DNA from: Flavobacteriales bacterium
Lineage (GTDB): Bacteria > Bacteroidota > Bacteroidia > Flavobacteriales_F > PHOS-HE28
Direction: 5' to 3'
NCBI GenBank assembly: GCA_013360395.1
Contig: JABWBQ010000020.1
Span: 1 to 64,000 of the forward strand
Length of the DNA: 64,000 nt
Shown piece after piece: positions 1-64,000 of the stretch (the first letter of the stretch is position 1; each line of letters begins with the position of its first letter). The notes under the pieces are model-generated. The model was not told the DNA's origin and searched no databases. It saw nothing but the letters and a program-made list of their open reading frames with translations. Both the position numbers and the translations under genes were made by a program.

Positions 1-9
1 GTGTACGAC

Positions 10-42
10 GGCGGGCGGGTCCGAGCGACGGGCCCGCCCGCC
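10..42. terminator. GC-rich hairpin at the left edge
   Basis: A 13-bp stem (one T-G wobble) closes a 7-nt loop. No T tract follows, so it is at best a weak intrinsic terminator for a gene ending left of the window, or a structured intergenic element. Confidence 0.4.
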
Positions 43-170
43 GTGCCGCCGCATGCGTGCGCAGCCGGGCCGCACCACGTGCATCGGTGATCCGGTCCCT
101 GCGGACGGTCCGTTCATCTTGGCCGTTCGCCTTCCATCCGGATCGGGCGCTCCTGCACGCCGCATGTGCC

Positions 171-178
171 CATCTTCG
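171..178 (+). promoter_or_regulatory. -7 box (CATCTTCG)
   Basis: Degenerate match to the Bacteroidota -7 consensus TAnnTTTG, 18 nt before the ATG at 197. The same octamer precedes the GT4 gene at 14,097. Confidence 0.4.
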
Positions 179-196
179 TGTGCAAGCATCCCCACC

Positions 197-595
197 ATGG
201 ACCCCCAAGCCCGCCTGCGCACCCTATCGGTGTTGCACTACGCCTACGGCGCCTTCATCTGCTTCTCAGGACTGGCGCTGCTGGCCCTGGTGCTCATCGG
301 TCATTTCATGAACAGCGACTGGCTGGCCGAACATGCCCAGAGCGATGTGCCGGGTTGGATGGGCACCTTCATCAGTGGTCTGGGCTGGACGCTGTTCGTT
401 GTGGTGGAGGCCGTGGGGGTGCTGAACCTGCTGGCGGGCGGATGGCTTTCCCGGCGCACCAACCGCACCGCGTGCATGGTGGTGGCGGCCTTCGACCTTC
501 TGAACCTGCCTCTGGGCCTGTTGCTGGGGGTGTTCACCCTGGTGACGCTCAACGACGAACGCGTGTCGGTGCTGTTCGAGCCCACGTTCCGTTGA
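197..595 (+). CDS. Small integral membrane protein, unknown function
   Basis: 132-residue protein with three hydrophobic segments (about residues 14-38, 56-83 and 92-117) and short polar loops, so an inner-membrane protein. I do not recognise a family. The ATG at 197 was chosen because upstream in-frame codons give an unrelated Arg/Pro-rich stretch that would precede the -7-like box. It converges with the phospholipase-like gene, with only 9 nt between the stops. No function is proposed. Confidence 0.7.
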   Translation: MDPQARLRTLSVLHYAYGAFICFSGLALLALVLIGHFMNSDWLAEHAQSDVPGWMGTFISGLGWTLFVVVEAVGVLNLLAGGWLSRRTNRTACMVVAAFDLLNLPLGLLLGVFTLVTLNDERVSVLFEPTFR

Positions 596-604
596 ACGGC
601 ATGT

Positions 605-1612
605 TCACTCCGGGTGGTCGCGCCCCATGGCCTGCCGGGCCTGCCGGAACTGCTCCTCCTCGGCGGCGAACACGCGCTTGAGGCTGTCGCTGACCTCCTT
701 CTGCTCCAAGCGCTCCAGGTCGGGTTGACCGGCGTCCACCCAGGCGGAATACCAGAAGCTGCCAAGGGCGATGATGCTGGCGTTCATCCGGCGTTCCACC
801 ATGCCGCCCATGGCCGCCTCGTACGCTGCGGTGTACTCGCGGCTGTACGTGCGCATGCCGGTGCGGCCCCGGTCCTCCACCACGTACTGCCGGTCGTCCG
901 GCCAGGCCTCGTCCACCGCACGTTCGATGGCCAGCACGCTGTCCACGGCCGCGTGGCTGTCGCGCACCGCGTCCCAGGCGGCGCGCAACGGCGCGGCCAG
1001 ATACCGGGCACGGCCCACCAGGTGGTCGTAGTTCTCGGCGCTGAGCTCGGGGATGCGGCTCTCCCAGAAGGCGTGGATGCCGTGCTGGCCCGTGAGCTGC
1101 CCGTTGTAGTTCTCGGTGGTGTGCAGGGGCACGTGGGCATCGGCCACATAGTGGCCCAGATCGGTGGCGTTCCGCAGGATGCGGTCCACGTCGCCGCGCT
1201 GGAAGGCGTTCACCAGGCGGCCGTAGGAGCGCTCCACCTGCCAGGGAACGATGCCGTAGGCCTTCAGGGTATCCTCGGTGAACTTGGCCACGGCTTCCTC
1301 CCAGCGCTCGGGCATCACGGCGAAGGGGTCCTGTCCGCCGCGCGCGTAGTGGTCGATGTCGATGTAATGACGTGCCGCCTCCTCGGGGTCGGCGTAGCGT
1401 CGGCGGTCGGGGTCCACCGCATGGTCGCTGATGAGGTCGATATGCCGCTTGAAGAAGGGGAACATGGCCGGCGGCAGCGTGAAGCAGGCCATGCGGTTGA
1501 TGCGTTTGTGCCCGTAGAAGCCCCAGGAGCCCGCCTCCTCGGCCAGCGCGAAGGGCCAGGCGATGAGCACGGCCAGCGGCACGGCGAGGAGGGCGATGCG
1601 GGGCGGGCGCAT
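605..1612 (-). CDS. Zinc-dependent phospholipase C / S1-P1 nuclease-like protein
   Basis: 335 residues with an N-terminal signal-like hydrophobic segment (about 6-24), so probably exported. The mature part opens with WGFYGHKRIN and contains LGHYVADAHVPLH and GIHAFWE. The ordered Trp, His and Asp residues match the trinuclear zinc site of the phospholipase C/P1 nuclease superfamily. Expected role: hydrolysis of phosphodiesters (phospholipid or nucleic acid) outside the cytoplasm; the substrate cannot be told from sequence. It is the last gene of a minus-strand operon, its start overlapping the comB stop by one base. Confidence 0.75.
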   Translation of the reverse strand: MRPPRIALLAVPLAVLIAWPFALAEEAGSWGFYGHKRINRMACFTLPPAMFPFFKRHIDLISDHAVDPDRRRYADPEEAARHYIDIDHYARGGQDPFAVMPERWEEAVAKFTEDTLKAYGIVPWQVERSYGRLVNAFQRGDVDRILRNATDLGHYVADAHVPLHTTENYNGQLTGQHGIHAFWESRIPELSAENYDHLVGRARYLAAPLRAAWDAVRDSHAAVDSVLAIERAVDEAWPDDRQYVVEDRGRTGMRTYSREYTAAYEAAMGGMVERRMNASIIALGSFWYSAWVDAGQPDLERLEQKEVSDSLKRVFAAEEEQFRQARQAMGRDHPE

Positions 1613-2373
1613 CAGGCCGCGGTTTCGTGCGCCATGGGCACCAGCACGCCGTTGCGCAGCACGGGGATCACCCCGGTGGTATCGGCGGTGAGGCAGTACT
1701 TCACGTCGGGAAGCATGCGCAGCTGTTCGATGCGTCGGCGGCGGGGTGCCGCCTTGAGGATGCCCATGATGTTCTCCCGCGCCGCATGGAACAGGTATTG
1801 CGCGGCGATGCTGCTGTCCTCCTCCAGCCCGAAGCGGCCGCTGTCCAGCAGCCGGTCCATCACCGCACCGGCGAAGGTGCTGTCCTCCAGGTTGAACTTG
1901 CCCTTCCAGCCGGCGCAGAGCAGCAGGATGTTGCCGTCCTGGCGCACCAGCCAGTCGCTCAGGGCGGTGAGGTTCAGGAAGGAGCCGATCACCAGCCGTT
2001 TGGCATCCCGGGCCAGGGCGATGGTGCGCGTGCCGTTGGTGGTGGTCATCACCAGGGTCTTGCCCATGATCTCCGGCCCCTGGAAGGCCAGGGGCGAGTT
2101 GCCGTACTGGAAGCCCTCCACCACCTCGCCGTTGCGTTCGGCCGCCACGATGTGACCTTCCCGACCGAGGTAGGTGCGGGCCTCCTCCACCGAGCTCACC
2201 GGGATGATGCGCTCCACGCCATGGGCGAGCGCGGTGACCATGGCGCTGGTGGCGCGCAGCACATCGATCACCACCACGATGTCCATCTCCGCCGCGTACA
2301 GGGGGTACTGGTCGGGGAAGAAGCAGACCTCCACCCGGTACCGGTAATCGGGGTTGATGGTGCGGGCGCTCAT
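1612..2373 (-). CDS. comB: 2-phosphosulfolactate phosphatase family protein (ComB)
   Basis: 253 residues, full length for the family. Recognisable segments are [16 protein letters not shown] near the N-terminus, [10 protein letters not shown], and [13 protein letters not shown] in the middle. ComB removes phosphate from 2-phosphosulfolactate, releasing sulfolactate; it is Mg-dependent. The pathway was defined for coenzyme M synthesis, but many bacteria carry comB without making CoM, so the physiological product use here is unknown. It overlaps the gcvT stop by 4 nt (ATGA) and the next gene by 1 nt, so translation is probably coupled. Confidence 0.88.
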
Positions 2374-3485
2374 GCGGGTGCCTTGTAGAAGGGCAGCCCC
2401 ACCACGCGGGCCCGCAACACCTTGCCCCGCACGTCGATGAGGAGCTCGCTACCCGGGGCGGCCAGGGCCGCGGGCACGTAGGCCAGGCCGATGGGCTTTT
2501 GCAGCGAGGGGCTGTGCGTGCCGCTGGTCACCGTGCCGATCACCGCGCCGGAGGCGTCCACCACGGAATGCCCATGGCGCGGTATGCCGCGGTCCAGCAG
2601 TTCGAAGCCGACCAGCTTGCGCTTCACGCCGGCCTCCTTCTGGGCCTTCAGTGCGGCGGAGTTGGTGAATTCCTTGGTGAACTTGGTGATCCAGCCCAGG
2701 CCGGCCTCCAGGGGCGAGGTGCTGTCGTCGATGTCGTTGCCGTAAAGGCAAAAGCCCATCTCCAGGCGCAGGGTGTCGCGCGCGGCCAGGCCGCAGGGCT
2801 TGATCCCGTGCGGTGCACCGGCGGCCATGATGGCGTTCCAGGCCTTTTCCAAGAGGTCGTTGGGCACGTACACCTCGTAACCGCCGGCGCCGGTGTATCC
2901 CGTGGCGCTGATGAGCACCAGGCCCACACCCTTCATCTCGGCATATTGTGCGGTGTAGTAGGCCATGGCCGCCAGGTCCACGGTGAACAGGCCCTGCAGG
3001 GTGGCGGTGGCCTTGGGACCCTGCACGGCCAGCAGGCCCATGCGGTCGCTGATGTCCTCCAGCCGGGCGTCGAAGCTGTTGTGGTCGTTGATCCAGTCCC
3101 AGTCCTTGCGGATGTTGCCGGCGTTCACCACCAGCAGGTAGTGGTGATCGTCCGCGTGCTGCATGCGGTACACCAGCAGGTCGTCCACGATGCCGCCGGT
3201 GGTGTTGGGCAGGCAGCTGTACTGCACCTTGCCCACGGTGAGCTTGGAGGCATCGTTGCTGGTGACGCGCTGGATGAGGTCGAGGGCGCCGTCGCCCCGC
3301 ACCAGGAACTCGCCCATGTGGCTCACGTCGAACAGGCCCACGCCATTGCGCACGGCGAGGTGCTCGTCGTTGACCCCGCTGTACTGCACGGGCATCAGGA
3401 AGCCGGCGAAGGGCACCATCTTGGCGCCGAGGGCCTCATGCACGTGCCGGAGCCTGGTGGACTTGAGTTCGGTCTGGGTTTCCAT
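2370..3485 (-). CDS. gcvT: Glycine cleavage system aminomethyltransferase (T protein)
   Basis: 371 residues, normal for GcvT. Family hallmarks include [18 protein letters not shown] near the N-terminus, FDVSHMGEF, the tetrahydrofolate-site region around [12 protein letters not shown], and the C-terminal barrel domain. It transfers the methylene group from the aminomethyl-lipoyl H protein to THF, releasing ammonia. Its start lies 50 nt inside the 3' end of the upstream glycosyltransferase in another frame, an unusually long overlap; I see no later ATG that keeps the conserved N-terminus. gcvH and gcvP are not in the window. Confidence 0.93.
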
Positions 3486-4569
3486 GGGTTCGGATCAGGT
3501 GGTTGAAGAGGTCGATGTAATGGTCGCGCCAAGCCACCGTGGAGTAGTGTTGCTCCACGGTCGTCCGGGCCGCATGGCCCAGCCGGGCACGAAGGTCGGC
3601 ATCCTGGATGAGCAGGCCCAACTTCGCGGTCCATGCGGCGGGGTCGGCGGCCAGGAAGCCGTTCTCCCCATCGCGGACGATGGTGCTGTTCACGCCCACG
3701 GGCGACATCACCGGAGGGATGCCCATGGCCATGTACTGCAGGCCTTTCAGCCCGCATTTGCCGCGGCTCCAGGGGTCGTCGCGCAGGGGCATGATGCCGA
3801 TGTCCATCGGCGCCAGGTCCTCGGGTTCACTGTCGTGCCGCCAGGGCACATTGTCCACCGGCACGCCTGGCAGGGTGAAAGGCTGGTCGCTCACCACGCG
3901 GAACCGGATGCGATCGCCCCAGCGCCGCACCAGGTCCTGCAACATGGGCGCCGCCTTGCGCAGATGGGCCATGCTCGTGCGGCTCCCGGTCCAGCCGATC
4001 ACCACCGGGCCGGGGTGCGGGGTGTGCGTGCGGGGCACGTAGCGCTCGGTGTCGATCACGGTGGGGATCACCTCCACGTTCGTGTTGTGCCAGCGGGCGT
4101 ATTCGGCCAGGTGCTCGTTGCCCGCGATCACGTGCTGGGCCAGGCGGATCAGCGTGGCGGTCTTGCCGGGGTCCTTCAGCCACCGCAGATGGCGGTTGCC
4201 GTCGCTGACGTCCATGTGCCAGATGGCGTCGTCGAAGTCGTAGATCACCGGTGTGCCGCTGCGGGCCAGGGCCCGCTCGAAGCGGGTGCTGCCGGTCATG
4301 AACGCCTCGCGCTGCACGAACACCAGGTCGAAGCGCGGGGCCATGCGCACGTGTTCCTGGCGCAGGCGGAAGCTCTTGAGGAAGATGCGCGCCTTGGCGG
4401 CGAGGTTCCCCGGGGTGTAAAAGACCGCGTCGTCCGCCTCATCGATCAGCGAGGCGTAGTGCACGGTGAACCCATGCCTTTCCCAGTAGGGCATGAACTG
4501 GTCAAAGCGGTAGCGCTGGCTCGGGGAGCGGTCGCGGCGGTGCGCGCCGATGAACAGGATGCGGGGCAT
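3436..4569 (-). CDS. Glycosyltransferase, GT-B fold (GT4/GT1-like)
   Basis: 377 residues. The N-terminal half begins [20 protein letters not shown]. The C-terminal donor-binding half contains [14 protein letters not shown] and [20 protein letters not shown] followed by GENGFLA, the usual GT-B signature. Probably transfers a sugar to a cell-surface glycan or lipid carrier. The start follows a minus-strand -7-like box by 9 nt; a longer upstream open frame runs antisense to the neighbouring dehydratase gene and is not real. First gene of the operon with gcvT, comB and the phospholipase-like gene, which are unrelated in function. Confidence 0.85.
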
Positions 4570-4578
4570 CGGTGACCG

Positions 4579-4586
4579 CAAAGAAA
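4579..4586 (-). promoter_or_regulatory. -7 box (TTTCTTTG) for the glycosyltransferase operon
   Basis: Minus-strand TTTCTTTG ends 9 nt before the ATG at 4569. It lies about 30 bp from a divergent plus-strand box, so the two operons share a compact promoter region. Confidence 0.5.
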
Positions 4587-4615
4587 ACCCATGGCCGCCA
4601 CGCGCAGGCGTCCCG

Positions 4616-4623
4616 TACCTTGG
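4616..4623 (+). promoter_or_regulatory. -7 box (TACCTTGG)
   Basis: TACCTTGG, 12 nt before the ATG at 4636. Its position downstream of an in-frame ATG at 4591 argues for the later start of the dehydratase gene. Confidence 0.5.
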
Positions 4624-4635
4624 TCGCCACGCCGC

Positions 4636-6516
4636 ATGGAACGTGCGAAGGCCATTCCGCGCTGGGCGGTCCTGCTGGTGGACCTGGGCCTGTGCCTGAC
4701 CGCCCTGCTGGCCGCCTACCAGTTGCGCTTCAACTTCCAGGTGCCGTCCTGGGAATGGGCGTTGCTGTGGCCGGTGCTCCCGCTGTACATGCTGGTGCGG
4801 CTGGGCTCCTTCCTGGTGGCGGGCATCCAGCGCGGCATGGTGCGTCACACGGGCACCGACGATGCGCGGCGCATCTTCTTCACGATCATGGCCGGCTCGG
4901 TGGTGCTGGCGCTGCTGAGCCTGATGCGCGAGCGCTTGTGGGACGGGCGGTACCTGCTGCCCTTCTCGGTGCTGATCATCGAGACCATGGGCGCCCTGAT
5001 CGCCATGATCGCCTCGCGCATCGCCGTGAAGTTGCTGTACCTCAAGGCCCGGGGCAGCGGCAAGGAGCGCATCGGCGTGGTGATCCACGGGGCCGGTGAG
5101 GCGGGGCTCATCACCAAGCGCACCCTGGAGCGCGAGGGGTCCGTGCGGTACACGGTGGAGGCCTTCGTGGACGACGATCCGCGCAAGGCGGGGCGGCGGC
5201 TGGAGGGCGTGGAAGTGCTGCATACCGAGCGGCTGCCGGCCCTGCTGGCCGAGGGCGGGGTGGACCAGGTGATCATCGCCATCATGAACCCCGACCCCGA
5301 GCACCGGCGGCGCGTGGTGGACGCGTGCGTGGCCGCCCGGGTGCAGGTGCGGAGCATCCCCCCGGTGAGCGCCTGGATCAACGGGCAGTTGAGCGCGGGG
5401 CAGATCCGTGAGGTGCGCATCGAGGACCTGTTGGGGCGCCCGACCATCCGGCTGGACGATGCCGAGGTGCGGGCGCGCTTCGCCGGTGAACGCGTGCTGG
5501 TGACCGGTGCGGCCGGCAGCATCGGCAGCGAGCTGTGCCGCCAGCTGGCCACGCTGGGAGCGGGCCGACTGGTGCTGCTGGACCAGGCCGAGAGCCCCCT
5601 GCACGACCTGGCGGTGGAGCTTGGTCGCGCCGCGCCTGCCGTGGAGCTGGCCATCGTGGTGGGCGATGTGCGGGAGGCCGAGGTCGTGGACCGCCTGATG
5701 GCCGCCCAACGGCCCGCCGTCGTCTTCCATGCCGCGGCGTACAAACATGTGCCGCTGATGGAGCTGCAACCCGCCGAGGCCGTGCGCACCAACGTGGGCG
5801 GCACGGTGAACGTGGTGCGGTCGGCCCTGCGGCATGGGGTGCGCGAGCTGGTGCTGGTGAGCACCGACAAGGCCGTGAACCCCACCAGCGTGATGGGCGC
5901 GAGCAAGCGTGTGGCCGAGCTGTTCGTGCGGGCGGAGCATGCACAAGGCACCGCCACGCGCCTGATCACCACCCGGTTCGGCAACGTGCTGGGCTCGAGC
6001 GGCTCGGTGATCCCCCTGTTCCGTCGGCAGATCGCCGCGGGCGGGCCGGTGACGGTGACGCATCCGGAGGTGACGCGTTACTTCATGACCATCCCCGAAG
6101 CCTGCCGCCTGGTGCTGGAGGCCGGCACCATGGGCCGGGGCGGCGAGGTGTACGTGTTCGACATGGGGCAGCCGGTGCGCATTCAGGACCTGGCCGAGCG
6201 GATGATCCGCCTCAGCGGCAAGGAGCCCGGACGGGACATCGCCATCGTGCACACCGGGCTGCGGCCGGGCGAGAAGCTGTACGAGGAACTGCTGGCCGCC
6301 CAGGAGGACACCCAACCCACCCACCACCCGCGCATCCTCATCGGCCGCGACCACGGCGCCCCTCCCCCGGGCACCATCGACGCCATCCATGCGTTGGTGA
6401 ACGCCGCCCAGGACGACCAGGCCGAGGCCATCGTGGCACGCATGAAGGCCCTGGTCCCCGAGTACCGCAGCCGCAATTCGGTGTTCGAGGCCCTCGACGC
6501 CCCGCACCCCCGGTAG
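4636..6516 (+). CDS. Membrane-anchored nucleotide-sugar dehydratase/epimerase (FlaA1/CapD/WbpM type)
   Basis: 626 residues. Four hydrophobic segments in the first ~125 residues anchor the protein in the inner membrane. A CoA-binding-like Rossmann region follows, then the catalytic short-chain dehydrogenase domain with NAD motif GAAGSIGSE near residue 290, YKHVPLMEL, STDKAVNP and the active-site segment NPTSVMGASK near 415 (Met-Lys replaces the usual Tyr-Lys, as in FlaA1). Family members convert UDP-GlcNAc to 4-keto-6-deoxy sugars, feeding amino-sugar branches. A DegT aminotransferase and a sugar transferase that could use such a product lie at 9,994-11,820. Confidence 0.9.
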   Translation: MERAKAIPRWAVLLVDLGLCLTALLAAYQLRFNFQVPSWEWALLWPVLPLYMLVRLGSFLVAGIQRGMVRHTGTDDARRIFFTIMAGSVVLALLSLMRERLWDGRYLLPFSVLIIETMGALIAMIASRIAVKLLYLKARGSGKERIGVVIHGAGEAGLITKRTLEREGSVRYTVEAFVDDDPRKAGRRLEGVEVLHTERLPALLAEGGVDQVIIAIMNPDPEHRRRVVDACVAARVQVRSIPPVSAWINGQLSAGQIREVRIEDLLGRPTIRLDDAEVRARFAGERVLVTGAAGSIGSELCRQLATLGAGRLVLLDQAESPLHDLAVELGRAAPAVELAIVVGDVREAEVVDRLMAAQRPAVVFHAAAYKHVPLMELQPAEAVRTNVGGTVNVVRSALRHGVRELVLVSTDKAVNPTSVMGASKRVAELFVRAEHAQGTATRLITTRFGNVLGSSGSVIPLFRRQIAAGGPVTVTHPEVTRYFMTIPEACRLVLEAGTMGRGGEVYVFDMGQPVRIQDLAERMIRLSGKEPGRDIAIVHTGLRPGEKLYEELLAAQEDTQPTHHPRILIGRDHGAPPPGTIDAIHALVNAAQDDQAEAIVARMKALVPEYRSRNSVFEALDAPHPR

Positions 6517-6521
6517 GCGGG

Positions 6522-6529
6522 TACCTTTG
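6522..6529 (+). promoter_or_regulatory. -7 box (TACCTTTG, exact consensus)
   Basis: Exact TAnnTTTG match, 20 nt upstream of the ATG at 6550 and just after the stop of the preceding gene. Confidence 0.6.
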
Positions 6530-6549
6530 CGGCCCATCCGAACCGCTCC

Positions 6550-6954
6550 ATGACACGCGACAGGAACCTGGACATCGCCAAGGCGCAGAAGGACATCGCC
6601 GAGCACATCGGCGTGGGTGCCGACGGGCTGGTCTTCAACTTCGAGCAGGGCCCCGCCGGCCGCACCAAGCTGCACCTCATCACCATCAACCCGCGGCACA
6701 ACCAGAGCTTCCTCTTCCACAGCACCGAAGGCAGCGACAAGCTGGACGCCCTGCGGACCATGCTCCAGTACGTGCGCACCTACAAGGAGCGGGAAAGCTC
6801 GTACACCATCCAGTGGACCATGCGCGGGGAGAACCAGTTGCAGACCTCCTACTTCCACGCCCGCAACGTGCTGGACGCCCTGGACAAGCTGTACTACGAC
6901 CGCGACCCCAACAGCATCGTGGTGTTCTCGGTGATCCTCAACCCGATCACCTGA
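6550..6954 (+). CDS. Conserved hypothetical protein
   Basis: 134 residues, soluble, no signal peptide. Contains HLITINPRHNQSFLFHSTEG and YTIQWTMRGENQLQTSYF; the alternating polar/hydrophobic pattern suggests a compact alpha/beta or beta fold. I do not recognise a named family. It starts 20 nt after an exact -7 box and is followed after 2 nt by the thioesterase gene, so it probably heads a short operon. Confidence 0.75.
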   Translation: MTRDRNLDIAKAQKDIAEHIGVGADGLVFNFEQGPAGRTKLHLITINPRHNQSFLFHSTEGSDKLDALRTMLQYVRTYKERESSYTIQWTMRGENQLQTSYFHARNVLDALDKLYYDRDPNSIVVFSVILNPIT

Positions 6955-6956
6955 GC

Positions 6957-7373
6957 ATGGCACGCGTGGTCACCGTCCCTGTGCAGGTCCGGTTCGGCGA
7001 TGTGGACATGGCGCGGCATGTGCACAACGCCGTGTACCTCTCCTACTTCGAGCTGGCGCGCATGGCCTTTCTGGCCCCGCTCTACGGGCCGGGCCACGAC
7101 TGGACCACCGAAGGGCTCATCCTGGGCCGCAACGAGGTGGACTACCGGCGCCCCGTGGGGTTGCGCGACGTGGTGGAGGTGGACTGCCGGTGTGTGCGCG
7201 TAGGCGGCAGGAGCTTCGACCTGGCCTACACCGTGCACGTGATCGACGGCGCGGCACGGACCTTGTGTACCGAGGGGCGGAGCGTGATGGTCTGCTTCAA
7301 CTACCTGACCAACGCCACCATACCCATCCCCGAACGCATCCGCAAGGCCCTGGAGGCCGATGCCACACCATGA
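6957..7373 (+). CDS. Acyl-CoA thioesterase, 4-hydroxybenzoyl-CoA thioesterase-like (hotdog)
   Basis: 138 residues. QVRFGDVDMARHVHNAVYLSYFE is the classic YbgC/4HBT N-terminus: the Asp in GDVDMARHVHN aligns with the catalytic Asp, and the hotdog helix follows. Hydrolyses acyl-CoA thioesters; the acyl specificity is unknown. The upstream stop is 2 nt away, and its own stop overlaps the next start (ATGA), so it is translated as part of the operon from 6550. Confidence 0.85.
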   Translation: MARVVTVPVQVRFGDVDMARHVHNAVYLSYFELARMAFLAPLYGPGHDWTTEGLILGRNEVDYRRPVGLRDVVEVDCRCVRVGGRSFDLAYTVHVIDGAARTLCTEGRSVMVCFNYLTNATIPIPERIRKALEADATP

Positions 7374-8113
7374 AAAGGACCGTTCTCCCCCTGGGCGTTG
7401 TAGCCCTGCTGTTCGCACCGGCCCCCGGCACGGCGCAGGACCTTCAGAACATACTGGGCACCGCCGGACAAATCCTGGGCGGTGGTGGCGGCACCGGCGC
7501 CTTGAGCAACGAAGAGGTGGTGCGCGGCCTGAAGCAGGCCCTGGAGGTGGGCAGCCAGCGCAGCGTGGACCTGGCGGGGCGTGACGGTGGTTTCTGGGAC
7601 GAGCCGCGGATCCGCATCCCCTTTCCGGCCGAAGCCGAGAAGGTGCGGAGCACGTTGCTGGGCCTGGGCATGAACAAACCGGTGGAGGATTTCGAACGCA
7701 CGCTGAACAAGGCCGCCGAGACCGCCGTGAAGGAGGCCGTGCCCGTGTTCGTGGACGCCATCACCGGCCTGAGCGTGGAGGACGGCTTCAGCATCCTGAA
7801 AGGAGGGCCCGACGCCGCCACCAACCTGCTGCGGCAGCGTACCACGGAGGCGCTCACCACGCGGTTCCGGCCCATCGTGGAACAGGCCACGGCCAAGGTG
7901 GCGTTGACCGGCTACTGGACGCCGCTGGCCAATGCGTACAACAGCGCGGCGCTCTTCACCGGCGGCAAGGCCGTGGACCCCGACCTCAACGCGTACGTCA
8001 CCGACCGGGCCATCGCAGGCCTGTTCACCCTGCTGGCCGACGAGGAACGCAAGATCCGCCAGGACCCGGTGGCACGCACCACGGAGCTGCTGCAGCGCGT
8101 CTTCGGCAACTGA
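7370..8113 (+). CDS. DUF4197 domain protein, exported
   Basis: 247 residues. A signal peptide (about 1-22, ending in GTAQ) is followed by a Gly-rich linker and the DUF4197 body: LSNEEVVRGLKQALEVG, RIRIPFPAEAEKV, ILKGGPDAATNLL and the C-terminal DEERKIRQDPVARTTELL. Family members are periplasmic or secreted helical proteins of unknown function, common in Bacteroidota and Proteobacteria. The start overlaps the preceding stop by 4 nt. Confidence 0.88.
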   Translation: MKRTVLPLGVVALLFAPAPGTAQDLQNILGTAGQILGGGGGTGALSNEEVVRGLKQALEVGSQRSVDLAGRDGGFWDEPRIRIPFPAEAEKVRSTLLGLGMNKPVEDFERTLNKAAETAVKEAVPVFVDAITGLSVEDGFSILKGGPDAATNLLRQRTTEALTTRFRPIVEQATAKVALTGYWTPLANAYNSAALFTGGKAVDPDLNAYVTDRAIAGLFTLLADEERKIRQDPVARTTELLQRVFGN

Positions 8114-8118
8114 ACCCC

Positions 8119-9018
8119 ATGCGCGCCACACGGACCATACCCCCGGGGAGCCACCTGGCCGACAGTGAACTGGTGCTGGGCCCCGACGGCACGGTGTATC
8201 ACCTGGGCCTGCGGCCCGAGCACATCGGCGACCTGGTGCTGGTGGCGGGCGACCCCGGTCGGATCGCCAGCATCAGCGCTTTGTTCGAGCGCATCGAGCA
8301 CCGGGCGCAGAACCGCGAGTTCGTCTCGCACACCGGCATCTACCACGGCACGCGCGTCACGGCGCTGGCCACCGGCATCGGCACGGACAACATCGACATC
8401 GTGCTCAACGAGCTCGACGCGCTGGTGAACATCGATCTGGAGCGGCGCACGCCCCACGACACCACGCGAAGCCTCCGCATCGTGCGGCTGGGCACCTGCG
8501 GCTCGTTGCAGCCGGACATCCCGGTGGACGACCGGATCGTGAGCACGCATGGTCTGGGGCTGGACAACGTGCTGCATTACTACGCCCACGAGCACGACGC
8601 GGCCGAACAGGACCTGCTGAACGCCTTCGTGGCGCATGTACCCTGGCCCACCGCCCTGCCCCGCCCCTATCTGGCCGCCGGGGACCAGGGGTTGGTGAGC
8701 CTGCTGGCCGAGGGCAACCACGCCGGCATCACGGCCACCGCCGGTGGTTTCTACGGTCCGCAGGGCCGGCAGCTGCGGCTGGGCACCGCGGTGGCGGACC
8801 TCAACGAGCGTTTCACCGCCTTCCGGCATGGAGGCCACCGCATCGCCAACTACGAGATGGAGACCAGCGCGTTGTACGGCCTGGGGGCCCTGCTCGGGCA
8901 CCGGTGCTGCACGGTCTGCACGGTGGTGGCCAATCGGTTCCGCCGCGAGTTCAGCCGGGACCACCACGCGGCGGTACGGCGCATGGTGGGCGAAGTGCTG
9001 GAGCGATCAACAGCCTAG
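8119..9018 (+). CDS. Uridine phosphorylase-like nucleoside phosphorylase
   Basis: 299 residues. Phosphate-binding LVAGDPGRI, substrate loop ATGIGTDNIDIVLNELDAL, RLGTCGSL and the ribose/base region NYEMETSALYGL match the NP-I nucleoside phosphorylase superfamily, closest to uridine phosphorylase. It catalyses reversible phosphorolysis of a nucleoside to base and ribose-1-phosphate in the cytoplasm for pyrimidine salvage. It starts 5 nt after the DUF4197 gene and so is likely cotranscribed with it. Confidence 0.85.
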   Translation: MRATRTIPPGSHLADSELVLGPDGTVYHLGLRPEHIGDLVLVAGDPGRIASISALFERIEHRAQNREFVSHTGIYHGTRVTALATGIGTDNIDIVLNELDALVNIDLERRTPHDTTRSLRIVRLGTCGSLQPDIPVDDRIVSTHGLGLDNVLHYYAHEHDAAEQDLLNAFVAHVPWPTALPRPYLAAGDQGLVSLLAEGNHAGITATAGGFYGPQGRQLRLGTAVADLNERFTAFRHGGHRIANYEMETSALYGLGALLGHRCCTVCTVVANRFRREFSRDHHAAVRRMVGEVLERSTA

Positions 9019-9067
9019 TGCTGGAAAGTACGGACGGCCGCAGCCCGCCCTCCCGCTGCGCCCCGGC

Positions 9068-9075
9068 TACTTTCG
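9068..9075 (+). promoter_or_regulatory. -7 box (TACTTTCG)
   Basis: TACTTTCG, 29 nt upstream of the ATG at 9105; one base from the TAnnTTTG consensus. Confidence 0.5.
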
Positions 9076-9104
9076 TCGGGGCCGCGCAACGGCCAACGGG
9101 GGGC

Positions 9105-10004
9105 ATGAGCGAGAACGAGATCCAGGCCTTGATCACCCTGATCGAGGATCCCGACGAGGACATCTACGCGCAGGTCAGGTCCAGGATCGTTTCCATGGGC
9201 GACCGCATGCGGCCGGTGCTGGAGCGTGCCTGGGAGGTGGACGACCTGGGCGACCTGTTCCGCAGCCGGGTGGAGGACCTGCTGCACACACTGCACCTGG
9301 ACCATGTGGAGGGGCGCCTCAAGGAATGGTGCGACAAGGGGTGCGAGGACCTGCTGGAGGGCGCGCTCATCGTGAGCCGTTACCGCTACCCCGACCTGGA
9401 CGAGCACCGGTTCCGGGCCCGGTTGGCCGCCATACGGCAGGATATCTGGCTGGAACTGAACGACCACCTCACCGCCTTCGAGAAGGTGCGGGTCTTCAAC
9501 CACATCTTCTTCCAGGTCCACGGTTTCAAGGGGAACAAGCGCAACTACCACGCCCCGCAGAACAGTTTCATCAACGACGTGCTCGACAGCCGCAAGGGCA
9601 ATCCGCTCTCCCTGTCGATCCTGTACCAGGCGCTGGCCGAGGACCTGGACCTTCCATTGCGCGGTGTGAACCTGCCGAACCACTTCGTGCTGGCCTATCT
9701 GGAGGAGGACAGTGTGGGCGGGGGCAGCGGGTTGCAGCAGAACATCCTGTTCTATGTGAATCCCTTCAGCCAGGGCGACATCCTGGGGCGCAACGAGATC
9801 GACGAGTTCCTCCAGAAGCTGCGGATCGAGCCGCAGGAGGCCTTCTACCAGCCCTGCACCAACCGGGACATCGTGCGGCGGCAGTTGAACAACCTGCACC
9901 ACAGCTACGCCAAGCAGGGCGATGCCGAGCGGGCGGGCGAGCTGGACCGGCTGCGGCGCGTGCTGGGGGCTCCCGCCGATGAACCGCCGCGGCTCAATCC
10001 CTGA
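9105..10004 (+). CDS. SirB1-like transglutaminase-fold protein
   Basis: 299 residues. The N-terminal part is helical and acidic; the central RKGNPLSLSILYQAL and GVNLPNHFVLAY motifs define the SirB1/transglutaminase-like family. The catalytic Cys of true transglutaminases is absent in NPLSLSILY, so it is probably not an active enzyme of that type. The function is unknown in most organisms. The ATG at 9105 follows a -7 box by 29 nt. Its 3' end overlaps the convergent sugar transferase gene by 11 nt. Confidence 0.82.
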   Translation: MSENEIQALITLIEDPDEDIYAQVRSRIVSMGDRMRPVLERAWEVDDLGDLFRSRVEDLLHTLHLDHVEGRLKEWCDKGCEDLLEGALIVSRYRYPDLDEHRFRARLAAIRQDIWLELNDHLTAFEKVRVFNHIFFQVHGFKGNKRNYHAPQNSFINDVLDSRKGNPLSLSILYQALAEDLDLPLRGVNLPNHFVLAYLEEDSVGGGSGLQQNILFYVNPFSQGDILGRNEIDEFLQKLRIEPQEAFYQPCTNRDIVRRQLNNLHHSYAKQGDAERAGELDRLRRVLGAPADEPPRLNP

Positions 10005-10590
10005 AGATCAGCCTTAGGGTGGCGGCGATGATGCGCAGGTCGAGCGCCATGCTGCGTTCGCGCACGTAGCGCAGGTCGAGCGCGAGCTTCGCCGGCATGA
10101 CCTCCTCCACGTATGTGCGCTCGGGGTCCGCCGAACGTGCCAGCAGTTCGTTCTCGTCCACGTAGTCCAGGCTGGCCATGCCGGTGATGCCCGGCCGGAC
10201 GCGCAGGACCTGGCGCTGTTCCGGTGAGTACAGGGCCACATAGCGCGGCACCTCGGGGCGGGGGCCCACCACGCTCATGTCCCCGACGAGCACGTTCCAC
10301 AGCTGGGGCAGTTCGTCGAGCTTGGTCTTCCGTAACACCCGCCCCACGGGGGTCACGCGCGGGTCGCTGCCGCCGATGGTGAGCTGCCCCCTGGCCTCGC
10401 TGCCCGGACGCATGCTGCGGAACTTGAGCAGGCGGAACTCCCGGCCGTCGCGCCCCACGCGCACCTGCCGGAAGAACGCCCCGCCCGGGGAGGTGAAGGC
10501 CACCGTGAGTGCGAACACCAGCAGCAACGGCGCCAGCAGCACCAGCGCCACCAGTGCGAAGACGATGTCGAAGGCCCGCTTGACGATCAT
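9994..10590 (-). CDS. Undecaprenyl-phosphate sugar phosphotransferase (initiating transferase)
   Basis: 198 residues, the compact monotopic type (PglC-like core). One N-terminal hydrophobic segment (about 8-32) is followed by KFRSMRPGS, KLDELPQLWNVLVGDMSVVG and GPRPEVP, then RPGITGMA. It transfers a sugar-1-phosphate from a UDP-sugar to undecaprenyl phosphate at the inner membrane, the first step in making a surface glycan. It follows the aminotransferase gene by 3 nt, and is the last gene of the polysaccharide operon. Confidence 0.92.
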   Translation of the reverse strand: MIVKRAFDIVFALVALVLLAPLLLVFALTVAFTSPGGAFFRQVRVGRDGREFRLLKFRSMRPGSEARGQLTIGGSDPRVTPVGRVLRKTKLDELPQLWNVLVGDMSVVGPRPEVPRYVALYSPEQRQVLRVRPGITGMASLDYVDENELLARSADPERTYVEEVMPAKLALDLRYVRERSMALDLRIIAATLRLIFRD

Positions 10591-10593
10591 GGG

Positions 10594-11820
10594 TCAACCC
10601 AGCACTTCGGACACGGCCTCCTTCACGGCGTCCACCACCTGGTCCACCTGCTGGTCCGTGAGGTCGTAGTACACCGGCAGACTGATCTCGCGGCTGTAGT
10701 GCGCGTAGGCGTTGGGGAAGTCGGAGATCCGGTGGCCCTGGCCCTTGTAGAAGCTCAGCAGGGGCAACGGGATGAAGTGCACGTTCACGCTGACCTCGCG
10801 GCGGGCGATGGCGTCGATGATGGCATCGCGTTGCGCCTCTTCGGCCTCGCGGACGCGGAGCATGTACAGGTGATGGCTGCTGGTGCGACCGCCGTCGGAG
10901 AAGGTCGGGACCAGGAAGCGGCCGTCGGCGGCGAAGGCCGCATCGTAGCGGTCGCAGATGGCGCGGCGCCGCACCAGGGTGTCGTGGTCGTAGCGGTCCA
11001 GCTCCACCAGTCCGATGGCGGCCTGCAGGTCGGTCATGTTGCACTTCCAGCCGGGGAACTCCACATCGTAACGCCAGGCCCCGGGCCGGGTCTTGGCCAG
11101 GGCGTCCTTGCTCTGGCCGTGCAGGCTCATGGTGTTGAAGTGGCGGTACAGTTCCTCGGGGTCGAAGGGTTCGGGCAGGTGGAAGGCCAGCGCACCGCCC
11201 TCGGCGGTGGTGAGGTTCTTCACGGCGTGGAAGCTGAAGCCGGTGATATCGGCCTGTGCGCCCACGGCCCGTCCGTCGATCCGTGCGCCGAACGAGTGGG
11301 CGGCATCGGAGAGGACCAGGGCACGGCCCAGGCGCATCTGGGGGTTGCTCCCCGCCACGCGCAGGTTCACCGCCGGGGTGAAGAGCGGGGAGCACTCCTC
11401 GGCGATGCGCACGAGCTCCGGCACACGCGCCGGCAACCCGCCGATGTCCACCGGCATGATGCATTTGGTGCGCGGATTGATGGCGCGGCGCACCGCGTCG
11501 GGGTCCATGGTGAAGTCGTCCAGCACGTCCACCAGCACGGGTTTGGCCCCCACGTGCATCACGATGTTGGCCGTGGCGCAATAGGTGTAGGCCGGCACGA
11601 TCACCTCGTCGCCGGGGCCGATGCCGAACCAGCGGAGCACCAGTTCACAGGCATTCGTCCAGCTGTTGAGGGCCACCACACGGTCCACACCGCAATAGGC
11701 CGCGAGCCGCCGCTCGAACTCCTTGGTACGTGGGCCGGTGGTGATCCAGCCGCTGCGGAGGGCTTCCTCCACGGCCTTCACGGTGCGGTCGTCGATGCGC
11801 GGCGGGCTGAACGGGATCAT
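10594..11820 (-). CDS. DegT/DnrJ/EryC1/StrS sugar aminotransferase
   Basis: 408 residues. FSPPRIDDRTVKAVEEAL, GPRTKEFE, PAYTYCATANIV, LSDAAHSFGAR and the PLP-lysine segment SFHAVKNLTTAEGGAL (Lys forms the Schiff base) identify a DegT-family aminotransferase. It probably aminates a 4-keto-6-deoxy UDP-sugar. The dehydratase at 4,636 could supply the keto sugar and the adjacent sugar transferase could use the product, as in Pgl-type pathways; this link is inference. It overlaps the upstream ligase-like gene by 4 nt. Confidence 0.92.
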   Translation of the reverse strand: MIPFSPPRIDDRTVKAVEEALRSGWITTGPRTKEFERRLAAYCGVDRVVALNSWTNACELVLRWFGIGPGDEVIVPAYTYCATANIVMHVGAKPVLVDVLDDFTMDPDAVRRAINPRTKCIMPVDIGGLPARVPELVRIAEECSPLFTPAVNLRVAGSNPQMRLGRALVLSDAAHSFGARIDGRAVGAQADITGFSFHAVKNLTTAEGGALAFHLPEPFDPEELYRHFNTMSLHGQSKDALAKTRPGAWRYDVEFPGWKCNMTDLQAAIGLVELDRYDHDTLVRRRAICDRYDAAFAADGRFLVPTFSDGGRTSSHHLYMLRVREAEEAQRDAIIDAIARREVSVNVHFIPLPLLSFYKGQGHRISDFPNAYAHYSREISLPVYYDLTDQQVDQVVDAVKEAVSEVLG

Positions 11821-13100
11821 GGGCCAGGGTGCGTTGTGTGCTGCGTTCCGGCCGGCAAAGGTCGGTGCGGCGCATGGACGAACAACCAGGAGAAGAAGGC
11901 GAGGAAGACCACGCCGGCCTGGACCTCCAGCATGCTCTCCACGGTCCAGTTCAAGGCGTTCAAGGCGAGGAAGGCCGTCAGGGTCGTATCGCCGTTGCGC
12001 AAGCCCGGCACCAGGGGGACCAGCACCAGCAGCACCACGAGCATCAGCCCCGGGATGCCCAGGGCGACCCCGGTGTTGAGGTATTGGTCGTGGGCGTTGA
12101 GCCGCTTCTCCAGGGGGTCCACGTAGCCCAGGTCGGCATAGGCGCGCAGGAGCTCATCCTTCACGTCGCCCGTGCCCACACCGGCCCATGGTCGTGCCGC
12201 GATCAGCCTGGCCGCGGCGTCCCATACCATCCGGCGGTCGCTCGTGCTGTTGGCGGTCCCGCCCCCCTCCCCGCGCAGGACGTCCAGCACCTGCACCACG
12301 CGTTCGCGCATCAGGCCGTTGGTGGCGATGAGGGTGGCACCGGCGAGCAGGGTTGCGCCCAGCCCCCAGGTCACGGTCCTGCGCAGGCGCGCGTCGCGGC
12401 GGTGCAGCAGCAGCACGGCGATGGCCGCGATGAGCAGCACGGCCCACCCGGCCTTGCTGGCGCATAGAAGGATGCCCATCAGGAGCACGGCCGCCACCAC
12501 CACCCGTTGCCGCGACCGCAGCCTCCGGCAAGTCGTCCTGCCCGCAAGCAGGAACAGTGCCAGCGTGAGGTACATGGCCATGTAGCTCGGATGGTGGAAG
12601 GCCGCGAACCCCGAGGAGAAGAAGGGAACGCTGAGGGAGAAGCCCGTCACCTCCCCATCGGGCAGCGTGACCACCAGGTACCGCACGGCACGGAACATCG
12701 CCCGTGCAAGGCACAGCAACACGGCCAGCACATTCGCCCCCACGTAGGCGTCGATGGCCCGGCCCACATGCACTGGTGGGCTTCCCAGGAGCGCCAGGAA
12801 CGCGAAGAGGAGAAGCGAAGCCTTGATGCCCAGATCGAGCCCGGCGAAGTCCATGTTCGTGGTCCAGAGCAGGCCCAGCACATGCAGCAGGTACAGCAGG
12901 GCCGCCCAGAACAAGGGTGATCGCCAGTCGAGCCGACGGCCGGGGCCACGCTCACCGGCGAACCGCGCCCACAGCGCGCCGCCCAGCAGCACGGCGATCA
13001 ATGCGGGCACCAGGGCCGGCAACAGGGGCAGGGCCACGGCGATACCGGTGGTGGCGGCATCGACCACGGTGGCGGGGCGGAAGGGCCGGCGTTCAGGCAT
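11817..13100 (-). CDS. O-antigen ligase-like polytopic membrane protein
   Basis: 427 residues with about ten hydrophobic helices and a large periplasmic loop. The loop contains NSTSDRRMVWDAAARLI and GVGTGDVKDELLRAY, and LNAHDQYLNTGVALGIPGL follows; this HDQYLN segment is typical of the Wzy_C/WaaL superfamily. Either ligates a glycan from the undecaprenyl carrier to an acceptor or polymerises repeat units; the two cannot be separated by sequence alone. It overlaps the genes on both sides (4 and 8 nt). Confidence 0.85.
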   Translation of the reverse strand: MPERRPFRPATVVDAATTGIAVALPLLPALVPALIAVLLGGALWARFAGERGPGRRLDWRSPLFWAALLYLLHVLGLLWTTNMDFAGLDLGIKASLLLFAFLALLGSPPVHVGRAIDAYVGANVLAVLLCLARAMFRAVRYLVVTLPDGEVTGFSLSVPFFSSGFAAFHHPSYMAMYLTLALFLLAGRTTCRRLRSRQRVVVAAVLLMGILLCASKAGWAVLLIAAIAVLLLHRRDARLRRTVTWGLGATLLAGATLIATNGLMRERVVQVLDVLRGEGGGTANSTSDRRMVWDAAARLIAARPWAGVGTGDVKDELLRAYADLGYVDPLEKRLNAHDQYLNTGVALGIPGLMLVVLLVLVPLVPGLRNGDTTLTAFLALNALNWTVESMLEVQAGVVFLAFFSWLFVHAPHRPLPAGTQHTTHPGP

Positions 13101-14097
13101 GCGGGCGGGCGCGGTCGCGCAGCAGTTCCAGCGTGAGTTGGTCCAGAGTGCGGGCGTCGGCCATGTTGGCCACCACCCGGTCGCGGCCGTTCGAGCGGCG
13201 GCCCAGCAGCAGCACCTCTTTCAGTGCTTCGGCCATCCGTGCGGGGTCGCGCTCCACGATGGCACCGGGGGCGACCCCGGCCAGCCGCTCACGCACGTCG
13301 CCCACATCGTTGGTCACCACGGGCAGGCCACAGGCCATGGCCTCCTTCACCATGGTGGGGCTGCCTTCCTGATCGCTGCACAGCAGCAGGGCGTCGGCGG
13401 CGCTCAGCACCAGGGGCATCCGTTCGGAGGATACGTCGCCGCGCAGCACTTCCAGGCAGGCATCGATCCCGTCGGCCCGGAGACAGGCCTCCACCTGGCG
13501 GGCGATGTCCAGCCGTTTCACCGGGGAATCGCGGTGGTTGAACAGGATGCGCCACGGTTTGTCGGGCCAGGCCAGGCGTTGGCGCGCCTCCAGGTACGGC
13601 ACGGGCACACAGTGCTCCAGGTCCACGCCCATGGGGATCACCCGCACGCGACCACGGCGCCACCACAGCCGCCGGCGCAGGCCTTCGCTGACGCAGATGA
13701 TGCCGGAGGCGCCCAACGCGGCCAGCTGGGAGAACAGGCGGCCGGCCAGGTCGCGCAGGAGCCCATCGCCCGGGGTGCGGTTGAGGTCGCTGCCGTGATA
13801 GGTGACCACCACGGGCACCGGGCTGCTGAGCACGCTGAGCAGGGCCGTGATGGTGCCGTAGTGCACGTGCAGCACCCCGGCGCGGTGGCGCGCGATGGCC
13901 TCCCGCAGGGACCGGCGCGACCGGAGCAGGCCGCCCAGGCTGCTTCGTTCGGCGAAGAACCAGGTCGCCACCGTCACGTTCGGCATGGCGGCCAGGGCTT
14001 TCGCTTGTCGGCGCGCGAAGACCATGCTGTGGTCCTCCGGCCTCCCGGGGATCACCACCAGGATGCGGAGATCCGGAAGGCCTGCGGCGGGCATCAT
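13093..14097 (-). CDS. Glycosyltransferase family 4
   Basis: 334 residues. Typical GT4 layout: ILVVIPGRPEDHSMVFARRQ at the N-terminus, VVVTYHGSDLNRT, CVSEGLRRRL and MGVDLEHCVP mid-protein, then CSDQEGSPTMVKEAMACGLP with the E-x7-E donor-binding motif. Retaining transferase, probably adding a sugar in the cytoplasm to the lipid-linked glycan. Two ATG codons are adjacent (14,097 and 14,094). A -7-like box lies 4 nt upstream, so this gene may have its own start of transcription within the cluster. Confidence 0.9.
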   Translation of the reverse strand: MMPAAGLPDLRILVVIPGRPEDHSMVFARRQAKALAAMPNVTVATWFFAERSSLGGLLRSRRSLREAIARHRAGVLHVHYGTITALLSVLSSPVPVVVTYHGSDLNRTPGDGLLRDLAGRLFSQLAALGASGIICVSEGLRRRLWWRRGRVRVIPMGVDLEHCVPVPYLEARQRLAWPDKPWRILFNHRDSPVKRLDIARQVEACLRADGIDACLEVLRGDVSSERMPLVLSAADALLLCSDQEGSPTMVKEAMACGLPVVTNDVGDVRERLAGVAPGAIVERDPARMAEALKEVLLLGRRSNGRDRVVANMADARTLDQLTLELLRDRARPHA

Positions 14098-14101
14098 CGT
14101 G

Positions 14102-14109
14102 CGAAGATG
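14102..14109 (-). promoter_or_regulatory. -7 box (CATCTTCG)
   Basis: Minus-strand CATCTTCG in the 34-nt gap between GT2 and GT4, ending 4 nt before the first ATG. Suggests an internal promoter giving a nearly leaderless transcript. Confidence 0.4.
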
Positions 14110-14131
14110 GCACCGCAGGCCGAATGGGCCT

Positions 14132-15163
14132 TCAGCGGTTGGTGGGCACGTCGGCCGGCCGCACCTTCCGGCGCATCAGGGTGAAGCGCAGCAGCCCCTG
14201 CAGGTAACCCACGCCATAGGCCACATGCACCGTGGGGAAGGCGAGCAGCAGCCACGGCAGGGCGGCGAGGCGCCCACCGCCGATCGCGATGCGCAGCGCT
14301 ACGAGGGTCACCGTGAAGAGGTACACCGACACCAGCGCGACCCAGGCCGGCGCGATCCAGGCATGCAGCGGCGCGAGCAGGGGCAGGCCCAGGAGCGCGA
14401 GCACGAACAAGGGCGGGGCGAACTGCCGCAGGGTGGCGGGCTTGCCGAGCTTGAGGTTCACCAACGGCTTGAACAGTCCGTACTCCCGGTACATGCGCCA
14501 GAGTTTGCCGAGCCGGTCGCGGCTGTAATAACGGATCACCACTTGCGGGAGCAGCATGATCCTTCCGCCCGCGCGGAGGATGCGGCCGTTGTGCTCATCG
14601 TCCTGGTTACGCACCAGGTCCTCGTCGAAATAGCCCACCCGGTCGAACAGTTCCCGGCGGAAGCATCCGTAGGGCACCGTATCCACGGCACGCTCCCCGG
14701 TGGTGCCGAGGCGGAAGTGCGCGTTGCCCACGCCCAGCGGGCTGCTCAGCACCCGGGCGATGGCCCACGCCTTGTCGCTCCCGTTGGCGGGCACGGTCTC
14801 CCACACCCCGCCGACATTGTCCGCGTGGAGCCTTTCGAGGCCTTCCACCAGCACGGCCACGTAGTCCTTCGGGTAGCGTGAATGGGCGTCCAGGCGCACG
14901 ATGTACGCGCCCCGTGCCTTACGGATGGCCGCGTTCAGACCATGGGGCACCACCCCGGCCGGGTTCTCCACCAGCCGCACCGCGGGCTCCTCCCGGGCGA
15001 TCCGCTCCACGATGGCGTGGGTGTCGTCCCTGCTGGGTCCCACGGCCACCAGCACCTCGAGGTCGAATCCACGCCGTTCCTGCGCCAGGGCGTCGCGGAT
15101 GGCATGGGCCACGTGGTCCGCTTCATTGCGGCAGGGCATCACGATGCTCACCAGGGTGCTCAT
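14132..15163 (-). CDS. Glycosyltransferase family 2, ExoA-like
   Basis: 343 residues. GT-A fold N-terminus STLVSIVMPCRNEADHV, a DXD-type metal motif in IVRLDAHSRYP, and EDLVRNQDDEHNGRI. The C-terminal ~90 residues contain about three hydrophobic helices, anchoring it to the membrane as in succinoglycan ExoA. Inverting transferase of the surface-glycan pathway. The ATG at 15,163 overlaps the upstream Wzy-like stop by 4 nt; in-frame codons further upstream lie inside that gene. Confidence 0.9.
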   Translation of the reverse strand: MSTLVSIVMPCRNEADHVAHAIRDALAQERRGFDLEVLVAVGPSRDDTHAIVERIAREEPAVRLVENPAGVVPHGLNAAIRKARGAYIVRLDAHSRYPKDYVAVLVEGLERLHADNVGGVWETVPANGSDKAWAIARVLSSPLGVGNAHFRLGTTGERAVDTVPYGCFRRELFDRVGYFDEDLVRNQDDEHNGRILRAGGRIMLLPQVVIRYYSRDRLGKLWRMYREYGLFKPLVNLKLGKPATLRQFAPPLFVLALLGLPLLAPLHAWIAPAWVALVSVYLFTVTLVALRIAIGGGRLAALPWLLLAFPTVHVAYGVGYLQGLLRFTLMRRKVRPADVPTNR

Positions 15164-16605
15164 GTGATCGCGGGGCTTGTGGGCTTGGGGAGCCGCCGGC
15201 CTGCTGCAGCGGCCACGGTCACCACCAGCACGGGCATCAGCAGACCTTCGAACACGAGCCCCTTGAAGGCTTCGGGGCCGTTGCGCACCAGCACGGGCAG
15301 GTAGGCGGTCCAGCACATCGCCCCCATGACGGCGAACACGCGCCAGGCCAGCGGTCCCGACCGCACCCTGCCGCGCAGGCGCAGGAGGGCACCCCAGCAC
15401 AGGCCCAGCAGCGCGCCGCCAAGGGGCAACCCGGCCCAGCCCGCGTTGAGGTACCAGGCCGCGGCCTGGTGGATGGTGTAACCCTGACCGGGCTGCAGGC
15501 CCGCACCCGCCGCGTACACCTCATAGGCGCCCGGAGGCCGTTGCGGGAGCAGCGCTCTCGGCAACATCGAGCCGGCCAGGCTAAGGAAACTGACGCCCCA
15601 TTGCGGGGGCACGTCGTGGCGCAAGATGCCGTAGAGCGAGAAATGCGCGGCGAAAAGCTCGTTGGACAGGAGTGGTTTGAGCACGTCGGCCACCGGTCCG
15701 CTGTACGTGCCGGGCACGTGGGCGATGAGCGGGAGGGTGAACGGCTCCTTGACCGGTACCGCGTCCGTGCGCAACGCTGCGAGCGAGCTCCAGTTCAGGT
15801 CCCGGACCTTCCCGGCGATCAGCAGGGGCAGGGCTGCGGCCAGCGCGTAAGCGCCAAGCCGGATCGGTGCGTGCGTGGCGGCGTTGGCCGCGAAAAGCAG
15901 AACGCCGAGCAGGAGCGCCATGAACAGTTCGTGCCGGTTGCCGAGCAGCACCAGGTACACGGACATCAAGGCCACCGCGACCGGGTAGGCCCAGCCCGCC
16001 CAGTGCTGACCGTGGGACGTGAACGACCGTCCCTGGCGTGCCGTGAGGTGGATCGCCCAACCCAGCAGCAGGGCGAAGCAGGCAAGCTCGTTGGTCAGGC
16101 TGTGCAGGGTGGCACCGGCGAAGGCGGTGTGCCGGGTGTACTGATAGATGGACAGGTCGGCCGCCATGGCCTGGAGGATCAGCGGCCGCACAAGCAGAAA
16201 GCTCAACGTCGCCCCGGCCAGGGCGAACAGGAAGAAGACGCGGTGATCCACGCGCCAGGGCTCCGGCCGCACATCGCGCCGCGCAGGCAGGCCCCGCACC
16301 ACCCCGAGCACCCCGGCCAGCAGAGCCATCAGGAAGACGCCGTAGCCGGTCAGCGCAAGCAGGTAGTCGCGGTCCAGCTCGAACGGGAACATCTTCTCCA
16401 TGAGGTAGTAGTAGTGCAGCCCGATGCGGTAGCCGTGGTAGCCGCTCATCGCATCGCCGATGAAGAACCAGGCGCCCAGCAAGGTCCAGGCGTAGAGCAC
16501 CGCCATGCCCAAGAGGAAGGACCGGTCGCCGGTGTGCCGCACCACCCGCCTGGTGGCGACCGCCAGGGCCACGGTGACCAGTGCGAGCAGAAGGTAGGCG
16601 GCCAT
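15160..16605 (-). CDS. Wzy-like oligosaccharide repeat-unit polymerase
   Basis: 481 residues, about 12 hydrophobic helices with short loops and several Arg-rich cytoplasmic turns. A charged loop contains GNRHELFMALLLG, and a long periplasmic segment holds FSLYGILRHDVPPQWGVS. The topology and operon position fit an O-antigen/exopolysaccharide polymerase, but the primary sequence is poorly conserved in this class. The ATG at 16,605 begins the first helix. The upstream region holds GAACTTTGG and GAACTTCGG, either of which could serve as its -7 box. Confidence 0.72.
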   Translation of the reverse strand: MAAYLLLALVTVALAVATRRVVRHTGDRSFLLGMAVLYAWTLLGAWFFIGDAMSGYHGYRIGLHYYYLMEKMFPFELDRDYLLALTGYGVFLMALLAGVLGVVRGLPARRDVRPEPWRVDHRVFFLFALAGATLSFLLVRPLILQAMAADLSIYQYTRHTAFAGATLHSLTNELACFALLLGWAIHLTARQGRSFTSHGQHWAGWAYPVAVALMSVYLVLLGNRHELFMALLLGVLLFAANAATHAPIRLGAYALAAALPLLIAGKVRDLNWSSLAALRTDAVPVKEPFTLPLIAHVPGTYSGPVADVLKPLLSNELFAAHFSLYGILRHDVPPQWGVSFLSLAGSMLPRALLPQRPPGAYEVYAAGAGLQPGQGYTIHQAAAWYLNAGWAGLPLGGALLGLCWGALLRLRGRVRSGPLAWRVFAVMGAMCWTAYLPVLVRNGPEAFKGLVFEGLLMPVLVVTVAAAAGRRLPKPTSPAIT

Positions 16606-16781
16606 CACGGGGCGGTTGGTTCGGGGCGGTGTGTGTGGCCGGGATCCGGCCGGTCGGGGGGCCGAAGTTCGGTCGGGCGCCGGTCCGGACCACAGCAGCG
16701 CCAAAGTTCCGCTCCATCACGCCACCGCAAGGCCGTGGAACGGGCGCGATGCGCGAGTTGTGGAAAGTGCTGTTCCCTGTT

Positions 16782-16789
16782 GACCTTCG
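16782..16789 (+). promoter_or_regulatory. -7 box (GACCTTCG)
   Basis: GACCTTCG ends 4 nt before the ATG at 16,794, so transcription would start at or within a base or two of the start codon. Confidence 0.45.
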
Positions 16790-16793
16790 CCCC

Positions 16794-17759
16794 ATGTCCG
16801 CGCTTGTCCCCTCCCCCCTGCGCCCCGGCGACACCATTGCCATCGTGCCCACCGCACGCGCCATCACCACCGACGAGCTGCGCGACGGCATCGCCCTGGC
16901 CGAGGGATGGGGCTTGAAGGTCAAGGTCGGGGCGGGTGTCGGCCGCAAGCACTTCCAGCAGGCGGGCACGGCCCAAGAGCGTGCCGCCGACCTCCAGGCG
17001 GCCCTGGACGACCCCGCCGTTCGTGCCATCTGGTGCGCCCGGGGCGGCTACGGCACTGTTCACCTGTTGGACCATCTGGACCTTGCCGTGCTGCGCCGCG
17101 ACCCCAAGTGGATCGTGGGCTTCAGCGATGCCACCGTGTTGCACAGCGCCCTGCACGGCTTGGGGGTGGCCAGCCTGCACGCGCAGATGCCCTTCCACAT
17201 CGCCGCAAAGACCGAGGCCTGCCGGGACAGCCTGCGCAGGGCCTTGATGGCCGATGAACACGCGCTGGCGACCAATGCTTGGGTGAGCCACCGCAGCACC
17301 GACCCACTTGCCCTGTTGAACCGTGCCGGCCGCGGAGAAGGGGTGCTCGTGGGCGGCAATCTCTCGCTGCTCCATGCGCTGCGCGGCACGCCCTACGATC
17401 TCGATCCCCAGGGCAAGATCCTCTTTCTCGAGGACTTGGACGAGCTGCTCTACCACCTGGACCGCATGGTGCAGAACCTGCGGCTGGCAGGCTGGTTCAA
17501 GGGATTGTCCGGGCTGATCGTGGGGGGCATGAACGACATGCGCGACAAGGACCCGAACGATCCGTTCGGCCGCACCGCGGAACGCATCATCGCCGATGCC
17601 TTGGGAGACACCGACTATCCGGTGTGTTTCGGCTTTCCTGCAGGCCACATCGCGGACAACCGCGCCCTGGTGCTCGGCCGGGCGGCACAGCTCCACGTCA
17701 CGTCGGAGGGTGCGACCTTGCGCTATCCTTCCATCGGCCGCGCCGCGCCCCTGGCATGA
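16794..17759 (+). CDS. ldcA: LD-carboxypeptidase, peptidase family S66
   Basis: 321 residues, cytoplasmic (no signal peptide). LRPGDTIAIVPTARAI at the N-terminus, the nucleophile Ser in IVGFSDATVLHSAL (about residue 111), a Glu in LFLEDLDELLYHLD (about 212) and a His in FPAGHIADN (about 284) form the expected Ser-Glu-His triad. It removes the terminal D-Ala from murein tetrapeptides during peptidoglycan recycling. The start sits 4 nt after a -7-like box; the divergent polysaccharide operon begins about 190 bp away. Confidence 0.9.
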   Translation: MSALVPSPLRPGDTIAIVPTARAITTDELRDGIALAEGWGLKVKVGAGVGRKHFQQAGTAQERAADLQAALDDPAVRAIWCARGGYGTVHLLDHLDLAVLRRDPKWIVGFSDATVLHSALHGLGVASLHAQMPFHIAAKTEACRDSLRRALMADEHALATNAWVSHRSTDPLALLNRAGRGEGVLVGGNLSLLHALRGTPYDLDPQGKILFLEDLDELLYHLDRMVQNLRLAGWFKGLSGLIVGGMNDMRDKDPNDPFGRTAERIIADALGDTDYPVCFGFPAGHIADNRALVLGRAAQLHVTSEGATLRYPSIGRAAPLA

Positions 17760-17950
17760 GCACATCCCGGCCTGGCCAGGGCGCCCGGCACCGTTGGCAC
17801 GCTTCCAGCCCCGAGCGCTTGCGATCCGCAGGCCGATGAACCGCCCCGCATCCGCGTGCGCCCGTGCTTGATCATCGCCGGACCGGGGCGGGGAGCATCC
17901 GCATCACAAAGACTTAACGATCGGCACAGGTGTGCGCAACATGGCGCCGG

Positions 17951-17958
17951 GAGCTTTG
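17951..17958 (+). promoter_or_regulatory. -7 box (GAGCTTTG)
   Basis: GAGCTTTG, 33 nt before the ATG at 17,992. About 35 bp further upstream is a single CTTAAC element similar to one half of the repeat at 30,932. Confidence 0.4.
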
Positions 17959-17991
17959 CGGCGCGAACGGACAAAGGCGTTCGCCCAAGCG

Positions 17992-20796
17992 ATGCAACGG
18001 ATCCTGCTGCTTCTCCTCCCCCTGTTCCTGGCCTGTGACACGATGTCCCAGCACGGCACCATCGCCGGGATGATCACCGCGGCCGAAGGCGGCGCGGTGC
18101 AGCCGATGCCCTTCGTGAACGTCATGATCAAAGGCACCGCGCACGGCACGACCACCGGCATGGACGGCACCTTCCGCCTGACCTGCCCCGTGGGCGCGCA
18201 GACCGTGGCGGTGAGCCTGCTGGGTTTCGCGCCGGTGGAGCGCACCGTGCACCTGGCGGAAGGGGCCACCTGTACAGTGGACCTCACGCTGCAGGCCGCG
18301 GAGAACACCCTGCAACAGGTGGACGTCGTGGCGTTCCGGCGCACCGAGAGCGATGGCGCGGTGCTGCTGGAGCTGCGCAACAGCCGGCAGGTGGTGGACG
18401 GTGTGGGCCGCCAGCAGATCGCCCGCGGACAGGACCGCAACGCCGGTGACGTGGTCAAGCGCCTGCCCGGTGTCACGCTGCAGGACGACCGGTTCGTGAT
18501 GGTGCGCGGCCTGGCGGACCGGTACAACACGGTGCTGCTGAACGAGGTGCCGGCACCGAGCCTGGAGCCGGACAAACGGGCCTTCAGCTTCGACGTGATC
18601 CCCAGCGGTGCGCTGGAGCGCCTCCTGGTGTACAAGACCGCCGCCCCGGAGCTTCCGGGCGATCTCGTCGGCGGCGCGGTGAAGGTGCACACGCTGGCCG
18701 CGCCCGCCGGGGATGTCACACGCATCACCGTGGGCACCGCGATCCGCGCCGGCACCACCTTCGCACCGTTCCTTCAAGGGGCCGGCCATGCGGCCGATGC
18801 GCTGGGCTACGGCGCTGGTGCCCGCAAGCTGCCCGACCACTTCCCGGCCGACCTGAGCGGGCAGAGCCCCGAAGCGCTCCAGGCCCTGGGGCGTGCGCTG
18901 CCCAACACCTGGACCACCCGTGAAAGCACCGCCATGCCCGATGTGCGCGTGGGCCTGCTCCTCACCCGCACCCTGGGGAAGCCGGACGCGCACAACCGCT
19001 TCGGCACCGTCACCAGCATCGATTACGCCAACACCTGGCTGGCCTACACCGCCAGGAACCGCAACTTCAACGCCTACGACCTCGCCACAGGCCGCAGCGA
19101 CACGATCCACGACTACCTCGACCGGGAGAACATCCGCACGGCCCGTGTGACGGTGATGCACAACTGGACCGCGCTGCTGGGCCGGGGCACCAGGCTCGAG
19201 CTGCGCAACCTGTTCAACCAGCAGGGACAGGACCGGACCACGCTGCGCACCGGCCGCAACCTGGAGGAAGGTTTCGCCGTGCGCAACCACGCCTTCCACT
19301 ACCGACAGCGCACGGTGTACAGCGGGCAGTTGCACGGGGAGCACACCCTGGGCGAAAGAGGGCAAAGCACCTGGACCCTGGGCTACGGCTACGCGCGCAG
19401 CCAGGAGCCCGACCTGCGGCGCGTGCGCACCATCCGCGACATCGATGCCACGGACGCCCCCTACCAGCTGGTCGTTCCACCTTCGGCCTCCACGCTCGAT
19501 GCCGGCCGTTTCCACAGCGACCTGCACGAGCGCAGCCTCACCGGTCGCTTGGACCACCGCCAGCGCCTGGCCCCGGCCGATGCCGCGCTGGTGCCCGAGC
19601 TGGTGGCCGGCGTGTTCGTCGAGGACAAGGACCGTACGTTCAGCGCACGCTGGATGTCGTTCACCCAGGCCAACCTGCTGACCTTCGACCCGGCGCTGCT
19701 CACCGAGGACCTGTCCACCGTCTTCAGCGCCGGGAACATCAACCCGGTCACCGGCTTCGAGCTGGCCGAGGGCACCAACCCCAGTGACCGTTACACGGCC
19801 CACAACACGCTGTTGGCGGGGCATGCAGGCGCTGCGCTCACGCGGAAGGACCGCTGGACCGTGAGCGGCGGCGTACGGGTGGAGCGGAACCGTCAGCAAC
19901 TGCGCAGCGCCCGGTTCGGCGGGCAGCCGGTGCGGGCGGACAACACCGTCACCCATGCGCTTCCCTCGGTGAACGCCAGTTACCACATCACCTCGCGCAG
20001 CCTGGTGCGCGCGGCCTGGGGGAACACCGTGAACCGGCCGGAGTTCCGGGAGCTGGCCCCCTTCGCCTTCTACGACTTCAGCATGAACAACGTGCTCTTC
20101 GGCAACGATTCGTTGACGGTGGCCCGCGTGATGAACGTGGACGCCCGGTGGGAGTTCCATCACGACGCCGGGGAGATCATCAGCATCGGGGCCTTCCACA
20201 AGCGTTTCCGCGACCCCATCGAGATGTACTTCGTACCCGGCACGGGTTCGGGCGGCACCCGCAACTTCACTTACGACAACGCGGTGGGGGCGCACAGCAC
20301 CGGGGTGGAGGCCGAGGTGCGCAGCACGCTCGGCGCCTGGGGCGTGGGTGGCGTGCCGGGCCGTTTCGGCGTCCTGTTCAACGGGGCGTACATCCTCACC
20401 CAGGTGGACCTGGGCCAGCGTGCCGTGGGGCAGGCCCGCCAGCGCCCGCTCATGGGGCAGAGCCCCTATGTGGTGAACGCCGGCCTTCACTACGAGGACC
20501 GGGAACGCGGCCTGCTGTTCAACGTCGTGTACAACGTGATCGGCCGCCGGCTCTTCGCCGTGGGCAGCTACGGCACGCCCGACCTGTACGAGATGCCGAG
20601 GCACCAGGTGGATGCGACCCTCGCGGCGCGCAAGGGCCGCCTGGAGCTCAAGCTCGGTGTGCAGGACCTGCTGAACGCGCCCGTGCGCCTCGTGCAGGAC
20701 AGCAATGCCAATGACCGCATCGACGCCCGGGACGAGGAGGTCCTGAGCTACCGGCGCGGCCAGCTCGTCTCCCTGAGCGTGAGCGTGCGCTTGTGA
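17992..20796 (+). CDS. TonB-dependent outer-membrane receptor
   Basis: 934 residues. Signal peptide (about 1-22), a carboxypeptidase-regulatory-like beta domain (about 24-100, FVNVMIKGTAHGTTTGMDG), a plug domain with NAGDVVKRLPGVTLQDDR and VMVRGLADRYN, then a beta barrel ending in SLSVSVRL with a C-terminal aromatic/hydrophobic strand. Imports a ligand across the outer membrane using TonB energy; the ligand is not evident. Start chosen at 17,992 because it begins the signal peptide and follows a -7-like box; two earlier in-frame starts precede that box. A lipoprotein gene follows and may be the partner. Confidence 0.92.
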   Translation: MQRILLLLLPLFLACDTMSQHGTIAGMITAAEGGAVQPMPFVNVMIKGTAHGTTTGMDGTFRLTCPVGAQTVAVSLLGFAPVERTVHLAEGATCTVDLTLQAAENTLQQVDVVAFRRTESDGAVLLELRNSRQVVDGVGRQQIARGQDRNAGDVVKRLPGVTLQDDRFVMVRGLADRYNTVLLNEVPAPSLEPDKRAFSFDVIPSGALERLLVYKTAAPELPGDLVGGAVKVHTLAAPAGDVTRITVGTAIRAGTTFAPFLQGAGHAADALGYGAGARKLPDHFPADLSGQSPEALQALGRALPNTWTTRESTAMPDVRVGLLLTRTLGKPDAHNRFGTVTSIDYANTWLAYTARNRNFNAYDLATGRSDTIHDYLDRENIRTARVTVMHNWTALLGRGTRLELRNLFNQQGQDRTTLRTGRNLEEGFAVRNHAFHYRQRTVYSGQLHGEHTLGERGQSTWTLGYGYARSQEPDLRRVRTIRDIDATDAPYQLVVPPSASTLDAGRFHSDLHERSLTGRLDHRQRLAPADAALVPELVAGVFVEDKDRTFSARWMSFTQANLLTFDPALLTEDLSTVFSAGNINPVTGFELAEGTNPSDRYTAHNTLLAGHAGAALTRKDRWTVSGGVRVERNRQQLRSARFGGQPVRADNTVTHALPSVNASYHITSRSLVRAAWGNTVNRPEFRELAPFAFYDFSMNNVLFGNDSLTVARVMNVDARWEFHHDAGEIISIGAFHKRFRDPIEMYFVPGTGSGGTRNFTYDNAVGAHSTGVEAEVRSTLGAWGVGGVPGRFGVLFNGAYILTQVDLGQRAVGQARQRPLMGQSPYVVNAGLHYEDRERGLLFNVVYNVIGRRLFAVGSYGTPDLYEMPRHQVDATLAARKGRLELKLGVQDLLNAPVRLVQDSNANDRIDARDEEVLSYRRGQLVSLSVSVRL

Positions 20797-20884
20797 GCGC
20801 TGCGGTCCGCAAGCTTCACAGCGTGCTAACACCGAATGCGCGAAAGCATCATGCCCCGTTCATCATGAGCTAATGCCGCGTAGG

Positions 20885-20892
20885 TCCCTTTG
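20885..20892 (+). promoter_or_regulatory. -7 box (TCCCTTTG)
   Basis: TCCCTTTG, 24 nt before the ATG at 20,917. The same gap also contains CTAACACCG, close to the CTTAACACCG of the Pho-box-like repeat near 30,940. Confidence 0.4.
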
Positions 20893-20916
20893 CGGCATCG
20901 AAACAAAACGATCGAA

Positions 20917-22347
20917 ATGACGAACATCCATTCCCGCCCGCTGCTGGGCGCCCTGCTGCTGGCGGCCCTGACCGCCGGGTTCGCCGCCTGCTCCCGCAAG
21001 GAGGGCTGCACCGACCCCCTGGCCACCAACTACGACCCCGATGCGCAACGCGACTGCTGCTGCGCGTACGCCACGGGCAAGACCTTCACCATCACCGACC
21101 TGGGCAACGGGGTGAAGCAGGTGCAGGGTGAGACCGACCAGGACGTGACCCTGACGAGCGGAACCAAGTGGCTGCTGCACGGTTTCGTGTATGTGAACAG
21201 CGGGGCCACCCTCACCATCGAGCCGGGCACCGTGATCAAGGGCGACAAGGACAGCAAGGCCACGCTGGTGGTGCGCCGGGGCGGCCGGTTCCACGCGGAA
21301 GGCACGAGCACGCAGCCCATCGTGTTCACCAGCGCCCAGCCCGCCGGCCAGCGTGCGCCCGGCGACTGGGGCGGGATCATCGTGTGCGGTAAGGCCCCGG
21401 TGAACCTCCAGGGCGGCGAGGGGACCATCGAGGGCGGTGTGGACGCCACCTTCGGCGGCTACGACGCCACGCACAGCTCCGGCATTCTACGCTACATCCG
21501 GATCGAGTTCTCCGGCGTGCCCTTCCAGCCCAACCAGGAGATCAACGGGCTGACCCTGGGCGGCGTGGGCAGCGGCACCACGATCGACCACATCCAGGTG
21601 TCCTACAACGGCGACGACAGCTATGAGTTCTTCGGCGGCACGGTGAACGTGAAGCACCTGGTGGCCCTGGCCAGCTGGGACGACGACTTCGACATGGACA
21701 ACGGGTACGCCGGCAAGGGCCAGTTCCTGGTGGCGCTGCGCGACCCCGCCATCGCCGACCAGAGCGGCAGCAACGGGTTGGAGCACGACAACGACGGCCA
21801 GGGCACCGCGGCCGCGCCGTTCACCGCACCGGTGCTGAGCAACGTGAGCATCTTCGGGCCGCAGGCCACGCCCGGCACCATCATCAACGGCAGCTTCAAG
21901 CGGGCCGGTCACCTGCGCCGCAACACGCACAGCAAGGTGTTCAACAGCGTGTTCGCCGGCTTCCCCACGGGCCTGGTGGTGGACGGGGCGGCGTGCGAGG
22001 CCAACGCCGATGGTGGGGACCTGAAGGTGCGCCGCTGCGTGTACAGCGCGATGGGCACGCTCACCGGTGTGGCCAGCGGCAGTACGTGGGACATCCAGAG
22101 CTGGTTCACCGCCGGCGGCAACGTGAGCGTGGACGACAACGGCGCACTCGGTGTGGCCGATCCCTTCCAGCTCACGGCGCCCGGCTTCCAGCTCACCGGC
22201 GGAAGCATGCTGGCCGATGGTGCCGCCTTCGGCGAACCCGAGCTCAACGATCCCTTCTTCGAGCAGGTCCCCCATCGGGGCGCCTTCGGTACCCAGGACT
22301 GGACCGCGGGTTGGTGCAACTGGGACCCCCAGCACACGCCTTACTGA
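20917..22347 (+). CDS. Outer-membrane lipoprotein with beta-helix-like body
   Basis: 476 residues. A lipoprotein signal peptide ends in the lipobox AGFAAC; the lipidated Cys is followed by SRKEGCTDPLATNYDP, a motif frequent in secreted Bacteroidota proteins. The body has repeating Gly/Asn/Thr-rich segments (GATLTIEPGTVIKG, GDWGGIIVCGKAP, TTIDHIQVSYNGDDSYEFFGG), consistent with a right-handed parallel beta-helix. It is encoded 120 nt behind the TonB receptor and is probably its surface-exposed partner. The substrate is unknown. A strong hairpin lies 24 nt after the stop. Confidence 0.85.
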   Translation: MTNIHSRPLLGALLLAALTAGFAACSRKEGCTDPLATNYDPDAQRDCCCAYATGKTFTITDLGNGVKQVQGETDQDVTLTSGTKWLLHGFVYVNSGATLTIEPGTVIKGDKDSKATLVVRRGGRFHAEGTSTQPIVFTSAQPAGQRAPGDWGGIIVCGKAPVNLQGGEGTIEGGVDATFGGYDATHSSGILRYIRIEFSGVPFQPNQEINGLTLGGVGSGTTIDHIQVSYNGDDSYEFFGGTVNVKHLVALASWDDDFDMDNGYAGKGQFLVALRDPAIADQSGSNGLEHDNDGQGTAAAPFTAPVLSNVSIFGPQATPGTIINGSFKRAGHLRRNTHSKVFNSVFAGFPTGLVVDGAACEANADGGDLKVRRCVYSAMGTLTGVASGSTWDIQSWFTAGGNVSVDDNGALGVADPFQLTAPGFQLTGGSMLADGAAFGEPELNDPFFEQVPHRGAFGTQDWTAGWCNWDPQHTPY

Positions 22348-22371
22348 GCGCCAGCGCACATCCTTTCCGGG

Positions 22372-22396
22372 GAACCCCGCCACCACGGCGGGGTTC
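22372..22396. terminator. Bidirectional hairpin terminator
   Basis: Perfect 10-bp stem GAACCCCGCC / GGCGGGGTTC around a 5-nt ACCAC loop, between the convergent stops of the lipoprotein gene and queA. A short pyrimidine run follows on the plus strand. Placed to serve both genes. Confidence 0.7.
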
Positions 22397-22401
22397 TCCG
22401 T

Positions 22402-23631
22402 TCAGGTGCGGCGCACGTGCAGCAGGGTGGCATCGCCGTAGCTCAGGAAGCGGTATCCTGCAGCGAGGGCATGCGCGTAGATCCGGCGCCAATCGTCGCC
22501 CACACAGGCCGCCACGAGCAGCAGCAGCGTGCTGCCCGGCTGGTGGAAGTTGGTGATCAGCACATCGGTGGTGCGCACCCGGTAGCCCGGGGCGATGAGC
22601 AGCCGGGTGCCACCGGTCACGTGCGTCAGCCCGTGGCGGTCCATGCGTTCGAGCACGGCACCGAGGGCCACGTGCGGCGGTGGCGGCGGCGCAGGGCGGT
22701 CGTAGGGCTCCCATTGTTCCACGCGGAGCTCGTCGCCAGCGCGCCCTTCAACCAGGGCCACGCCGTGCCAATACAGGCTTTCCAGGGTGCGCAGCGTGGT
22801 GGTGCCGATGGCGACCACGGTGCGTACCCCCAGCGCATCGCGCACGGCCGCCACGGTGGCGCGGGGCACCGCGATGCGCTCCTCGTGCATGGCATGGCCC
22901 GCCATGGTGGGCGCATGCACCGGGCGGAACGTTCCGGCGCCCACGTGCAGGGTGACGCGGGCCTGCTCCACCCCGCGGGCCTTCAGGCGCTCCATCAGTC
23001 CGGGCGTGAAGTGCAGGCCGGCCGTGGGCGCGGCCACCGAGCCTTCCTCCCGGGCGTACACCGTCTGGTAGCGCTCGCCGTCGGCGGCTTCGGCGCTGCG
23101 GTGCATGTACGGCGGCAGGGGCACCGCACCCACCCGTGCCAGAACCTCGGCGAAGGTGAGCCCGGACGGCCGCCAGGAGAAGGCGATGCGTGCGCCCTCC
23201 GGGTCGGGCGGCAGCCGCTCGGCGATCAACCGCACCCCGCCATCCGGTGCGGCATGGTCCAGCGCGAGGGGGCCCTGCTTCCACCGGCGGGCGTTGCCCA
23301 CGGCGCACAGCCATGCGGCCTCACCACGGCGCTGGAAGGCCTGTTCCACCGGGCCGCCGTCCGCCGGGGCCAGGCAGAACAGTTCGATCGCCGCGCCGGT
23401 GCCCTTGCGGAATAGGAGCCGCGCCTTCACCACACGGGTGTCGTTCATCACCAGCAGCGCACCGGCCGGCAGCAGGTCGGGCAGTTCACTGAACATCCGG
23501 TCCTCGATCGCACCGTTGCGGTGCACGAGCAGCCGCGAGGCGCCCCGGTCGGCGGGGGGATGGCGCGCGATGCGATCGTCCGGCAGGTCGTACCGCACGG
23601 CATCGGCGGAGAGGTCGCGGGGGTGCGGCAT
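22402..23631 (-). CDS. queA: S-adenosylmethionine:tRNA ribosyltransferase-isomerase
   Basis: 409 residues. Contains ALLVMNDTRVVKARL, GSVAAPTAGLHFTPGLME, VTLHVGAGTFRPV and NFHQPGSTLLLLVAA, all QueA signatures. It transfers the ribosyl moiety of AdoMet to 7-aminomethyl-7-deazaguanine in tRNA, giving epoxyqueuosine. Longer than the roughly 350-residue norm, with additional residues in the middle. A minus-strand box GAACTTCG lies 6 nt before the start. The remaining queuosine genes are not in the window. Confidence 0.95.
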   Translation of the reverse strand: MPHPRDLSADAVRYDLPDDRIARHPPADRGASRLLVHRNGAIEDRMFSELPDLLPAGALLVMNDTRVVKARLLFRKGTGAAIELFCLAPADGGPVEQAFQRRGEAAWLCAVGNARRWKQGPLALDHAAPDGGVRLIAERLPPDPEGARIAFSWRPSGLTFAEVLARVGAVPLPPYMHRSAEAADGERYQTVYAREEGSVAAPTAGLHFTPGLMERLKARGVEQARVTLHVGAGTFRPVHAPTMAGHAMHEERIAVPRATVAAVRDALGVRTVVAIGTTTLRTLESLYWHGVALVEGRAGDELRVEQWEPYDRPAPPPPPHVALGAVLERMDRHGLTHVTGGTRLLIAPGYRVRTTDVLITNFHQPGSTLLLLVAACVGDDWRRIYAHALAAGYRFLSYGDATLLHVRRT

Positions 23632-23637
23632 GGGCCG

Positions 23638-23645
23638 CGAAGTTC
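23638..23645 (-). promoter_or_regulatory. -7 box (GAACTTCG) for queA
   Basis: Minus-strand GAACTTCG ends 6 nt before the queA ATG, another near-leaderless arrangement. Confidence 0.4.
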
Positions 23646-23658
23646 GCCAGGGTGCCCG

Positions 23659-24981
23659 TCAAATGCCCAGTTCCACCTGGAACCAGAGGCCCCATCGCGT
23701 GCCGGCCGCATCGGTCGCGGCCATGCCGTCGCTCCAGGCGTAGCTCATCGCGGCCTGCACCTTCACCCGGTGGTGGTTGACGTAGTGCGACCAGCCGAGC
23801 CATCCCTCCTCGCGCTGCGGGAGCACGGAGGCCACGCGGCCGACGGGGGTCACCAGCGAATAGCGCGCCACCACCTCGTTGCGCGCACCGAGCATGTGGC
23901 TCACCTGGGTGTTCCAGCCCCAGCCCTGGAGCACCGGCACCACCGAGCTGTCGGCGGCCAGCACCAACGGGTCGCCCTCCACATCGCGTTGCAGGAACTC
24001 CGTGCTGATGGCCAGGCCGCGGTACTTCAGCACGGCATCGGCGATGAAGGTGTTCAGGGTGCGTCGTTGACCATCGGGCAGGGTGTGCCCCAGCTGCCCG
24101 CCCGCCCTGCGTGCGTGGACGTTCACGGCGTAGCCGGCCGCCACGGCGAGCTTGGGCGATGATTCCCTGGCCAGGTCGCCCTCGAACTCATCACCGCCGT
24201 CGGTGAACGCGCCGAGGGGCAGCCATTCCATGCGACCGGTGTAGCACAGGCCCTCGTCGCCTGGCGAGGCGTTGCGCCCCTCCCCGCTGGTCACGGCCGC
24301 CTTCACCGCGATGCCGTGCGTGCGGACCTTCCCCTGCCATGTGCCGAAGAATCCGAAATCGCGGTCGAGCGTGAAGGCGCCGTTCACGATGGACCGGTCG
24401 GGCAGTTGCTGGGCCCCGGAGGAGACCGTGCGCTGGCGGTTGCCGGGGAGCTTGGTCTGGCCGAGGGCGAAGGTCCAGTGCTTGTTCGGAGCGTACTGCG
24501 CCACGGCATCCCGGATGGGATGGGCCACGGTGCCTTCGATCAGGTCCATGTCGGCCCTGCTGAAGCCCAGCTGCACCTTGTACTGGACCTTGGGGCTCAG
24601 CACGTGCCCCTCGAAGCGCAGGCGCAGCCGACGCACACGGATATCGGTGCCGCCGATGGACAGCTCGTCACCGCGCTCGCTCCACAGGGCGAAGCGGTTC
24701 TGCATGCGGAAGCGCAGCGTCATGCGGAAGAGGCTGTCGTGTTCCAGGACCACGCCCTTGTTGCGGTCGAAGCGGGCGGTGAAGCCCCGGCCTTGGGCCT
24801 GTGCGGCGGCGGGGACGTACGCCAGCAACACGAAGGACAGGAGGACAGCACCCGCAAGTGAGGTGCGGGGGCGGGCCGGGCCGGGGCTCCCCTGCCCTTT
24901 CCGGCGGAACAGGCGTCGATGCCCCGGCAGCCGCCGGTGGCGGAAGCCGCAGGCGCTCGTCGTATCCGGCAGGTCGGTCAC
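23659..24981 (-). CDS. Phosphate-selective porin (OprP/OprO family)
   Basis: 440 residues. After the signal-like segment (about residues 41-64, ending in AAAQAQG) the protein shows FTARFDRNKGVVLEHDSLF, VRRLRLRFEGHVLSPKVQYKVQLGFS, APNKHWTFALGQTKLPGNRQ and an amphipathic-strand pattern to the end, as in OprP/OprO porins. Outer-membrane channel for phosphate or polyphosphate. The first ATG gives about 40 basic residues before the signal peptide, which is odd; no in-frame ATG closer to it exists. It starts 3 nt after the lon stop, so it is probably translationally coupled to lon. Confidence 0.85.
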   Translation of the reverse strand: MTDLPDTTSACGFRHRRLPGHRRLFRRKGQGSPGPARPRTSLAGAVLLSFVLLAYVPAAAQAQGRGFTARFDRNKGVVLEHDSLFRMTLRFRMQNRFALWSERGDELSIGGTDIRVRRLRLRFEGHVLSPKVQYKVQLGFSRADMDLIEGTVAHPIRDAVAQYAPNKHWTFALGQTKLPGNRQRTVSSGAQQLPDRSIVNGAFTLDRDFGFFGTWQGKVRTHGIAVKAAVTSGEGRNASPGDEGLCYTGRMEWLPLGAFTDGGDEFEGDLARESSPKLAVAAGYAVNVHARRAGGQLGHTLPDGQRRTLNTFIADAVLKYRGLAISTEFLQRDVEGDPLVLAADSSVVPVLQGWGWNTQVSHMLGARNEVVARYSLVTPVGRVASVLPQREEGWLGWSHYVNHHRVKVQAAMSYAWSDGMAATDAAGTRWGLWFQVELGI

Positions 24982-24984
24982 CGC

Positions 24985-27435
24985 TCAGGCCACTTTCAGC
25001 GCGTTCTCCACCTTCTCCTTCAGCAGGGCATGCTTCACCACCTCGATCATCTCGGTGACGTAGGTGAAGCGCATGCCCTTGGTGTAGCGCGCGTCGATGT
25101 CCTCGATGTCCTTGCGGTTGTCCGTACTGAGGACGATCTCCTTGATGCCGGCGCGTTTGGCGGCGAGGATCTTCTCCTTGATGCCACCCACGGGAAGCAC
25201 TCGGCCGCGCAGGGTGATCTCGCCGGTCATGGCGGTGAACTTGCGCACCTTCTGCTGGGTGAAGGCGCTGGCGATGCTGGTGAGCATGGCGATGCCGGCG
25301 CTGGGTCCGTCCTTGGGCGTGGCCCCCTCGGGCACGTGCACATGCACGTTCCACCGCTTGAACACATCGGCGTCCAGGCCGATGATGTCGCTGTGGGCCT
25401 TGAGGTATTCCAAGGCGATGATGGCGCTCTCCTTCATCACATCGCCCAGGTTGCCGGTGAGGGTGAGCTTGCCCTCGCCCTTGGTGATGCTGGTCTCGAT
25501 GAAGAGGATGTCGCCGCCGGTGGGGGTCCAGGCCAGGCCGGTGACCACGCCGGCCACGTCGTTGCCCTGGTATTTGTCGCGGGCGTGGCTGGGGCCGTAG
25601 ATCTTCACCAGGTCCTCCGCCGTGATGGTGACGCTGTGCTTCTGCTTGAGGGCGATCTGCTTCGCGCGGTGCCGCACGAGCTTGGCGATGCGTTTCTCCA
25701 GGGTGCGCACGCCGCTCTCATCAGTGTACTGCTCGATGATGGCGTCGATGAGGCCCGGGGCGAGCTTGAGCTGCTTGGGTTTGATGCCGTTCTCGGCGAA
25801 CTGCTTGGGCAGCAGGTGGCGCAGGGCGATCTCCACCTTCTCCTCCTGGGTGTAGCCGTTCACCTCAATGATCTCCATGCGGTCGCGCAGGGCCGGGTGG
25901 ATGGTGCTGAGGCTGTTGGCCGTGGCGATGAACATCACGCGGCTCAGGTCGTACTCGATCTCCACGTAGTTGTCGTGGAAGGCGTTGTTCTGTTCGGGGT
26001 CGAGCACTTCGAGCAGGGCGCTGGCGGGGTCGCCGTGGAAGTCCTTCCCCACTTTGTCGATCTCGTCGAGCACGAACAGGGGGTTGCTGGTGCCGGCCTT
26101 CTTGAGGCTCTGGATCAGGCGGCCGGGCATGGCGCCGATGTAGGTCTTGCGGTGGCCGCGGATCTCGGCCTCGTCGTGCAGACCGCCCAGGCTCATGCGC
26201 ACGTACTTGCGGCCCAGGGCCTCGGCCATGCTCTTGCCCAGGCTGGTCTTGCCCACGCCGGGCGGGCCGTAGAGGCAGATGATCGGCGCCTTCATGTCGC
26301 CCTTGAGCTTGAGCACGGCCAGGTGCTCGATGATGCGCTCCTTCACCTTCTCCAGGCCGAAATGGTCGCGGTCCAGGATCTTCTGTGCGTTGCGCAGGTC
26401 GAACTTGTCGGTGCTGTACTCGCCCCACGGCAGTTCGAGCAGCAGCTGCACATAGTTGTGCTGCACGCTGAACTCGGCGCCCGCGGGGTTCATGCGCTGC
26501 AGTTTGGCGAGCTCCTTCTCGAAGGTCTCCCCCACCTTCGCGGACCACTTCTTGCGGGCGGCCTTGGTGCGCATCTCCTCCAGCTCCTGCTCGATGGGGT
26601 TGCCGCCCAGCTCGTCCTGGATGGTCTTCATCTGCTGGTGCAGGAAATACTCGCGCTGCTGCTTGTCCACCTCGGTGCGCACCTTGCTCTGGATCTCGTT
26701 CTTCATCTGGAGCATCTGCAGCTCCTTGGTGAGGTGAGCCAGCAGCAGCTTGGCGCGCTCGCGCAGGTCGGCCACCTCCAGCATGCGCTGCTTCTCGGCC
26801 ACCTCGGCGTTCATGTTGCTGCTGATGAAGTTCACCAGGAACGACGGCGAATCGATGTTGCGCAGCGCGAACTGGGCCTCGGTGGGGATGTGCGGGCTCT
26901 GCTTGATGATCTCCAGCGCCAGGTCCTTGAGGCTGCTCACCAGCGCATGGAACTCCTTGTCATCCTTGGCCGGTCGCACCTCGGCGAACTCCTTGATGCG
27001 CGCCGTGTAGTAGGGGTCGGTGCGCACCATCTCCAGCACCTCGAAGCGCTTCTTGCCTTGGATGATGGCCGTGGTGCTGCCGTCGGGCATGCGCAGCATG
27101 CGGATGATCTGCGCCAGGGTGCCCACCCGGTTGAGGTCCTCGGGCCGGGGCTCCTCGATCTGGGCGTCCATCTGGCTCACCACCCCCAGCGTGCGGTTGC
27201 CGCGGTACACGTCCTGGATCAGGCGGATGCTCCGGTCGCGGCCCACGGTGATGGGGATCACCACCCCTGGGAAAAGCACCGTGTTGCGCAACGGCAGGAT
27301 GGGCAGTTCCGGCGGGGTGGACTCCGCGTTCATCTGCTCCTCGTCCTCGGCCGTGATCAAGGGGATGAGCTCGGTCTCGTTCTCGATGGCCTCGGAACTG
27401 AAGAGCGCGGGGTCGCTGTGGAGAAGATCGTTCAT
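24985..27435 (-). CDS. lon: ATP-dependent Lon protease
   Basis: 816 residues. LON substrate-binding domain ([20 protein letters not shown]), coiled-coil middle, AAA+ module with Walker [14 protein letters not shown] near residue 389 and Walker B VLDEIDK, and the protease domain with catalytic Ser in [10 protein letters not shown] (about 712) and Lys in [14 protein letters not shown] (about 755). Cytosolic hexamer degrading misfolded and regulatory proteins. Its promoter has an exact TACCTTTG box 28 nt upstream. The porin gene follows in the same transcript. Confidence 0.97.
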
Positions 27436-27463
27436 CGACGGGTGGGTGCCAGGATGACAGGTT

Positions 27464-27471
27464 CAAAGGTA
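27464..27471 (-). promoter_or_regulatory. -7 box (TACCTTTG, exact) for lon
   Basis: Exact Bacteroidota -7 consensus on the minus strand, 28 nt before the lon ATG. I found no HrcA/CIRCE-type inverted repeat beside it. Confidence 0.6.
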
Positions 27472-27569
27472 CCCCTTGGCCGGACCGCTGCCGATCCGGG
27501 GATCCCAAAAAGGTGCGGACGACCATGGCAAGCGGCATGCCCCACGGGGCATCCTGCCCTTCCGTCAGT

Positions 27570-28763
27570 TCATGTGCGGTCCGTGGCGGTGTCGGCATGC
27601 ACCTGGACCAGCACCGCGCGATCGGCCTCGGTGAGGGTCATGGACCGGCGTTCCATCACCCGCGCGGCCGTGCGCAGCGCCTGCTCCAGGGCGTGTTCGG
27701 CCAGGCCCTCGGCACCGCCCCAGGTGAAGCTGGGGACGTGCTTGGGCGGGAAGCCACCGCCGAACACGTTGGCCGCCACGCCCACCACGGTGCCGGTGTT
27801 GAACATGGTGTTGATGCCGCTTTTGGCGTGGTCGCCCATGAGCAGGCCGCAGAACTGCAGCCCGGTGTCGGCCATGGCCCGGTCGGCATAGCTCCACACC
27901 TTCACCGGGCCGTAGGTGTTCTTGAGGTTGCTGGTGTTGGTGTCGGCGCCCAGGTTGCACCATTCGCCCAGCACGCTGTTGCCCAGGAAGCCGTCGTGAC
28001 CCTTGTTGCTGTAGCCGAGGATCACGCTGTTGTTGACCTCCCCGCCCACCCGGCACTCGGGTCCGAAGCTGCTGGGGCCATAGATCTTGGCGCCCATCTT
28101 CAGTTGTGCATGCGCTCCCAGGGCGAAGGGGCCGCGCACCAGGCAGCCCTCCATGATCTCGGCGCCCTTGCCGATGTGGATGGGCCCGCCCTTGGTGTTG
28201 AGGACGCTGGCCTCCACCACGGCGCCTTCCTCCAGGAAGATGAGCGAAGGGTCGCCCACCACGGTGTTGAGACCGCTGAGGGGCTGCGAGCGGCGACCCT
28301 CGGTGAGCAGGGCGAAATCGTTGATGATGGCGCGGCCGCAGTGCTGGAACAGGTGCCAGGGGCGCTCCAGGGGCACCACCTCGCCGTGGAAGGGCACCGG
28401 GGCCAGGTAGGTGGGCGGTGCGGACCAATCGGCCTCGGCGGGCGGCTGGCCACCGGTGCGGCAGATGGCCAGCACCTGTCCGTCCTTCACCAGCATGCGG
28501 CCGGGCTCCAGGTCGAGCACGGCACCCACCAGCTCGGGCAGCGGCAACAGGCCGGCGCGCACGTCGCGCACCAGGTCGGCGGTCACCTCGGGCCAGCGTT
28601 GCCGGAGGTAGGTCACGGTGCGGTAGCCCACGGGCAGCTCGGTCATGCGCCACCAGGCCTCGGCCACGGTGAGGATCCCCGGCCGCAGGGCCCCGACCGG
28701 TCGGGTGAAGGTCAGCGGGAGCAGGTGGCGATGGGCGCCGGCGTCGTGCAGCAGGATGGCCAT
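27570..28763 (-). CDS. GlmU-like putative sugar nucleotidyltransferase
   Basis: 397 residues. The N-terminal half resembles a degenerate nucleotidyltransferase (AILLHDAGAHRHLLPLTFTR, RPVGALRPGI) without the GxGTRM pyrophosphorylase loop. The C-terminal half is a left-handed beta-helix with hexapeptide repeats (GPIHIGKGAEIMEGCLVRGP, GGEVNNSVILGYSNKGHDGF), as in acyltransferases. This Bacteroidota-typical family is annotated as GlmU-like, but its reaction is unproven. It starts 4 nt after a TACCTTCG box, giving a nearly leaderless mRNA. Confidence 0.87.
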   Translation of the reverse strand: MAILLHDAGAHRHLLPLTFTRPVGALRPGILTVAEAWWRMTELPVGYRTVTYLRQRWPEVTADLVRDVRAGLLPLPELVGAVLDLEPGRMLVKDGQVLAICRTGGQPPAEADWSAPPTYLAPVPFHGEVVPLERPWHLFQHCGRAIINDFALLTEGRRSQPLSGLNTVVGDPSLIFLEEGAVVEASVLNTKGGPIHIGKGAEIMEGCLVRGPFALGAHAQLKMGAKIYGPSSFGPECRVGGEVNNSVILGYSNKGHDGFLGNSVLGEWCNLGADTNTSNLKNTYGPVKVWSYADRAMADTGLQFCGLLMGDHAKSGINTMFNTGTVVGVAANVFGGGFPPKHVPSFTWGGAEGLAEHALEQALRTAARVMERRSMTLTEADRAVLVQVHADTATDRT

Positions 28764-28767
28764 GCGC

Positions 28768-28775
28768 CGAAGGTA
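28768..28775 (-). promoter_or_regulatory. -7 box (TACCTTCG)
   Basis: Minus-strand TACCTTCG, 4 nt before the ATG of the GlmU-like gene. Confidence 0.55.
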
Positions 28776-28812
28776 GCCCCGACGGGCGATCCCGGAGGAC
28801 GGTCCTTCCGGC

Positions 28813-30213
28813 CTACAGGCCGAACCAGGTGCAGACCCAATAGGCCAGCCCGGCCAGCAGCGCGCTCACCGGGATGGTGAGGATCCACGCCCACAGCAGT
28901 TGGATGGTGACCCCCCAACGCACGGCGCTGAGCCGCTTGGTGGCGCCCACCCCGATGATGGAACCCGTGATGGTGTGCGTGGTGCTCACCGGAATGCCCA
29001 TCTGTTCGGTGAGGTAGAGCGTCATGGCCCCGGAGGTCTCGGCACACACCCCTTCCAGCGGGGTCACCTTGGTGATCCGCGTGCCCATGGTCTTGACGAT
29101 CTTCCAACCGCCGCTGAGGGTGCCCAGGCCGATGGCGGTGTAGCAGGCCAGCGGCACCCAGGAGGGCATTTCCTTGATGTCGCCGATGGTGCCGTGGGCG
29201 ATGAGCGCCGCGGTGATGATGCCCATGACCTTCTGGGCGTCGTTGCCGCCGTGGCCGATGCTGAAGGCCGCCGAGCTGAACAGTTGCAGCCGCTTGAACA
29301 TCCGGGCCACGGACTGCGCCGTGGGGGTGCGGATCTTCTCGGTGTACAAGTAGGTACCGATGAAGAGCAGCACGGTGCACATGAGGCCCACCCGGATGAT
29401 GGCGTTGTCCGAGCGGTCGAGCCGTGCCGCCAGCTTGTCCACGTCCACCTGCGGGTCGAGGTCGGACCGGACGGCCTCGGCGATGCCACGCCCCCCTTGT
29501 TCGTCAAAGCGGTCGAGCAGGGGCAGCACCGCCTCGTAGCGCGCCCGGGCCGCCTCCAGTTCGGCCGCCCGGGCGGGGTCGTCCGCCGCGGCCTTCTCCA
29601 GCACGTCCACCTGGTAGTACTTGGCCAGGTTCTCCTCCAGTTTGCCGTGCTGCAGGTGCAGGAACAGGAACCAGGTCGCCACGGCGGCCACGGTGATGAA
29701 GCCCACGCGCACCCACACGTTGCGGATGATGGTCACCAGGGTGATGAACATGGAGATGACCATGCCCACCAGCGGGGCCATGAAGATGAACAGCAGGGTC
29801 TTGGTGATCTTGTCGCTCTCGATCACCTGGGCGAGGGTGAAGCCGTCGGTGGTGGCCAGGGCGTGGGCCAGGGCGGCCCCGGCGAAGCCGCCGATGAGGG
29901 TGTGCGAGCTGCTGGACGGGATGCCGTACCACCAGGTGAGCAGGTTCCAGATGATGGAGGCGATGAGGCCGGCCAGGATCACCGGCAGGGTGATGAACTC
30001 CTGGTGGACCGTTTTGCTGATGGTGTTGGCCACCGCATGGTCCTTGAAGATCCAGAAGGCGGCGAAGTTGAAGAAGGCCGCCCACATCACGGCCTGGAGC
30101 GGCGTGAGCACCTTGGTGCTCACCACGGTGGCGATGGAGTTGGCCGCGTCGTGGAAGCCGTTGATGTAGTCGAACACCAGGGCCAGGGCGATGATGACGA
30201 CCAGGAGCGTCAT
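28813..30213 (-). CDS. pit: Low-affinity inorganic phosphate transporter (PiT family)
   Basis: 466 residues. The duplicated PHO4 signature is present as YINGFHDAANSIATVV (about residue 15) and GHGGNDAQKVMG (about 320), with about ten membrane helices split by a charged cytoplasmic loop (about 215-270, AAADDPARAAELEAARARYE). Cation- or proton-coupled uptake of metal phosphate at the inner membrane. It follows the DUF47 gene by 4 nt; this pairing is standard for PiT systems. Confidence 0.95.
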   Translation of the reverse strand: MTLLVVIIALALVFDYINGFHDAANSIATVVSTKVLTPLQAVMWAAFFNFAAFWIFKDHAVANTISKTVHQEFITLPVILAGLIASIIWNLLTWWYGIPSSSSHTLIGGFAGAALAHALATTDGFTLAQVIESDKITKTLLFIFMAPLVGMVISMFITLVTIIRNVWVRVGFITVAAVATWFLFLHLQHGKLEENLAKYYQVDVLEKAAADDPARAAELEAARARYEAVLPLLDRFDEQGGRGIAEAVRSDLDPQVDVDKLAARLDRSDNAIIRVGLMCTVLLFIGTYLYTEKIRTPTAQSVARMFKRLQLFSSAAFSIGHGGNDAQKVMGIITAALIAHGTIGDIKEMPSWVPLACYTAIGLGTLSGGWKIVKTMGTRITKVTPLEGVCAETSGAMTLYLTEQMGIPVSTTHTITGSIIGVGATKRLSAVRWGVTIQLLWAWILTIPVSALLAGLAYWVCTWFGL

Positions 30214-30217
30214 GGCC

Positions 30218-30865
30218 TCAGGCGTACTTCAGCATGATGGACTCGAGCACGTTGGCCACGTCCTCGCACTTGTCCGTGGCCTCCTCCAGGGTGCCGTACA
30301 GGTCGCGCTGCTTGATGAGGGCGATCGGGTCCTTCTCCTGTGTGAAGAGCCGCTGCAGTCCTCGGTCGTGCACCTCGTCGGCCTCGTTCTCCACCGCGTT
30401 GATGCGCACCACCAGCTCGGCGTGCTGGTTGTCCTTGTGCATGCGCCGCAGGCCCTGCACGGCCAGCTGGATGATCTTGCAGCCCTCATGCACCAGCCGG
30501 GCCAGCTCGGTGGCCGTGTCGTCCGGTTTGCCGATGCCGAAGAGCTCCAGGTTCTTGCCCGCCGCCAGGATGAAGTCCGCCACATCGTCCAGGCTGCTGG
30601 CCAGCAGGTGAATGTCCTCCCGGTCCAGCGGGGTGATGAAGTTGCGCGCCAGCTCGGTGAAGATGGTGTGCGTGAGGTCGTCGTTGGCCCGCTCGGTGAT
30701 CTCCAACCGCTCCAGGATGGCCGTGCGTTGCGCCCCCGGTTCGGTGGCCATGATGGCCTGCAGGTCCTCGCTCATCCGCAGCACGTTGGCCGCCGATGCC
30801 TCGAAGTGGAAGAAGAAGATCCTGTCCTTCGGACGGAAGATCTGGAACAACGAGCCAAGGGACAT
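30218..30865 (-). CDS. DUF47 / PhoU-like phosphate transport accessory protein
   Basis: 215 residues, all-helical. RPKDRIFFFHFEASAANVLRM near the start, DREDIHLLASSLDDVADFI in the middle and RDLYGTLEEATDKCEDVANVL near the end are DUF47 hallmarks; the paired Asp/Glu helices are typical of PhoU-like metal binding. Thought to modulate the partner PiT transporter. First gene of the phosphate operon; its promoter carries an exact -7 box and, about 40 bp further upstream, a Pho-box-like direct repeat. Confidence 0.93.
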   Translation of the reverse strand: MSLGSLFQIFRPKDRIFFFHFEASAANVLRMSEDLQAIMATEPGAQRTAILERLEITERANDDLTHTIFTELARNFITPLDREDIHLLASSLDDVADFILAAGKNLELFGIGKPDDTATELARLVHEGCKIIQLAVQGLRRMHKDNQHAELVVRINAVENEADEVHDRGLQRLFTQEKDPIALIKQRDLYGTLEEATDKCEDVANVLESIMLKYA

Positions 30866-30885
30866 GGGGTGCGGTTGAGGTGCGG

Positions 30886-30893
30886 CAAAAGTA
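30886..30893 (-). promoter_or_regulatory. -7 box (TACTTTTG, exact) for DUF47-pit
   Basis: Minus-strand TACTTTTG matches TAnnTTTG exactly and lies 20 nt before the DUF47 ATG. Confidence 0.6.
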
Positions 30894-30931
30894 ACCGCCG
30901 CCCCTGCGCCCCGGCGGCCCGCACCGCAGTC

Positions 30932-30948
30932 TTAATACAGGCTTAACA
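30932..30948. promoter_or_regulatory. Candidate Pho box: TTAATA-N5-TTAACA direct repeat
   Basis: Two TTAAnA hexamers with an 11-bp period, in the divergent region between the phosphate operon (minus) and the PaaY-like gene (plus), 39-55 bp upstream of the phosphate operon -7 box. The spacing and hexamer match PhoP-type boxes known from Bacillus. That a Bacteroidota PhoB homologue binds here is inference. Confidence 0.4.
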
Positions 30949-30981
30949 CCGGGCCGGTGCGCGGCCATGGGCCGGGCTTTG

Positions 30982-30989
30982 CGACCTTC
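30982..30989 (+). promoter_or_regulatory. -7 box (GACCTTCG)
   Basis: GACCTTCG, 30 nt before the ATG of the PaaY-like gene. Confidence 0.35.
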
Positions 30990-31019
30990 GCCCCGGCACC
31001 CTCCCCACGCCCCCTCCGC

Positions 31020-31619
31020 ATGCTCTACGAGTTCAACGGTTACCGCCCGGTGGTGCATCCATCGGCCTTTGTGCATCCCCAGGCCGCCGTCACCGGCAAT
31101 GTGGTCATCGGGGCCGACGTGTACATCGGGCCCGGCGCGGCCCTGCGCGGCGACTGGGGCGAGATCGTGGTGAAGGACGGGTGCAACGTGCAGGAGAACT
31201 GCACCGTGCACATGTTCCCCGGCGTGAAGGTGGTGTTGCATCCCGGCGCCCACATCGGGCACGGTGCCATCATCCACGGCGCCACCGTGGGCGCCAACTG
31301 CCTGGTGGGCATGAACGCGGTGCTGATGGACAACGTGGTGCTGGGCGAGGGCTGCATCGTGGGTGCGCTGACCTTCGTGCCGGCGGACAGCGTGTGGGAG
31401 GCCCGGCAGGTGATCGTGGGCAACCCGGCGCGTGCGGTGAAGGCGGTGAGCGACGAGATGCTGGCCTGGAAGACGCGGGGCACGGACCTCTACCGGCAGC
31501 TGCCCGCCCAGCTGCACGCCACCCTCCGCCCCTGCGAGCCGCTGCGCGAGGTGGACCGCAGCCGCCCACCGGTGACGGCGCAGTACCGCACCTGGGGGGA
31601 GACGCGCCGCAAGGACTGA
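31020..31619 (+). CDS. Gamma-carbonic-anhydrase-fold protein, PaaY/CaiE-like
   Basis: 199 residues. A hexapeptide-repeat left-handed beta-helix (VTGNVVIGADVYIGPGAALR) with putative zinc ligands in HIGHGAIIHG, and the C-terminal helix starting GNPARAVKAVSDEMLAWKT, which is close to PaaY. In phenylacetate degraders PaaY is a thioesterase that clears dead-end CoA esters; carbonic anhydrase activity is the alternative. paaZ occurs elsewhere in the window (59,740), which makes a PaaY role plausible but not proven. Confidence 0.82.
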   Translation: MLYEFNGYRPVVHPSAFVHPQAAVTGNVVIGADVYIGPGAALRGDWGEIVVKDGCNVQENCTVHMFPGVKVVLHPGAHIGHGAIIHGATVGANCLVGMNAVLMDNVVLGEGCIVGALTFVPADSVWEARQVIVGNPARAVKAVSDEMLAWKTRGTDLYRQLPAQLHATLRPCEPLREVDRSRPPVTAQYRTWGETRRKD

Positions 31620-31970
31620 TCAGTCGCGGTCCTCCTCCTCCAGATGGAGGGCGTGCATCATGCGGTGCACCGGCGGGGCCAGCAGCACGGCCACGGCCGA
31701 GGGCATGGCGATGCCGCTGTACAGGGCGTAGCACGCGGAGAACAGCTTGGCGCCGTCGGTGGGCATCGGGTCCACCGGTCCCATGCCCGCCAGGATCATC
31801 GCCGCGTTCAGGAAGGCATCGGCGGCATCCAGGCCGCCGAGGGTCGCATAGCCCCCGGCGCCCAGGGCGAGGCTGAGGCCCACGAAACCGAAGGCCAAGC
31901 CGCCGTAGCGCAACTGCCGGCGCCAATAGTGCCGCCGGTCGGCCAGCGGCTCGGATCGGTGCTCGAACAT
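31620..31970 (-). CDS. Small conserved membrane protein
   Basis: 116 residues. A basic N-terminus is followed by three hydrophobic segments (about 24-42, 49-63 and 75-100) and an acidic/His tail. The stretch MILAGMGPVDPMPTDGAKLF with CYALYSGIAMPSAVAVLLAPPVHR looks conserved, but I cannot assign a family. A TATCTTGG box ends 4 nt before the ATG. It converges with the PaaY-like gene with adjacent stops. Confidence 0.75.
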   Translation of the reverse strand: MFEHRSEPLADRRHYWRRQLRYGGLAFGFVGLSLALGAGGYATLGGLDAADAFLNAAMILAGMGPVDPMPTDGAKLFSACYALYSGIAMPSAVAVLLAPPVHRMMHALHLEEEDRD

Positions 31971-31974
31971 GACG

Positions 31975-31982
31975 CCAAGATA
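31975..31982 (-). promoter_or_regulatory. -7 box (TATCTTGG)
   Basis: Minus-strand TATCTTGG ending 4 nt before the ATG of the small membrane protein gene. Confidence 0.45.
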
Positions 31983-32050
31983 GAAGCGATCAACAACCCA
32001 CCTTGGGCAAATGGCCCGGCCCGGCCGCCGCCCGGAGCCCCCGCCGCCAT

Positions 32051-32058
32051 CACCTTCG
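32051..32058 (+). promoter_or_regulatory. -7 box (CACCTTCG)
   Basis: CACCTTCG, 14 nt before the ATG at 32,073. Confidence 0.4.
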
Positions 32059-32072
32059 CCCCGACCCTCCCC

Positions 32073-32444
32073 ATGCGCGGCCTTTGGACCATCCTGCTGC
32101 TGATCGCCAGCAACACCTTCATGGCCCTGGCGTGGTATGGCCACCTGAAGTTCCAGGAGTGGCCCTGGTCGAGGCGGCTGGGGTTGTTCAGCATCATTCT
32201 CATCAGCTGGGGCATCGCCTTCTTCGAGTACGTGCTGCAAGTGCCCGCCAACAGGATCGGCCACGCGGGCCACGGCGGGCCCTTCACGCTGGTGCAGCTC
32301 AAACTGGTGCAGGAGATGATCGGGCTGGCGGTGTTCGCGGTGTTCACCGTGGTCGCCTTCCGGCAGGAGGCCCTGCGTTGGAACCACGCCCTGGCGGCGC
32401 TGCTGCTGGTGGGCGCCGTGTGGCTCGTCTTCAAGGACCGCTGA
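32073..32444 (+). CDS. DUF486 / DMT-family small membrane protein
   Basis: 123 residues with four hydrophobic helices. The segments ASNTFMALAWYGHLKF, ISWGIAFFEYVLQVPANRIG and FTLVQLKLVQEMIGLAVF are diagnostic of DUF486, a short relative of drug/metabolite transporters. The transported substrate is unknown. The start follows a -7-like box by 14 nt, and the CPA2 antiporter gene begins 3 nt after the stop, so the two are cotranscribed. Confidence 0.9.
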   Translation: MRGLWTILLLIASNTFMALAWYGHLKFQEWPWSRRLGLFSIILISWGIAFFEYVLQVPANRIGHAGHGGPFTLVQLKLVQEMIGLAVFAVFTVVAFRQEALRWNHALAALLLVGAVWLVFKDR

Positions 32445-32447
32445 CCC

Positions 32448-34442
32448 ATGCAGATCCCCCTGTTGCAGGAGATCGTCATCATCCTCGGCCTGTCGGTGGG
32501 GATGATCCTGCTGTTCCGGCGGTTGAAGCTGCCGGTGCTGCTGGGCTTCCTGGCCACCGGTGCCCTGTGCGGGCCGCACGGGCTGGGGCTGGTGGGCGCC
32601 ACCCATGAGGTGGAGCTGCTGGCCGAGGTGGGGGTGATCTTCCTGCTTTTCGTCATCGGCATCGAGTTCAGCCTGTCGAGCCTGGCCACGGTGGCCCGCA
32701 CGGTGCTGCTGGGCGGCACCTTGCAGGTGGGCGGCACGGTGGCCCTCACGGCGGTGGTGGCCCATGCCCTGGGGCTGGCCTGGCCACCGAGCATCTTCCT
32801 GGGCTTCCTGTTCGCCCTCAGCAGCACGGCCATCGTGCTCAAGCTGCTCCAGGAGCAGGGGGCCGTGGGCGCTCCGCACGGGCGGGTGGCCTCGGCCATG
32901 CTCATCTACCAGGACATCATCGTGGTGCCCATGATCCTGCTGACGCCCATGCTGGCCGGGCACAGCGCCGATCCGTGGGGCGACCTCTTCGGCATGCTGG
33001 GCAAGATGGTGCTGCTGCTGGTGCTGGTGTACGTGATGGCCCGCCATGCCGTGCCGCGCCTGTTGAACGCCGTGGTGCGCACGCACAGCCGCGAGCTCTT
33101 CATCGCCACCATCGTGGTGCTGTGCTTCGCCACGGCCTGGCTCTCCAGCGCCATCGGCCTCAGCCTGGCCCTGGGCGCCTTCTTCGCCGGGCTGGTGGTG
33201 AGCGAGAGCGAGCACCGCTTCCAGGCCACGGGCAACATCCTGCCTTTCCACGAGGTGTTCATCAGCTTCTTCTTCGTGAGCATCGGCATGCTGCTGGACG
33301 TGGCCTACCTGTGGAAACACTTCGGGCTGGTGCTGCTCTTCACGCTGCTCACCCTGGTGGGCAAGGCGCTGATCGCCACGGTGGCGGCCATGGTGCTTCG
33401 CTACCCGCTGCGCACGGCGCTGCTCACCGGTCTGGCCCTGTGCCAGGTGGGCGAGTTCGCCTTCATCCTCAGCGCCACCGGGGTGGAACAGGGGCTGCTG
33501 ACGCCCGACCGCTACCAGCTGTTCCTGTCGGTCTCCATCGCCACCATGGGCCTGGCCCCGTTGATCATCGGCGGTTCGGGGCGGTGGACCGCCGTGCTGC
33601 TGCGGCTGCTGGTACCGGCACGGCTGCGCCACCGGCTCGACGCCCTGGTCCAGGCCCGTTCCGACGCACGCATCGCACACCGCCTCAGCGACCACCTGGT
33701 GATCGTGGGGTTCGGGCTGAACGGTCGCAACGTGGCCCAGACCGCCCGCCTGGCAGGCATCCCCCACGTGGTGGTGGAGATGGACCCCGACCTGGCGGCG
33801 CAGGCCCGCAGCCTGGGCGCCGACGTGGTGCTGGGCGATGCCAGCAACGAGCATGTGCTGGAGGAGGTGCACGCCGGCCGCGCCCGTGTGGTGGTGGTCG
33901 CCATCAGCGACCCGGCGGCCACCCGGCGCGTCGTGAGCCGCGTGCGACGCATGGGCGACGCCCCCCACCTGATCGTCCGCACGCGCTACCTCAACGACAT
34001 CGACGACCTGCGCGCACTGGGCGCCAACGAGGTGGTTCCCGAGGAGTTCGAGACCTCCATCGAGATCTTCGCCCGCACCCTGCGGCGCTACCTGGTGCCC
34101 GAGAACGAGGTGGAGGACCTGGTGGCCCGTGTCCGCGGCTCGCACTACCGGGCCCTGCGCCCCATGGACCGCGGTGCGGAGGCCGCCACCACCGCCGTGG
34201 CCGTGTCCGACCAGGAGCTCGCCGCCCTGCCCGTGCTCCATGGCAAAGGCCGGGTGGTGGGCCGCCGCCTCCTGGAAGTGGACCTCAAGGGCCGCTTCGG
34301 CGTCAGTGTGCTCGCCATCAAGCGCGGCGGCCGTGTGCTCACCGGCATCGATGGCACCAGCCGCGTGCAACCGGACGATGTGCTCTATGTGCTCGGCCCG
34401 CCGGAAGGTGTGGCCCTGCTGGACCGCATGCTGCGCGACTGA
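32448..34442 (+). CDS. CPA2 monovalent cation:proton antiporter (KefB/KefC-like)
   Basis: 664 residues. About 12 membrane helices (residues ~1-385) with the CPA2 core FLLFVIGIEFSLSSL and ALSSTAIVLKLLQEQG. A TrkA-N/RCK Rossmann domain follows (VIVGFGLNGRNVAQTARLAG, about 420-545), then a TrkA-C domain at the end (GVSVLAIKRGGRVLTGID). Probably exports K+ or Na+ in exchange for protons; nucleotide or thiol gating by the RCK domain is typical of the family. Cotranscribed with the DUF486 gene. Confidence 0.92.
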   Translation: MQIPLLQEIVIILGLSVGMILLFRRLKLPVLLGFLATGALCGPHGLGLVGATHEVELLAEVGVIFLLFVIGIEFSLSSLATVARTVLLGGTLQVGGTVALTAVVAHALGLAWPPSIFLGFLFALSSTAIVLKLLQEQGAVGAPHGRVASAMLIYQDIIVVPMILLTPMLAGHSADPWGDLFGMLGKMVLLLVLVYVMARHAVPRLLNAVVRTHSRELFIATIVVLCFATAWLSSAIGLSLALGAFFAGLVVSESEHRFQATGNILPFHEVFISFFFVSIGMLLDVAYLWKHFGLVLLFTLLTLVGKALIATVAAMVLRYPLRTALLTGLALCQVGEFAFILSATGVEQGLLTPDRYQLFLSVSIATMGLAPLIIGGSGRWTAVLLRLLVPARLRHRLDALVQARSDARIAHRLSDHLVIVGFGLNGRNVAQTARLAGIPHVVVEMDPDLAAQARSLGADVVLGDASNEHVLEEVHAGRARVVVVAISDPAATRRVVSRVRRMGDAPHLIVRTRYLNDIDDLRALGANEVVPEEFETSIEIFARTLRRYLVPENEVEDLVARVRGSHYRALRPMDRGAEAATTAVAVSDQELAALPVLHGKGRVVGRRLLEVDLKGRFGVSVLAIKRGGRVLTGIDGTSRVQPDDVLYVLGPPEGVALLDRMLRD

Positions 34443-34448
34443 GGGCGG

Positions 34449-34456
34449 AACCTTCG
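34449..34456 (+). promoter_or_regulatory. -7 box (AACCTTCG)
   Basis: AACCTTCG, 25 nt before the ATG of the first receiver gene; weak match. Confidence 0.3.
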
Positions 34457-34481
34457 CCGGGCCGAGCCGTATGAAGGGCGC

Positions 34482-34913
34482 ATGTCCACGGAACTCGCCA
34501 TACAGCACATCCTTCTGGTGGACGACGAGGAGGATTGCAACTTCGTGACCCGCATGGTGCTCAAGCGCAGCGGTTACGCCGGGCGCATCACCTGTTTCAC
34601 CTCGGCCAGCGCCGCCCTGGAGCACTTGCGCTCGGGGGAGGACCGGCCCGACCTGATGTTCGTGGACATCAATATGCCCGGCATGACCGGTTTCGACCTG
34701 CTGGCCGCCTGCGAAAGCGACGGCATCCTGCCCAACGACCACACCTCGGTGGTGATGTTCAGTTCCAGCAACCGGCCATGCGACATGGACCAGGCCCGCC
34801 GGTTCCGGTCCGTGGTGGGTTATGTGGAGAAAGCGTTGACGACCGAAGCGTTCGAACAAGTGGTGTCGGGCCACAAGACCCGCCGCTCTCCGGAAAAACC
34901 CGCCTGTGCATGA
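34482..34913 (+). CDS. Single-domain response regulator
   Basis: 143 residues, one receiver domain. ILLVDDEEDCNFV supplies the acidic pocket, the phospho-acceptor is Asp in MFVDINMPGMTGFDLL (about 61), Ser replaces Thr in VVMFSSSNR, and the conserved Lys is in YVEKALT. No output domain, so it acts through protein contacts or as a phosphate shuttle. The stop overlaps the next receiver start by 4 nt, and a kinase follows, so the three form one signalling unit. Confidence 0.9.
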   Translation: MSTELAIQHILLVDDEEDCNFVTRMVLKRSGYAGRITCFTSASAALEHLRSGEDRPDLMFVDINMPGMTGFDLLAACESDGILPNDHTSVVMFSSSNRPCDMDQARRFRSVVGYVEKALTTEAFEQVVSGHKTRRSPEKPACA

Positions 34914-35284
34914 AAAAGGTCCTGATCATCGAGGATGAGGCCATCATCTCCTTCGGCTACCGCCTGCAGATCGAGCGCATGGGCTTCGAGGTGATCGGCG
35001 TGGCCCGCAGCAGCGAGGAGGCCGAAGCGCTCCTGGCCCAGGAGCGTCCCGATGTGATCATCATGGATGTGTACCTCAAGGGGCCCCGCACCGGCCTGGA
35101 GCTCGCCCAGCAGATCCACGCCACGGACCCCGTGCCCATCCTGTTCCTGACGGCCAGCACCAATCCGGAGGTGGTGAACGCCATCCGGGCGCTGAAGGGG
35201 GCCCGCTATCTGGCCAAGCCCATCAGCTCCGACGGGCTCATGGACATGCTGGAGCAGCTGCTTCGTGCCGATGTCGCCCAATGA
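34910..35284 (+). CDS. Single-domain response regulator
   Basis: 124 residues, one receiver domain: KVLIIEDEAIISFGY, phospho-acceptor Asp in VIIMDVYLKGPRTGLELA (about 52), Thr in ILFLTAST and Lys in YLAKPIS. The GPRTGLELAQQI form is common in receivers paired with HWE/HisKA_2-type kinases. No output domain. The kinase gene starts inside its last codons. Confidence 0.9.
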   Translation: MKKVLIIEDEAIISFGYRLQIERMGFEVIGVARSSEEAEALLAQERPDVIIMDVYLKGPRTGLELAQQIHATDPVPILFLTASTNPEVVNAIRALKGARYLAKPISSDGLMDMLEQLLRADVAQ

Positions 35285-35993
35285 AGTGCACCTCGAGGCG
35301 GGTGATCGCCGTGCCCTTGACGAACGGCTGCACCGGCTTTCGCACGACCTGAAGAACCGCATCGGATCCGCGCTGGAAGCGCTCCGCGGCCTGCGCGAGC
35401 CTGCGAACGGCCTCTCCCCGGCGGATCTGCACGACTTCGCCGAGCGCAACCTGTTCCAGGCCATGCACACCCTGGAACGGGCGTTGGACGACCTGGGCGT
35501 GGCGCGTGGCCCGGGGGCCGTCGCGCTGCAACCGGTGGACCTGGCGCAGGTGGCCCGTGCCGCTGCGGACCGCTGCACCTCGCGCTATGCCCGCAAGCAG
35601 CAATCCCTCGCCATCGACCTGCCGGACCGCCTGCCCGTGCACGGCGATGCCGAGCTGCTGGTGGAACTGGTGCACGCCCTGCTGACCAACGCCTCCAAGT
35701 TCGCGCCGGCGGGTTCGGAGGTCCACCTGCAGGCCGCGGACAGGGACAGGCAGGCCGTACTTTCGGTGAGCGACCGTGGCGCAGGCCTCGCCGCGGACGA
35801 CCTCGAACGGGTGTTCCAGCGCTACGCCTGGCTCTCCTCGCGGCCCACGGCCGGTGAGGGGCAGGCCCGGAGCACCCTGGCCCGCGCCCACCAATGGGCC
35901 CACGCGCACGGTGGCCTGTTGGAGGCCCGGAGCGACGGCCCCGGCGCCGGTTGCACCTTCACCCTGGCGCTGCCGCTCAGCTCGCGCGGGTGA
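35271..35993 (+). CDS. Soluble histidine kinase with degenerate ATP lid
   Basis: 240 residues, no membrane segment and no sensor domain. H-box RLSHDLKNRIGSALEAL (His about 25), N-box LLTNASKFAPAG and G1 box VSDRGAGLAADDLERVF are present. The region that should carry the glycine-rich G2 box reads GEGQARSTLARAHQWAHAHGG, without GxGLGL, so ATP binding may be altered. The ATG at 35,271 is preferred; a GTG lies two codons upstream. Overlaps the second receiver gene by 14 nt. It converges with the NYN gene, overlapping its 3' end. Confidence 0.82.
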   Translation: MSPNEVHLEAGDRRALDERLHRLSHDLKNRIGSALEALRGLREPANGLSPADLHDFAERNLFQAMHTLERALDDLGVARGPGAVALQPVDLAQVARAAADRCTSRYARKQQSLAIDLPDRLPVHGDAELLVELVHALLTNASKFAPAGSEVHLQAADRDRQAVLSVSDRGAGLAADDLERVFQRYAWLSSRPTAGEGQARSTLARAHQWAHAHGGLLEARSDGPGAGCTFTLALPLSSRG

Positions 35994-36888
35994 TCCGCTT
36001 GGCCACCCGCTGGCCTTTGGCGTTCACCGCCACGTTGAACTCCAGCTCGTCGCCCACGGCCAGTTCGGTGAAGGGCACGTCCTCCAGGTCGTCGCGCAGG
36101 AAGAACAGGTTGTTGTCCGGGAAGCGGATGAACCCGTAACCGCCGTGCAGGCTCATCACGGTGCTGCGATGCCGCGTGTCATCCACCGGCACCGCGGCGA
36201 CCGGCCCTCCCTCCTCCTCGCGCATCGTGCTGTCCCGCAGCACGAACAGCTCGCGCACCACGGCATCGTCGGCGCGCAGGCCCTCGTCGATCAGGTCGTG
36301 CATCGGCATGGGATAGCTCACCTCGTTCCACAGGTCGGTGCTCGTCTTGGTCACCTGGACATCGCCGCTCTCCGGGTCGGTGATCTCGTAATCCCAGCCC
36401 AGGAGCATCGTCCGGCTGCCCAGTGCGTGCAGTTTCCGCACCAGCGGCACATGGTCACCGTCGCTGGCGATCAGCACCACCACATCGTAGCGCTTGTACA
36501 TGCAGAGCTCGAAGACCTCCAGCGCCATCAGCACGTCGATGCCCTTTTCACGCTTGCGCCCCATGAGGTCCTTCACGGGCAGGTAGTGGGTCTGCACCCC
36601 GTTGTACATCAGCACATCCTCGAACACCCGGTCGTAGAAGAGCTGGTTGGGCTTTTCGTTGGCGTCGCGTGCCGAGAAGCGCCCCCGGAAGAAGTGCGCG
36701 TCGATGATGTGGCAGAGGTTGGGATGGACGCCCTCGCGTTCACCGACCAGGTGCCGGATGTAGTCGTGCAGGCCGCCGATGTGGATGCGTCGGTGGTGCG
36801 GATGGGCGTAGTTGTAATAATTGCTCACATGGGTGAAATAGCCGCCGTCGTAAAAGACGCCCAGCTTGAGGGCACGTGCACCTGGCAT
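35977..36888 (-). CDS. NYN-domain ribonuclease-like protein with C-terminal cold-shock-like domain
   Basis: 303 residues. The NYN (LabA/PIN-like) domain spans about 8-200: the acidic residues in GVFYDGGYF, KGIDVLMALEVFEL and LIASDGDHVPLV form the predicted metal site. The C-terminal ~60 residues (from about 243) look like a cold-shock domain, with RNP1-like GGYGFIRF and RNP2-like LFFLRDD. Predicted to bind and cut RNA; both activities are inferred. The start is 31 nt after an exact minus-strand -7 box. Confidence 0.8.
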   Translation of the reverse strand: MPGARALKLGVFYDGGYFTHVSNYYNYAHPHHRRIHIGGLHDYIRHLVGEREGVHPNLCHIIDAHFFRGRFSARDANEKPNQLFYDRVFEDVLMYNGVQTHYLPVKDLMGRKREKGIDVLMALEVFELCMYKRYDVVVLIASDGDHVPLVRKLHALGSRTMLLGWDYEITDPESGDVQVTKTSTDLWNEVSYPMPMHDLIDEGLRADDAVVRELFVLRDSTMREEEGGPVAAVPVDDTRHRSTVMSLHGGYGFIRFPDNNLFFLRDDLEDVPFTELAVGDELEFNVAVNAKGQRVAKRITRAS

Positions 36889-36919
36889 GAATATGGTCGT
36901 TGATGGTGAATGAGGACGG

Positions 36920-36927
36920 CAAAACTA
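36920..36927 (-). promoter_or_regulatory. -7 box (TAGTTTTG, exact)
   Basis: Minus-strand TAGTTTTG, 31 nt before the NYN gene ATG. It faces a plus-strand box 25 bp away. Confidence 0.55.
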
Positions 36928-36951
36928 ACCGGGCGCGCCCAGCGCCCCGCA

Positions 36952-36959
36952 TACCTTCG
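36952..36959 (+). promoter_or_regulatory. -7 box (TACCTTCG)
   Basis: TACCTTCG, 7 nt before the ATG at 36,967, deciding this start over an earlier in-frame ATG. Confidence 0.55.
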
Positions 36960-36966
36960 CCGAACG

Positions 36967-37509
36967 ATGCGGCCCATGGTCCTTCTTTGCGCGATGGTGC
37001 TGGCCGCCGGGCTGCGTGCACAGGCCGACAGCGCCCAGGCGCTGCTGTTCAGCGCCTCGTACAGCCTGCCGATGAGCGCCTCGCAGGTGCTGGAGCGTGC
37101 CCGTGAGGCCTGGTCGCAGAGCTTTGCGCGGGAACCGGGCGCCCGGCTGAACCCGGCGAACGACCGGCCGGACCAGCTGGAGGGCAGCGCGCACTTCAAT
37201 TTCCGGTCCACCACGCTCACGGGCCGGGAGGAGACCATGGGCCGGGTGAGCTACCGGGTGCGGATCAGCGCCACCAACGGTGGCTGCGAGGTGACCATCG
37301 GTCCGTTCCGGCACACGGGCAACCGTGCGGCCCTGCGCGGGGGCACGGACCTGGGCCTGATCACCGCCGCGGGGCCGCCGACGCACCGCCCACCCGGCCT
37401 TTCGGGCCGCACCACCACCACGCTCCTCGGCGAGATCCGCCAGCTGGCACGCCAGAAAGGCGAAGGGCTGCTGCGCAACTTCGGAGCCCTGCTGCGCTCG
37501 GAACCCTGA
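36967..37509 (+). CDS. Exported protein, possibly DUF4468-like
   Basis: 180 residues with a signal peptide (about 1-19, ending in LRAQA). The rest alternates strands and helices: LPMSASQVLERAREAW, LEGSAHFNFRSTT, MGRVSYRVRISATNGGCEVTI. The layout (N-terminal helix, then beta-sheet with a central YRVRI strand) is reminiscent of DUF4468 proteins of Bacteroidota, but the match is by eye only. Divergent from the NYN gene. Confidence 0.7.
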   Translation: MRPMVLLCAMVLAAGLRAQADSAQALLFSASYSLPMSASQVLERAREAWSQSFAREPGARLNPANDRPDQLEGSAHFNFRSTTLTGREETMGRVSYRVRISATNGGCEVTIGPFRHTGNRAALRGGTDLGLITAAGPPTHRPPGLSGRTTTTLLGEIRQLARQKGEGLLRNFGALLRSEP

Positions 37510-37563
37510 GCCGGCAACCCTGGGACCACCTTCCCCGTTCAACCGGGCGCACAACCCTGCGTC

Positions 37564-38871
37564 GTGGACCATCGTTCGCACCGTTTCTGGCCGATCGTCG
37601 CCACCGTGCTGGCGGTCCTTTTCATCGCCTTCGACCTCTACCTGGTGTCGCGTGCCCGCGAGGTGCAGCAGCGCATGGGTGCCGAGGTGGAACTGCTGAG
37701 CACCCTGGGCCGGATGAGCCGGGCGGTCAACGAGCTCACCATACTGCACCGGGTGGACATGCACACCGGCCGCGGCCATTGGGAGACCCACCTCCAGGCG
37801 CTGCGGGACGAGCTGGACCGCACCACGGCCCGTTTCGCGCACGAACCCGGCATGAACGAGCTGCCTGCCGCCATCCTCCTGGCATTGGGCCAGGCCGATT
37901 CGTTGCATCACCTGGCCGAGGTGCAGGCCGCCGACCTGCGCGAGGAGCGCACCGCCCAGGCCATCCTGCAACTGGTGGCCCAACGTGCCACCAAGGCCAT
38001 CGACCGCACCGCCCGCGCTGTGCACGAGCAGGGCCTCAGTGTCCATTCCAACCAGCTGAGCCGGCGTTGGGACGAGGCCCAGGTGCTCATGTTCCTCTCC
38101 TGCCTCATGGCCGTGGTGTTCGCCTTGCTGGTGGGCATGAACCGGCGGCTCCTCATGGACAGCCGGCTTCGCGGCGACCAGCTCGCCACGGCCAAGCAAC
38201 GGCTGGAACAGACCAACCGCGAGCTGCGCGAGACCATGCTCAGCAAAGAGGAGAAGGAGGTGATGATCAAGGAGATCCACCACCGGGTGAAGAACAACCT
38301 GCAGATCGTGCGCAGCCTCATCCGCTTCCAGCTGGACCAGGTGCAAGACAAGCGCGTGCAGGAGCTGTTCAACGAGTGCATCAACCGCGTGGGCGCCATG
38401 GCCCTGGTGCACGAGCAGACCTACCTGAGCAAGGACCTGGCCAACATTCCGGTGGACACCTACCTGGACAACCTGGTCCGCGACCTGGTGGGTGCGTACA
38501 ACATCCGCATGAAGCTGCATCGCGATGTGGACATCCGGGTTAAGACCCTCGGGGTGGACACGCTGATCCCCCTCGGGCTGCTGATCAACGAGATCATCAG
38601 CAACAGTTTCAAGTACGCCTTCCCCGACCGCACGGAGGGCACGATCCTCGTGCACCTCTCGGGGTCGGAGAGCGAGGGCCTGCACCTGCTGATCGGCGAC
38701 GACGGGGTGGGCTTGCGGAGCCGCGAGGGCTTCCACCGCCCCAACAGCCTGGGCATGGAGCTGATCCACACCCTGGCCTCGCAGCTCGATGCCGACATCC
38801 GCCTGCTGGACGGACCGGGCACGCGCTACGAACTGACCGGCCACAAGCTGCAGCAGCGCAAGGTGGCCTGA
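37564..38871 (+). CDS. Membrane sensor histidine kinase, HisKA_2 type
   Basis: 435 residues, GTG start. TM1 (about 9-29), a ~140-residue extracytoplasmic helical sensor, TM2 (about 178-197), a short coiled coil, then the HisKA_2 phospho-acceptor EIHHRVKNNLQIVRSL (His about 240) and an HATPase with N-box LINEIISNSFKYAF, G1 GDDGVGL and G2 NSLGMELIHTL. The ligand is unknown. No response regulator is adjacent; the single-domain receivers at 34,482 and 34,910 are the nearest candidates. Confidence 0.9.
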   Translation: MDHRSHRFWPIVATVLAVLFIAFDLYLVSRAREVQQRMGAEVELLSTLGRMSRAVNELTILHRVDMHTGRGHWETHLQALRDELDRTTARFAHEPGMNELPAAILLALGQADSLHHLAEVQAADLREERTAQAILQLVAQRATKAIDRTARAVHEQGLSVHSNQLSRRWDEAQVLMFLSCLMAVVFALLVGMNRRLLMDSRLRGDQLATAKQRLEQTNRELRETMLSKEEKEVMIKEIHHRVKNNLQIVRSLIRFQLDQVQDKRVQELFNECINRVGAMALVHEQTYLSKDLANIPVDTYLDNLVRDLVGAYNIRMKLHRDVDIRVKTLGVDTLIPLGLLINEIISNSFKYAFPDRTEGTILVHLSGSESEGLHLLIGDDGVGLRSREGFHRPNSLGMELIHTLASQLDADIRLLDGPGTRYELTGHKLQQRKVA

Positions 38872-38879
38872 GGCCGCGA

Positions 38880-40415
38880 TCACCGCCGCATCACCCTTGC
38901 CCGCAAGCCCGTCCGGGGCACTTCGACCAGGTACATGCCGGGGGGAAGGTTCGCGAGGTCGATCCCCGTGCCGTAGGTCCCCGCCACGAGCAGACGGCCC
39001 GGCGCGTCGCGCACCACCACCGGCTCCCCGGGGCCGAGCGCACCGGCCGCACCCAGGTGCACCACCGCCTCCGTGGGGTTCGGCCAGGCCAGGGCCGCGT
39101 CAGGACCGTTCACCTCGCCCGTGGCGCCCACCACGCAGGTCAGCTCCCAGGCCAGGTCGTTGGCGCGGAGCGGGGCGGTCAGCACCGTGGTGACGGGCAC
39201 ATGCACGCTGGTGCCCACGGCGTGTGTGGTGATGGTGGGCGTGTGGGCGGCGGCGGTCACGGTGGTCACCTCGACGAACTCGCAGAGGTCGCCGGGGAGC
39301 AGGCCCAGCACCTTGTCCCTGGTGATGAGCCGCAGCTGCCCGATGTCGTTCACCTGGAAGCCCTGCACGACCTCGAAGGAAGGCGTGGGCGGCTCGTACC
39401 GATACGCCGTCACCAGGTCGCCGTCGTCATCGAGTTCCAACAGCATCGCCCGGTAGTCGGCATCGGCACCGGCCGCGAACAGGCCTCCGCCGGGCCGTTC
39501 CACCACGGCCGCCAGGACGAGGCCTCCGCTTGCATCCGCATAACGCTTGCACCACAGCACCGACCCGTCCGGGGCCAGTTCCAGCAGGCAACCCTCGTTG
39601 GTGGAGGGTCCGGTGGCGAGCGCGCCGGCCAACACGGACCCACCGCCGGCCAAGGGCAGGCGCGCGAGCGCATTCTCGGTCCCGTCCGTGGGCAGCATGT
39701 CGTAGAACTTCATCCAGGCCACGCCCGCGAGGTCAGCCTGCATCGCCATCAGGCTCCGGTCCTCGTCGTTGGCGGCCATGGCCCCGGTGCCGAAGAGGCT
39801 GTGCTCGTTGTTGCCCGGATCTTGTCCGCCGAAGATGTTGTACAGCACACCCGCCGGCGCGGTGAGTTTCTGGGCGGTCCACGTGCTGCCGTCCGCATCG
39901 CCGAAGAACCGGAACGACCCACCGGCCATGCCGCCGGCGCGGTCGGTGTAGGCGGTGAAGTCCTCCCCGACGGGGATGAGGGTCGAGACCTGGTCCTGGA
40001 AGAAGTTCACCCCGCCGATATCGTCCAGGGACCGGCTCCACACCACCGCACCGGTCGCGGAGAGCCGTGTGATGAAGGCGTAGGAGAGCCCGGCGCTGTT
40101 CTGTGAACCGCAGAGCACATAGCCGGTGTCCAGCGCCTCCGCGTCGAGCAGGAAGGTGTTCGGCGAATGGCCGCGGAAGGCCGTGGCGTCCAACAGGGCA
40201 TGGTCCGGGCCGGTGAAGTGCAACACCACGCGGGAGGAATCCCATCCGAACGCACGTTCGCTGAAGAACAACGTGTTGCCGCCGCCGAGGTCCAACGGCA
40301 GCAACCTGCGGGAGGCGCCCTCCGGCACCAACCGATGGTTCATCATCAGCAGCTGGGCGTGGCCGGCCCCGGCGAACAGCAGGGCGAGCACGAGGGGAAG
40401 GGCTCCGGGGCGCAT
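38880..40415 (-). CDS. Secreted protein with T9SS type A sorting domain
   Basis: 511 residues. Signal peptide (about 1-20, ending in GHAQ), a body of short beta repeats such as GGVNFFQDQVSTLIPVGEDF and CLLELAPDGSVLWCKRY (beta-propeller-like), and a C-terminal T9SS domain (about the last 75 residues): AWPNPTEAVVHLG, VVVRDAPGRLLV, LANLPPGMYLVEV. Exported by Sec, then across the outer membrane by T9SS and probably anchored at the surface. Function of the body unknown. A TAGCTTTG box precedes it. Confidence 0.87.
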   Translation of the reverse strand: MRPGALPLVLALLFAGAGHAQLLMMNHRLVPEGASRRLLPLDLGGGNTLFFSERAFGWDSSRVVLHFTGPDHALLDATAFRGHSPNTFLLDAEALDTGYVLCGSQNSAGLSYAFITRLSATGAVVWSRSLDDIGGVNFFQDQVSTLIPVGEDFTAYTDRAGGMAGGSFRFFGDADGSTWTAQKLTAPAGVLYNIFGGQDPGNNEHSLFGTGAMAANDEDRSLMAMQADLAGVAWMKFYDMLPTDGTENALARLPLAGGGSVLAGALATGPSTNEGCLLELAPDGSVLWCKRYADASGGLVLAAVVERPGGGLFAAGADADYRAMLLELDDDGDLVTAYRYEPPTPSFEVVQGFQVNDIGQLRLITRDKVLGLLPGDLCEFVEVTTVTAAAHTPTITTHAVGTSVHVPVTTVLTAPLRANDLAWELTCVVGATGEVNGPDAALAWPNPTEAVVHLGAAGALGPGEPVVVRDAPGRLLVAGTYGTGIDLANLPPGMYLVEVPRTGLRARVMRR

Positions 40416-40434
40416 GTGGGGTGGTGGCTTCTCC

Positions 40435-40442
40435 CAAAGCTA
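40435..40442 (-). promoter_or_regulatory. -7 box (TAGCTTTG, exact)
   Basis: Minus-strand exact TAnnTTTG match, 19 nt before the ATG of the T9SS cargo gene and 31 bp from the divergent box of the peptidase gene. Confidence 0.58.
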
Positions 40443-40473
40443 ACGCCCCGTCGCACGGACGCTCCGGTCCGGC

Positions 40474-40481
40474 TACTTTCG
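40474..40481 (+). promoter_or_regulatory. -7 box (TACTTTCG)
   Basis: TACTTTCG, 17 nt before the ATG of the prolyl oligopeptidase gene. Confidence 0.52.
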
Positions 40482-40498
40482 CCGTTCCCGACCCGGCC

Positions 40499-42652
<2,154 letters not shown>

Positions 42653-42673
42653 CGCACTGTCACTTCACCCCAG

Positions 42674-42704
42674 CGAAGCCTCGACCATCCCGGTCGGGGC
42701 TTCG
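42674..42704 (+). terminator. Intrinsic terminator after the prolyl oligopeptidase gene
   Basis: 13-bp stem with one wobble (CGAAGCCTCGACC / GGTCGGGGCTTCG), 5-nt ATCCC loop and a T-rich tail. Best-formed terminator in the window. Confidence 0.8.
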
Positions 42705-42721
42705 TTCCTTTACAGTACTCC

Positions 42722-43225
42722 ATGCCACCGTTCACCCTCCGCCCCTTTCGCCCTGATGACCTCGCCGCGCTGGTGAAGCACGCCAACGACCCCACGGTCG
42801 CCGCCCACCTCACCGATGCTTTCCCGCACCCGTACACCGCGGAACATGGCCGTGCCTTTCTGGCCGAAGCGATGAAGGCGGTGCCGCTGCGCCGCTGCAT
42901 CGACATGAACGGTGAATGCATCGGTGCCATCGGTCTGCATCCCAGGACCGACCTGTGGCGGCGCAACCTGGAGCTGGGCTACTGGCTGGCCAGGGAACAT
43001 CGTGGCCAGGGGATCATGACGGATGCCATCCGCCGGATGGTGGCGCTCGGCTTCGCGACCTTCCCCGAGGTGACGCGCATCCACGCCTCACCGTTCGGCA
43101 GCAACATCGCTTCGCAAAAGGCCTTGGAAAAGGCCGGTTTCACGCTGGAAGCGAAGCTTCCGGGCACGCTGGTGAAGAACGGGAAGGTGGAGGATGAGTG
43201 GATCTACGCCGTGCGTCGCACGTAG
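42722..43225 (+). CDS. GNAT family N-acetyltransferase, RimJ/RimL-like
   Basis: 167 residues. FTLRPFRPDDLAALVKHAND at the N-terminus, acetyl-CoA-binding segment LAREHRGQGIMTDAIRRM (R-x2-G-x-G), and NIASQKALEKAGFTLEAKL at the C-terminus match RimJ/RimL-type acetyltransferases that act on protein N-termini or small amines. The 3' end overlaps the convergent cyclase gene by 22 nt. A C-terminal remnant of a related gene lies at 50,574. Confidence 0.92.
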   Translation: MPPFTLRPFRPDDLAALVKHANDPTVAAHLTDAFPHPYTAEHGRAFLAEAMKAVPLRRCIDMNGECIGAIGLHPRTDLWRRNLELGYWLAREHRGQGIMTDAIRRMVALGFATFPEVTRIHASPFGSNIASQKALEKAGFTLEAKLPGTLVKNGKVEDEWIYAVRRT

Positions 43226-45027
43226 AACATCTGCAGGGCCCCCTTGCCTTTCACCTCCACGGGCCCGCGCGGGGTGAACGAGAACCCGGGGCACTCCTTG
43301 ATCATGGCGAGGGTGGCCCCGCTGATGTTCACCTCTCCGGCCGTGCCCGCGTTCTCCAGGCGGGCCGCGGTGTTCACCGTATCGCCCCAGATATCGTACT
43401 GGAACTTGCTGTCGCCCACGATGCCGGCCACCACCTGCCCGGTGTGGATCCCGGCGCGCATGGTGAATGCGGGCAGCCCCCGTCCCACCCGTGCCACAGC
43501 GCGTCGGCGGAGCCATTCCTGCATCTCCAGCGCCGCCAGCACCGTGTCGCGGGCACTGTGGGGGCGCGGGCCGGGGAGCCCACCGGCGCACATGTACGCA
43601 TCGCCGATGGTCTTGATCTTCTCGATGCGGTGCTTGGCGGCGATGCCGTCGAAGGCCCGGAAGCAGGCATCGACCTCGCGCACCAGCTCCTGGGCGCTGA
43701 GCTCCTCGCAGATGTGCGTGAAGCCCAGGAAATCGGTGAAGAGCACCGACACACCCTCGACGCTTCGGGCCTCGGCACGGCCATGGGTCTTGAGCTCCTC
43801 GGCCACCGTGCGCGGGAGGATGTTGAGCAGGAGCCTGTCGCTGCGGTCCCGCTCGCGGCGGATGAGCTGACGCGACCGGTTGGTGTGGCGCAGGCGGCTC
43901 CACAGCCCGCCCACCAGGAGCAGCAGACCGATGCCGCCGAACAGGAAGACCCGTTTCTGGTCGCGTTCATGGCCCACCCGGCGTTCGCTGGCGACATCGG
44001 CCTGGCGCCGTTCCTCGAGCCGCACCAGGCTGTCCTTCAACAGCTCCTGTTCGAAGAGGTAGGTGAGCTCGATGCGCGTGAGGTCCTTCGCCCTCTCCTC
44101 CCCGCGGATGCTGTCGCGCGCGGCGATGTACGCCTTGTGCGCCCACAGGGCACGCGGCGCATCGTCCTTGGAGCCGTAGGCCAGGAACAGGCATCGGTAG
44201 CACTTCTCCTGCGCGGGCAGGTCGTTCAGGGCCAGGGCCAGGTCGAGGGCTTCGCGGCAACCGGTGATGGCCTCCCCGGTACGTCCGGCATGGAGCAGGG
44301 TCAAGCCGCGGTCGACCATGGCATTGCACCGGGCATTGCTCGAGCGCTCGCTCTTGGGGAACAGGGCCAGGGCCGCCTCGAGGTAGTGGAGCGCGCTGTC
44401 CGTTCGCCCCAGCTTGTCGAAGCAGGTCCCCAGGTTGGCAAAGCAGATCGGCACCCAATGGTGCTGCCCGGCCCGCAGCCGCATGGCCAGGTGGCGCCGG
44501 TGATGCACCAAGGCGCTGTCGAACCGGCCCAGTTCCTCCAGCACACAGCCCATGTTGCCGGTCGCGGTGGCGATCCCCGAGGGGTCGCCCAGCCGCTGGC
44601 GGATGGCGAGGCAGCGCGCGTAGTACTCCATCGCACGGTCGTAGCCCTTGTCGTAGAAGTGGACCGAGCCGATGGTGTTGTACGTCTCGGCCAGCCCCGC
44701 CTCATCACCTGCCGCACGGAAACAGCCCATGGCCCGTTGCAGATCGCCCAAGGCCCGGGTGAACTCCGCCCGCATCATCCACACCTTTCCACGCAGCAGC
44801 ACGGCCTGGCCGATCGCCGCACTGTCCCCCAGCTCCTCCGCGATCGCCAGCGCCGCTCCTGCATGCTTCATCGCCCGGACGACCGATCCGGCCGAGATGG
44901 CCGTGTCGCAACTGTCCAGGCAGACCCTGAGGTGGCTGCGGTCCTGCACGGGCTCCTGGGCGAAGGCCGGTGCATACGCCACGGACCAGAGGATGACCGC
45001 AAGCATCCGGTACACCATGGTCGGCAT
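43204..45027 (-). CDS. Adenylate cyclase, class III, with N-terminal TPR sensor region
   Basis: 607 residues. Signal peptide, TPR repeats (about 60-290: NTIGSVHFYDKGYDRAMEYY, ANLGTCFDKLGRTDSALHYL), a coiled segment, one membrane helix (about 362-380) and the cyclase domain (about 420-600). Metal-binding Asp residues lie in SVLFTDFLGFT and IGDAYM, the Lys of KIKTIGDAYM and Asp of QYDIWGD specify adenine, and NTAARLE carries the transition-state Asn/Arg. It should make cAMP in the cytoplasm in response to a periplasmic signal. ATG 45,027 lies 4 nt after a TATCTTTC box; 45,018 is the alternative. Confidence 0.9.
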   Translation of the reverse strand: MPTMVYRMLAVILWSVAYAPAFAQEPVQDRSHLRVCLDSCDTAISAGSVVRAMKHAGAALAIAEELGDSAAIGQAVLLRGKVWMMRAEFTRALGDLQRAMGCFRAAGDEAGLAETYNTIGSVHFYDKGYDRAMEYYARCLAIRQRLGDPSGIATATGNMGCVLEELGRFDSALVHHRRHLAMRLRAGQHHWVPICFANLGTCFDKLGRTDSALHYLEAALALFPKSERSSNARCNAMVDRGLTLLHAGRTGEAITGCREALDLALALNDLPAQEKCYRCLFLAYGSKDDAPRALWAHKAYIAARDSIRGEERAKDLTRIELTYLFEQELLKDSLVRLEERRQADVASERRVGHERDQKRVFLFGGIGLLLLVGGLWSRLRHTNRSRQLIRRERDRSDRLLLNILPRTVAEELKTHGRAEARSVEGVSVLFTDFLGFTHICEELSAQELVREVDACFRAFDGIAAKHRIEKIKTIGDAYMCAGGLPGPRPHSARDTVLAALEMQEWLRRRAVARVGRGLPAFTMRAGIHTGQVVAGIVGDSKFQYDIWGDTVNTAARLENAGTAGEVNISGATLAMIKECPGFSFTPRGPVEVKGKGALQMFYVRRTA

Positions 45028-45031
45028 GGAG

Positions 45032-45039
45032 GAAAGATA
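45032..45039 (-). promoter_or_regulatory. -7 box (TATCTTTC)
   Basis: Minus-strand TATCTTTC, 4 nt before the preferred cyclase start. Confidence 0.5.
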
Positions 45040-45294
45040 CTCAGCCCCGCGCGAACCTGGGGATCGGCGCATCCGGAAAGAGGAAAGCGCGATCCGCCGG
45101 ATCCCGGACGAGCAGTACATCACACAACGCGCCGGGATACATGCGGCATGAAGCTCCACCAAGGCCAAAGGCCGAAGTACTGTTCGTCGCCATGCGACCA
45201 CAAAGACCCTCAATAGCCGGCGTATTCCCTGGGAAACATAGATCGGAACCGGGACCTCGCTCCGCAAGGCCTTTGCCGATCGGAAAATGCTTTT
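45040..45294. other. Divergent intergenic region
   Basis: About 255 bp between the cyclase promoter and the next plus-strand box. I see no conserved open frame, strong hairpin or repeat in it. Confidence 0.4.
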
Positions 45295-45302
45295 TAGCTT
45301 TC
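45295..45302 (+). promoter_or_regulatory. -7 box (TAGCTTTC)
   Basis: TAGCTTTC preceded by a T-run, 22 nt before the ATG at 45,325. Confidence 0.5.
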
Positions 45303-45324
45303 CTTGACAAAACCCCATGGTACC

Positions 45325-45990
45325 ATGGCAACCGCACCCAAGAAATTCACGGCAGGTTGGTTGGTCGGATCGGTCGTCCTCGGAGGTGTGATCGGGGCCG
45401 CCCTCTATTCCATGTTCTCGCCCCCGCCCCCGCCCGCCCCACCGCCCGCATGCCCCGAGACGCCCAAGGTGACCTTCTCCTCGTGCTTCAGCGCGGCGAC
45501 CGTGGACAGCATCGTGCCCAAGAAAGGGACCGTGGGGATCCGCTTCTACACTTCCAAAAGTGATGGTGGCACCATCGTGGTGCTCGCGGGCGCCATCGAC
45601 AGCGCCGGCAAGCACACGGTGGATGCGCACGACAAGCTCCGCTTCAGAGAGTTCAAAGGCATCCGGGGCGACGGCACGGACATGAACGAACTGGAGGAGA
45701 GCGCGGCAGAGACCGCCGTGAAGGGTTCCAGGACCTCGGAACGGGGACCGTGGTCCATTGATGTGGACACCGGTACCGTACGTACGCTCCTGGGTGTGAA
45801 GGACGCCAACGGCATCGGCATCCTGGAGCGGCGCACCACGGCGGGCGGATGGACCTTCGTGCTGGCGCCGGTGAGGCTCGCTGCGGACACCGCAGCGCTC
45901 GTCGGGGCCGAGGGCGACGTGCGGGTCGGTTCGGACCCCTGTCCCTTGTTCTGCCCGAAGCCCCCGTCGGCGTACCTGCACATGCGGTAA
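45325..45990 (+). CDS. Membrane-anchored protein of unknown function
   Basis: 221 residues. One N-terminal membrane helix (about 11-31), a Pro-rich linker (SPPPPPAPPPACPETP) and a Cys-containing soluble domain with FYTSKSDGGTIVVLAGAID and WSIDVDTGTVRTLLG; the C-terminus has a CPLFCP motif. I do not recognise a family. The ATG at 45,325 was chosen over an in-frame TTG at 45,304 because it follows the -7 box at a usual distance. A 9-bp hairpin lies 30 nt after the stop. Confidence 0.72.
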   Translation: MATAPKKFTAGWLVGSVVLGGVIGAALYSMFSPPPPPAPPPACPETPKVTFSSCFSAATVDSIVPKKGTVGIRFYTSKSDGGTIVVLAGAIDSAGKHTVDAHDKLRFREFKGIRGDGTDMNELEESAAETAVKGSRTSERGPWSIDVDTGTVRTLLGVKDANGIGILERRTTAGGWTFVLAPVRLAADTAALVGAEGDVRVGSDPCPLFCPKPPSAYLHMR

Positions 45991-46020
45991 CGGCGATCCG
46001 AACGCGCGCGTCCCCCCGGT

Positions 46021-46046
46021 GTTGAACGGACTTTTCACCGTTCAAC
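46021..46046. terminator. Stem-loop after the 45,325 gene
   Basis: Perfect 9-bp inverted repeat GTTGAACGG / CCGTTCAAC with an 8-nt T-rich loop. No T tract follows the stem, so termination is only likely. Confidence 0.45.
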
Positions 46047-46191
46047 CGAACGGGGATGCCGACCGTCGGTGCGGAAGCGGGACGGCCCGGCCGCCGGAGC
46101 TGTACGTCCATTCATCCGTGCGCAGCACCGGACCGGTCGGCACCCAGGGCACCTGCGACGAACAACAGCCCAGGCCGCACTCCGGCCTCCG

Positions 46192-46199
46192 TACCTTGG
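46192..46199 (+). promoter_or_regulatory. -7 box (TACCTTGG)
   Basis: TACCTTGG ends 4 nt before the ATG of the truncated beta-helix copy, so the remnant kept its promoter. Confidence 0.45.
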
Positions 46200-46203
46200 G
46201 CTT

Positions 46204-46410
46204 ATGCGTCGTCCCCTCCTTTCCACCAGCCTCCTTCTGCTGCCGGGCACTGCGGCCCTGGCCACCACCTGGACCGTCGGTCCGGGCCTGTCCTACACCC
46301 TGCCCAGCCAGGTGAGCGCCTTGGTGAACGATGGGGATACGGTGGACATCCTGGCCGGCACCTACCCTTCCGACGTGGCGGCATGGACGGCAGAGCTTTC
46401 TCGCGGCTGA
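46204..46410 (+). pseudogene. Truncated 5' copy of the beta-helix gene at 50,712
   Basis: 68 residues: signal peptide, then YTLPSQVSALVNDGDTVDI and GTYPSDVAAWTA, aligning over about 60 residues with the start of the 465-residue protein at 50,712 (YTLPSQVSTLVNDGDTV, YPSDVAAWTA). Similarity stops abruptly after the shared GCGGCATGGACGGC (about 46,391) and the frame ends six codons later. The rest of the helix and the T9SS domain are absent, so it cannot be functional in the same way. Treated as a duplication remnant that still has a promoter box. Confidence 0.75.
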
Positions 46411-46468
46411 GGTCACTGGATAGCAGCGCGCGAAAGCAACCCGCTGTCCCGCTCATCGTCTATAACGT

Positions 46469-47737
46469 ATGAGGCTGCTCCTGTATACCTGCATCATCCT
46501 TCTTCCTACTGGCCTTTTGCGTGCGCAATTCGTCGACCCCGGCTTCGAGCAGAGCGGTTCCTCGCCATGGTTGCGGTCGCATCCGGAATGGATGGGGGAG
46601 ACGCCCTCCGACGCACCCTACGGCGGCTCCTTGTGCATGGCCGTGCGCGCCACCTCGCAGAACTTCGCGACCTATCCCTACTTCTACCAGGCCCTGCCCG
46701 CAGCGCAGCCCGGCGACGTGATCCGCTTGCGCTACACCTGCCGCCCGGGCGTGGACCCGGGTGCGCCGCCTGCGGTAGCGAACTCGATCGTGAACTACGT
46801 CGTCATCAACGGATTGGGAGTCCCTTCATTCACGAGCGAGTACCAGCTATCGCAGCCTGCGGAATGGACGATGCAGGACCTGACCTTCACGGTGCCCAGT
46901 TTCCCGGCGGGCAGCACCTTCGGCATCGGCTTCGGTGGTTACTCCGGCTTTGAGGACTTATACCTGCTCTTCGACAACGTGCATGTCACCATCAGCGGCA
47001 CCGGGGCCACGCTGAGCGCCAAGGCATGGCTCGATGGCGCCTACGTCCAGGCGCAGGGCCTCATGCGTGACGACCTGCGCGTAGCGGGGCTCGTCCCCAC
47101 CACGGAGATGAACACGAGCATCCTGCCCACCTGGCCGCAGATGCCCGTGGGGGAAACGACCACGCCCGCGGTGCTCGCCGTCACCGGCCCCAATGCCATC
47201 GTGGATTGGGTGCGCATCGAGCTGCGCTCCGGACGACCCGAGGAGCACATCCCCATAACGAGCCGCAACGCGTTGATCCAGCGCGATGGCGACATCGTGG
47301 ACACCGATGGTGTATCGCCCGTCACCTTCGCGGTGAAGGGCGGCAACTACTACGTGCTCATCCTGCACCGCAACCACCTCAGCGTGCTGGGCACCGATGT
47401 CGTCACCCTGTCCAGCACACCGGTCACCTACGATGCGCGCTCGCCGTCCGCCAGCTTCTACACCCGCACCGGACCGGAGAGCGGGCCGCCGCGCAAGACC
47501 GTGGGGGCCACGCGCACACTCTGGGTGGGCAATACGCTGGACTCGGGCTTCTTCCTGCGGAACATCCGGTACACCGGCGCGGGCAACGATCGCGATCCGC
47601 TCCTGTACGCCGTTGGCGGCAACACGCCCACGAACACCTTGAGCGGGCAATACCGGAAGGAGGACGTGAACATGGATGGCGTGGTGAAATACACCGGCTC
47701 GAACAACGACCGCTACGAACAGGTGCCAGGACCTTAG
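46469..47737 (+). CDS. Secreted paralog 1 of a three-gene tandem family
   Basis: 422 residues. Signal peptide (about 1-19), an N-terminal beta-sandwich-like region opening QFVDPGFEQSGSSPW (about 20-175), and a C-terminal module with LMRDDLRVAGLVP, GPNAIVDWVRIELR, ALIQRDGDIVDTDG and a dockerin-like calcium loop EDVNMDGVVKYTG. The family, common in high-GC Flavobacteriales in my recollection, usually ends NDRDxIL..GG..PT..R.EQ.P; here NNDR jumps directly to YEQVPGP, a clean in-frame loss of about 48 nt relative to the intact third paralog. No canonical T9SS type A tail. Function unknown. Confidence 0.8.
   Translation: MRLLLYTCIILLPTGLLRAQFVDPGFEQSGSSPWLRSHPEWMGETPSDAPYGGSLCMAVRATSQNFATYPYFYQALPAAQPGDVIRLRYTCRPGVDPGAPPAVANSIVNYVVINGLGVPSFTSEYQLSQPAEWTMQDLTFTVPSFPAGSTFGIGFGGYSGFEDLYLLFDNVHVTISGTGATLSAKAWLDGAYVQAQGLMRDDLRVAGLVPTTEMNTSILPTWPQMPVGETTTPAVLAVTGPNAIVDWVRIELRSGRPEEHIPITSRNALIQRDGDIVDTDGVSPVTFAVKGGNYYVLILHRNHLSVLGTDVVTLSSTPVTYDARSPSASFYTRTGPESGPPRKTVGATRTLWVGNTLDSGFFLRNIRYTGAGNDRDPLLYAVGGNTPTNTLSGQYRKEDVNMDGVVKYTGSNNDRYEQVPGP
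47613..47712 (+). repeat. 100-bp perfect direct repeat, copy 1
   Basis: Identical base for base to 48,981-49,080. Encodes the segment from GGNTPTNTLSGQYRKEDV to the NNDR boundary in paralog 1. The flanking sequence diverges at once, so the identity is recent or maintained by gene conversion. Confidence 0.95.
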
Positions 47738-47746
47738 ACTCATTGC

Positions 47747-49408
47747 ATGACGAGCTCCATTCCCAGGCGTCTCAGGCGCACGTTCCTTAGAGCAGTCGCC
47801 GTAGTGCTGCCAGGGGCAGCGGTTGCGCAACTCACCGACCCCGGTTTCGAGCAGGGTGGTGCGGGCTGGGTGCTGGCCTGTCCTGAACTCACTTGGATAG
47901 CTCCTTCCACGGCGCCGCAAGGCGGGTCGATGGCCATGGCGCTCCAGGCCACATCCACCGACTATCCGTACTGCCCTCCGGTGGATCCGCTGGGTGGCTG
48001 GACGCCAGCTCCCAACTTCTACCAGCCGCTGCCGCAGGTGGTGGCCGGCGATGTGGTGCGGTTCAAGTTCCTGGCGCGGCTGGAGGAGGGTGTTCCGCAG
48101 CCCTCCGGCTCTGCCATCCTCCCGTACGCCATTACCGTGGATGCGGAAGGGGACATGCACTTCCCGGTCACCGACCTCACCCTTGGCGGCGGCAACCCGC
48201 TGGCCACATGGGAATCGTTCCCCGGCCAGGTCACGGTGCCCGAACTGTCCGCAGGGCACGTGTTCGCCATCGGCTTCGGTGCGCACACCTTCGGTGGCGG
48301 GAATGGCGTGGTCCACTTCGACAACGTGGCCGTGCTGGTGGAAGGCAGCGGCGCGCGCTTGAATGCGAAGGCCTGGCTGGACGGCGCGTTCGTTCCCGGC
48401 ACCAATCTCATGCGTGATGACCTGCGCGTGGCCGGCTTGATCCCCACCACGCTGCCGACCTACACCAATGCCATGATGGGCCCCAACGCCCCGGCAGGCA
48501 CCGGCATCAGCATCGAACCGGCCGTGCTGACCGTGGCCGGGAACAATGCCATCGTGGATTGGGTGTGGGTGGAGCTGCACTTCGGCACGCCGGGCTTCAC
48601 GAACGCATCCTCGGGATTCGAGACGGTGGCAAAGCGTTACGCCCTGATCCAGCGCGATGGCGACATCGTGGACCTCGACGGAAGCTCATCGGTGCCGCTG
48701 CCCATCAAAGCAGGCAATTGCCGGGTGGTGGTGCGGCACAAGAACCACCTCGGTGTGATGAGCGCGGAGCCGCTGGGCCTGAATGCCACCGCCACGCTCT
48801 TCGACGCGCGAGCCGCGAGCACGCCGCTCTTCGCCCTGGCTGCGCCACACACCGGTCCCGCGCGCAAGACGGTAGGGAGCACGCGCACGTTGTGGGCCGG
48901 CGATGCGTGGACCTTGAACGCGCCGCATGGTGTGCTGTACACCGGGCAAGGCAACGACCGTGACGCCATCCTCATCGCCATTGGCGGCAACACGCCCACG
49001 AACACCTTGAGCGGGCAATACCGGAAGGAGGACGTGAACATGGATGGCGTGGTGAAATACACCGGCTCGAACAACGACCGACGGTGCGCTACGAACAAGT
49101 ACCCGGCCCCTAGACCCATGACCGCGATGATCAAGACCACTATCTCTCTCCGCGCTGGCCATTGCATGCACCGTGGAAGCGCAGCTCATCAACCCCAACT
49201 TCGAGGACGGCCTTTGGGGTTGGACATCGCCCTGCGGCGATCAGGCGGAACTGAGCACGGACGTGCCCACGCACGGCGGCGCATACAGCCTGCGGATCAG
49301 GGCACGCAATACGACAAGCACACCGTGCGTCATGGTCGAAGACCCGGACGCGCCCCTGCTGCCCGACATCTTCGCATACCAGCCGCTGCCCATGGCCGTG
49401 GCGGGTGA
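47747..49408 (+). CDS. Secreted paralog 2, C-terminus frameshifted
   Basis: 553-residue open frame. Signal peptide (to about 27), QLTDPGFEQGGAGW, then the same module order as paralog 1 (LMRDDLRVAGLIP, NNAIVDWVWVELH, ALIQRDGDIVDLDG, EDVNMDGVVKYTG). After NNDR at 49,080 the frame is shifted: the following bases would read TVRYEQVPGP-stop (TAG at 49,111-49,113) in the frame expected from the family. Compared with paralog 3, 40 nt are missing at this point. The actual frame runs 98 codons further, across the start of paralog 3, giving a low-complexity Arg/His-rich tail that is surely not native. Confidence 0.75.
   Translation: MTSSIPRRLRRTFLRAVAVVLPGAAVAQLTDPGFEQGGAGWVLACPELTWIAPSTAPQGGSMAMALQATSTDYPYCPPVDPLGGWTPAPNFYQPLPQVVAGDVVRFKFLARLEEGVPQPSGSAILPYAITVDAEGDMHFPVTDLTLGGGNPLATWESFPGQVTVPELSAGHVFAIGFGAHTFGGGNGVVHFDNVAVLVEGSGARLNAKAWLDGAFVPGTNLMRDDLRVAGLIPTTLPTYTNAMMGPNAPAGTGISIEPAVLTVAGNNAIVDWVWVELHFGTPGFTNASSGFETVAKRYALIQRDGDIVDLDGSSSVPLPIKAGNCRVVVRHKNHLGVMSAEPLGLNATATLFDARAASTPLFALAAPHTGPARKTVGSTRTLWAGDAWTLNAPHGVLYTGQGNDRDAILIAIGGNTPTNTLSGQYRKEDVNMDGVVKYTGSNNDRRCATNKYPAPRPMTAMIKTTISLRAGHCMHRGSAAHQPQLRGRPLGLDIALRRSGGTEHGRAHARRRIQPADQGTQYDKHTVRHGRRPGRAPAARHLRIPAAAHGRGG
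48981..49080 (+). repeat. 100-bp perfect direct repeat, copy 2
   Basis: Second copy of the 47,613 repeat. Its right end coincides exactly with the frameshift point of paralog 2 (49,080). Confidence 0.95.
49143..49150 (+). repeat. (TC)4 dinucleotide tract in the signal-peptide region
   Basis: Four TC units lie between the start codon region and the rest of paralog 3. The present repeat number puts them out of frame by two bases; five units would restore the frame. Confidence 0.6.
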
Positions 49409-50438
49409 TGTGGTCACCCTCACGGTAACCGCCAGGATGGAGGTGGCCGTGCCGGACCAATGGGGCTACGGGATCCGAGGGGACTTCATCGCGATCCTTT
49501 CGGATAGCTCGCTCACGGCGCTGCCGGGTGGACAACACGGGTTTCCCGCGCAAACGACGTGGAACAGTGGGACTGGCAGTTTCACCGTGCCTCCGCTGCC
49601 CGCGGGGGCTGTGCTCGGTGTGGCCCTCAGCGGCCATATGTTCGGCCTTGGAGAGGGTTATGCGCTGTTCGACAACGTGATGACCTCCATCACCGGCAGC
49701 GGTGCCGCGCTCAACGCCAGGGTGTGGCTGGGTGGCCCCTACGTGCCGGCACAGAACCTTATGCGCGATGATCTGCGCGCGGGTGGATACCTCCCCTCCT
49801 CCGATCCCTTTCCGCTCAACCCCCTCCCCGATGTGCTCCCGCCAGGCGCGTTGTCCGCCACCGGACCCAATGCGATCGTGGATTGGCTGCGCATCGAGCT
49901 GCGGCACACCATCCCGGGCGTCGGCTGGCTCATCCGCGTGAACGGATCGCTTCAGCGCGACGGCGACATCGTTGCGCTCGACGGCGTCTCGCCACTCAGC
50001 TTCCCAGTGAAGGCCGGCAACTACCTGCTGGTCGTGAGGTACCGCAACCACCTATCCATCATGACGCAACAGGCGGTGTCCATCTCAACCGCATCGCCCC
50101 TCGTTGATCTGCGCTCCACCGCCACGGCGCTGCACACACTGCCAGCGCCGAACACCGACCTTCCCGCGAAGGTGGTGGGCAACCAACAGTTCATGTGGCC
50201 GGGCAATGTCGCTTACGACCTGGAGGTTGCTTATGCTGGGCTCGGGAACGACCGGGACCCTATCCTGGGGGCTGTCGGCGGCTCCGTGCCGACGAACACG
50301 ATCACCGGATACCAAGAAACGGACGTGAACCTGGATGGCGTGGTGAAGTACACCGGCTCTGACAACGACCGCGACATCATCCTGCAGACCGTAGGAAGCT
50401 CCGTGCCTACGACGGTACGCCATGTACAGGTGCCTTGA
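49173..50438 (+). CDS. Secreted paralog 3, intact C-terminus, signal peptide out of frame
   Basis: 421 residues from a GTG that codes for the last residues before the mature protein (VEAQLINPNFEDGLWGW). Modules: N-terminal sandwich, LMRDDLRAGGYLP, GPNAIVDWLRIELR, SLQRDGDIVALDG, and a complete C-terminus with two NDRDxIL repeats around ETDVNLDGVVKYTG, ending VRHVQVP. The true start is probably ATG 49,118 or 49,127 in another frame; adding one TC unit to the (TC)4 tract at 49,143-49,150 would join MIKTTIS to LSALAIACTVEAQ and restore a normal signal peptide. Confidence 0.78.
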   Translation: MEAQLINPNFEDGLWGWTSPCGDQAELSTDVPTHGGAYSLRIRARNTTSTPCVMVEDPDAPLLPDIFAYQPLPMAVAGDVVTLTVTARMEVAVPDQWGYGIRGDFIAILSDSSLTALPGGQHGFPAQTTWNSGTGSFTVPPLPAGAVLGVALSGHMFGLGEGYALFDNVMTSITGSGAALNARVWLGGPYVPAQNLMRDDLRAGGYLPSSDPFPLNPLPDVLPPGALSATGPNAIVDWLRIELRHTIPGVGWLIRVNGSLQRDGDIVALDGVSPLSFPVKAGNYLLVVRYRNHLSIMTQQAVSISTASPLVDLRSTATALHTLPAPNTDLPAKVVGNQQFMWPGNVAYDLEVAYAGLGNDRDPILGAVGGSVPTNTITGYQETDVNLDGVVKYTGSDNDRDIILQTVGSSVPTTVRHVQVP

Positions 50439-50573
50439 GGGGCTTATCCTTCGCCGGTCGATCCACGATCGACATCTTTCGTCTCGTGGCGTAGGCCGAG
50501 CAGCTTGGAAAGCGAGGTGCGTTGTGTTCAATAAACAGGGCACAACGAACGGCGCCGATGCCTTCGCCTGCTC

Positions 50574-50693
50574 GCTTCACAACGCGTATTGGCGAAGGTC
50601 GGCTTCACACTGGACACGAAGATCGAATGCGCATTTTTCAAACTCGGCCGGTTCGAGGATGAATGGTTCCATGCGGTGCGAAGGCCCGCATGA
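50574..50693 (+). pseudogene. C-terminal remnant of a GNAT acetyltransferase
   Basis: 39 codons ending in TGA: ASQRVLAKVGFTLDTKIECA followed by FFKLGRFEDEWFHAVRRPA. It aligns with the C-terminus of the intact GNAT at 42,722 (ASQKALEKAGFTLEAKL, VEDEWIYAVRRT) at roughly half identity. The N-terminal three quarters, including the acetyl-CoA site, are missing, so it is a decayed gene and not a recent copy of the 42,722 gene. Confidence 0.7.
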
Positions 50694-50698
50694 GGTCT

Positions 50699-50706
50699 TA
50701 CTTTCG
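50699..50706 (+). promoter_or_regulatory. -7 box (TACTTTCG)
   Basis: TACTTTCG, 5 nt before the ATG at 50,712; begins 6 nt after the stop of the GNAT remnant. Confidence 0.55.
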
Positions 50707-50711
50707 AGCAC

Positions 50712-52109
50712 ATGAAGCGCATTCTTCTCTGTGTCACGCTGATGACGACATCCAGTGCCTTCGCGTTCTCGTGGCAGGTAGGCCCCGGTGAGCTGTACAC
50801 CCTGCCGAGCCAAGTCTCCACGCTGGTGAACGATGGCGATACCGTGAACATCGCAGCGGGCGTGTACCCTTCCGACGTGGCGGCATGGACGGCCAACGAC
50901 CTGGTGTTGCGCGGGGTGGGCGGCTTTGCGCACCTGGAGAGCAACGGCCTCAGCTGGGGCGGCAAGGCCATCTGGGTGATCCAGGGCGACAACTGCACCG
51001 TGGAATGGATCGAGTTCAGCGAATGCCAGGTGCCCGATCACAACGGCGCGGGTATCCGGTTGGAAGGACTCAACCTCACGGTGCGGCATTGCTGGTTCCA
51101 CCACAACGAGAACGGGATCCTCTGCGGGGCGTACCACCCCAGCACCGTGCGCATCGAGTACACGGAGTTCGGCCATCATGGTTACGGCGATGGCTACTCG
51201 CACAACCTCTACATCGGCAACATCGATTCGCTCATCTTCCGCTTCAACTACAGCCACCATGCCGATGTGGGCCACGAGCTGAAGAGCCGCGCCTGGGTGA
51301 ACGTGATCGAATACAACCGCTTCAGCAACGAGGCGGACGGCACCGCGAGCCGCGAGATCGACCTGCCCAACGGCGGACAGGCCTACCTGATCGGCAACGT
51401 GATCCAGCAGGGGCCGCAGTCGCAGAACAGCAACCTGGTCGGGTTCGGCATGGAGGGGCTGAGCAACCCCGGCCCGCACGAGCTGTACGCGGTGAACAAC
51501 ACCCTGGTGAACGAGAAGCCCAACGGCAGTTTCTTCCAGATGCCGGCGGCGGCCTATTTCAAGGCGTACAGCAACATCCTGGCCGGCGGCGGGTCCTTCA
51601 TGAGCAGCTGGCCCACCACGGTGGACACGCTGGCCAACCTGCGCAGCACCAGCATCGCGGCGCTGGACTTCCTGGACCCGGCGACCCTCGACCTCCACCT
51701 CGGGCCGGGTTCGCCGGCGGACAACACGGGCCAACCCGCCGGGCTGGCGAACAGCGGCTACCCGCTGGTGGCCTGGCACGAGTACGTCCATCCGGCCGCG
51801 GGCACGGTGCGCTGCCAGCAGGCCACGCTGGACGCGGGTGCCTTCGAGTCGTGCATCACCGGCACCGGCGATGCGGCCCCTCCCGCCACCCTGTGGATCG
51901 CCCCCAATCCGGCCAGGGACCACATCATGCTGGTGGGCGAGCTCCCTGGGTCCGTCCGCGTGCGGGTCGCCGATGTCACCGGTCGTGTGGTCGGTCCGTT
52001 CGACCCGGGTACCGCCCGGATCGATGTTTCCATGCTCGCCCCGGGCCCTTGCGTGCTGCTGGTGGACGAGGGAGGAACGCCGCGGCGTGCGGTGTTCGTC
52101 AAAATGTAG
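50712..52109 (+). CDS. Right-handed beta-helix protein with T9SS sorting domain
   Basis: 465 residues. Signal peptide (about 1-18), then beta-helix coils rich in Asn/His/Gly (VRHCWFHHNENGILCG, HNLYIGNIDSLIFRFNYSHH, NVIEYNRFSNEADGTASREI, IGNVIQQGP) that resemble pectate-lyase/NosD-type proteins. The last ~75 residues are a T9SS type A domain (WIAPNPARDHIMLVG, VRVADVTGRVVGPF, SMLAPGPCVLLV). Probably secreted and surface-attached; polysaccharide binding or lysis is possible, but no catalytic residues can be assigned. A truncated paralog lies at 46,204. Confidence 0.87.
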   Translation: MKRILLCVTLMTTSSAFAFSWQVGPGELYTLPSQVSTLVNDGDTVNIAAGVYPSDVAAWTANDLVLRGVGGFAHLESNGLSWGGKAIWVIQGDNCTVEWIEFSECQVPDHNGAGIRLEGLNLTVRHCWFHHNENGILCGAYHPSTVRIEYTEFGHHGYGDGYSHNLYIGNIDSLIFRFNYSHHADVGHELKSRAWVNVIEYNRFSNEADGTASREIDLPNGGQAYLIGNVIQQGPQSQNSNLVGFGMEGLSNPGPHELYAVNNTLVNEKPNGSFFQMPAAAYFKAYSNILAGGGSFMSSWPTTVDTLANLRSTSIAALDFLDPATLDLHLGPGSPADNTGQPAGLANSGYPLVAWHEYVHPAAGTVRCQQATLDAGAFESCITGTGDAAPPATLWIAPNPARDHIMLVGELPGSVRVRVADVTGRVVGPFDPGTARIDVSMLAPGPCVLLVDEGGTPRRAVFVKM

Positions 52110-52205
52110 CGTCCATGGCGGGCCTTCCGATCATCAGGCCAAGCGCCGGCCAGGTCCGCCTGTCCTTGTACCGGTGGGCGGTCCCGTGCGATCCGGCCCG
52201 CCGGG

Positions 52206-53834
52206 TCAATGCGCCACCAACACCCTGCCGGAGCGCACGCCTTCCGCCGTGACCACGCGGAGGGTATGGACGCCATCGGCCAGGGGCGCCGGATCCACCA
52301 GCACCCGGTCCCCATGGCACTGGAATGCCAGCGTCACGCGACGTCCCGCAGCATCCATGGCCTGCACCGAACGAGGGGTCTCGCCTTCCTGGACCACCAC
52401 CGTGAAAGGGCCGGTGGCCGGGACGGGGAACACCTGTAGCGCGGCCGGACCGTGGACCCCTTCGGCCATGCCTGTGTGGTCGCCCAGGTCGCCGTTGGCG
52501 TAGATGCGGGCCCCGTGAATGTTCCCCGTACTGGTCCGCCAGAAGCTGACCACGCCGCCCGTTCCATCGGCAAGTTGTACCTGTTCCTCGTAGAAGGGAT
52601 TGTTGGCGGGGGTGCAGAAGGCCGTTGGTGCGGTCCAGGCCGGGGTTCCGTCCGCGTTCATACGCATGGCGGAGTACCCGTCAACGCTCCCGTCGATGGT
52701 GCCGATCACCCCGCCGTTCAAGGAAGCGACCAGTCCCGCCGTGGGGATGTACGTGTTGGTGTGGATCACCTGCACACCGTTGGTGTCGAGCTGGAGCTCC
52801 CCGGTCAGGCTGAGGCGCTGCATGTACAGGTCGCGGTTGCTGGCAGGCGGCCGGTTGTCGGTCCACACCACGGTGATCTGGTTCCCCTGGCGCACCATGT
52901 GCGGCGAGGCCTGGTCGCTGGCGTAGGGGCATACCACCGCCGTGGAGGCGTCCAATACCACATTGCCGGACGTGTCCAGACCGGCCAACCGGAGCTTCCC
53001 TTGAGCATCCGCATAGACCAGCAACAAGGATGCATCGGGCCCGCTGGTGACCATGTGCGATCCACCGAAGCCCGGCGCCCCGGCATTGGTGATCACGTTG
53101 GCATTCCAGGCGTTGGCCCCGCTGCTGTCCACACGCATGCACTGGAACCCTGCACCCAGGCCGTTCCCTTCACGCCAGTTCACCATCACGCCGTCCGCAC
53201 CGTCCGGCAACAGGTCGAAGGGCCCGTAGGTGGCATAGGGAATGGCATAGCCGTCCCCGGCCCAGGGCAAGTCGCCGTCGTTCGTGACCCGTGCCACGTT
53301 GACACCGCTGCTGCCACCGAAGTAGATATCGTACCAGCCGAGGATGGCGCCGTCGCTGGTGGGGGTCATGGCCAGTTCACTCAGGCCGAGCACAGGGTTG
53401 CCGGTACTGGTCACGGTGACGGCACTATCCCAGAGCATGGTCCCATCCGCGTCCAGCTTCATCACCTTGAGGTCCTGGGTAAAAGTTCCGGATCCTGCGA
53501 TGGTGGCGAGGAAGATGTGGCCGGCTTCGGAGCGCATGGCGCTGAACTCGTAGGTGGTCGCACTGTCCTGGTGGAAAAGGAGCGCGCCATCCGGGGTCCA
53601 AAGGGCGTTGCCGGCTGCGTCGAAGCGTTGTCCGTACACGTCGTAATTGGTGCCATCGGCACGCTTATCCCGCCAGAAGGCATAGTAACCGTCCGCACCA
53701 TCACTGATCGCCTCCATTTCAGCCGTACCGCCTGTGCCTGGGGCCACGAGCATGGGATCGGCCGGATCGATGGACCATTGCGCGGAACCGGCCATGGACA
53801 TGGTGCCGGCGAGAAGGGTAAGGAGCGTTCTCAT
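52206..53834 (-). CDS. Secreted T9SS cargo protein with beta-propeller-like repeats
   Basis: 542 residues. Signal peptide (about 1-18, ending in GSAQ). The body has repeats of the form YDVYGQRFDAAGNALWTPDG, LKVMKLDADGTMLWDSAVTV and RDLYMQRLSLTGELQLDTNG, a WD/FG-GAP-like pattern common in Bacteroidota secreted proteins. C-terminal T9SS domain: VFPVPATGPFTVVV, VQAMDAAGRRVTL, PLADGVHTLRVV. Function unknown. I found no clear -7 box upstream. Confidence 0.85.
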   Translation of the reverse strand: MRTLLTLLAGTMSMAGSAQWSIDPADPMLVAPGTGGTAEMEAISDGADGYYAFWRDKRADGTNYDVYGQRFDAAGNALWTPDGALLFHQDSATTYEFSAMRSEAGHIFLATIAGSGTFTQDLKVMKLDADGTMLWDSAVTVTSTGNPVLGLSELAMTPTSDGAILGWYDIYFGGSSGVNVARVTNDGDLPWAGDGYAIPYATYGPFDLLPDGADGVMVNWREGNGLGAGFQCMRVDSSGANAWNANVITNAGAPGFGGSHMVTSGPDASLLLVYADAQGKLRLAGLDTSGNVVLDASTAVVCPYASDQASPHMVRQGNQITVVWTDNRPPASNRDLYMQRLSLTGELQLDTNGVQVIHTNTYIPTAGLVASLNGGVIGTIDGSVDGYSAMRMNADGTPAWTAPTAFCTPANNPFYEEQVQLADGTGGVVSFWRTSTGNIHGARIYANGDLGDHTGMAEGVHGPAALQVFPVPATGPFTVVVQEGETPRSVQAMDAAGRRVTLAFQCHGDRVLVDPAPLADGVHTLRVVTAEGVRSGRVLVAH

Positions 53835-54227
53835 GGGATGGATCTATTGCGGTGCCCGCCGCGCTTCAACACCGAGCATGCGGGCAGTCCGGACGGTGGC
53901 GCCAAACAACACGATCCAGCCCGGCCCTGCCGAAAGATCGAGCCGGTGGTCGGATGGCTGAGGGAACGGTAGAATGGTCCGGCGCCACCGCACTTCCGTT
54001 CGCACCGCAGCTACAGCACGGACCCGGTCGGCCGAGGCGGGCGCCCCCTTCTTGTCGAGGGCCCGTGGGTGCTGCGGTCGGGGCCCGCCGGCGGGCATGG
54101 CGCTTTCCTTTCGCCGGCCCCACCATGACGCCGGACAGGGCACCTGCGCGTCAACATCCTGTGTAATGGAACGATGACATACATTTCCCCCGACACCACC
54201 CCTGACACAACGCCAAGACCCTCCCTC
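53835..54227. other. Divergent intergenic region between two T9SS cargo genes
   Basis: About 390 bp with no supported gene. It contains a 14-bp perfect palindrome (GCCCGCCGGCGGGC, 54,083-54,096). No TAnnTTTG box close to either start was found, unlike most genes here. Confidence 0.45.
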
Positions 54228-55997
54228 ATGAGGACCATCCCCGCCTGGCTGCTCATGCTTCTTTCCTTGGAAGCTGCCGCCCAGAACAGCTTCGAGATCA
54301 ACATCCCGGTACCGGGGCTCACCAACGTGGCCGGCGGCCACTCGCTTCCCGACAACGGGTACGTGTTCGGGGGTGAGATGGACGACGGCGTGGTGGTGGT
54401 ACGCACCGACAGCACGGGGCAGGTGCTGTGGACCCGTGTGCTGGCCGAGGCCGATGCCGAGGAAGGGATCTACGACCGCAGCATCGCCGTGGTCGGCGAC
54501 CGCATCTTCATGGGCGGCTACGCCTTGGGCAACAACACCGCCTCCCGCGAGGGGATCCTGCACGTGCTGGACCTCAACGGCAATGTGCTGCACCAGCGCG
54601 TGATCGATGTGGGCTTCAATTCCAACTCCATCCACAGCCTTACCGCCATCCCGGGCGGGGCGCTCGTTGCGGGCCGTGCCTCGGGGGCCGGTTCCTACGA
54701 CATGCTGTTGCAGCGGGTGGACAGCACCGGCGCGGTCACCGGCTCCTGGAGCTTCGGCAGTTCGGGATGGGACTGGGGCTACGACGCCATCCGCTGCGCC
54801 GACGGGGGCATGGCCCTGACCGGCTATGGCGACGGTGTGGGCGGCCCCGCCCCCAGCGCCTATCTGGTGCGCACCGACAGCCTGGGGCAGGTGCTCTGGG
54901 AGCGCGGCATCGACGGTGCCAGTGCCGACGAGGCCTACACCGTGCTGGAGGACACGGTGACGGGCGCCATCTACATCGGCGGCAGGACCCTGGGCATGGG
55001 CACGGTGGGCACGCACGGCTTCATCACCAAGTTCGACGCGACCGGCAACCACGAGTGGACCCGCCGGATCGGCGGCGCCTTCGATGTGATCGGCATCGTG
55101 CCGCTGACCACCGGCCGATACACCGCCCTGGTGCGGGCCCAGAACATCGCGGGAGGCCATGGCAACTACGATGCGCTGTTGATCACCTTCAACGAACTGG
55201 GCAACCTGATGAGCAACGTGCTCTTCGGAACGACCGAGAGCGAGTATCCCGTGTCGCTGTCCCGGACCCACGACAACGGCATCCTGATCACCTGCCTGCG
55301 TTCCGTGGGCCCGCCCAACGAGATCTACGCCGTGCACATCGACGTCAACGGTGAGGGCGGGTGCACCGGCACCAGCGTCAACCCGGGCTGGACCACCTAT
55401 GCGGCGACGGTGCTGACGCCGGTCTCGGACCTGCAGACGGGCAGCAACCCGGGGGCCTGGCCCACCTCGCTCACAACACCCAGCCTGACCCGGGAGTTCA
55501 TCTGCTGCACCTATCCCGTACAGGCCGCCTTCGCGTTCGATGCAGGCAACACACCGACGTACACCTTCGTGAACACCTCCTCGGGCTCCGGCACCGCCTC
55601 CTGGGTCATCGACGGGACCCCGTACACCGGCGACAGCATCGCCCACACTTTTGCGGAGCCGGGCACGTACGATGTGTGCCTCACCTTCACCGGCATCTGC
55701 GCCACGGACACGGCCTGCCAGTCGTTCGTGGTGGGGCCGAACAGCCTTGCCGAAAGCCCGGGGACGCCGCAGGTGCGTACCTGGCCCCAACCCGCCGACC
55801 ACTCGATCAACCTGACGGCGGACGCTCCCCTGCACAGGGTGCAACTGATCGATGCCCGGGGTCGCGTGGTGCTCGACCGGTCCTTGAACGGCCTGCGCAC
55901 CGCAGTGCTCGATGTGCAGGACCTGGCCCCCGGTGTCTTCGTGCTGCGGACATGGACCGGGCGGGGCGTCCTGCAGCGTCCCGTGCTGAAACGTTGA
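54228..55997 (+). CDS. Secreted T9SS cargo protein with PKD-like domain
   Basis: 589 residues. The ATG at 54,228 begins the signal peptide (MRTIPAWLLMLLSLEAAAQ); an in-frame ATG 18 codons earlier adds a Thr/Pro-rich stretch unlike a signal. The body has propeller-like repeats (VVVVRTDSTGQVLWTRVLAE, AYLVRTDSLGQVLWERGIDG, GFITKFDATGNHEWTRRIGG). A PKD-like domain follows (about 435-510: GSGTASWVIDGTPYTGD, HTFAEPGTYDVCLTF) and a T9SS tail (TWPQPADHSINLT, VQLIDARGRVVLD, LAPGVFVLRTW). Probably a surface protein; ligand unknown. Confidence 0.87.
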   Translation: MRTIPAWLLMLLSLEAAAQNSFEINIPVPGLTNVAGGHSLPDNGYVFGGEMDDGVVVVRTDSTGQVLWTRVLAEADAEEGIYDRSIAVVGDRIFMGGYALGNNTASREGILHVLDLNGNVLHQRVIDVGFNSNSIHSLTAIPGGALVAGRASGAGSYDMLLQRVDSTGAVTGSWSFGSSGWDWGYDAIRCADGGMALTGYGDGVGGPAPSAYLVRTDSLGQVLWERGIDGASADEAYTVLEDTVTGAIYIGGRTLGMGTVGTHGFITKFDATGNHEWTRRIGGAFDVIGIVPLTTGRYTALVRAQNIAGGHGNYDALLITFNELGNLMSNVLFGTTESEYPVSLSRTHDNGILITCLRSVGPPNEIYAVHIDVNGEGGCTGTSVNPGWTTYAATVLTPVSDLQTGSNPGAWPTSLTTPSLTREFICCTYPVQAAFAFDAGNTPTYTFVNTSSGSGTASWVIDGTPYTGDSIAHTFAEPGTYDVCLTFTGICATDTACQSFVVGPNSLAESPGTPQVRTWPQPADHSINLTADAPLHRVQLIDARGRVVLDRSLNGLRTAVLDVQDLAPGVFVLRTWTGRGVLQRPVLKR

Positions 55998-56106
55998 CCC
56001 TTTGGCAGGCCGCAAGACCCGAGCGGCGCGATCGTGCTTCGCCCCCGGGAGGTAAGGCGCCACCGGACCGCTCCCCGGAACGTAGCGACCTGTCGACCGG
56101 TCTCCC

Positions 56107-57708
56107 CTACTCTTTCACGAACCGGGTGGCCACGTTCCCGTAGCGGACCGTGTAGATGCCCGGAGCGAGGCCGCGCACATCCAGGCCATCGGAAAGTCTC
56201 TGGCGCTCGCGAAGCACCACACGGCCATGCCGGTCAACGACCTCCACTGATGCTGTGCGCCCCGCTGCGACACCGTCGAAGAACAAGCGATCGTGCGTCG
56301 GCACCGGGTAGATGCAGGAGCCTATGCCCGCCTCCGCTTCAATGTGCAGCGGGCCGAGGTATTCGTATGCGCCTACATCGCTGTGTGCTCCCACCGGACG
56401 TGCATTGCCTCCGATATCCGTGGGCGGCGCGTACTGGTCATCCGCTCCATCCACCGCGGGGCTGGTGGCCAGCAGGTGCAGGTCATGCCCCGGGGCATCC
56501 ACGAAATGCAGGGGGTACAGGGCCCCATCGGGCAGTTCGATGTTGTTGACGTACACATTGGTCCCTTCCAGGCTGAAGGTGTTCGCGAAGTTGTTGGCGA
56601 CCACGCAGCCGCTGCTCTCGAACCCAACGATGTCGTTCACCATGATCCACGCCGGCCCGGGCGCCGCCTCCGGCGTGGGGTCGATCACCGTGTTGTTCCG
56701 GATCACGCAGTCCTGCGCGCCGTAGAGCGAGATCCCGTGCCAGTGGTCCACGACCACCACGTTGTTCTCCACCACCCAGTCGATGAAGGGTCCATCGAAA
56801 CAGCCGATGCCCTGCAAGTTCGCACGGTAGGGCTGGTACGGGTCCTCGTAGTTGATGATGGTATTGCCGCGCAGCACCACCCGGTGGAAGGGATACCCCA
56901 GCGTGGTGAAGGACTGGATGCCGTCGTCGTGGTTGGCGTCCACGTCGTAGCAGTTCATGATGGTGTTACCCTCGAACAGGATGTCGCTTCCCAGCGGCCG
57001 CATGCCGTCCGCCGAGAAGTTCACCACGCTGTTGCCGATGGCCTGGATGCTGTCCCCGGCCGCGATGATGCCGAAGTGCACGTTCGTCACGGTGTTGCCG
57101 ATCACCAGCGCCTGGTTGCCCGAAATGTGGATGCCATCGCTGTGGCGCGTGAGCCAGTCCTGGTCCGTCCAGCCCGTGATGTCGGTCGCGCTGTAGATCA
57201 CGCAATCGCGCACCTCCACCTCGCGCACCGGTCCGTGCCAACCATGCGATTCAAAGAACACCCGGTGGTCGCCGTCGTAACCTCCGTAAGGCTCCGCGCT
57301 GACGTGCAGCCCCACCAGCCGCCACTTCGCGCCGGCCTGTAGGTGGAACCGGCGCAGGATGGGCACCGCACCATCCGCGGCCATGATCGTGATGGGATCC
57401 ATGTTGTACGCACCCCGGTAGAAGCACTCGCCGTGCAGTCCATCGTACAGCATCAGTGTATCGCCCGCATGCACCGGGGCGCCCACGTTCTTCGGCACCA
57501 GCACGCTCACGCCGGCCTGGTACGGCAGCGGATCATAGCTGCGCGTCTCGATCAGGTCCGCATCCAGCACCTCGGCCAACGTGGACCACGGTGCGGCGGC
57601 AGAGCCATCGTTCTGCATGGACCCGTTCGCCGGATCGATGTGGAAGATCGCGGCTCGCGCAGGGACGGAGAGCCAGCAGAAGATCAGGATGGCAATGATG
57701 TTCTTCAT
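56107..57708 (-). CDS. Right-handed beta-helix protein with T9SS sorting domain
   Basis: 533 residues. Signal peptide (MKNIIAILIFCWLSVPARA), then AIFHIDPANGSMQNDGSAAAPWSTL, the typical opening of PL6/PL9-like or DUF1565 beta-helix proteins, followed by many coils (VIGNTVTNVHFGIIAAGDSI, VLRGNTIINYEDPYQ, VIRNNTVIDPTPEA) and SPAVDGADD.. near the end of the helix. T9SS tail: IYPVPTHDRLFFDG, VEVVDRHGRVVLRE, LAPGIYTVRYG. Likely surface-exposed and carbohydrate-active or carbohydrate-binding; unproven. Confidence 0.87.
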   Translation of the reverse strand: MKNIIAILIFCWLSVPARAAIFHIDPANGSMQNDGSAAAPWSTLAEVLDADLIETRSYDPLPYQAGVSVLVPKNVGAPVHAGDTLMLYDGLHGECFYRGAYNMDPITIMAADGAVPILRRFHLQAGAKWRLVGLHVSAEPYGGYDGDHRVFFESHGWHGPVREVEVRDCVIYSATDITGWTDQDWLTRHSDGIHISGNQALVIGNTVTNVHFGIIAAGDSIQAIGNSVVNFSADGMRPLGSDILFEGNTIMNCYDVDANHDDGIQSFTTLGYPFHRVVLRGNTIINYEDPYQPYRANLQGIGCFDGPFIDWVVENNVVVVDHWHGISLYGAQDCVIRNNTVIDPTPEAAPGPAWIMVNDIVGFESSGCVVANNFANTFSLEGTNVYVNNIELPDGALYPLHFVDAPGHDLHLLATSPAVDGADDQYAPPTDIGGNARPVGAHSDVGAYEYLGPLHIEAEAGIGSCIYPVPTHDRLFFDGVAAGRTASVEVVDRHGRVVLRERQRLSDGLDVRGLAPGIYTVRYGNVATRFVKE

Positions 57709-58096
57709 CGTACTGGCGGTTTTCGTTCTTTGTGCCTCGTGGTCTCTTGCACCGGCCCCACGCTTGTCCGCATGGGTCTTGTCGTCCTGTCGGTCACCGC
57801 GCATGGCCCCCCTTGACCAGCGGCCGGTGCGGGCCTCGGTGGGTATGGCGCGGGGTCCATCATCCTATGTGTTGCATAAGGGCGGGTCCTGCGAGCGGGT
57901 GCACGTGCAATACAATGATAAGGTGGTCCAGGTCGATCGATGATCCGCGTTGGCGATCGAACATGAAGATCCGGAGGCTGATCCTCAGTGAAGCCGAAGG
58001 AACCAGGCGGAAAACTGGACGGAAGGTCGGACCCGGCCGTACGCTTCGTGGGAGAGCCCGCCGATGGACCGGGATCAGGCATCCCCGTTCAGCGCC
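57709..58096. other. Intergenic region
   Basis: About 390 bp between two minus-strand T9SS cargo genes. I find no gene, no clear -7 box and no convincing hairpin. Confidence 0.4.
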
Positions 58097-59449
58097 TCAG
58101 CCGCCCACGAAGAAGCGCTGCCATTGGCGAACTCCGCGTTCATCCACACGCATGGCGACGAACACACCCGTGCCGATACCGGACAGCCCGATCCGCTCCA
58201 CCGGTGCCGTCGTGCGGAACGACCGCACTTCACGCCCGGCGACATCGAAGAGGTGAAGTTCTGCGGCCCCACCACCGCTGGTGGCCACAAGCACACCCGC
58301 GCGATCCACGTACACCGTGAAGGGCGCTGCTGCCGTGCCAGCGACAGGCACTGCGGTGCCGATCTCCGGCATCAAGCGGTGGATCCCGGTGTTCAAACTG
58401 TTCCCGAAGGTGGTCCAGGTACCAGCGATGAGCACGCGGCCATCCTGCAGCACATGGATCTCGTTCAACCCCGTCACTTGATAGGATGTGTCCAACTGGC
58501 CGTCGGGATGAAGTTGCACCAGCTCCCCCTGCAGGGGTGTACCATCGTACGTGCTGCTGTACGTGCCCACGAGCAGGCTGCCGCTCGGCATCACATCCAC
58601 GGCCACACAAACCGCATCAAACCCTGTCCCGGGGTCGAAGGTGGCATCCAGGCTGCCATCCGGCATCAACCGGGCAATGTTCGCGCGCGGCTGTCCGTCC
58701 ACCGTGTCAAAGTCCCCCACGACCACGATCCGGCCATCGGGCAATATCGTCAAGTCCCTCACCAAGGCCCATGTGCCGGTCACGTCGGACGTGAAGTCCG
58801 GGTCCAACTGGCCGTTCGGCAAGTACCGCACCACTACGGTGGGCGCCGTGTTCGTACCCGCCACCACCCGCCCATCGGGTTGGGCCTTCAGCACGAAAGG
58901 AGCAGGACCGCTGCCCGTGTATATGCCGGAACCTCCGCTGTTGAACACCCGCAGGGTCGCTCCCCAGGGGACCTCAAAGTGCCCGCCCACGAACAGTTCA
59001 CCGCCCGGTGTAAGGGCCAGGGAGAACAGCATGGCCCCATTGGTGCTCCCGTATCCGCCGTAGACCGTGCCGTTCGGGAGCAGGTGTACCAGCCCGCCAC
59101 AAGGTAAGAGGTCCACGACCTCGAACTCCCCGGCCATCACGATCCCGCCGTCGGGCCTCACAAGCAGGGCCAGGACGCCATCGGCCAACGTATCCTCGAT
59201 CGTCGGCGCGAACCCCATGTCCAAAGCACCATCGGGATACAGCCGGGCGATGTTGAAGAGCGGCGTGCCGTTGTACGCACGGAACCCACCACCGCACAGG
59301 ATGCGGCCATCGACCTGCACCGCCAGTGCCTCCACCCCGGGCGCCGTGAAGCCGGTACCGGCATTGAACGTGGGGTCCAAGACCAGGTGCTGCCCGTGAA
59401 CGGTGAGCGCTGAAAAGCCCACCATCCACAATAGTAACGCGTGCTTCAT
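58097..59449 (-). CDS. Delta-60 repeat beta-propeller protein with T9SS-like tail
   Basis: 450 residues. Signal peptide (MKHALLLWMVGFSALTVHGQ), then delta-60 repeats: LDPTFNAGTGFTAPGVEALAV, ALAVQVDGRILCGGGF.., IARLYPDGALDMGFAP, DLTILPDGRIVVVGDFDT, IARLMPDGSLDATFDPGTGF. These repeats form a propeller in secreted proteins. The C-terminal tail (LHLFDVAGREVRSF, LSGIGTGVFVAMRV) is T9SS type A-like though slightly divergent. Function unknown. Confidence 0.86.
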   Translation of the reverse strand: MKHALLLWMVGFSALTVHGQHLVLDPTFNAGTGFTAPGVEALAVQVDGRILCGGGFRAYNGTPLFNIARLYPDGALDMGFAPTIEDTLADGVLALLVRPDGGIVMAGEFEVVDLLPCGGLVHLLPNGTVYGGYGSTNGAMLFSLALTPGGELFVGGHFEVPWGATLRVFNSGGSGIYTGSGPAPFVLKAQPDGRVVAGTNTAPTVVVRYLPNGQLDPDFTSDVTGTWALVRDLTILPDGRIVVVGDFDTVDGQPRANIARLMPDGSLDATFDPGTGFDAVCVAVDVMPSGSLLVGTYSSTYDGTPLQGELVQLHPDGQLDTSYQVTGLNEIHVLQDGRVLIAGTWTTFGNSLNTGIHRLMPEIGTAVPVAGTAAAPFTVYVDRAGVLVATSGGGAAELHLFDVAGREVRSFRTTAPVERIGLSGIGTGVFVAMRVDERGVRQWQRFFVGG

Positions 59450-59693
59450 GCCGTGCACTGTGTTGTGACCTGAAGACGATGCGGTAACGCCAGGGTTGTC
59501 CTTGTGGTTGCGGTCCGTATCCACAGATCATGCCGATGTCACCGATGAGAGCCCATCGTTGTGGCTGCGGAACGGTCGCCCGCGTGAGCGATCGAACGGG
59601 AAAGCCCGGAGCCGGTAATCCGGCGAGGACTTGGACGGAAGAGCGCGACGGCGCGCATTTGGCGCCGGCACGCCCAAACCACCCGCATCCGCA

Positions 59694-59725
59694 TTTCTCC
59701 GTGAGCTCTGTGCCTCCGTGGTGAA
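59694..59725. repeat. Dispersed-type repeat (HGGTELTEK-encoding)
   Basis: The stretch TTTCTCCGTGAGCTCTGTGC continuing to CCTCCGTGGTGAAA reads HHGGTELTEK on the minus strand. I recognise it as a short repeat scattered between genes in many environmental genomes; copy number here needs a genome search. It abuts the paaZ -7 box. Confidence 0.5.
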
Positions 59726-59726
59726 A

Positions 59727-59734
59727 TACCTTCG
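59727..59734 (+). promoter_or_regulatory. -7 box (TACCTTCG) for paaZ
   Basis: TACCTTCG, 5 nt before the paaZ ATG, directly adjoining the dispersed repeat. Confidence 0.55.
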
Positions 59735-59739
59735 CCCTC

Positions 59740-61806
59740 ATGCAACTCCAGAACTACGCCTGCGGCCAGTGGATCGCCGGTTCAGGCAAGCAAGCCGAAC
59801 TCGTTGACGCCAGCACCGGGGAGCTGGTCGCCACCACGTCCAGCAACGGCCTCGACTTCGGCGCCATGCTGCGCTACGCCCGCGAGGTGGGCGGTCCGCC
59901 GCTGCGCAAGATGACCTTCCCCGAGCGTGGCCGCATGCTGAAGGCCCTGGCCCTGCACCTGATGGAGCGCAAGGACAAATACTACCAGATCAGCTACAAG
60001 ACCGGCGCCACCAAGGCCGACAGCTGGGTGGACATCGAGGGCGGCATCGGCAACCTCTTCGCCAACGCCAGCCTGCGCCGCACCCTGGGCAACATGCCCT
60101 TCTACGTGGACGGCGAGGCCATCAAGACCAGCAAGACCGGCAGCTTCATCGGCCACCACATCATGGTGCCCAAGGAGGGCGTGGCCGTGCACATCAACGC
60201 CTTCAACTTCCCCATCTGGGGCATGCTGGAGAAGATCGCCGTGAACTGGATGGCCGGCATGCCCGCCGTGGTGAAGCCCGCCACGGTGACCAGCTACCTC
60301 ACCGAAGCCATGGTGAAGGACATCGTGGCCAGCGGCATCGTGCCCGAGGGCGCCATCCAGCTGATCTGCGGCAGCGCGGAAGGCCTGCTGGACCATGTGA
60401 TCAGCCAGGACGTGGTGACCTTCACCGGCAGCGCCAGCACGGGCCGTATGCTGAAGCGCCACCCGCGCATCGTGGATGAGAGCGTGCCCTTCAACATGGA
60501 GGCCGACAGCCTCAACGCCATCGTGCTCGGCCCCGACGCGGTGCCCGGCACCGAGGAGTTCGACCTCTTCATCAAGGAGGTGAGCCGCGAGATCACGTTG
60601 AAGTGCGGGCAGCGCTGCACCGGCGCGCGGCGCATCATGGTGCCGCAGAACGTGCTGGAGGACGTGCAGATCGCCATCGGCAAGCGCTTGGGCAGCACGG
60701 TGATCGGCGACCCGCGCGCGGAAGGCGTACGCATGGGCGCGTTGGCGGGCGTGGGCCAGCGTAACGAGGTGAAGCGCGCGCTGGATGAGCTGCTCAAGGG
60801 CTCGCGCATCGTCTATGGCGACCGCGACAGCGTGAACCTCACCGGGGCCGATGCGGCCAAGGGCGCCTTCATGAGCCCCATCCTCCTGCTGAACGAGCAG
60901 CCCTGGAAGAACCAGGTAACACACAACGTGGAGGCCTTCGGCCCCGTGAGCACCTTGATGCCCTACACCGACCTGGACGATGCCGTGGCGCTGAGCAAGC
61001 TGGGCAAGGGCTCGCTGGTGGCCACCATCGCCACGTACGATGACAAACACGCGCAGCAGTTCGTGTGGGGCGCGGCCAGCCACCACGGCCGCATGCTGGT
61101 GCTGAACCGCGACATGGCCAAGGAGAACACCGGTCACGGCAGTCCGCTGGCGACGCTGGTGCACGGTGGTCCCGGCCGCGCGGGCGGCGGCGAGGAGATG
61201 GGCGGCAAGCGCGGCGTGCTGCACTACCTGCAGCGTACCGCCATCCAGGGATCGCCCACCACCATCACCGCGCTCACCCAACAGTACCAGCAGGGCGCCA
61301 AGTACCACATCAGCGAGAAGCATCCCTTCCGCCTGCACTTCGAGGAACTGAACATCGGCGACACGCTGATCACCGAGAAGCACTTGGTGACGCTGCAGAA
61401 CATCGAGGACTTCGCCGAGCTGAGCGGCGACAAGTTCTACGCGCACATGGACGCCAAAAGCCTCGACGGCACGGTCTTCACCGGCCGTGTGGCGCACGGG
61501 TATTTTATCCTGTCAAGGGCAGCTGGCTTGTTCGTGGATCCGCCGAAAGGCCCGGTGCTGCTGAACTACGGAATCGAGGAGTGCCGCTTCCTGAAGCCGG
61601 TATATCCCGGCAGCACGATCCAGGTGAAGTTCACCTGCCGCGAAAAGCTGGACCAGGAGAAACGGCCGAAGACCGAAGACTCACCGAAGGGCGCGGATGT
61701 GGCGCGGGGAATAGTCAAATGGCTGGTCGACGTCATTGACGAAACTGGAGAAACCGTTGCGCTTGCCACCATTCTCACCATGGTGAAAAAGCTCGACCAG
61801 GCATGA
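59740..61806 (+). CDS. paaZ: Bifunctional oxepin-CoA hydrolase / aldehyde dehydrogenase
   Basis: 688 residues, full length. N-terminal aldehyde dehydrogenase (about 1-515): NAFNFPIWGMLEKIAVNWMA, GSASTGRML, Glu in NMEADSLNAI, catalytic Cys in KCGQRCTGARR (about 290). C-terminal MaoC-like hydratase (about 530-688): NIEDFAELSGDKFYAHMD and FTGRVAHGYFILSRAAGLF with the Asp-His pair. It opens the oxepin-CoA ring and oxidises the semialdehyde in phenylacetate degradation. The other paa genes are not adjacent; a PaaY-like protein is 28 kb away. The 3' end is partly duplicated downstream. Confidence 0.95.
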   Translation: MQLQNYACGQWIAGSGKQAELVDASTGELVATTSSNGLDFGAMLRYAREVGGPPLRKMTFPERGRMLKALALHLMERKDKYYQISYKTGATKADSWVDIEGGIGNLFANASLRRTLGNMPFYVDGEAIKTSKTGSFIGHHIMVPKEGVAVHINAFNFPIWGMLEKIAVNWMAGMPAVVKPATVTSYLTEAMVKDIVASGIVPEGAIQLICGSAEGLLDHVISQDVVTFTGSASTGRMLKRHPRIVDESVPFNMEADSLNAIVLGPDAVPGTEEFDLFIKEVSREITLKCGQRCTGARRIMVPQNVLEDVQIAIGKRLGSTVIGDPRAEGVRMGALAGVGQRNEVKRALDELLKGSRIVYGDRDSVNLTGADAAKGAFMSPILLLNEQPWKNQVTHNVEAFGPVSTLMPYTDLDDAVALSKLGKGSLVATIATYDDKHAQQFVWGAASHHGRMLVLNRDMAKENTGHGSPLATLVHGGPGRAGGGEEMGGKRGVLHYLQRTAIQGSPTTITALTQQYQQGAKYHISEKHPFRLHFEELNIGDTLITEKHLVTLQNIEDFAELSGDKFYAHMDAKSLDGTVFTGRVAHGYFILSRAAGLFVDPPKGPVLLNYGIEECRFLKPVYPGSTIQVKFTCREKLDQEKRPKTEDSPKGADVARGIVKWLVDVIDETGETVALATILTMVKKLDQA

Positions 61807-61822
61807 TTCCGCTGAAAGCCTG

Positions 61823-61840
61823 CCCCGGCCCGGACCGGGG
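61823..61840. terminator. Short hairpin after paaZ
   Basis: 6-bp GC stem CCCCGG / CCGGGG with a 6-nt loop, 17 nt after the paaZ stop. No T tract follows; weak candidate. Confidence 0.35.
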
Positions 61841-61845
61841 TGTAG

Positions 61846-61951
61846 TGGCTGGTGGACCTGCCTGCCGGAGGCAGGTGTGGTGGATGAGACCGGCGAGACC
61901 GTGGCGCTGGCGACGATCTTGACGATGGTGAAAAAGTTGGACCAGTCGTAG
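61846..61951 (+). pseudogene. Duplicated 3' end of paaZ, interrupted
   Basis: Reads WLVD, then after a palindromic insert and in another frame VVDETGETVALATILTMVKK LDQS-stop. The paaZ C-terminus is WLVDVIDETGETVALATILT followed by MVKKLDQA-stop. The peptide is almost identical while many third codon positions differ, so this copy comes from a diverged paaZ allele and not a recent tandem slip. It has no start and is a remnant. Confidence 0.75.
61857..61875. repeat. Palindromic repeat CCTGCCT-GCCGG-AGGCAGG
   Basis: 7-bp perfect inverted repeat with a 5-nt centre, inserted between the WLVD and VVDETG codons of the duplicated paaZ tail with a net shift of one frame (19 nt extra). It resembles CCTGCC-GGCAGG palindromes that I recall as dispersed in Bacteroidota genomes. 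Confidence 0.6.
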
Positions 61952-61957
61952 GCACGT

Positions 61958-61983
61958 GTCATCCTGAGCGGAGTCAAAGGATG
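61958..61983. repeat. Dispersed-type repeat (GTCATCCTGAGCGGAGTC...)
   Basis: GTCATCCTGAGCGGAGTC followed by AAAGGATG is a short sequence I recognise from intergenic regions of many bacterial genomes (minus strand reads SFDSAQDDT). Its copy number in this genome is unknown. It lies between the paaZ remnant and the HNH/MazG operon. Confidence 0.5.
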
Positions 61984-62148
61984 GGCGTGCCCCGCTCAAA
62001 TGCAGCGGGTCGCGTGCTCCGCTATTGCCGGCTTGTCGTGGCCAGCGGCTGCGGCACTCCGGGGGCTCCTTCGTCGCCTCCTCGTTGCACGCATCCGCAA
62101 GGCCCCTCCGGCGCCGGGCTGCCGCTGCGCCCGCTCACGCAACTACTT
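61984..62148. other. Intergenic region after the paaZ remnant
   Basis: About 165 bp with no supported gene or hairpin; together with the duplicated paaZ tail and repeats it makes a roughly 340-bp stretch with no intact coding sequence. Confidence 0.4.
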
Positions 62149-62493
62149 CTACAACCGATCCCACTTCGTCGCCACACCCTTCGCCTTTCCCACGGGGTAT
62201 TTAGCGGCGTTCTTCACCAGCTTTCGCTTGACGGCATTTTCAAGGTCCACTCCCATGTCATGCGCCAGATAAGTGAGCAGGATGGCGATATCAGCCATTT
62301 CCTCGGCCAGATCATCAAAGCGATCTCTGACGACTCCCGGCAGATCAGCGTCCTTCGCCCATTGGGTGTGCTCCATCAATTCTGCGGCTTCGAGGGCGAT
62401 GCTGGTGCTCAAGGTCCGCAGGTTGTGGAATTGCTCCCAATCCCGCTCCTTGCGGAAAGCGAGCAATTCATTGAGCAGTTGGTCACTGATCAT
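62149..62493 (-). CDS. MazG-like nucleotide pyrophosphohydrolase
   Basis: 114 residues, all-helical. LSTSIALEAAELMEHTQW and RFDDLAEEMADIAILLTYLAHDMG give the E-x2-E ... E-x2-D metal-binding pattern of the MazG/dCTPase (RS21-C6-like) superfamily. Hydrolyses an NTP or dNTP to the monophosphate and pyrophosphate, usually as house-cleaning. It follows the HNH gene by 14 nt on the same strand, so likely cotranscribed. The ATG at 62,493 fits the family length; an earlier in-frame start would run into the HNH gene. Confidence 0.88.
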   Translation of the reverse strand: MISDQLLNELLAFRKERDWEQFHNLRTLSTSIALEAAELMEHTQWAKDADLPGVVRDRFDDLAEEMADIAILLTYLAHDMGVDLENAVKRKLVKNAAKYPVGKAKGVATKWDRL

Positions 62494-62507
62494 GGGCGTG
62501 CGGGTTG

Positions 62508-63431
62508 TTAACCGACGAAGCGTTCGTTCAGATGCCAGCGCAGGAACTCGGGGTCGGGCTGCTGGCTGGTGAGCTTGGGGATCACGGCCAAGGGCTGGTC
62601 GTGCAGGCGGTAGTAGGCCTTGCCGTTGTACCACTGCTCCTTGATGCGTTCGCTCACGCGCACCCGCAGCTCGGGTGTCACAGTCACCAGCCCGGCATCG
62701 AAGAGCTTGTGGAAGTCGGAGCGCAGCAGCATGCCGTTCGTGATCTTGTGCGGTCCCTCCAGCTCATACGGCTTGATGTGCGCCGCCTCCAGCACTGGCA
62801 AGGTCGATTCGCCCGTGATGGCGCAGCGCTTCCCGTAGGCCTCGCTCACCAACACCCGGAAGGCGCCCTGCCCCAGTCGGCTGCGCGTGAGGAACTGTTC
62901 CCCGTAACGCGGTCCGCCATACTCTACAGCCGGTTCGGCCACGAGGTCCATGATGGCCTTGTCCTGAAGGTGCTGCTGCACTTCGTTCCAGAGCCAGGCG
63001 CCTTCTGTGGTCTCGGTGTCGTAGGTCTGTCCCTTCACGATGTTCGGCGACCAGTTGGGCACGGGTATCCAGTCCTTTCGTTCGAAGAAGAAGGGTTGCA
63101 CCAACACGCTGCATCCGATCTCCAGCACGCTCCGCTCCCCGGAGGACAGCCGCCGGATGCGCTGCTCCACCTCCAGGTAGGTGGCCGCGCCGTTCTTTTG
63201 GCCAAAGGCTTCCCAGGCCATGCTCAGCGGAAGCTTGGAGAACGTGGCGAAATAGCCGCCGCCCGCAATGTGGTTGTAAGGCCGTTTCAGCTTGAAGAGG
63301 AAGGGCGTACCCGCTGGCAAGGTGGTGAAGGGCGGCAGGCCGCTCGGCTGCCAGAAGTTGACCTCGTCGAAGCCGCGCTCCGAGAGGAACGTGAACCAAT
63401 CGTTGTCGGTGACGCCGGTCCAGAATTTCAT
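62508..63431 (-). CDS. HNH endonuclease family protein
   Basis: 307 residues. The N-terminal ~150 residues (MKFWTGVTDNDWFTFLSERG, VNFWQPSGLPPF, GGYFATFSKLPLSMAWEAFG) form a conserved domain seen in restriction-like HNH proteins, possibly a modified-base reader, which is a guess. The C-terminal HNH nuclease holds CAITGESTLPVLEAAHIKPY, ITNGMLLRSDFHKLFDAG, with His-Asn-His in AAHIKP, TNGML and FHKLFD. Probably cuts DNA. Start 6 nt after a TAGCTTCA box; transcribed away from the DUF433 pair. Confidence 0.88.
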   Translation of the reverse strand: MKFWTGVTDNDWFTFLSERGFDEVNFWQPSGLPPFTTLPAGTPFLFKLKRPYNHIAGGGYFATFSKLPLSMAWEAFGQKNGAATYLEVEQRIRRLSSGERSVLEIGCSVLVQPFFFERKDWIPVPNWSPNIVKGQTYDTETTEGAWLWNEVQQHLQDKAIMDLVAEPAVEYGGPRYGEQFLTRSRLGQGAFRVLVSEAYGKRCAITGESTLPVLEAAHIKPYELEGPHKITNGMLLRSDFHKLFDAGLVTVTPELRVRVSERIKEQWYNGKAYYRLHDQPLAVIPKLTSQQPDPEFLRWHLNERFVG

Positions 63432-63437
63432 GCGGGG

Positions 63438-63445
63438 TGAAGCTA
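63438..63445 (-). promoter_or_regulatory. -7 box (TAGCTTCA) for the HNH-MazG operon
   Basis: Minus-strand TAGCTTCA, 6 nt before the HNH ATG; last base off consensus. Confidence 0.4.
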
Positions 63446-63477
63446 ATGGTCAACTCGACTCCCAACGCACACCACCT

Positions 63478-63485
63478 TATCTTTG
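63478..63485 (+). promoter_or_regulatory. -7 box (TATCTTTG, exact)
   Basis: Exact TAnnTTTG, 5 nt before the ATG at 63,491; supports this start over an upstream in-frame one. Confidence 0.6.
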
Positions 63486-63490
63486 AAAGC

Positions 63491-63736
63491 ATGAACGCGA
63501 ATCCTGAACTGCTCAAGCGGATCACCGTGGATGACCGGATCTGCAATGGCAAACCCGTGATTAGGGGCATGCGGATCACGGCGCAGACAGTGCTGGAATT
63601 CCTCATGGCCGGCACGCCAGAAGCGGAGGTGCTGAAGCAGTACCCCATGCTGGAAGCGGCGGATCTGGAGGCTTGCCGCCAGTTCGCGCTGTCGCTCATG
63701 GGCAACAGCTTTTCCGTGAAGGATATCGCGGCCTGA
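63491..63736 (+). CDS. DUF433 protein, putative antitoxin (VapB45-like)
   Basis: 81 residues. ELLKRITVDDRICNGKPVIRGMRITAQTVLEFLMAG is the DUF433 signature, a winged-helix-like DNA-binding fold found in antitoxins. The C-terminus (LEAADLEACRQFALSLMG) would contact the toxin. The stop is followed after 1 nt by a DUF5615 PIN-like gene, the usual partner, so this is probably the autoregulating antitoxin of a type II pair. Confidence 0.9.
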   Translation: MNANPELLKRITVDDRICNGKPVIRGMRITAQTVLEFLMAGTPEAEVLKQYPMLEAADLEACRQFALSLMGNSFSVKDIAA

Positions 63737-63737
63737 G

Positions 63738-64000
63738 ATGCCTCGGTACCTCGTCGATGCGAACCTGCCGCGCTGGTTCAGTCAATGGAACAGCCCGGAC
63801 TACGTGCATCAGCACGACATCGATGCGACCCTTCACGATGCGCTGATCTGGGAGCATGCCCGGAAGCATGACCTCACGATCATCACCAAGGACAGCGACT
63901 TCTCCAGCCGAATCCTGATCAGCAGCCCGCCGCCGAAGGTCATCCATATCCGGCTCGGGAACATGGACATGCGCAGCTTCCACGCAGCCATTGCCAAGTG
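63738..64000 (+). CDS. DUF5615 PIN-like protein, putative toxin (partial, cut by window end)
   Basis: 87 complete codons are visible before the window ends. MPRYLVDANLPRWFSQW carries the first acidic residue of the Mut7-C/PIN-like site (Asp in LVDANLP), and ALIWEHARKHDLTIITKDSDF carries the second cluster (Glu, Asp). HIRLGNMDMRSFH follows. Predicted metal-dependent RNase paired with the DUF433 antitoxin. The C-terminus lies outside the window. Confidence 0.88.
   Translation, partial: MPRYLVDANLPRWFSQWNSPDYVHQHDIDATLHDALIWEHARKHDLTIITKDSDFSSRILISSPPPKVIHIRLGNMDMRSFHAAIAK

Follow-up and report, generated by a model that had tools for sequence, protein, structure and literature searches.

We report that P3, the third of three tandem genes in a Flavobacteriales genome, carries a signal peptide split between two reading frames. 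Its start codons and its signal core lie in separate frames, all 14 homologues compared keep the two in one frame, the (TC)4 tract between them is of a length expected by chance, and P1 and P2 just upstream bear linked defects. Our preferred reading, held at a little under even confidence, is that P3, one copy in a small tandem array of genes for exported surface proteins, lost its frame recently through ordinary mutation and not through a tuned reversible switch. Considered on its own and without P3, the comparison across the genus suggests that many exported surface proteins are probably under slipped-strand switches in the region coding for the signal peptide.

Results

A tandem array of exported proteins with a split signal peptide

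The window, by which we mean the whole stretch of 64,000 nucleotides analyzed here, is part of one contig (C115) of a 3.68-Mb, 139-contig draft genome (G000), and was compared with 44 other genomes of the genus, giving a set of 45. P1, P2 and P3 encode proteins that are 39-46% identical (Table 1). None has a Pfam or NCBIfam match above cut-off or a recognised T9SS C-terminal sorting domain at E 1; P3 reaches 20.8 bits against CBM_4_9, below the curated cut-off of 25.9, and is not counted as a member of that family. The C-termini of all three proteins carry two repeat units of the form YTGxxNDRDxIL...DVNxDGVVK, whose DxNxDG motif presumably resembles dockerin-like calcium loops, and the majority of the 39 DNA matches of P3 in its own genome fall on this repeat part. 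The array is flanked by two copies of a beta-helix gene, one truncated and one full, and in another genome (G041, L024) a beta-helix gene lies upstream of a single P-type gene. The window has no Rfam match at the gathering threshold.

Table 1. Positions of the array genes and of the elements of the P3 start region in the window
Feature	Position	Strand	Remarks
Beta-helix gene, 5' fragment	46204..46410	+	Truncated, ending ...TWTVGPGLSYTLPSQVSALVNDGDTVDILAGTYPSDVAAWTAELSRG and a stop; first ~65 aa of the 50,712 gene, matched by eye
P1	46469..47737	+	In-frame signal; C-terminal tail without 48 bp found in relatives
P2	47747..49113	+	In-frame signal; tail without 40 bp, which puts the conserved ending and TAG (49,111-49,113) out of frame
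Block identical to the P1 tail	48981..49080	+	100 bp; its end is the exact start of both tail deletions
P3 start codons and n-region	49118..49145	+	Frame of ATG 49,118/49,127
P3 hydrophobic core and cleavage region	49131..49184	+	SRPLSLSALAIACTVEAQ; mature-protein frame, without usable in-frame start
(TC)4 tract	49143..49150	+	TCTCTCTC
P3 open frame from GTG	49173..50438	+	421 aa; N-terminus weakly CBM_4_9-like; C-terminus of two repeat units
Beta-helix protein	50712..52109	+	Intact; T9SS tail match weak, below cut-off

The two ATG codons of P3 open a frame that translates as MTAMIKTTISLRAGHCMHRGS. Upstream, the mature-protein frame is closed off by a TGA at 49,128-49,130; it translates as SRPLSLSALAIACTVEAQLINPN and holds no ATG, GTG or TTG ahead of the GTG at 49,173, its first usable start. 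The n-region is thus in one frame and the h-region with the cleavage site in another, as the initial annotation had described, and a frame reading of 49,118-49,180 bears out its statement that P3 has no in-frame signal. The (TC)4 tract lies between the two parts, placed so that the gain or loss of a unit would shift the frame of the exported protein. From 49,131 into the h-region neither frame has a stop, which leaves many positions where the frame could have changed; the tract is one candidate site among them.

That P3 ought to carry a signal peptide, another claim of the initial annotation, agrees with its relatives. In 14 of 14 homologues, reading upstream from the conserved (A/G)Q start gave an ATG in the same frame as a hydrophobic stretch that runs up to [A/G]Q, indicating that the signal of P3 is broken. 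The 14 are P1, P2 and 12 loci from 10 further genomes of the genus (two each in G008 and G041, and one each in G011, G012, G020, G023, G028, G038, G039 and G040). Relatives that use the GTG start and do without a signal, which had been raised as a possible objection, were not seen among them. The break is probably recent, because 421 codons of the mature frame remain open and are scored as coding sequence.

P3 has no true orthologue among the 45 genomes of the genus, since its best full-length protein match in the 44 others is 45% identical and its N-terminal matches reach 39% identity or less. It was not found after P2 in either G008, where P2 is followed by a gene whose start resembles that of the window's 59,740 gene and then by the contig end, or G038, whose contig ends 146 bp past P2. 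The contigs holding the best relatives of P3 are mostly labelled Flavobacteriales.

The (TC)4 tract is of chance length

One (TC)4 occurs in the window against 0.80 expected from dinucleotide shuffles, at least one being present in 51 of 100, and the whole genome holds 11; the tract is not longer than chance, as the repeat of a contingency gene should be. Another (TC)4 falls within an intact, in-frame signal peptide (MKKTLLSLPLLVGSVAVVAQ, G000:C133:31,850), which indicates that Leu/Ser codons naturally yield short CT runs in signal peptides. The genome has no CT tract of six or more units, and in the own-genome stretches that we read (449,771 bases, or 425,771 without the 24,000 Ns) AG/CT tracts reach four units at most, and do so four times. 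A scan of these stretches for split signals, Ns included, returned P3 and one unconvincing candidate beside 115 intact signal-like frames (shadow frames counted); it was not exhaustive, having missed the poly-G case described below. The initial annotation had proposed the tract as a slipped-strand switch. With four units at chance frequency, a second (TC)4 in an intact signal, no CT tract of at least six units in the genome and no orthologue showing length variation, the proposal is not upheld for P3, and the alternatives it had itself named, a simple mutation or a sequencing error, are the likelier readings.

Linked defects in the tails of P1 and P2

The initial annotation did not mention that P2 is also frame-shifted, at about 49,080 and some 60 bp upstream of the break in P3. 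The tails of P1 and P2 share a 100-bp block that is identical in both, and directly past it, in comparison with G038 and G008, P1 is missing 48 bp without a change of frame and P2 is missing 40 bp with one, the two deletions beginning at the same base. Through its 40-bp loss P2 misses its own stop and is read into the start region of P3; the mechanical ORF extends to 49,408. In G038 and G008 both copies have intact tails, and the P2 orthologues are 93% and 86% identical, respectively. The last repeat is shared between the two copies there as well (longest identical run, 49 bp in G038 and 26 bp in G008), suggesting that exchange between copies is natural. Given the linked tail defects, the truncated beta-helix copy at the head of the array and the lack of a P3 orthologue, decay of the tandem array or misassembly would fit the P1-P3 locus better than a switch.

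Two frameshift detectors were used to gauge assembly quality. The first recovered 1 of 60 simulated losses, which makes its genome-wide count uninformative; the second recovered 80 of 80, with 65 passing its filter, but lacked specificity, giving 72 filtered candidates in the real sequence, most of which we regard as gene junctions.

Repeat tracts in signal peptides across the genus

CT tracts of at least six units are present in 17 of the 45 genomes. Most of the 30 sites listed directly precede a conserved element (see below), and five lie in regions coding for signal peptides: G016:C10 (10 units), G016:C19 (21), G016:C85 (14), G030:C30 (13) and G033:C1 (20). All five encode LSLSLS before cores such as TAAWLLTAASVMAQ, and none of these genes has its nearest well-placed ATG in frame with the protein. 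At G016:C85 (L270) an internal deletion fuses the signal to the extreme C-terminus, with 53 aa left after the tract. Eight CT-tract loci gave no Rfam match at the gathering threshold. The protein at G016:C10 contains DUF7948 and SBBP above cut-off, its match to the T9SS tail model being below (18.5 versus 23), and belongs to a family with 47 matches at E 1e-30 in 26 of the 45 genomes; the window's own genome has no match to this family at the same threshold.

We examined 46 of the 47 family genes, leaving out G017:C49 near a contig start, and 43 have a recognisable mature start. Within the 110 nt before it, 21 of the 43 carry a repeat by the criteria of our script. By our own count from the script's table, 19 carry a strong frame-changing repeat, defined as a single base at least 8 times, a two-base unit at least 5 times or a non-triplet unit of at least 4 bases in at least 3 copies. 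These comprise CT/TC runs of 10, 13, 20 and 21 units; C runs of 9, 9, 10 and 22; the four-base units AAGA x9, GAAG x8 and GATC x3; the seven-base units GCAGAAC x5.4 and x4.6, CAGAACG x3.4, GCATACC x4.4, ACGCCCA x3.9 and AAAACGC x3.1; and AGAACCGC x4 and CACCGCAA x3.4. The background for such repeats, taken from the window's genome and hence from a genome other than those of the family, is 14 in 425,771 non-N bases, or about 0.004 per 110 nt. Of the 43 genes, the script called 22 ON, 18 OFF and 3 unclear, and a repeat was present in 5, 13 and 3 of these, respectively; three of the repeat-less OFF calls (L285, L305, L315) have poor anchors, and the near-identical pairs G001/G002 and G032/G034 are not independent. 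G001:C167 and G002:C1:2,659,146, two near-identical genes that both belong to the three without an anchor, differ in a C run (C9 versus C11), one being in frame and the other out; the two share a further frame change downstream, so the gene may be dead.

A poly-G tract in a SprB-repeat gene of the same genome

The window's genome has 15 runs of at least nine C/G (20 overlapping rows). At G000:C90:11,697 (L344, L352), an ATG and G10 are followed by an out-of-frame signal, SPLILALLFAIPGGISGQ, in a gene for a protein with two SprB-repeat stretches; the SprB repeat is named after a gliding adhesin. Related loci have G9 in frame (G041:C41, G041:C9, G005:C25 and G005:C13), G10 out of frame (G041:C24) or G8 out of frame (G028:C229 and G008:C143). 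Eight loci in 5 genomes thus have a run of G8-G10 directly after the ATG, a conserved position ahead of the signal core, and the length differences change the frame (G9 in frame at four loci, G8 or G10 out at four); these are differences between species or paralogues and not within one population. In the three G041 copies the reading frame ends at about 88 aa, so these may be non-functional. Even so, the tract has held its position across loci with 73-96% identity at lengths of 8, 9 and 10, and it looks as a candidate switch would be expected to look.

A second run, G11 at G000:C69:6,504-6,514 (L339), lies about 55 nt upstream of the start of an exported-looking protein, MNIHRLVVLVGLLLAGELGAQ, and is a possible promoter-spacing switch. 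By eye, the other 13 are mostly in or near frames without an adjoining signal-like start. The broader idea behind the initial annotation, switching by repeats within the signal peptide, thus gains ground for other surface proteins of the genus, through their long tracts, and for one poly-G tract in the same genome, but not for P3 itself.

Discussion

Origin of the break in P3

In the reading that we prefer, the array would have been reshaped by exchange between copies and by small deletions, and a small insertion or deletion in or near (TC)4 would have put the start of P3 and its signal core out of register, leaving an unexported product or no product. We infer a real change rather than an assembly error, located at the TC tract and not subject to regular reversal. 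Several facts speak against such decay. The observations would also suit misassembly of the repeated region; independent mutations would not usually give two deletions that start at the same base, precisely where an identical block stops; and in a genus with repeat tracts in its signal peptides, the layout of P3 (start, CT-rich LSLS stretch, core, AQ) looks like a miniature of them. An error of assembly or consensus is a substantial possibility, if short of probable: the repeats of P1, P2 and P3 may have been collapsed or misjoined, giving rise to the tail deletions and the P3 break while the genes are intact in the living cell. The common starting base of the two losses at the end of the 100-bp block, the distance of at most about 70 bp between the two frame breaks and the 139-contig state of the draft all point this way. 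The TC tract, however, lies outside the block shared by P1 and P2 and is presumably too short to upset ordinary base calling, and sharing of tails between copies is seen in other species too.

It is unlikely that P3 represents the OFF state of a reversible slipped-strand switch in which gain or loss of a TC unit would restore export, although five genes from three species of the genus have signal peptides whose LSLSLS cores are encoded by (CT)10-21, the frame offset of P3 is of the kind that a dinucleotide change could cause, and Helicobacter pylori oipA is a known example of switching by a CT tract in the signal sequence, the tract having 5-9 units in one survey (PMC6327388). Its four units at chance frequency argue otherwise, as do the absence of CT tracts of at least six units from the genome and of at least five from 425,771 non-N bases, the other (TC)4 that stands in frame, and the ordinary in-frame signals of the P3 homologues. 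We consider it very improbable that P3 is functional as it stands, translated from GTG 49,173 or by programmed frameshifting. That GTG is the first usable start of the long frame, but it lies inside the cleavage region and would yield a protein without a signal, unlike 14 of 14 homologues, and conservation of a shift site cannot be shown for a gene without an orthologue; we rated both variants low for their lack of conservation and the signals in all homologues.

Relation to known and candidate switches

P3 resembles H. pylori oipA in its arrangement, since in both a surface-protein gene has CT/TC dinucleotides separating its start codon from its signal core, and the frame would decide export. 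It differs in having 4 units, against 5-9 that vary between strains in the survey, which also gives fewer than 5 in Asian strains (PMC6327388), and the proteins are unrelated and from different phyla. Read by analogy, (TC)4 could be the frozen end of an oipA-like range. The DUF7948/SBBP-family genes are closer, being of the same genus, with a start, a repeat, an LSLS-rich or other core and AQ, and many are likewise out of frame in the assemblies; their tracts, however, are long (CT 10-21, C 9-22, 4- to 8-mers x3-9) and their protein is unrelated to P3. The SprB-repeat gene at C90 shares with P3 its genome, a tract between start and signal core, and a signal out of frame, but has a homopolymer of 10 that is conserved in position and measures 8-10 in relatives, whereas P3 has a short dinucleotide tract without relatives.

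It seems doubtful that P3 is a short-tract relic, or the beginning, of a genus-wide slipped-strand system in signal peptides, one that would use poly-G/C, CT or 4- to 14-base units depending on the species. The sequences appear to support such a system much better than they support the membership of P3 in it. P3 alone, being a broken or misread copy, is of little import. The genus matters more, because the comparison points there to slipped-strand control of secretion at the signal peptide, including that of a SprB-repeat protein, in Flavobacteriales that are known mainly through metagenome assemblies. Most discussion of phase variation in Bacteroidota concerns DNA inversion, and a literature search of titles and abstract starts, with subscription journals mostly outside its coverage, found no paper on repeat-based signal-peptide switching in this phylum.

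A conserved element beside long CT tracts

Long CT tracts of 8-36 units are directly adjoined by a conserved element of about 130 bp at L185:2993-11853 (G002) and other loci. Its other strand resembles a promoter (TACCTTTG) together with a short RNA and a hairpin, with a T-rich run after the hairpin, and the hairpin arms seem by eye to covary. Rfam gave no match to the element at the gathering threshold. In many cases the element is followed by an ORF of about 336-370 aa, and the one such protein tested has a T9SS tail above cut-off. A query with the element, including part of the CT tract, found DNA matches in 30 of the 45 genomes, some of them to the tract only. Between near-identical flanks, tract length differs at two pairs of loci: 17 units at G001:C20 versus 14 at G002:C1:166,379, and 13 at G001:C94 versus 14 at G002:C1:2,240,324.
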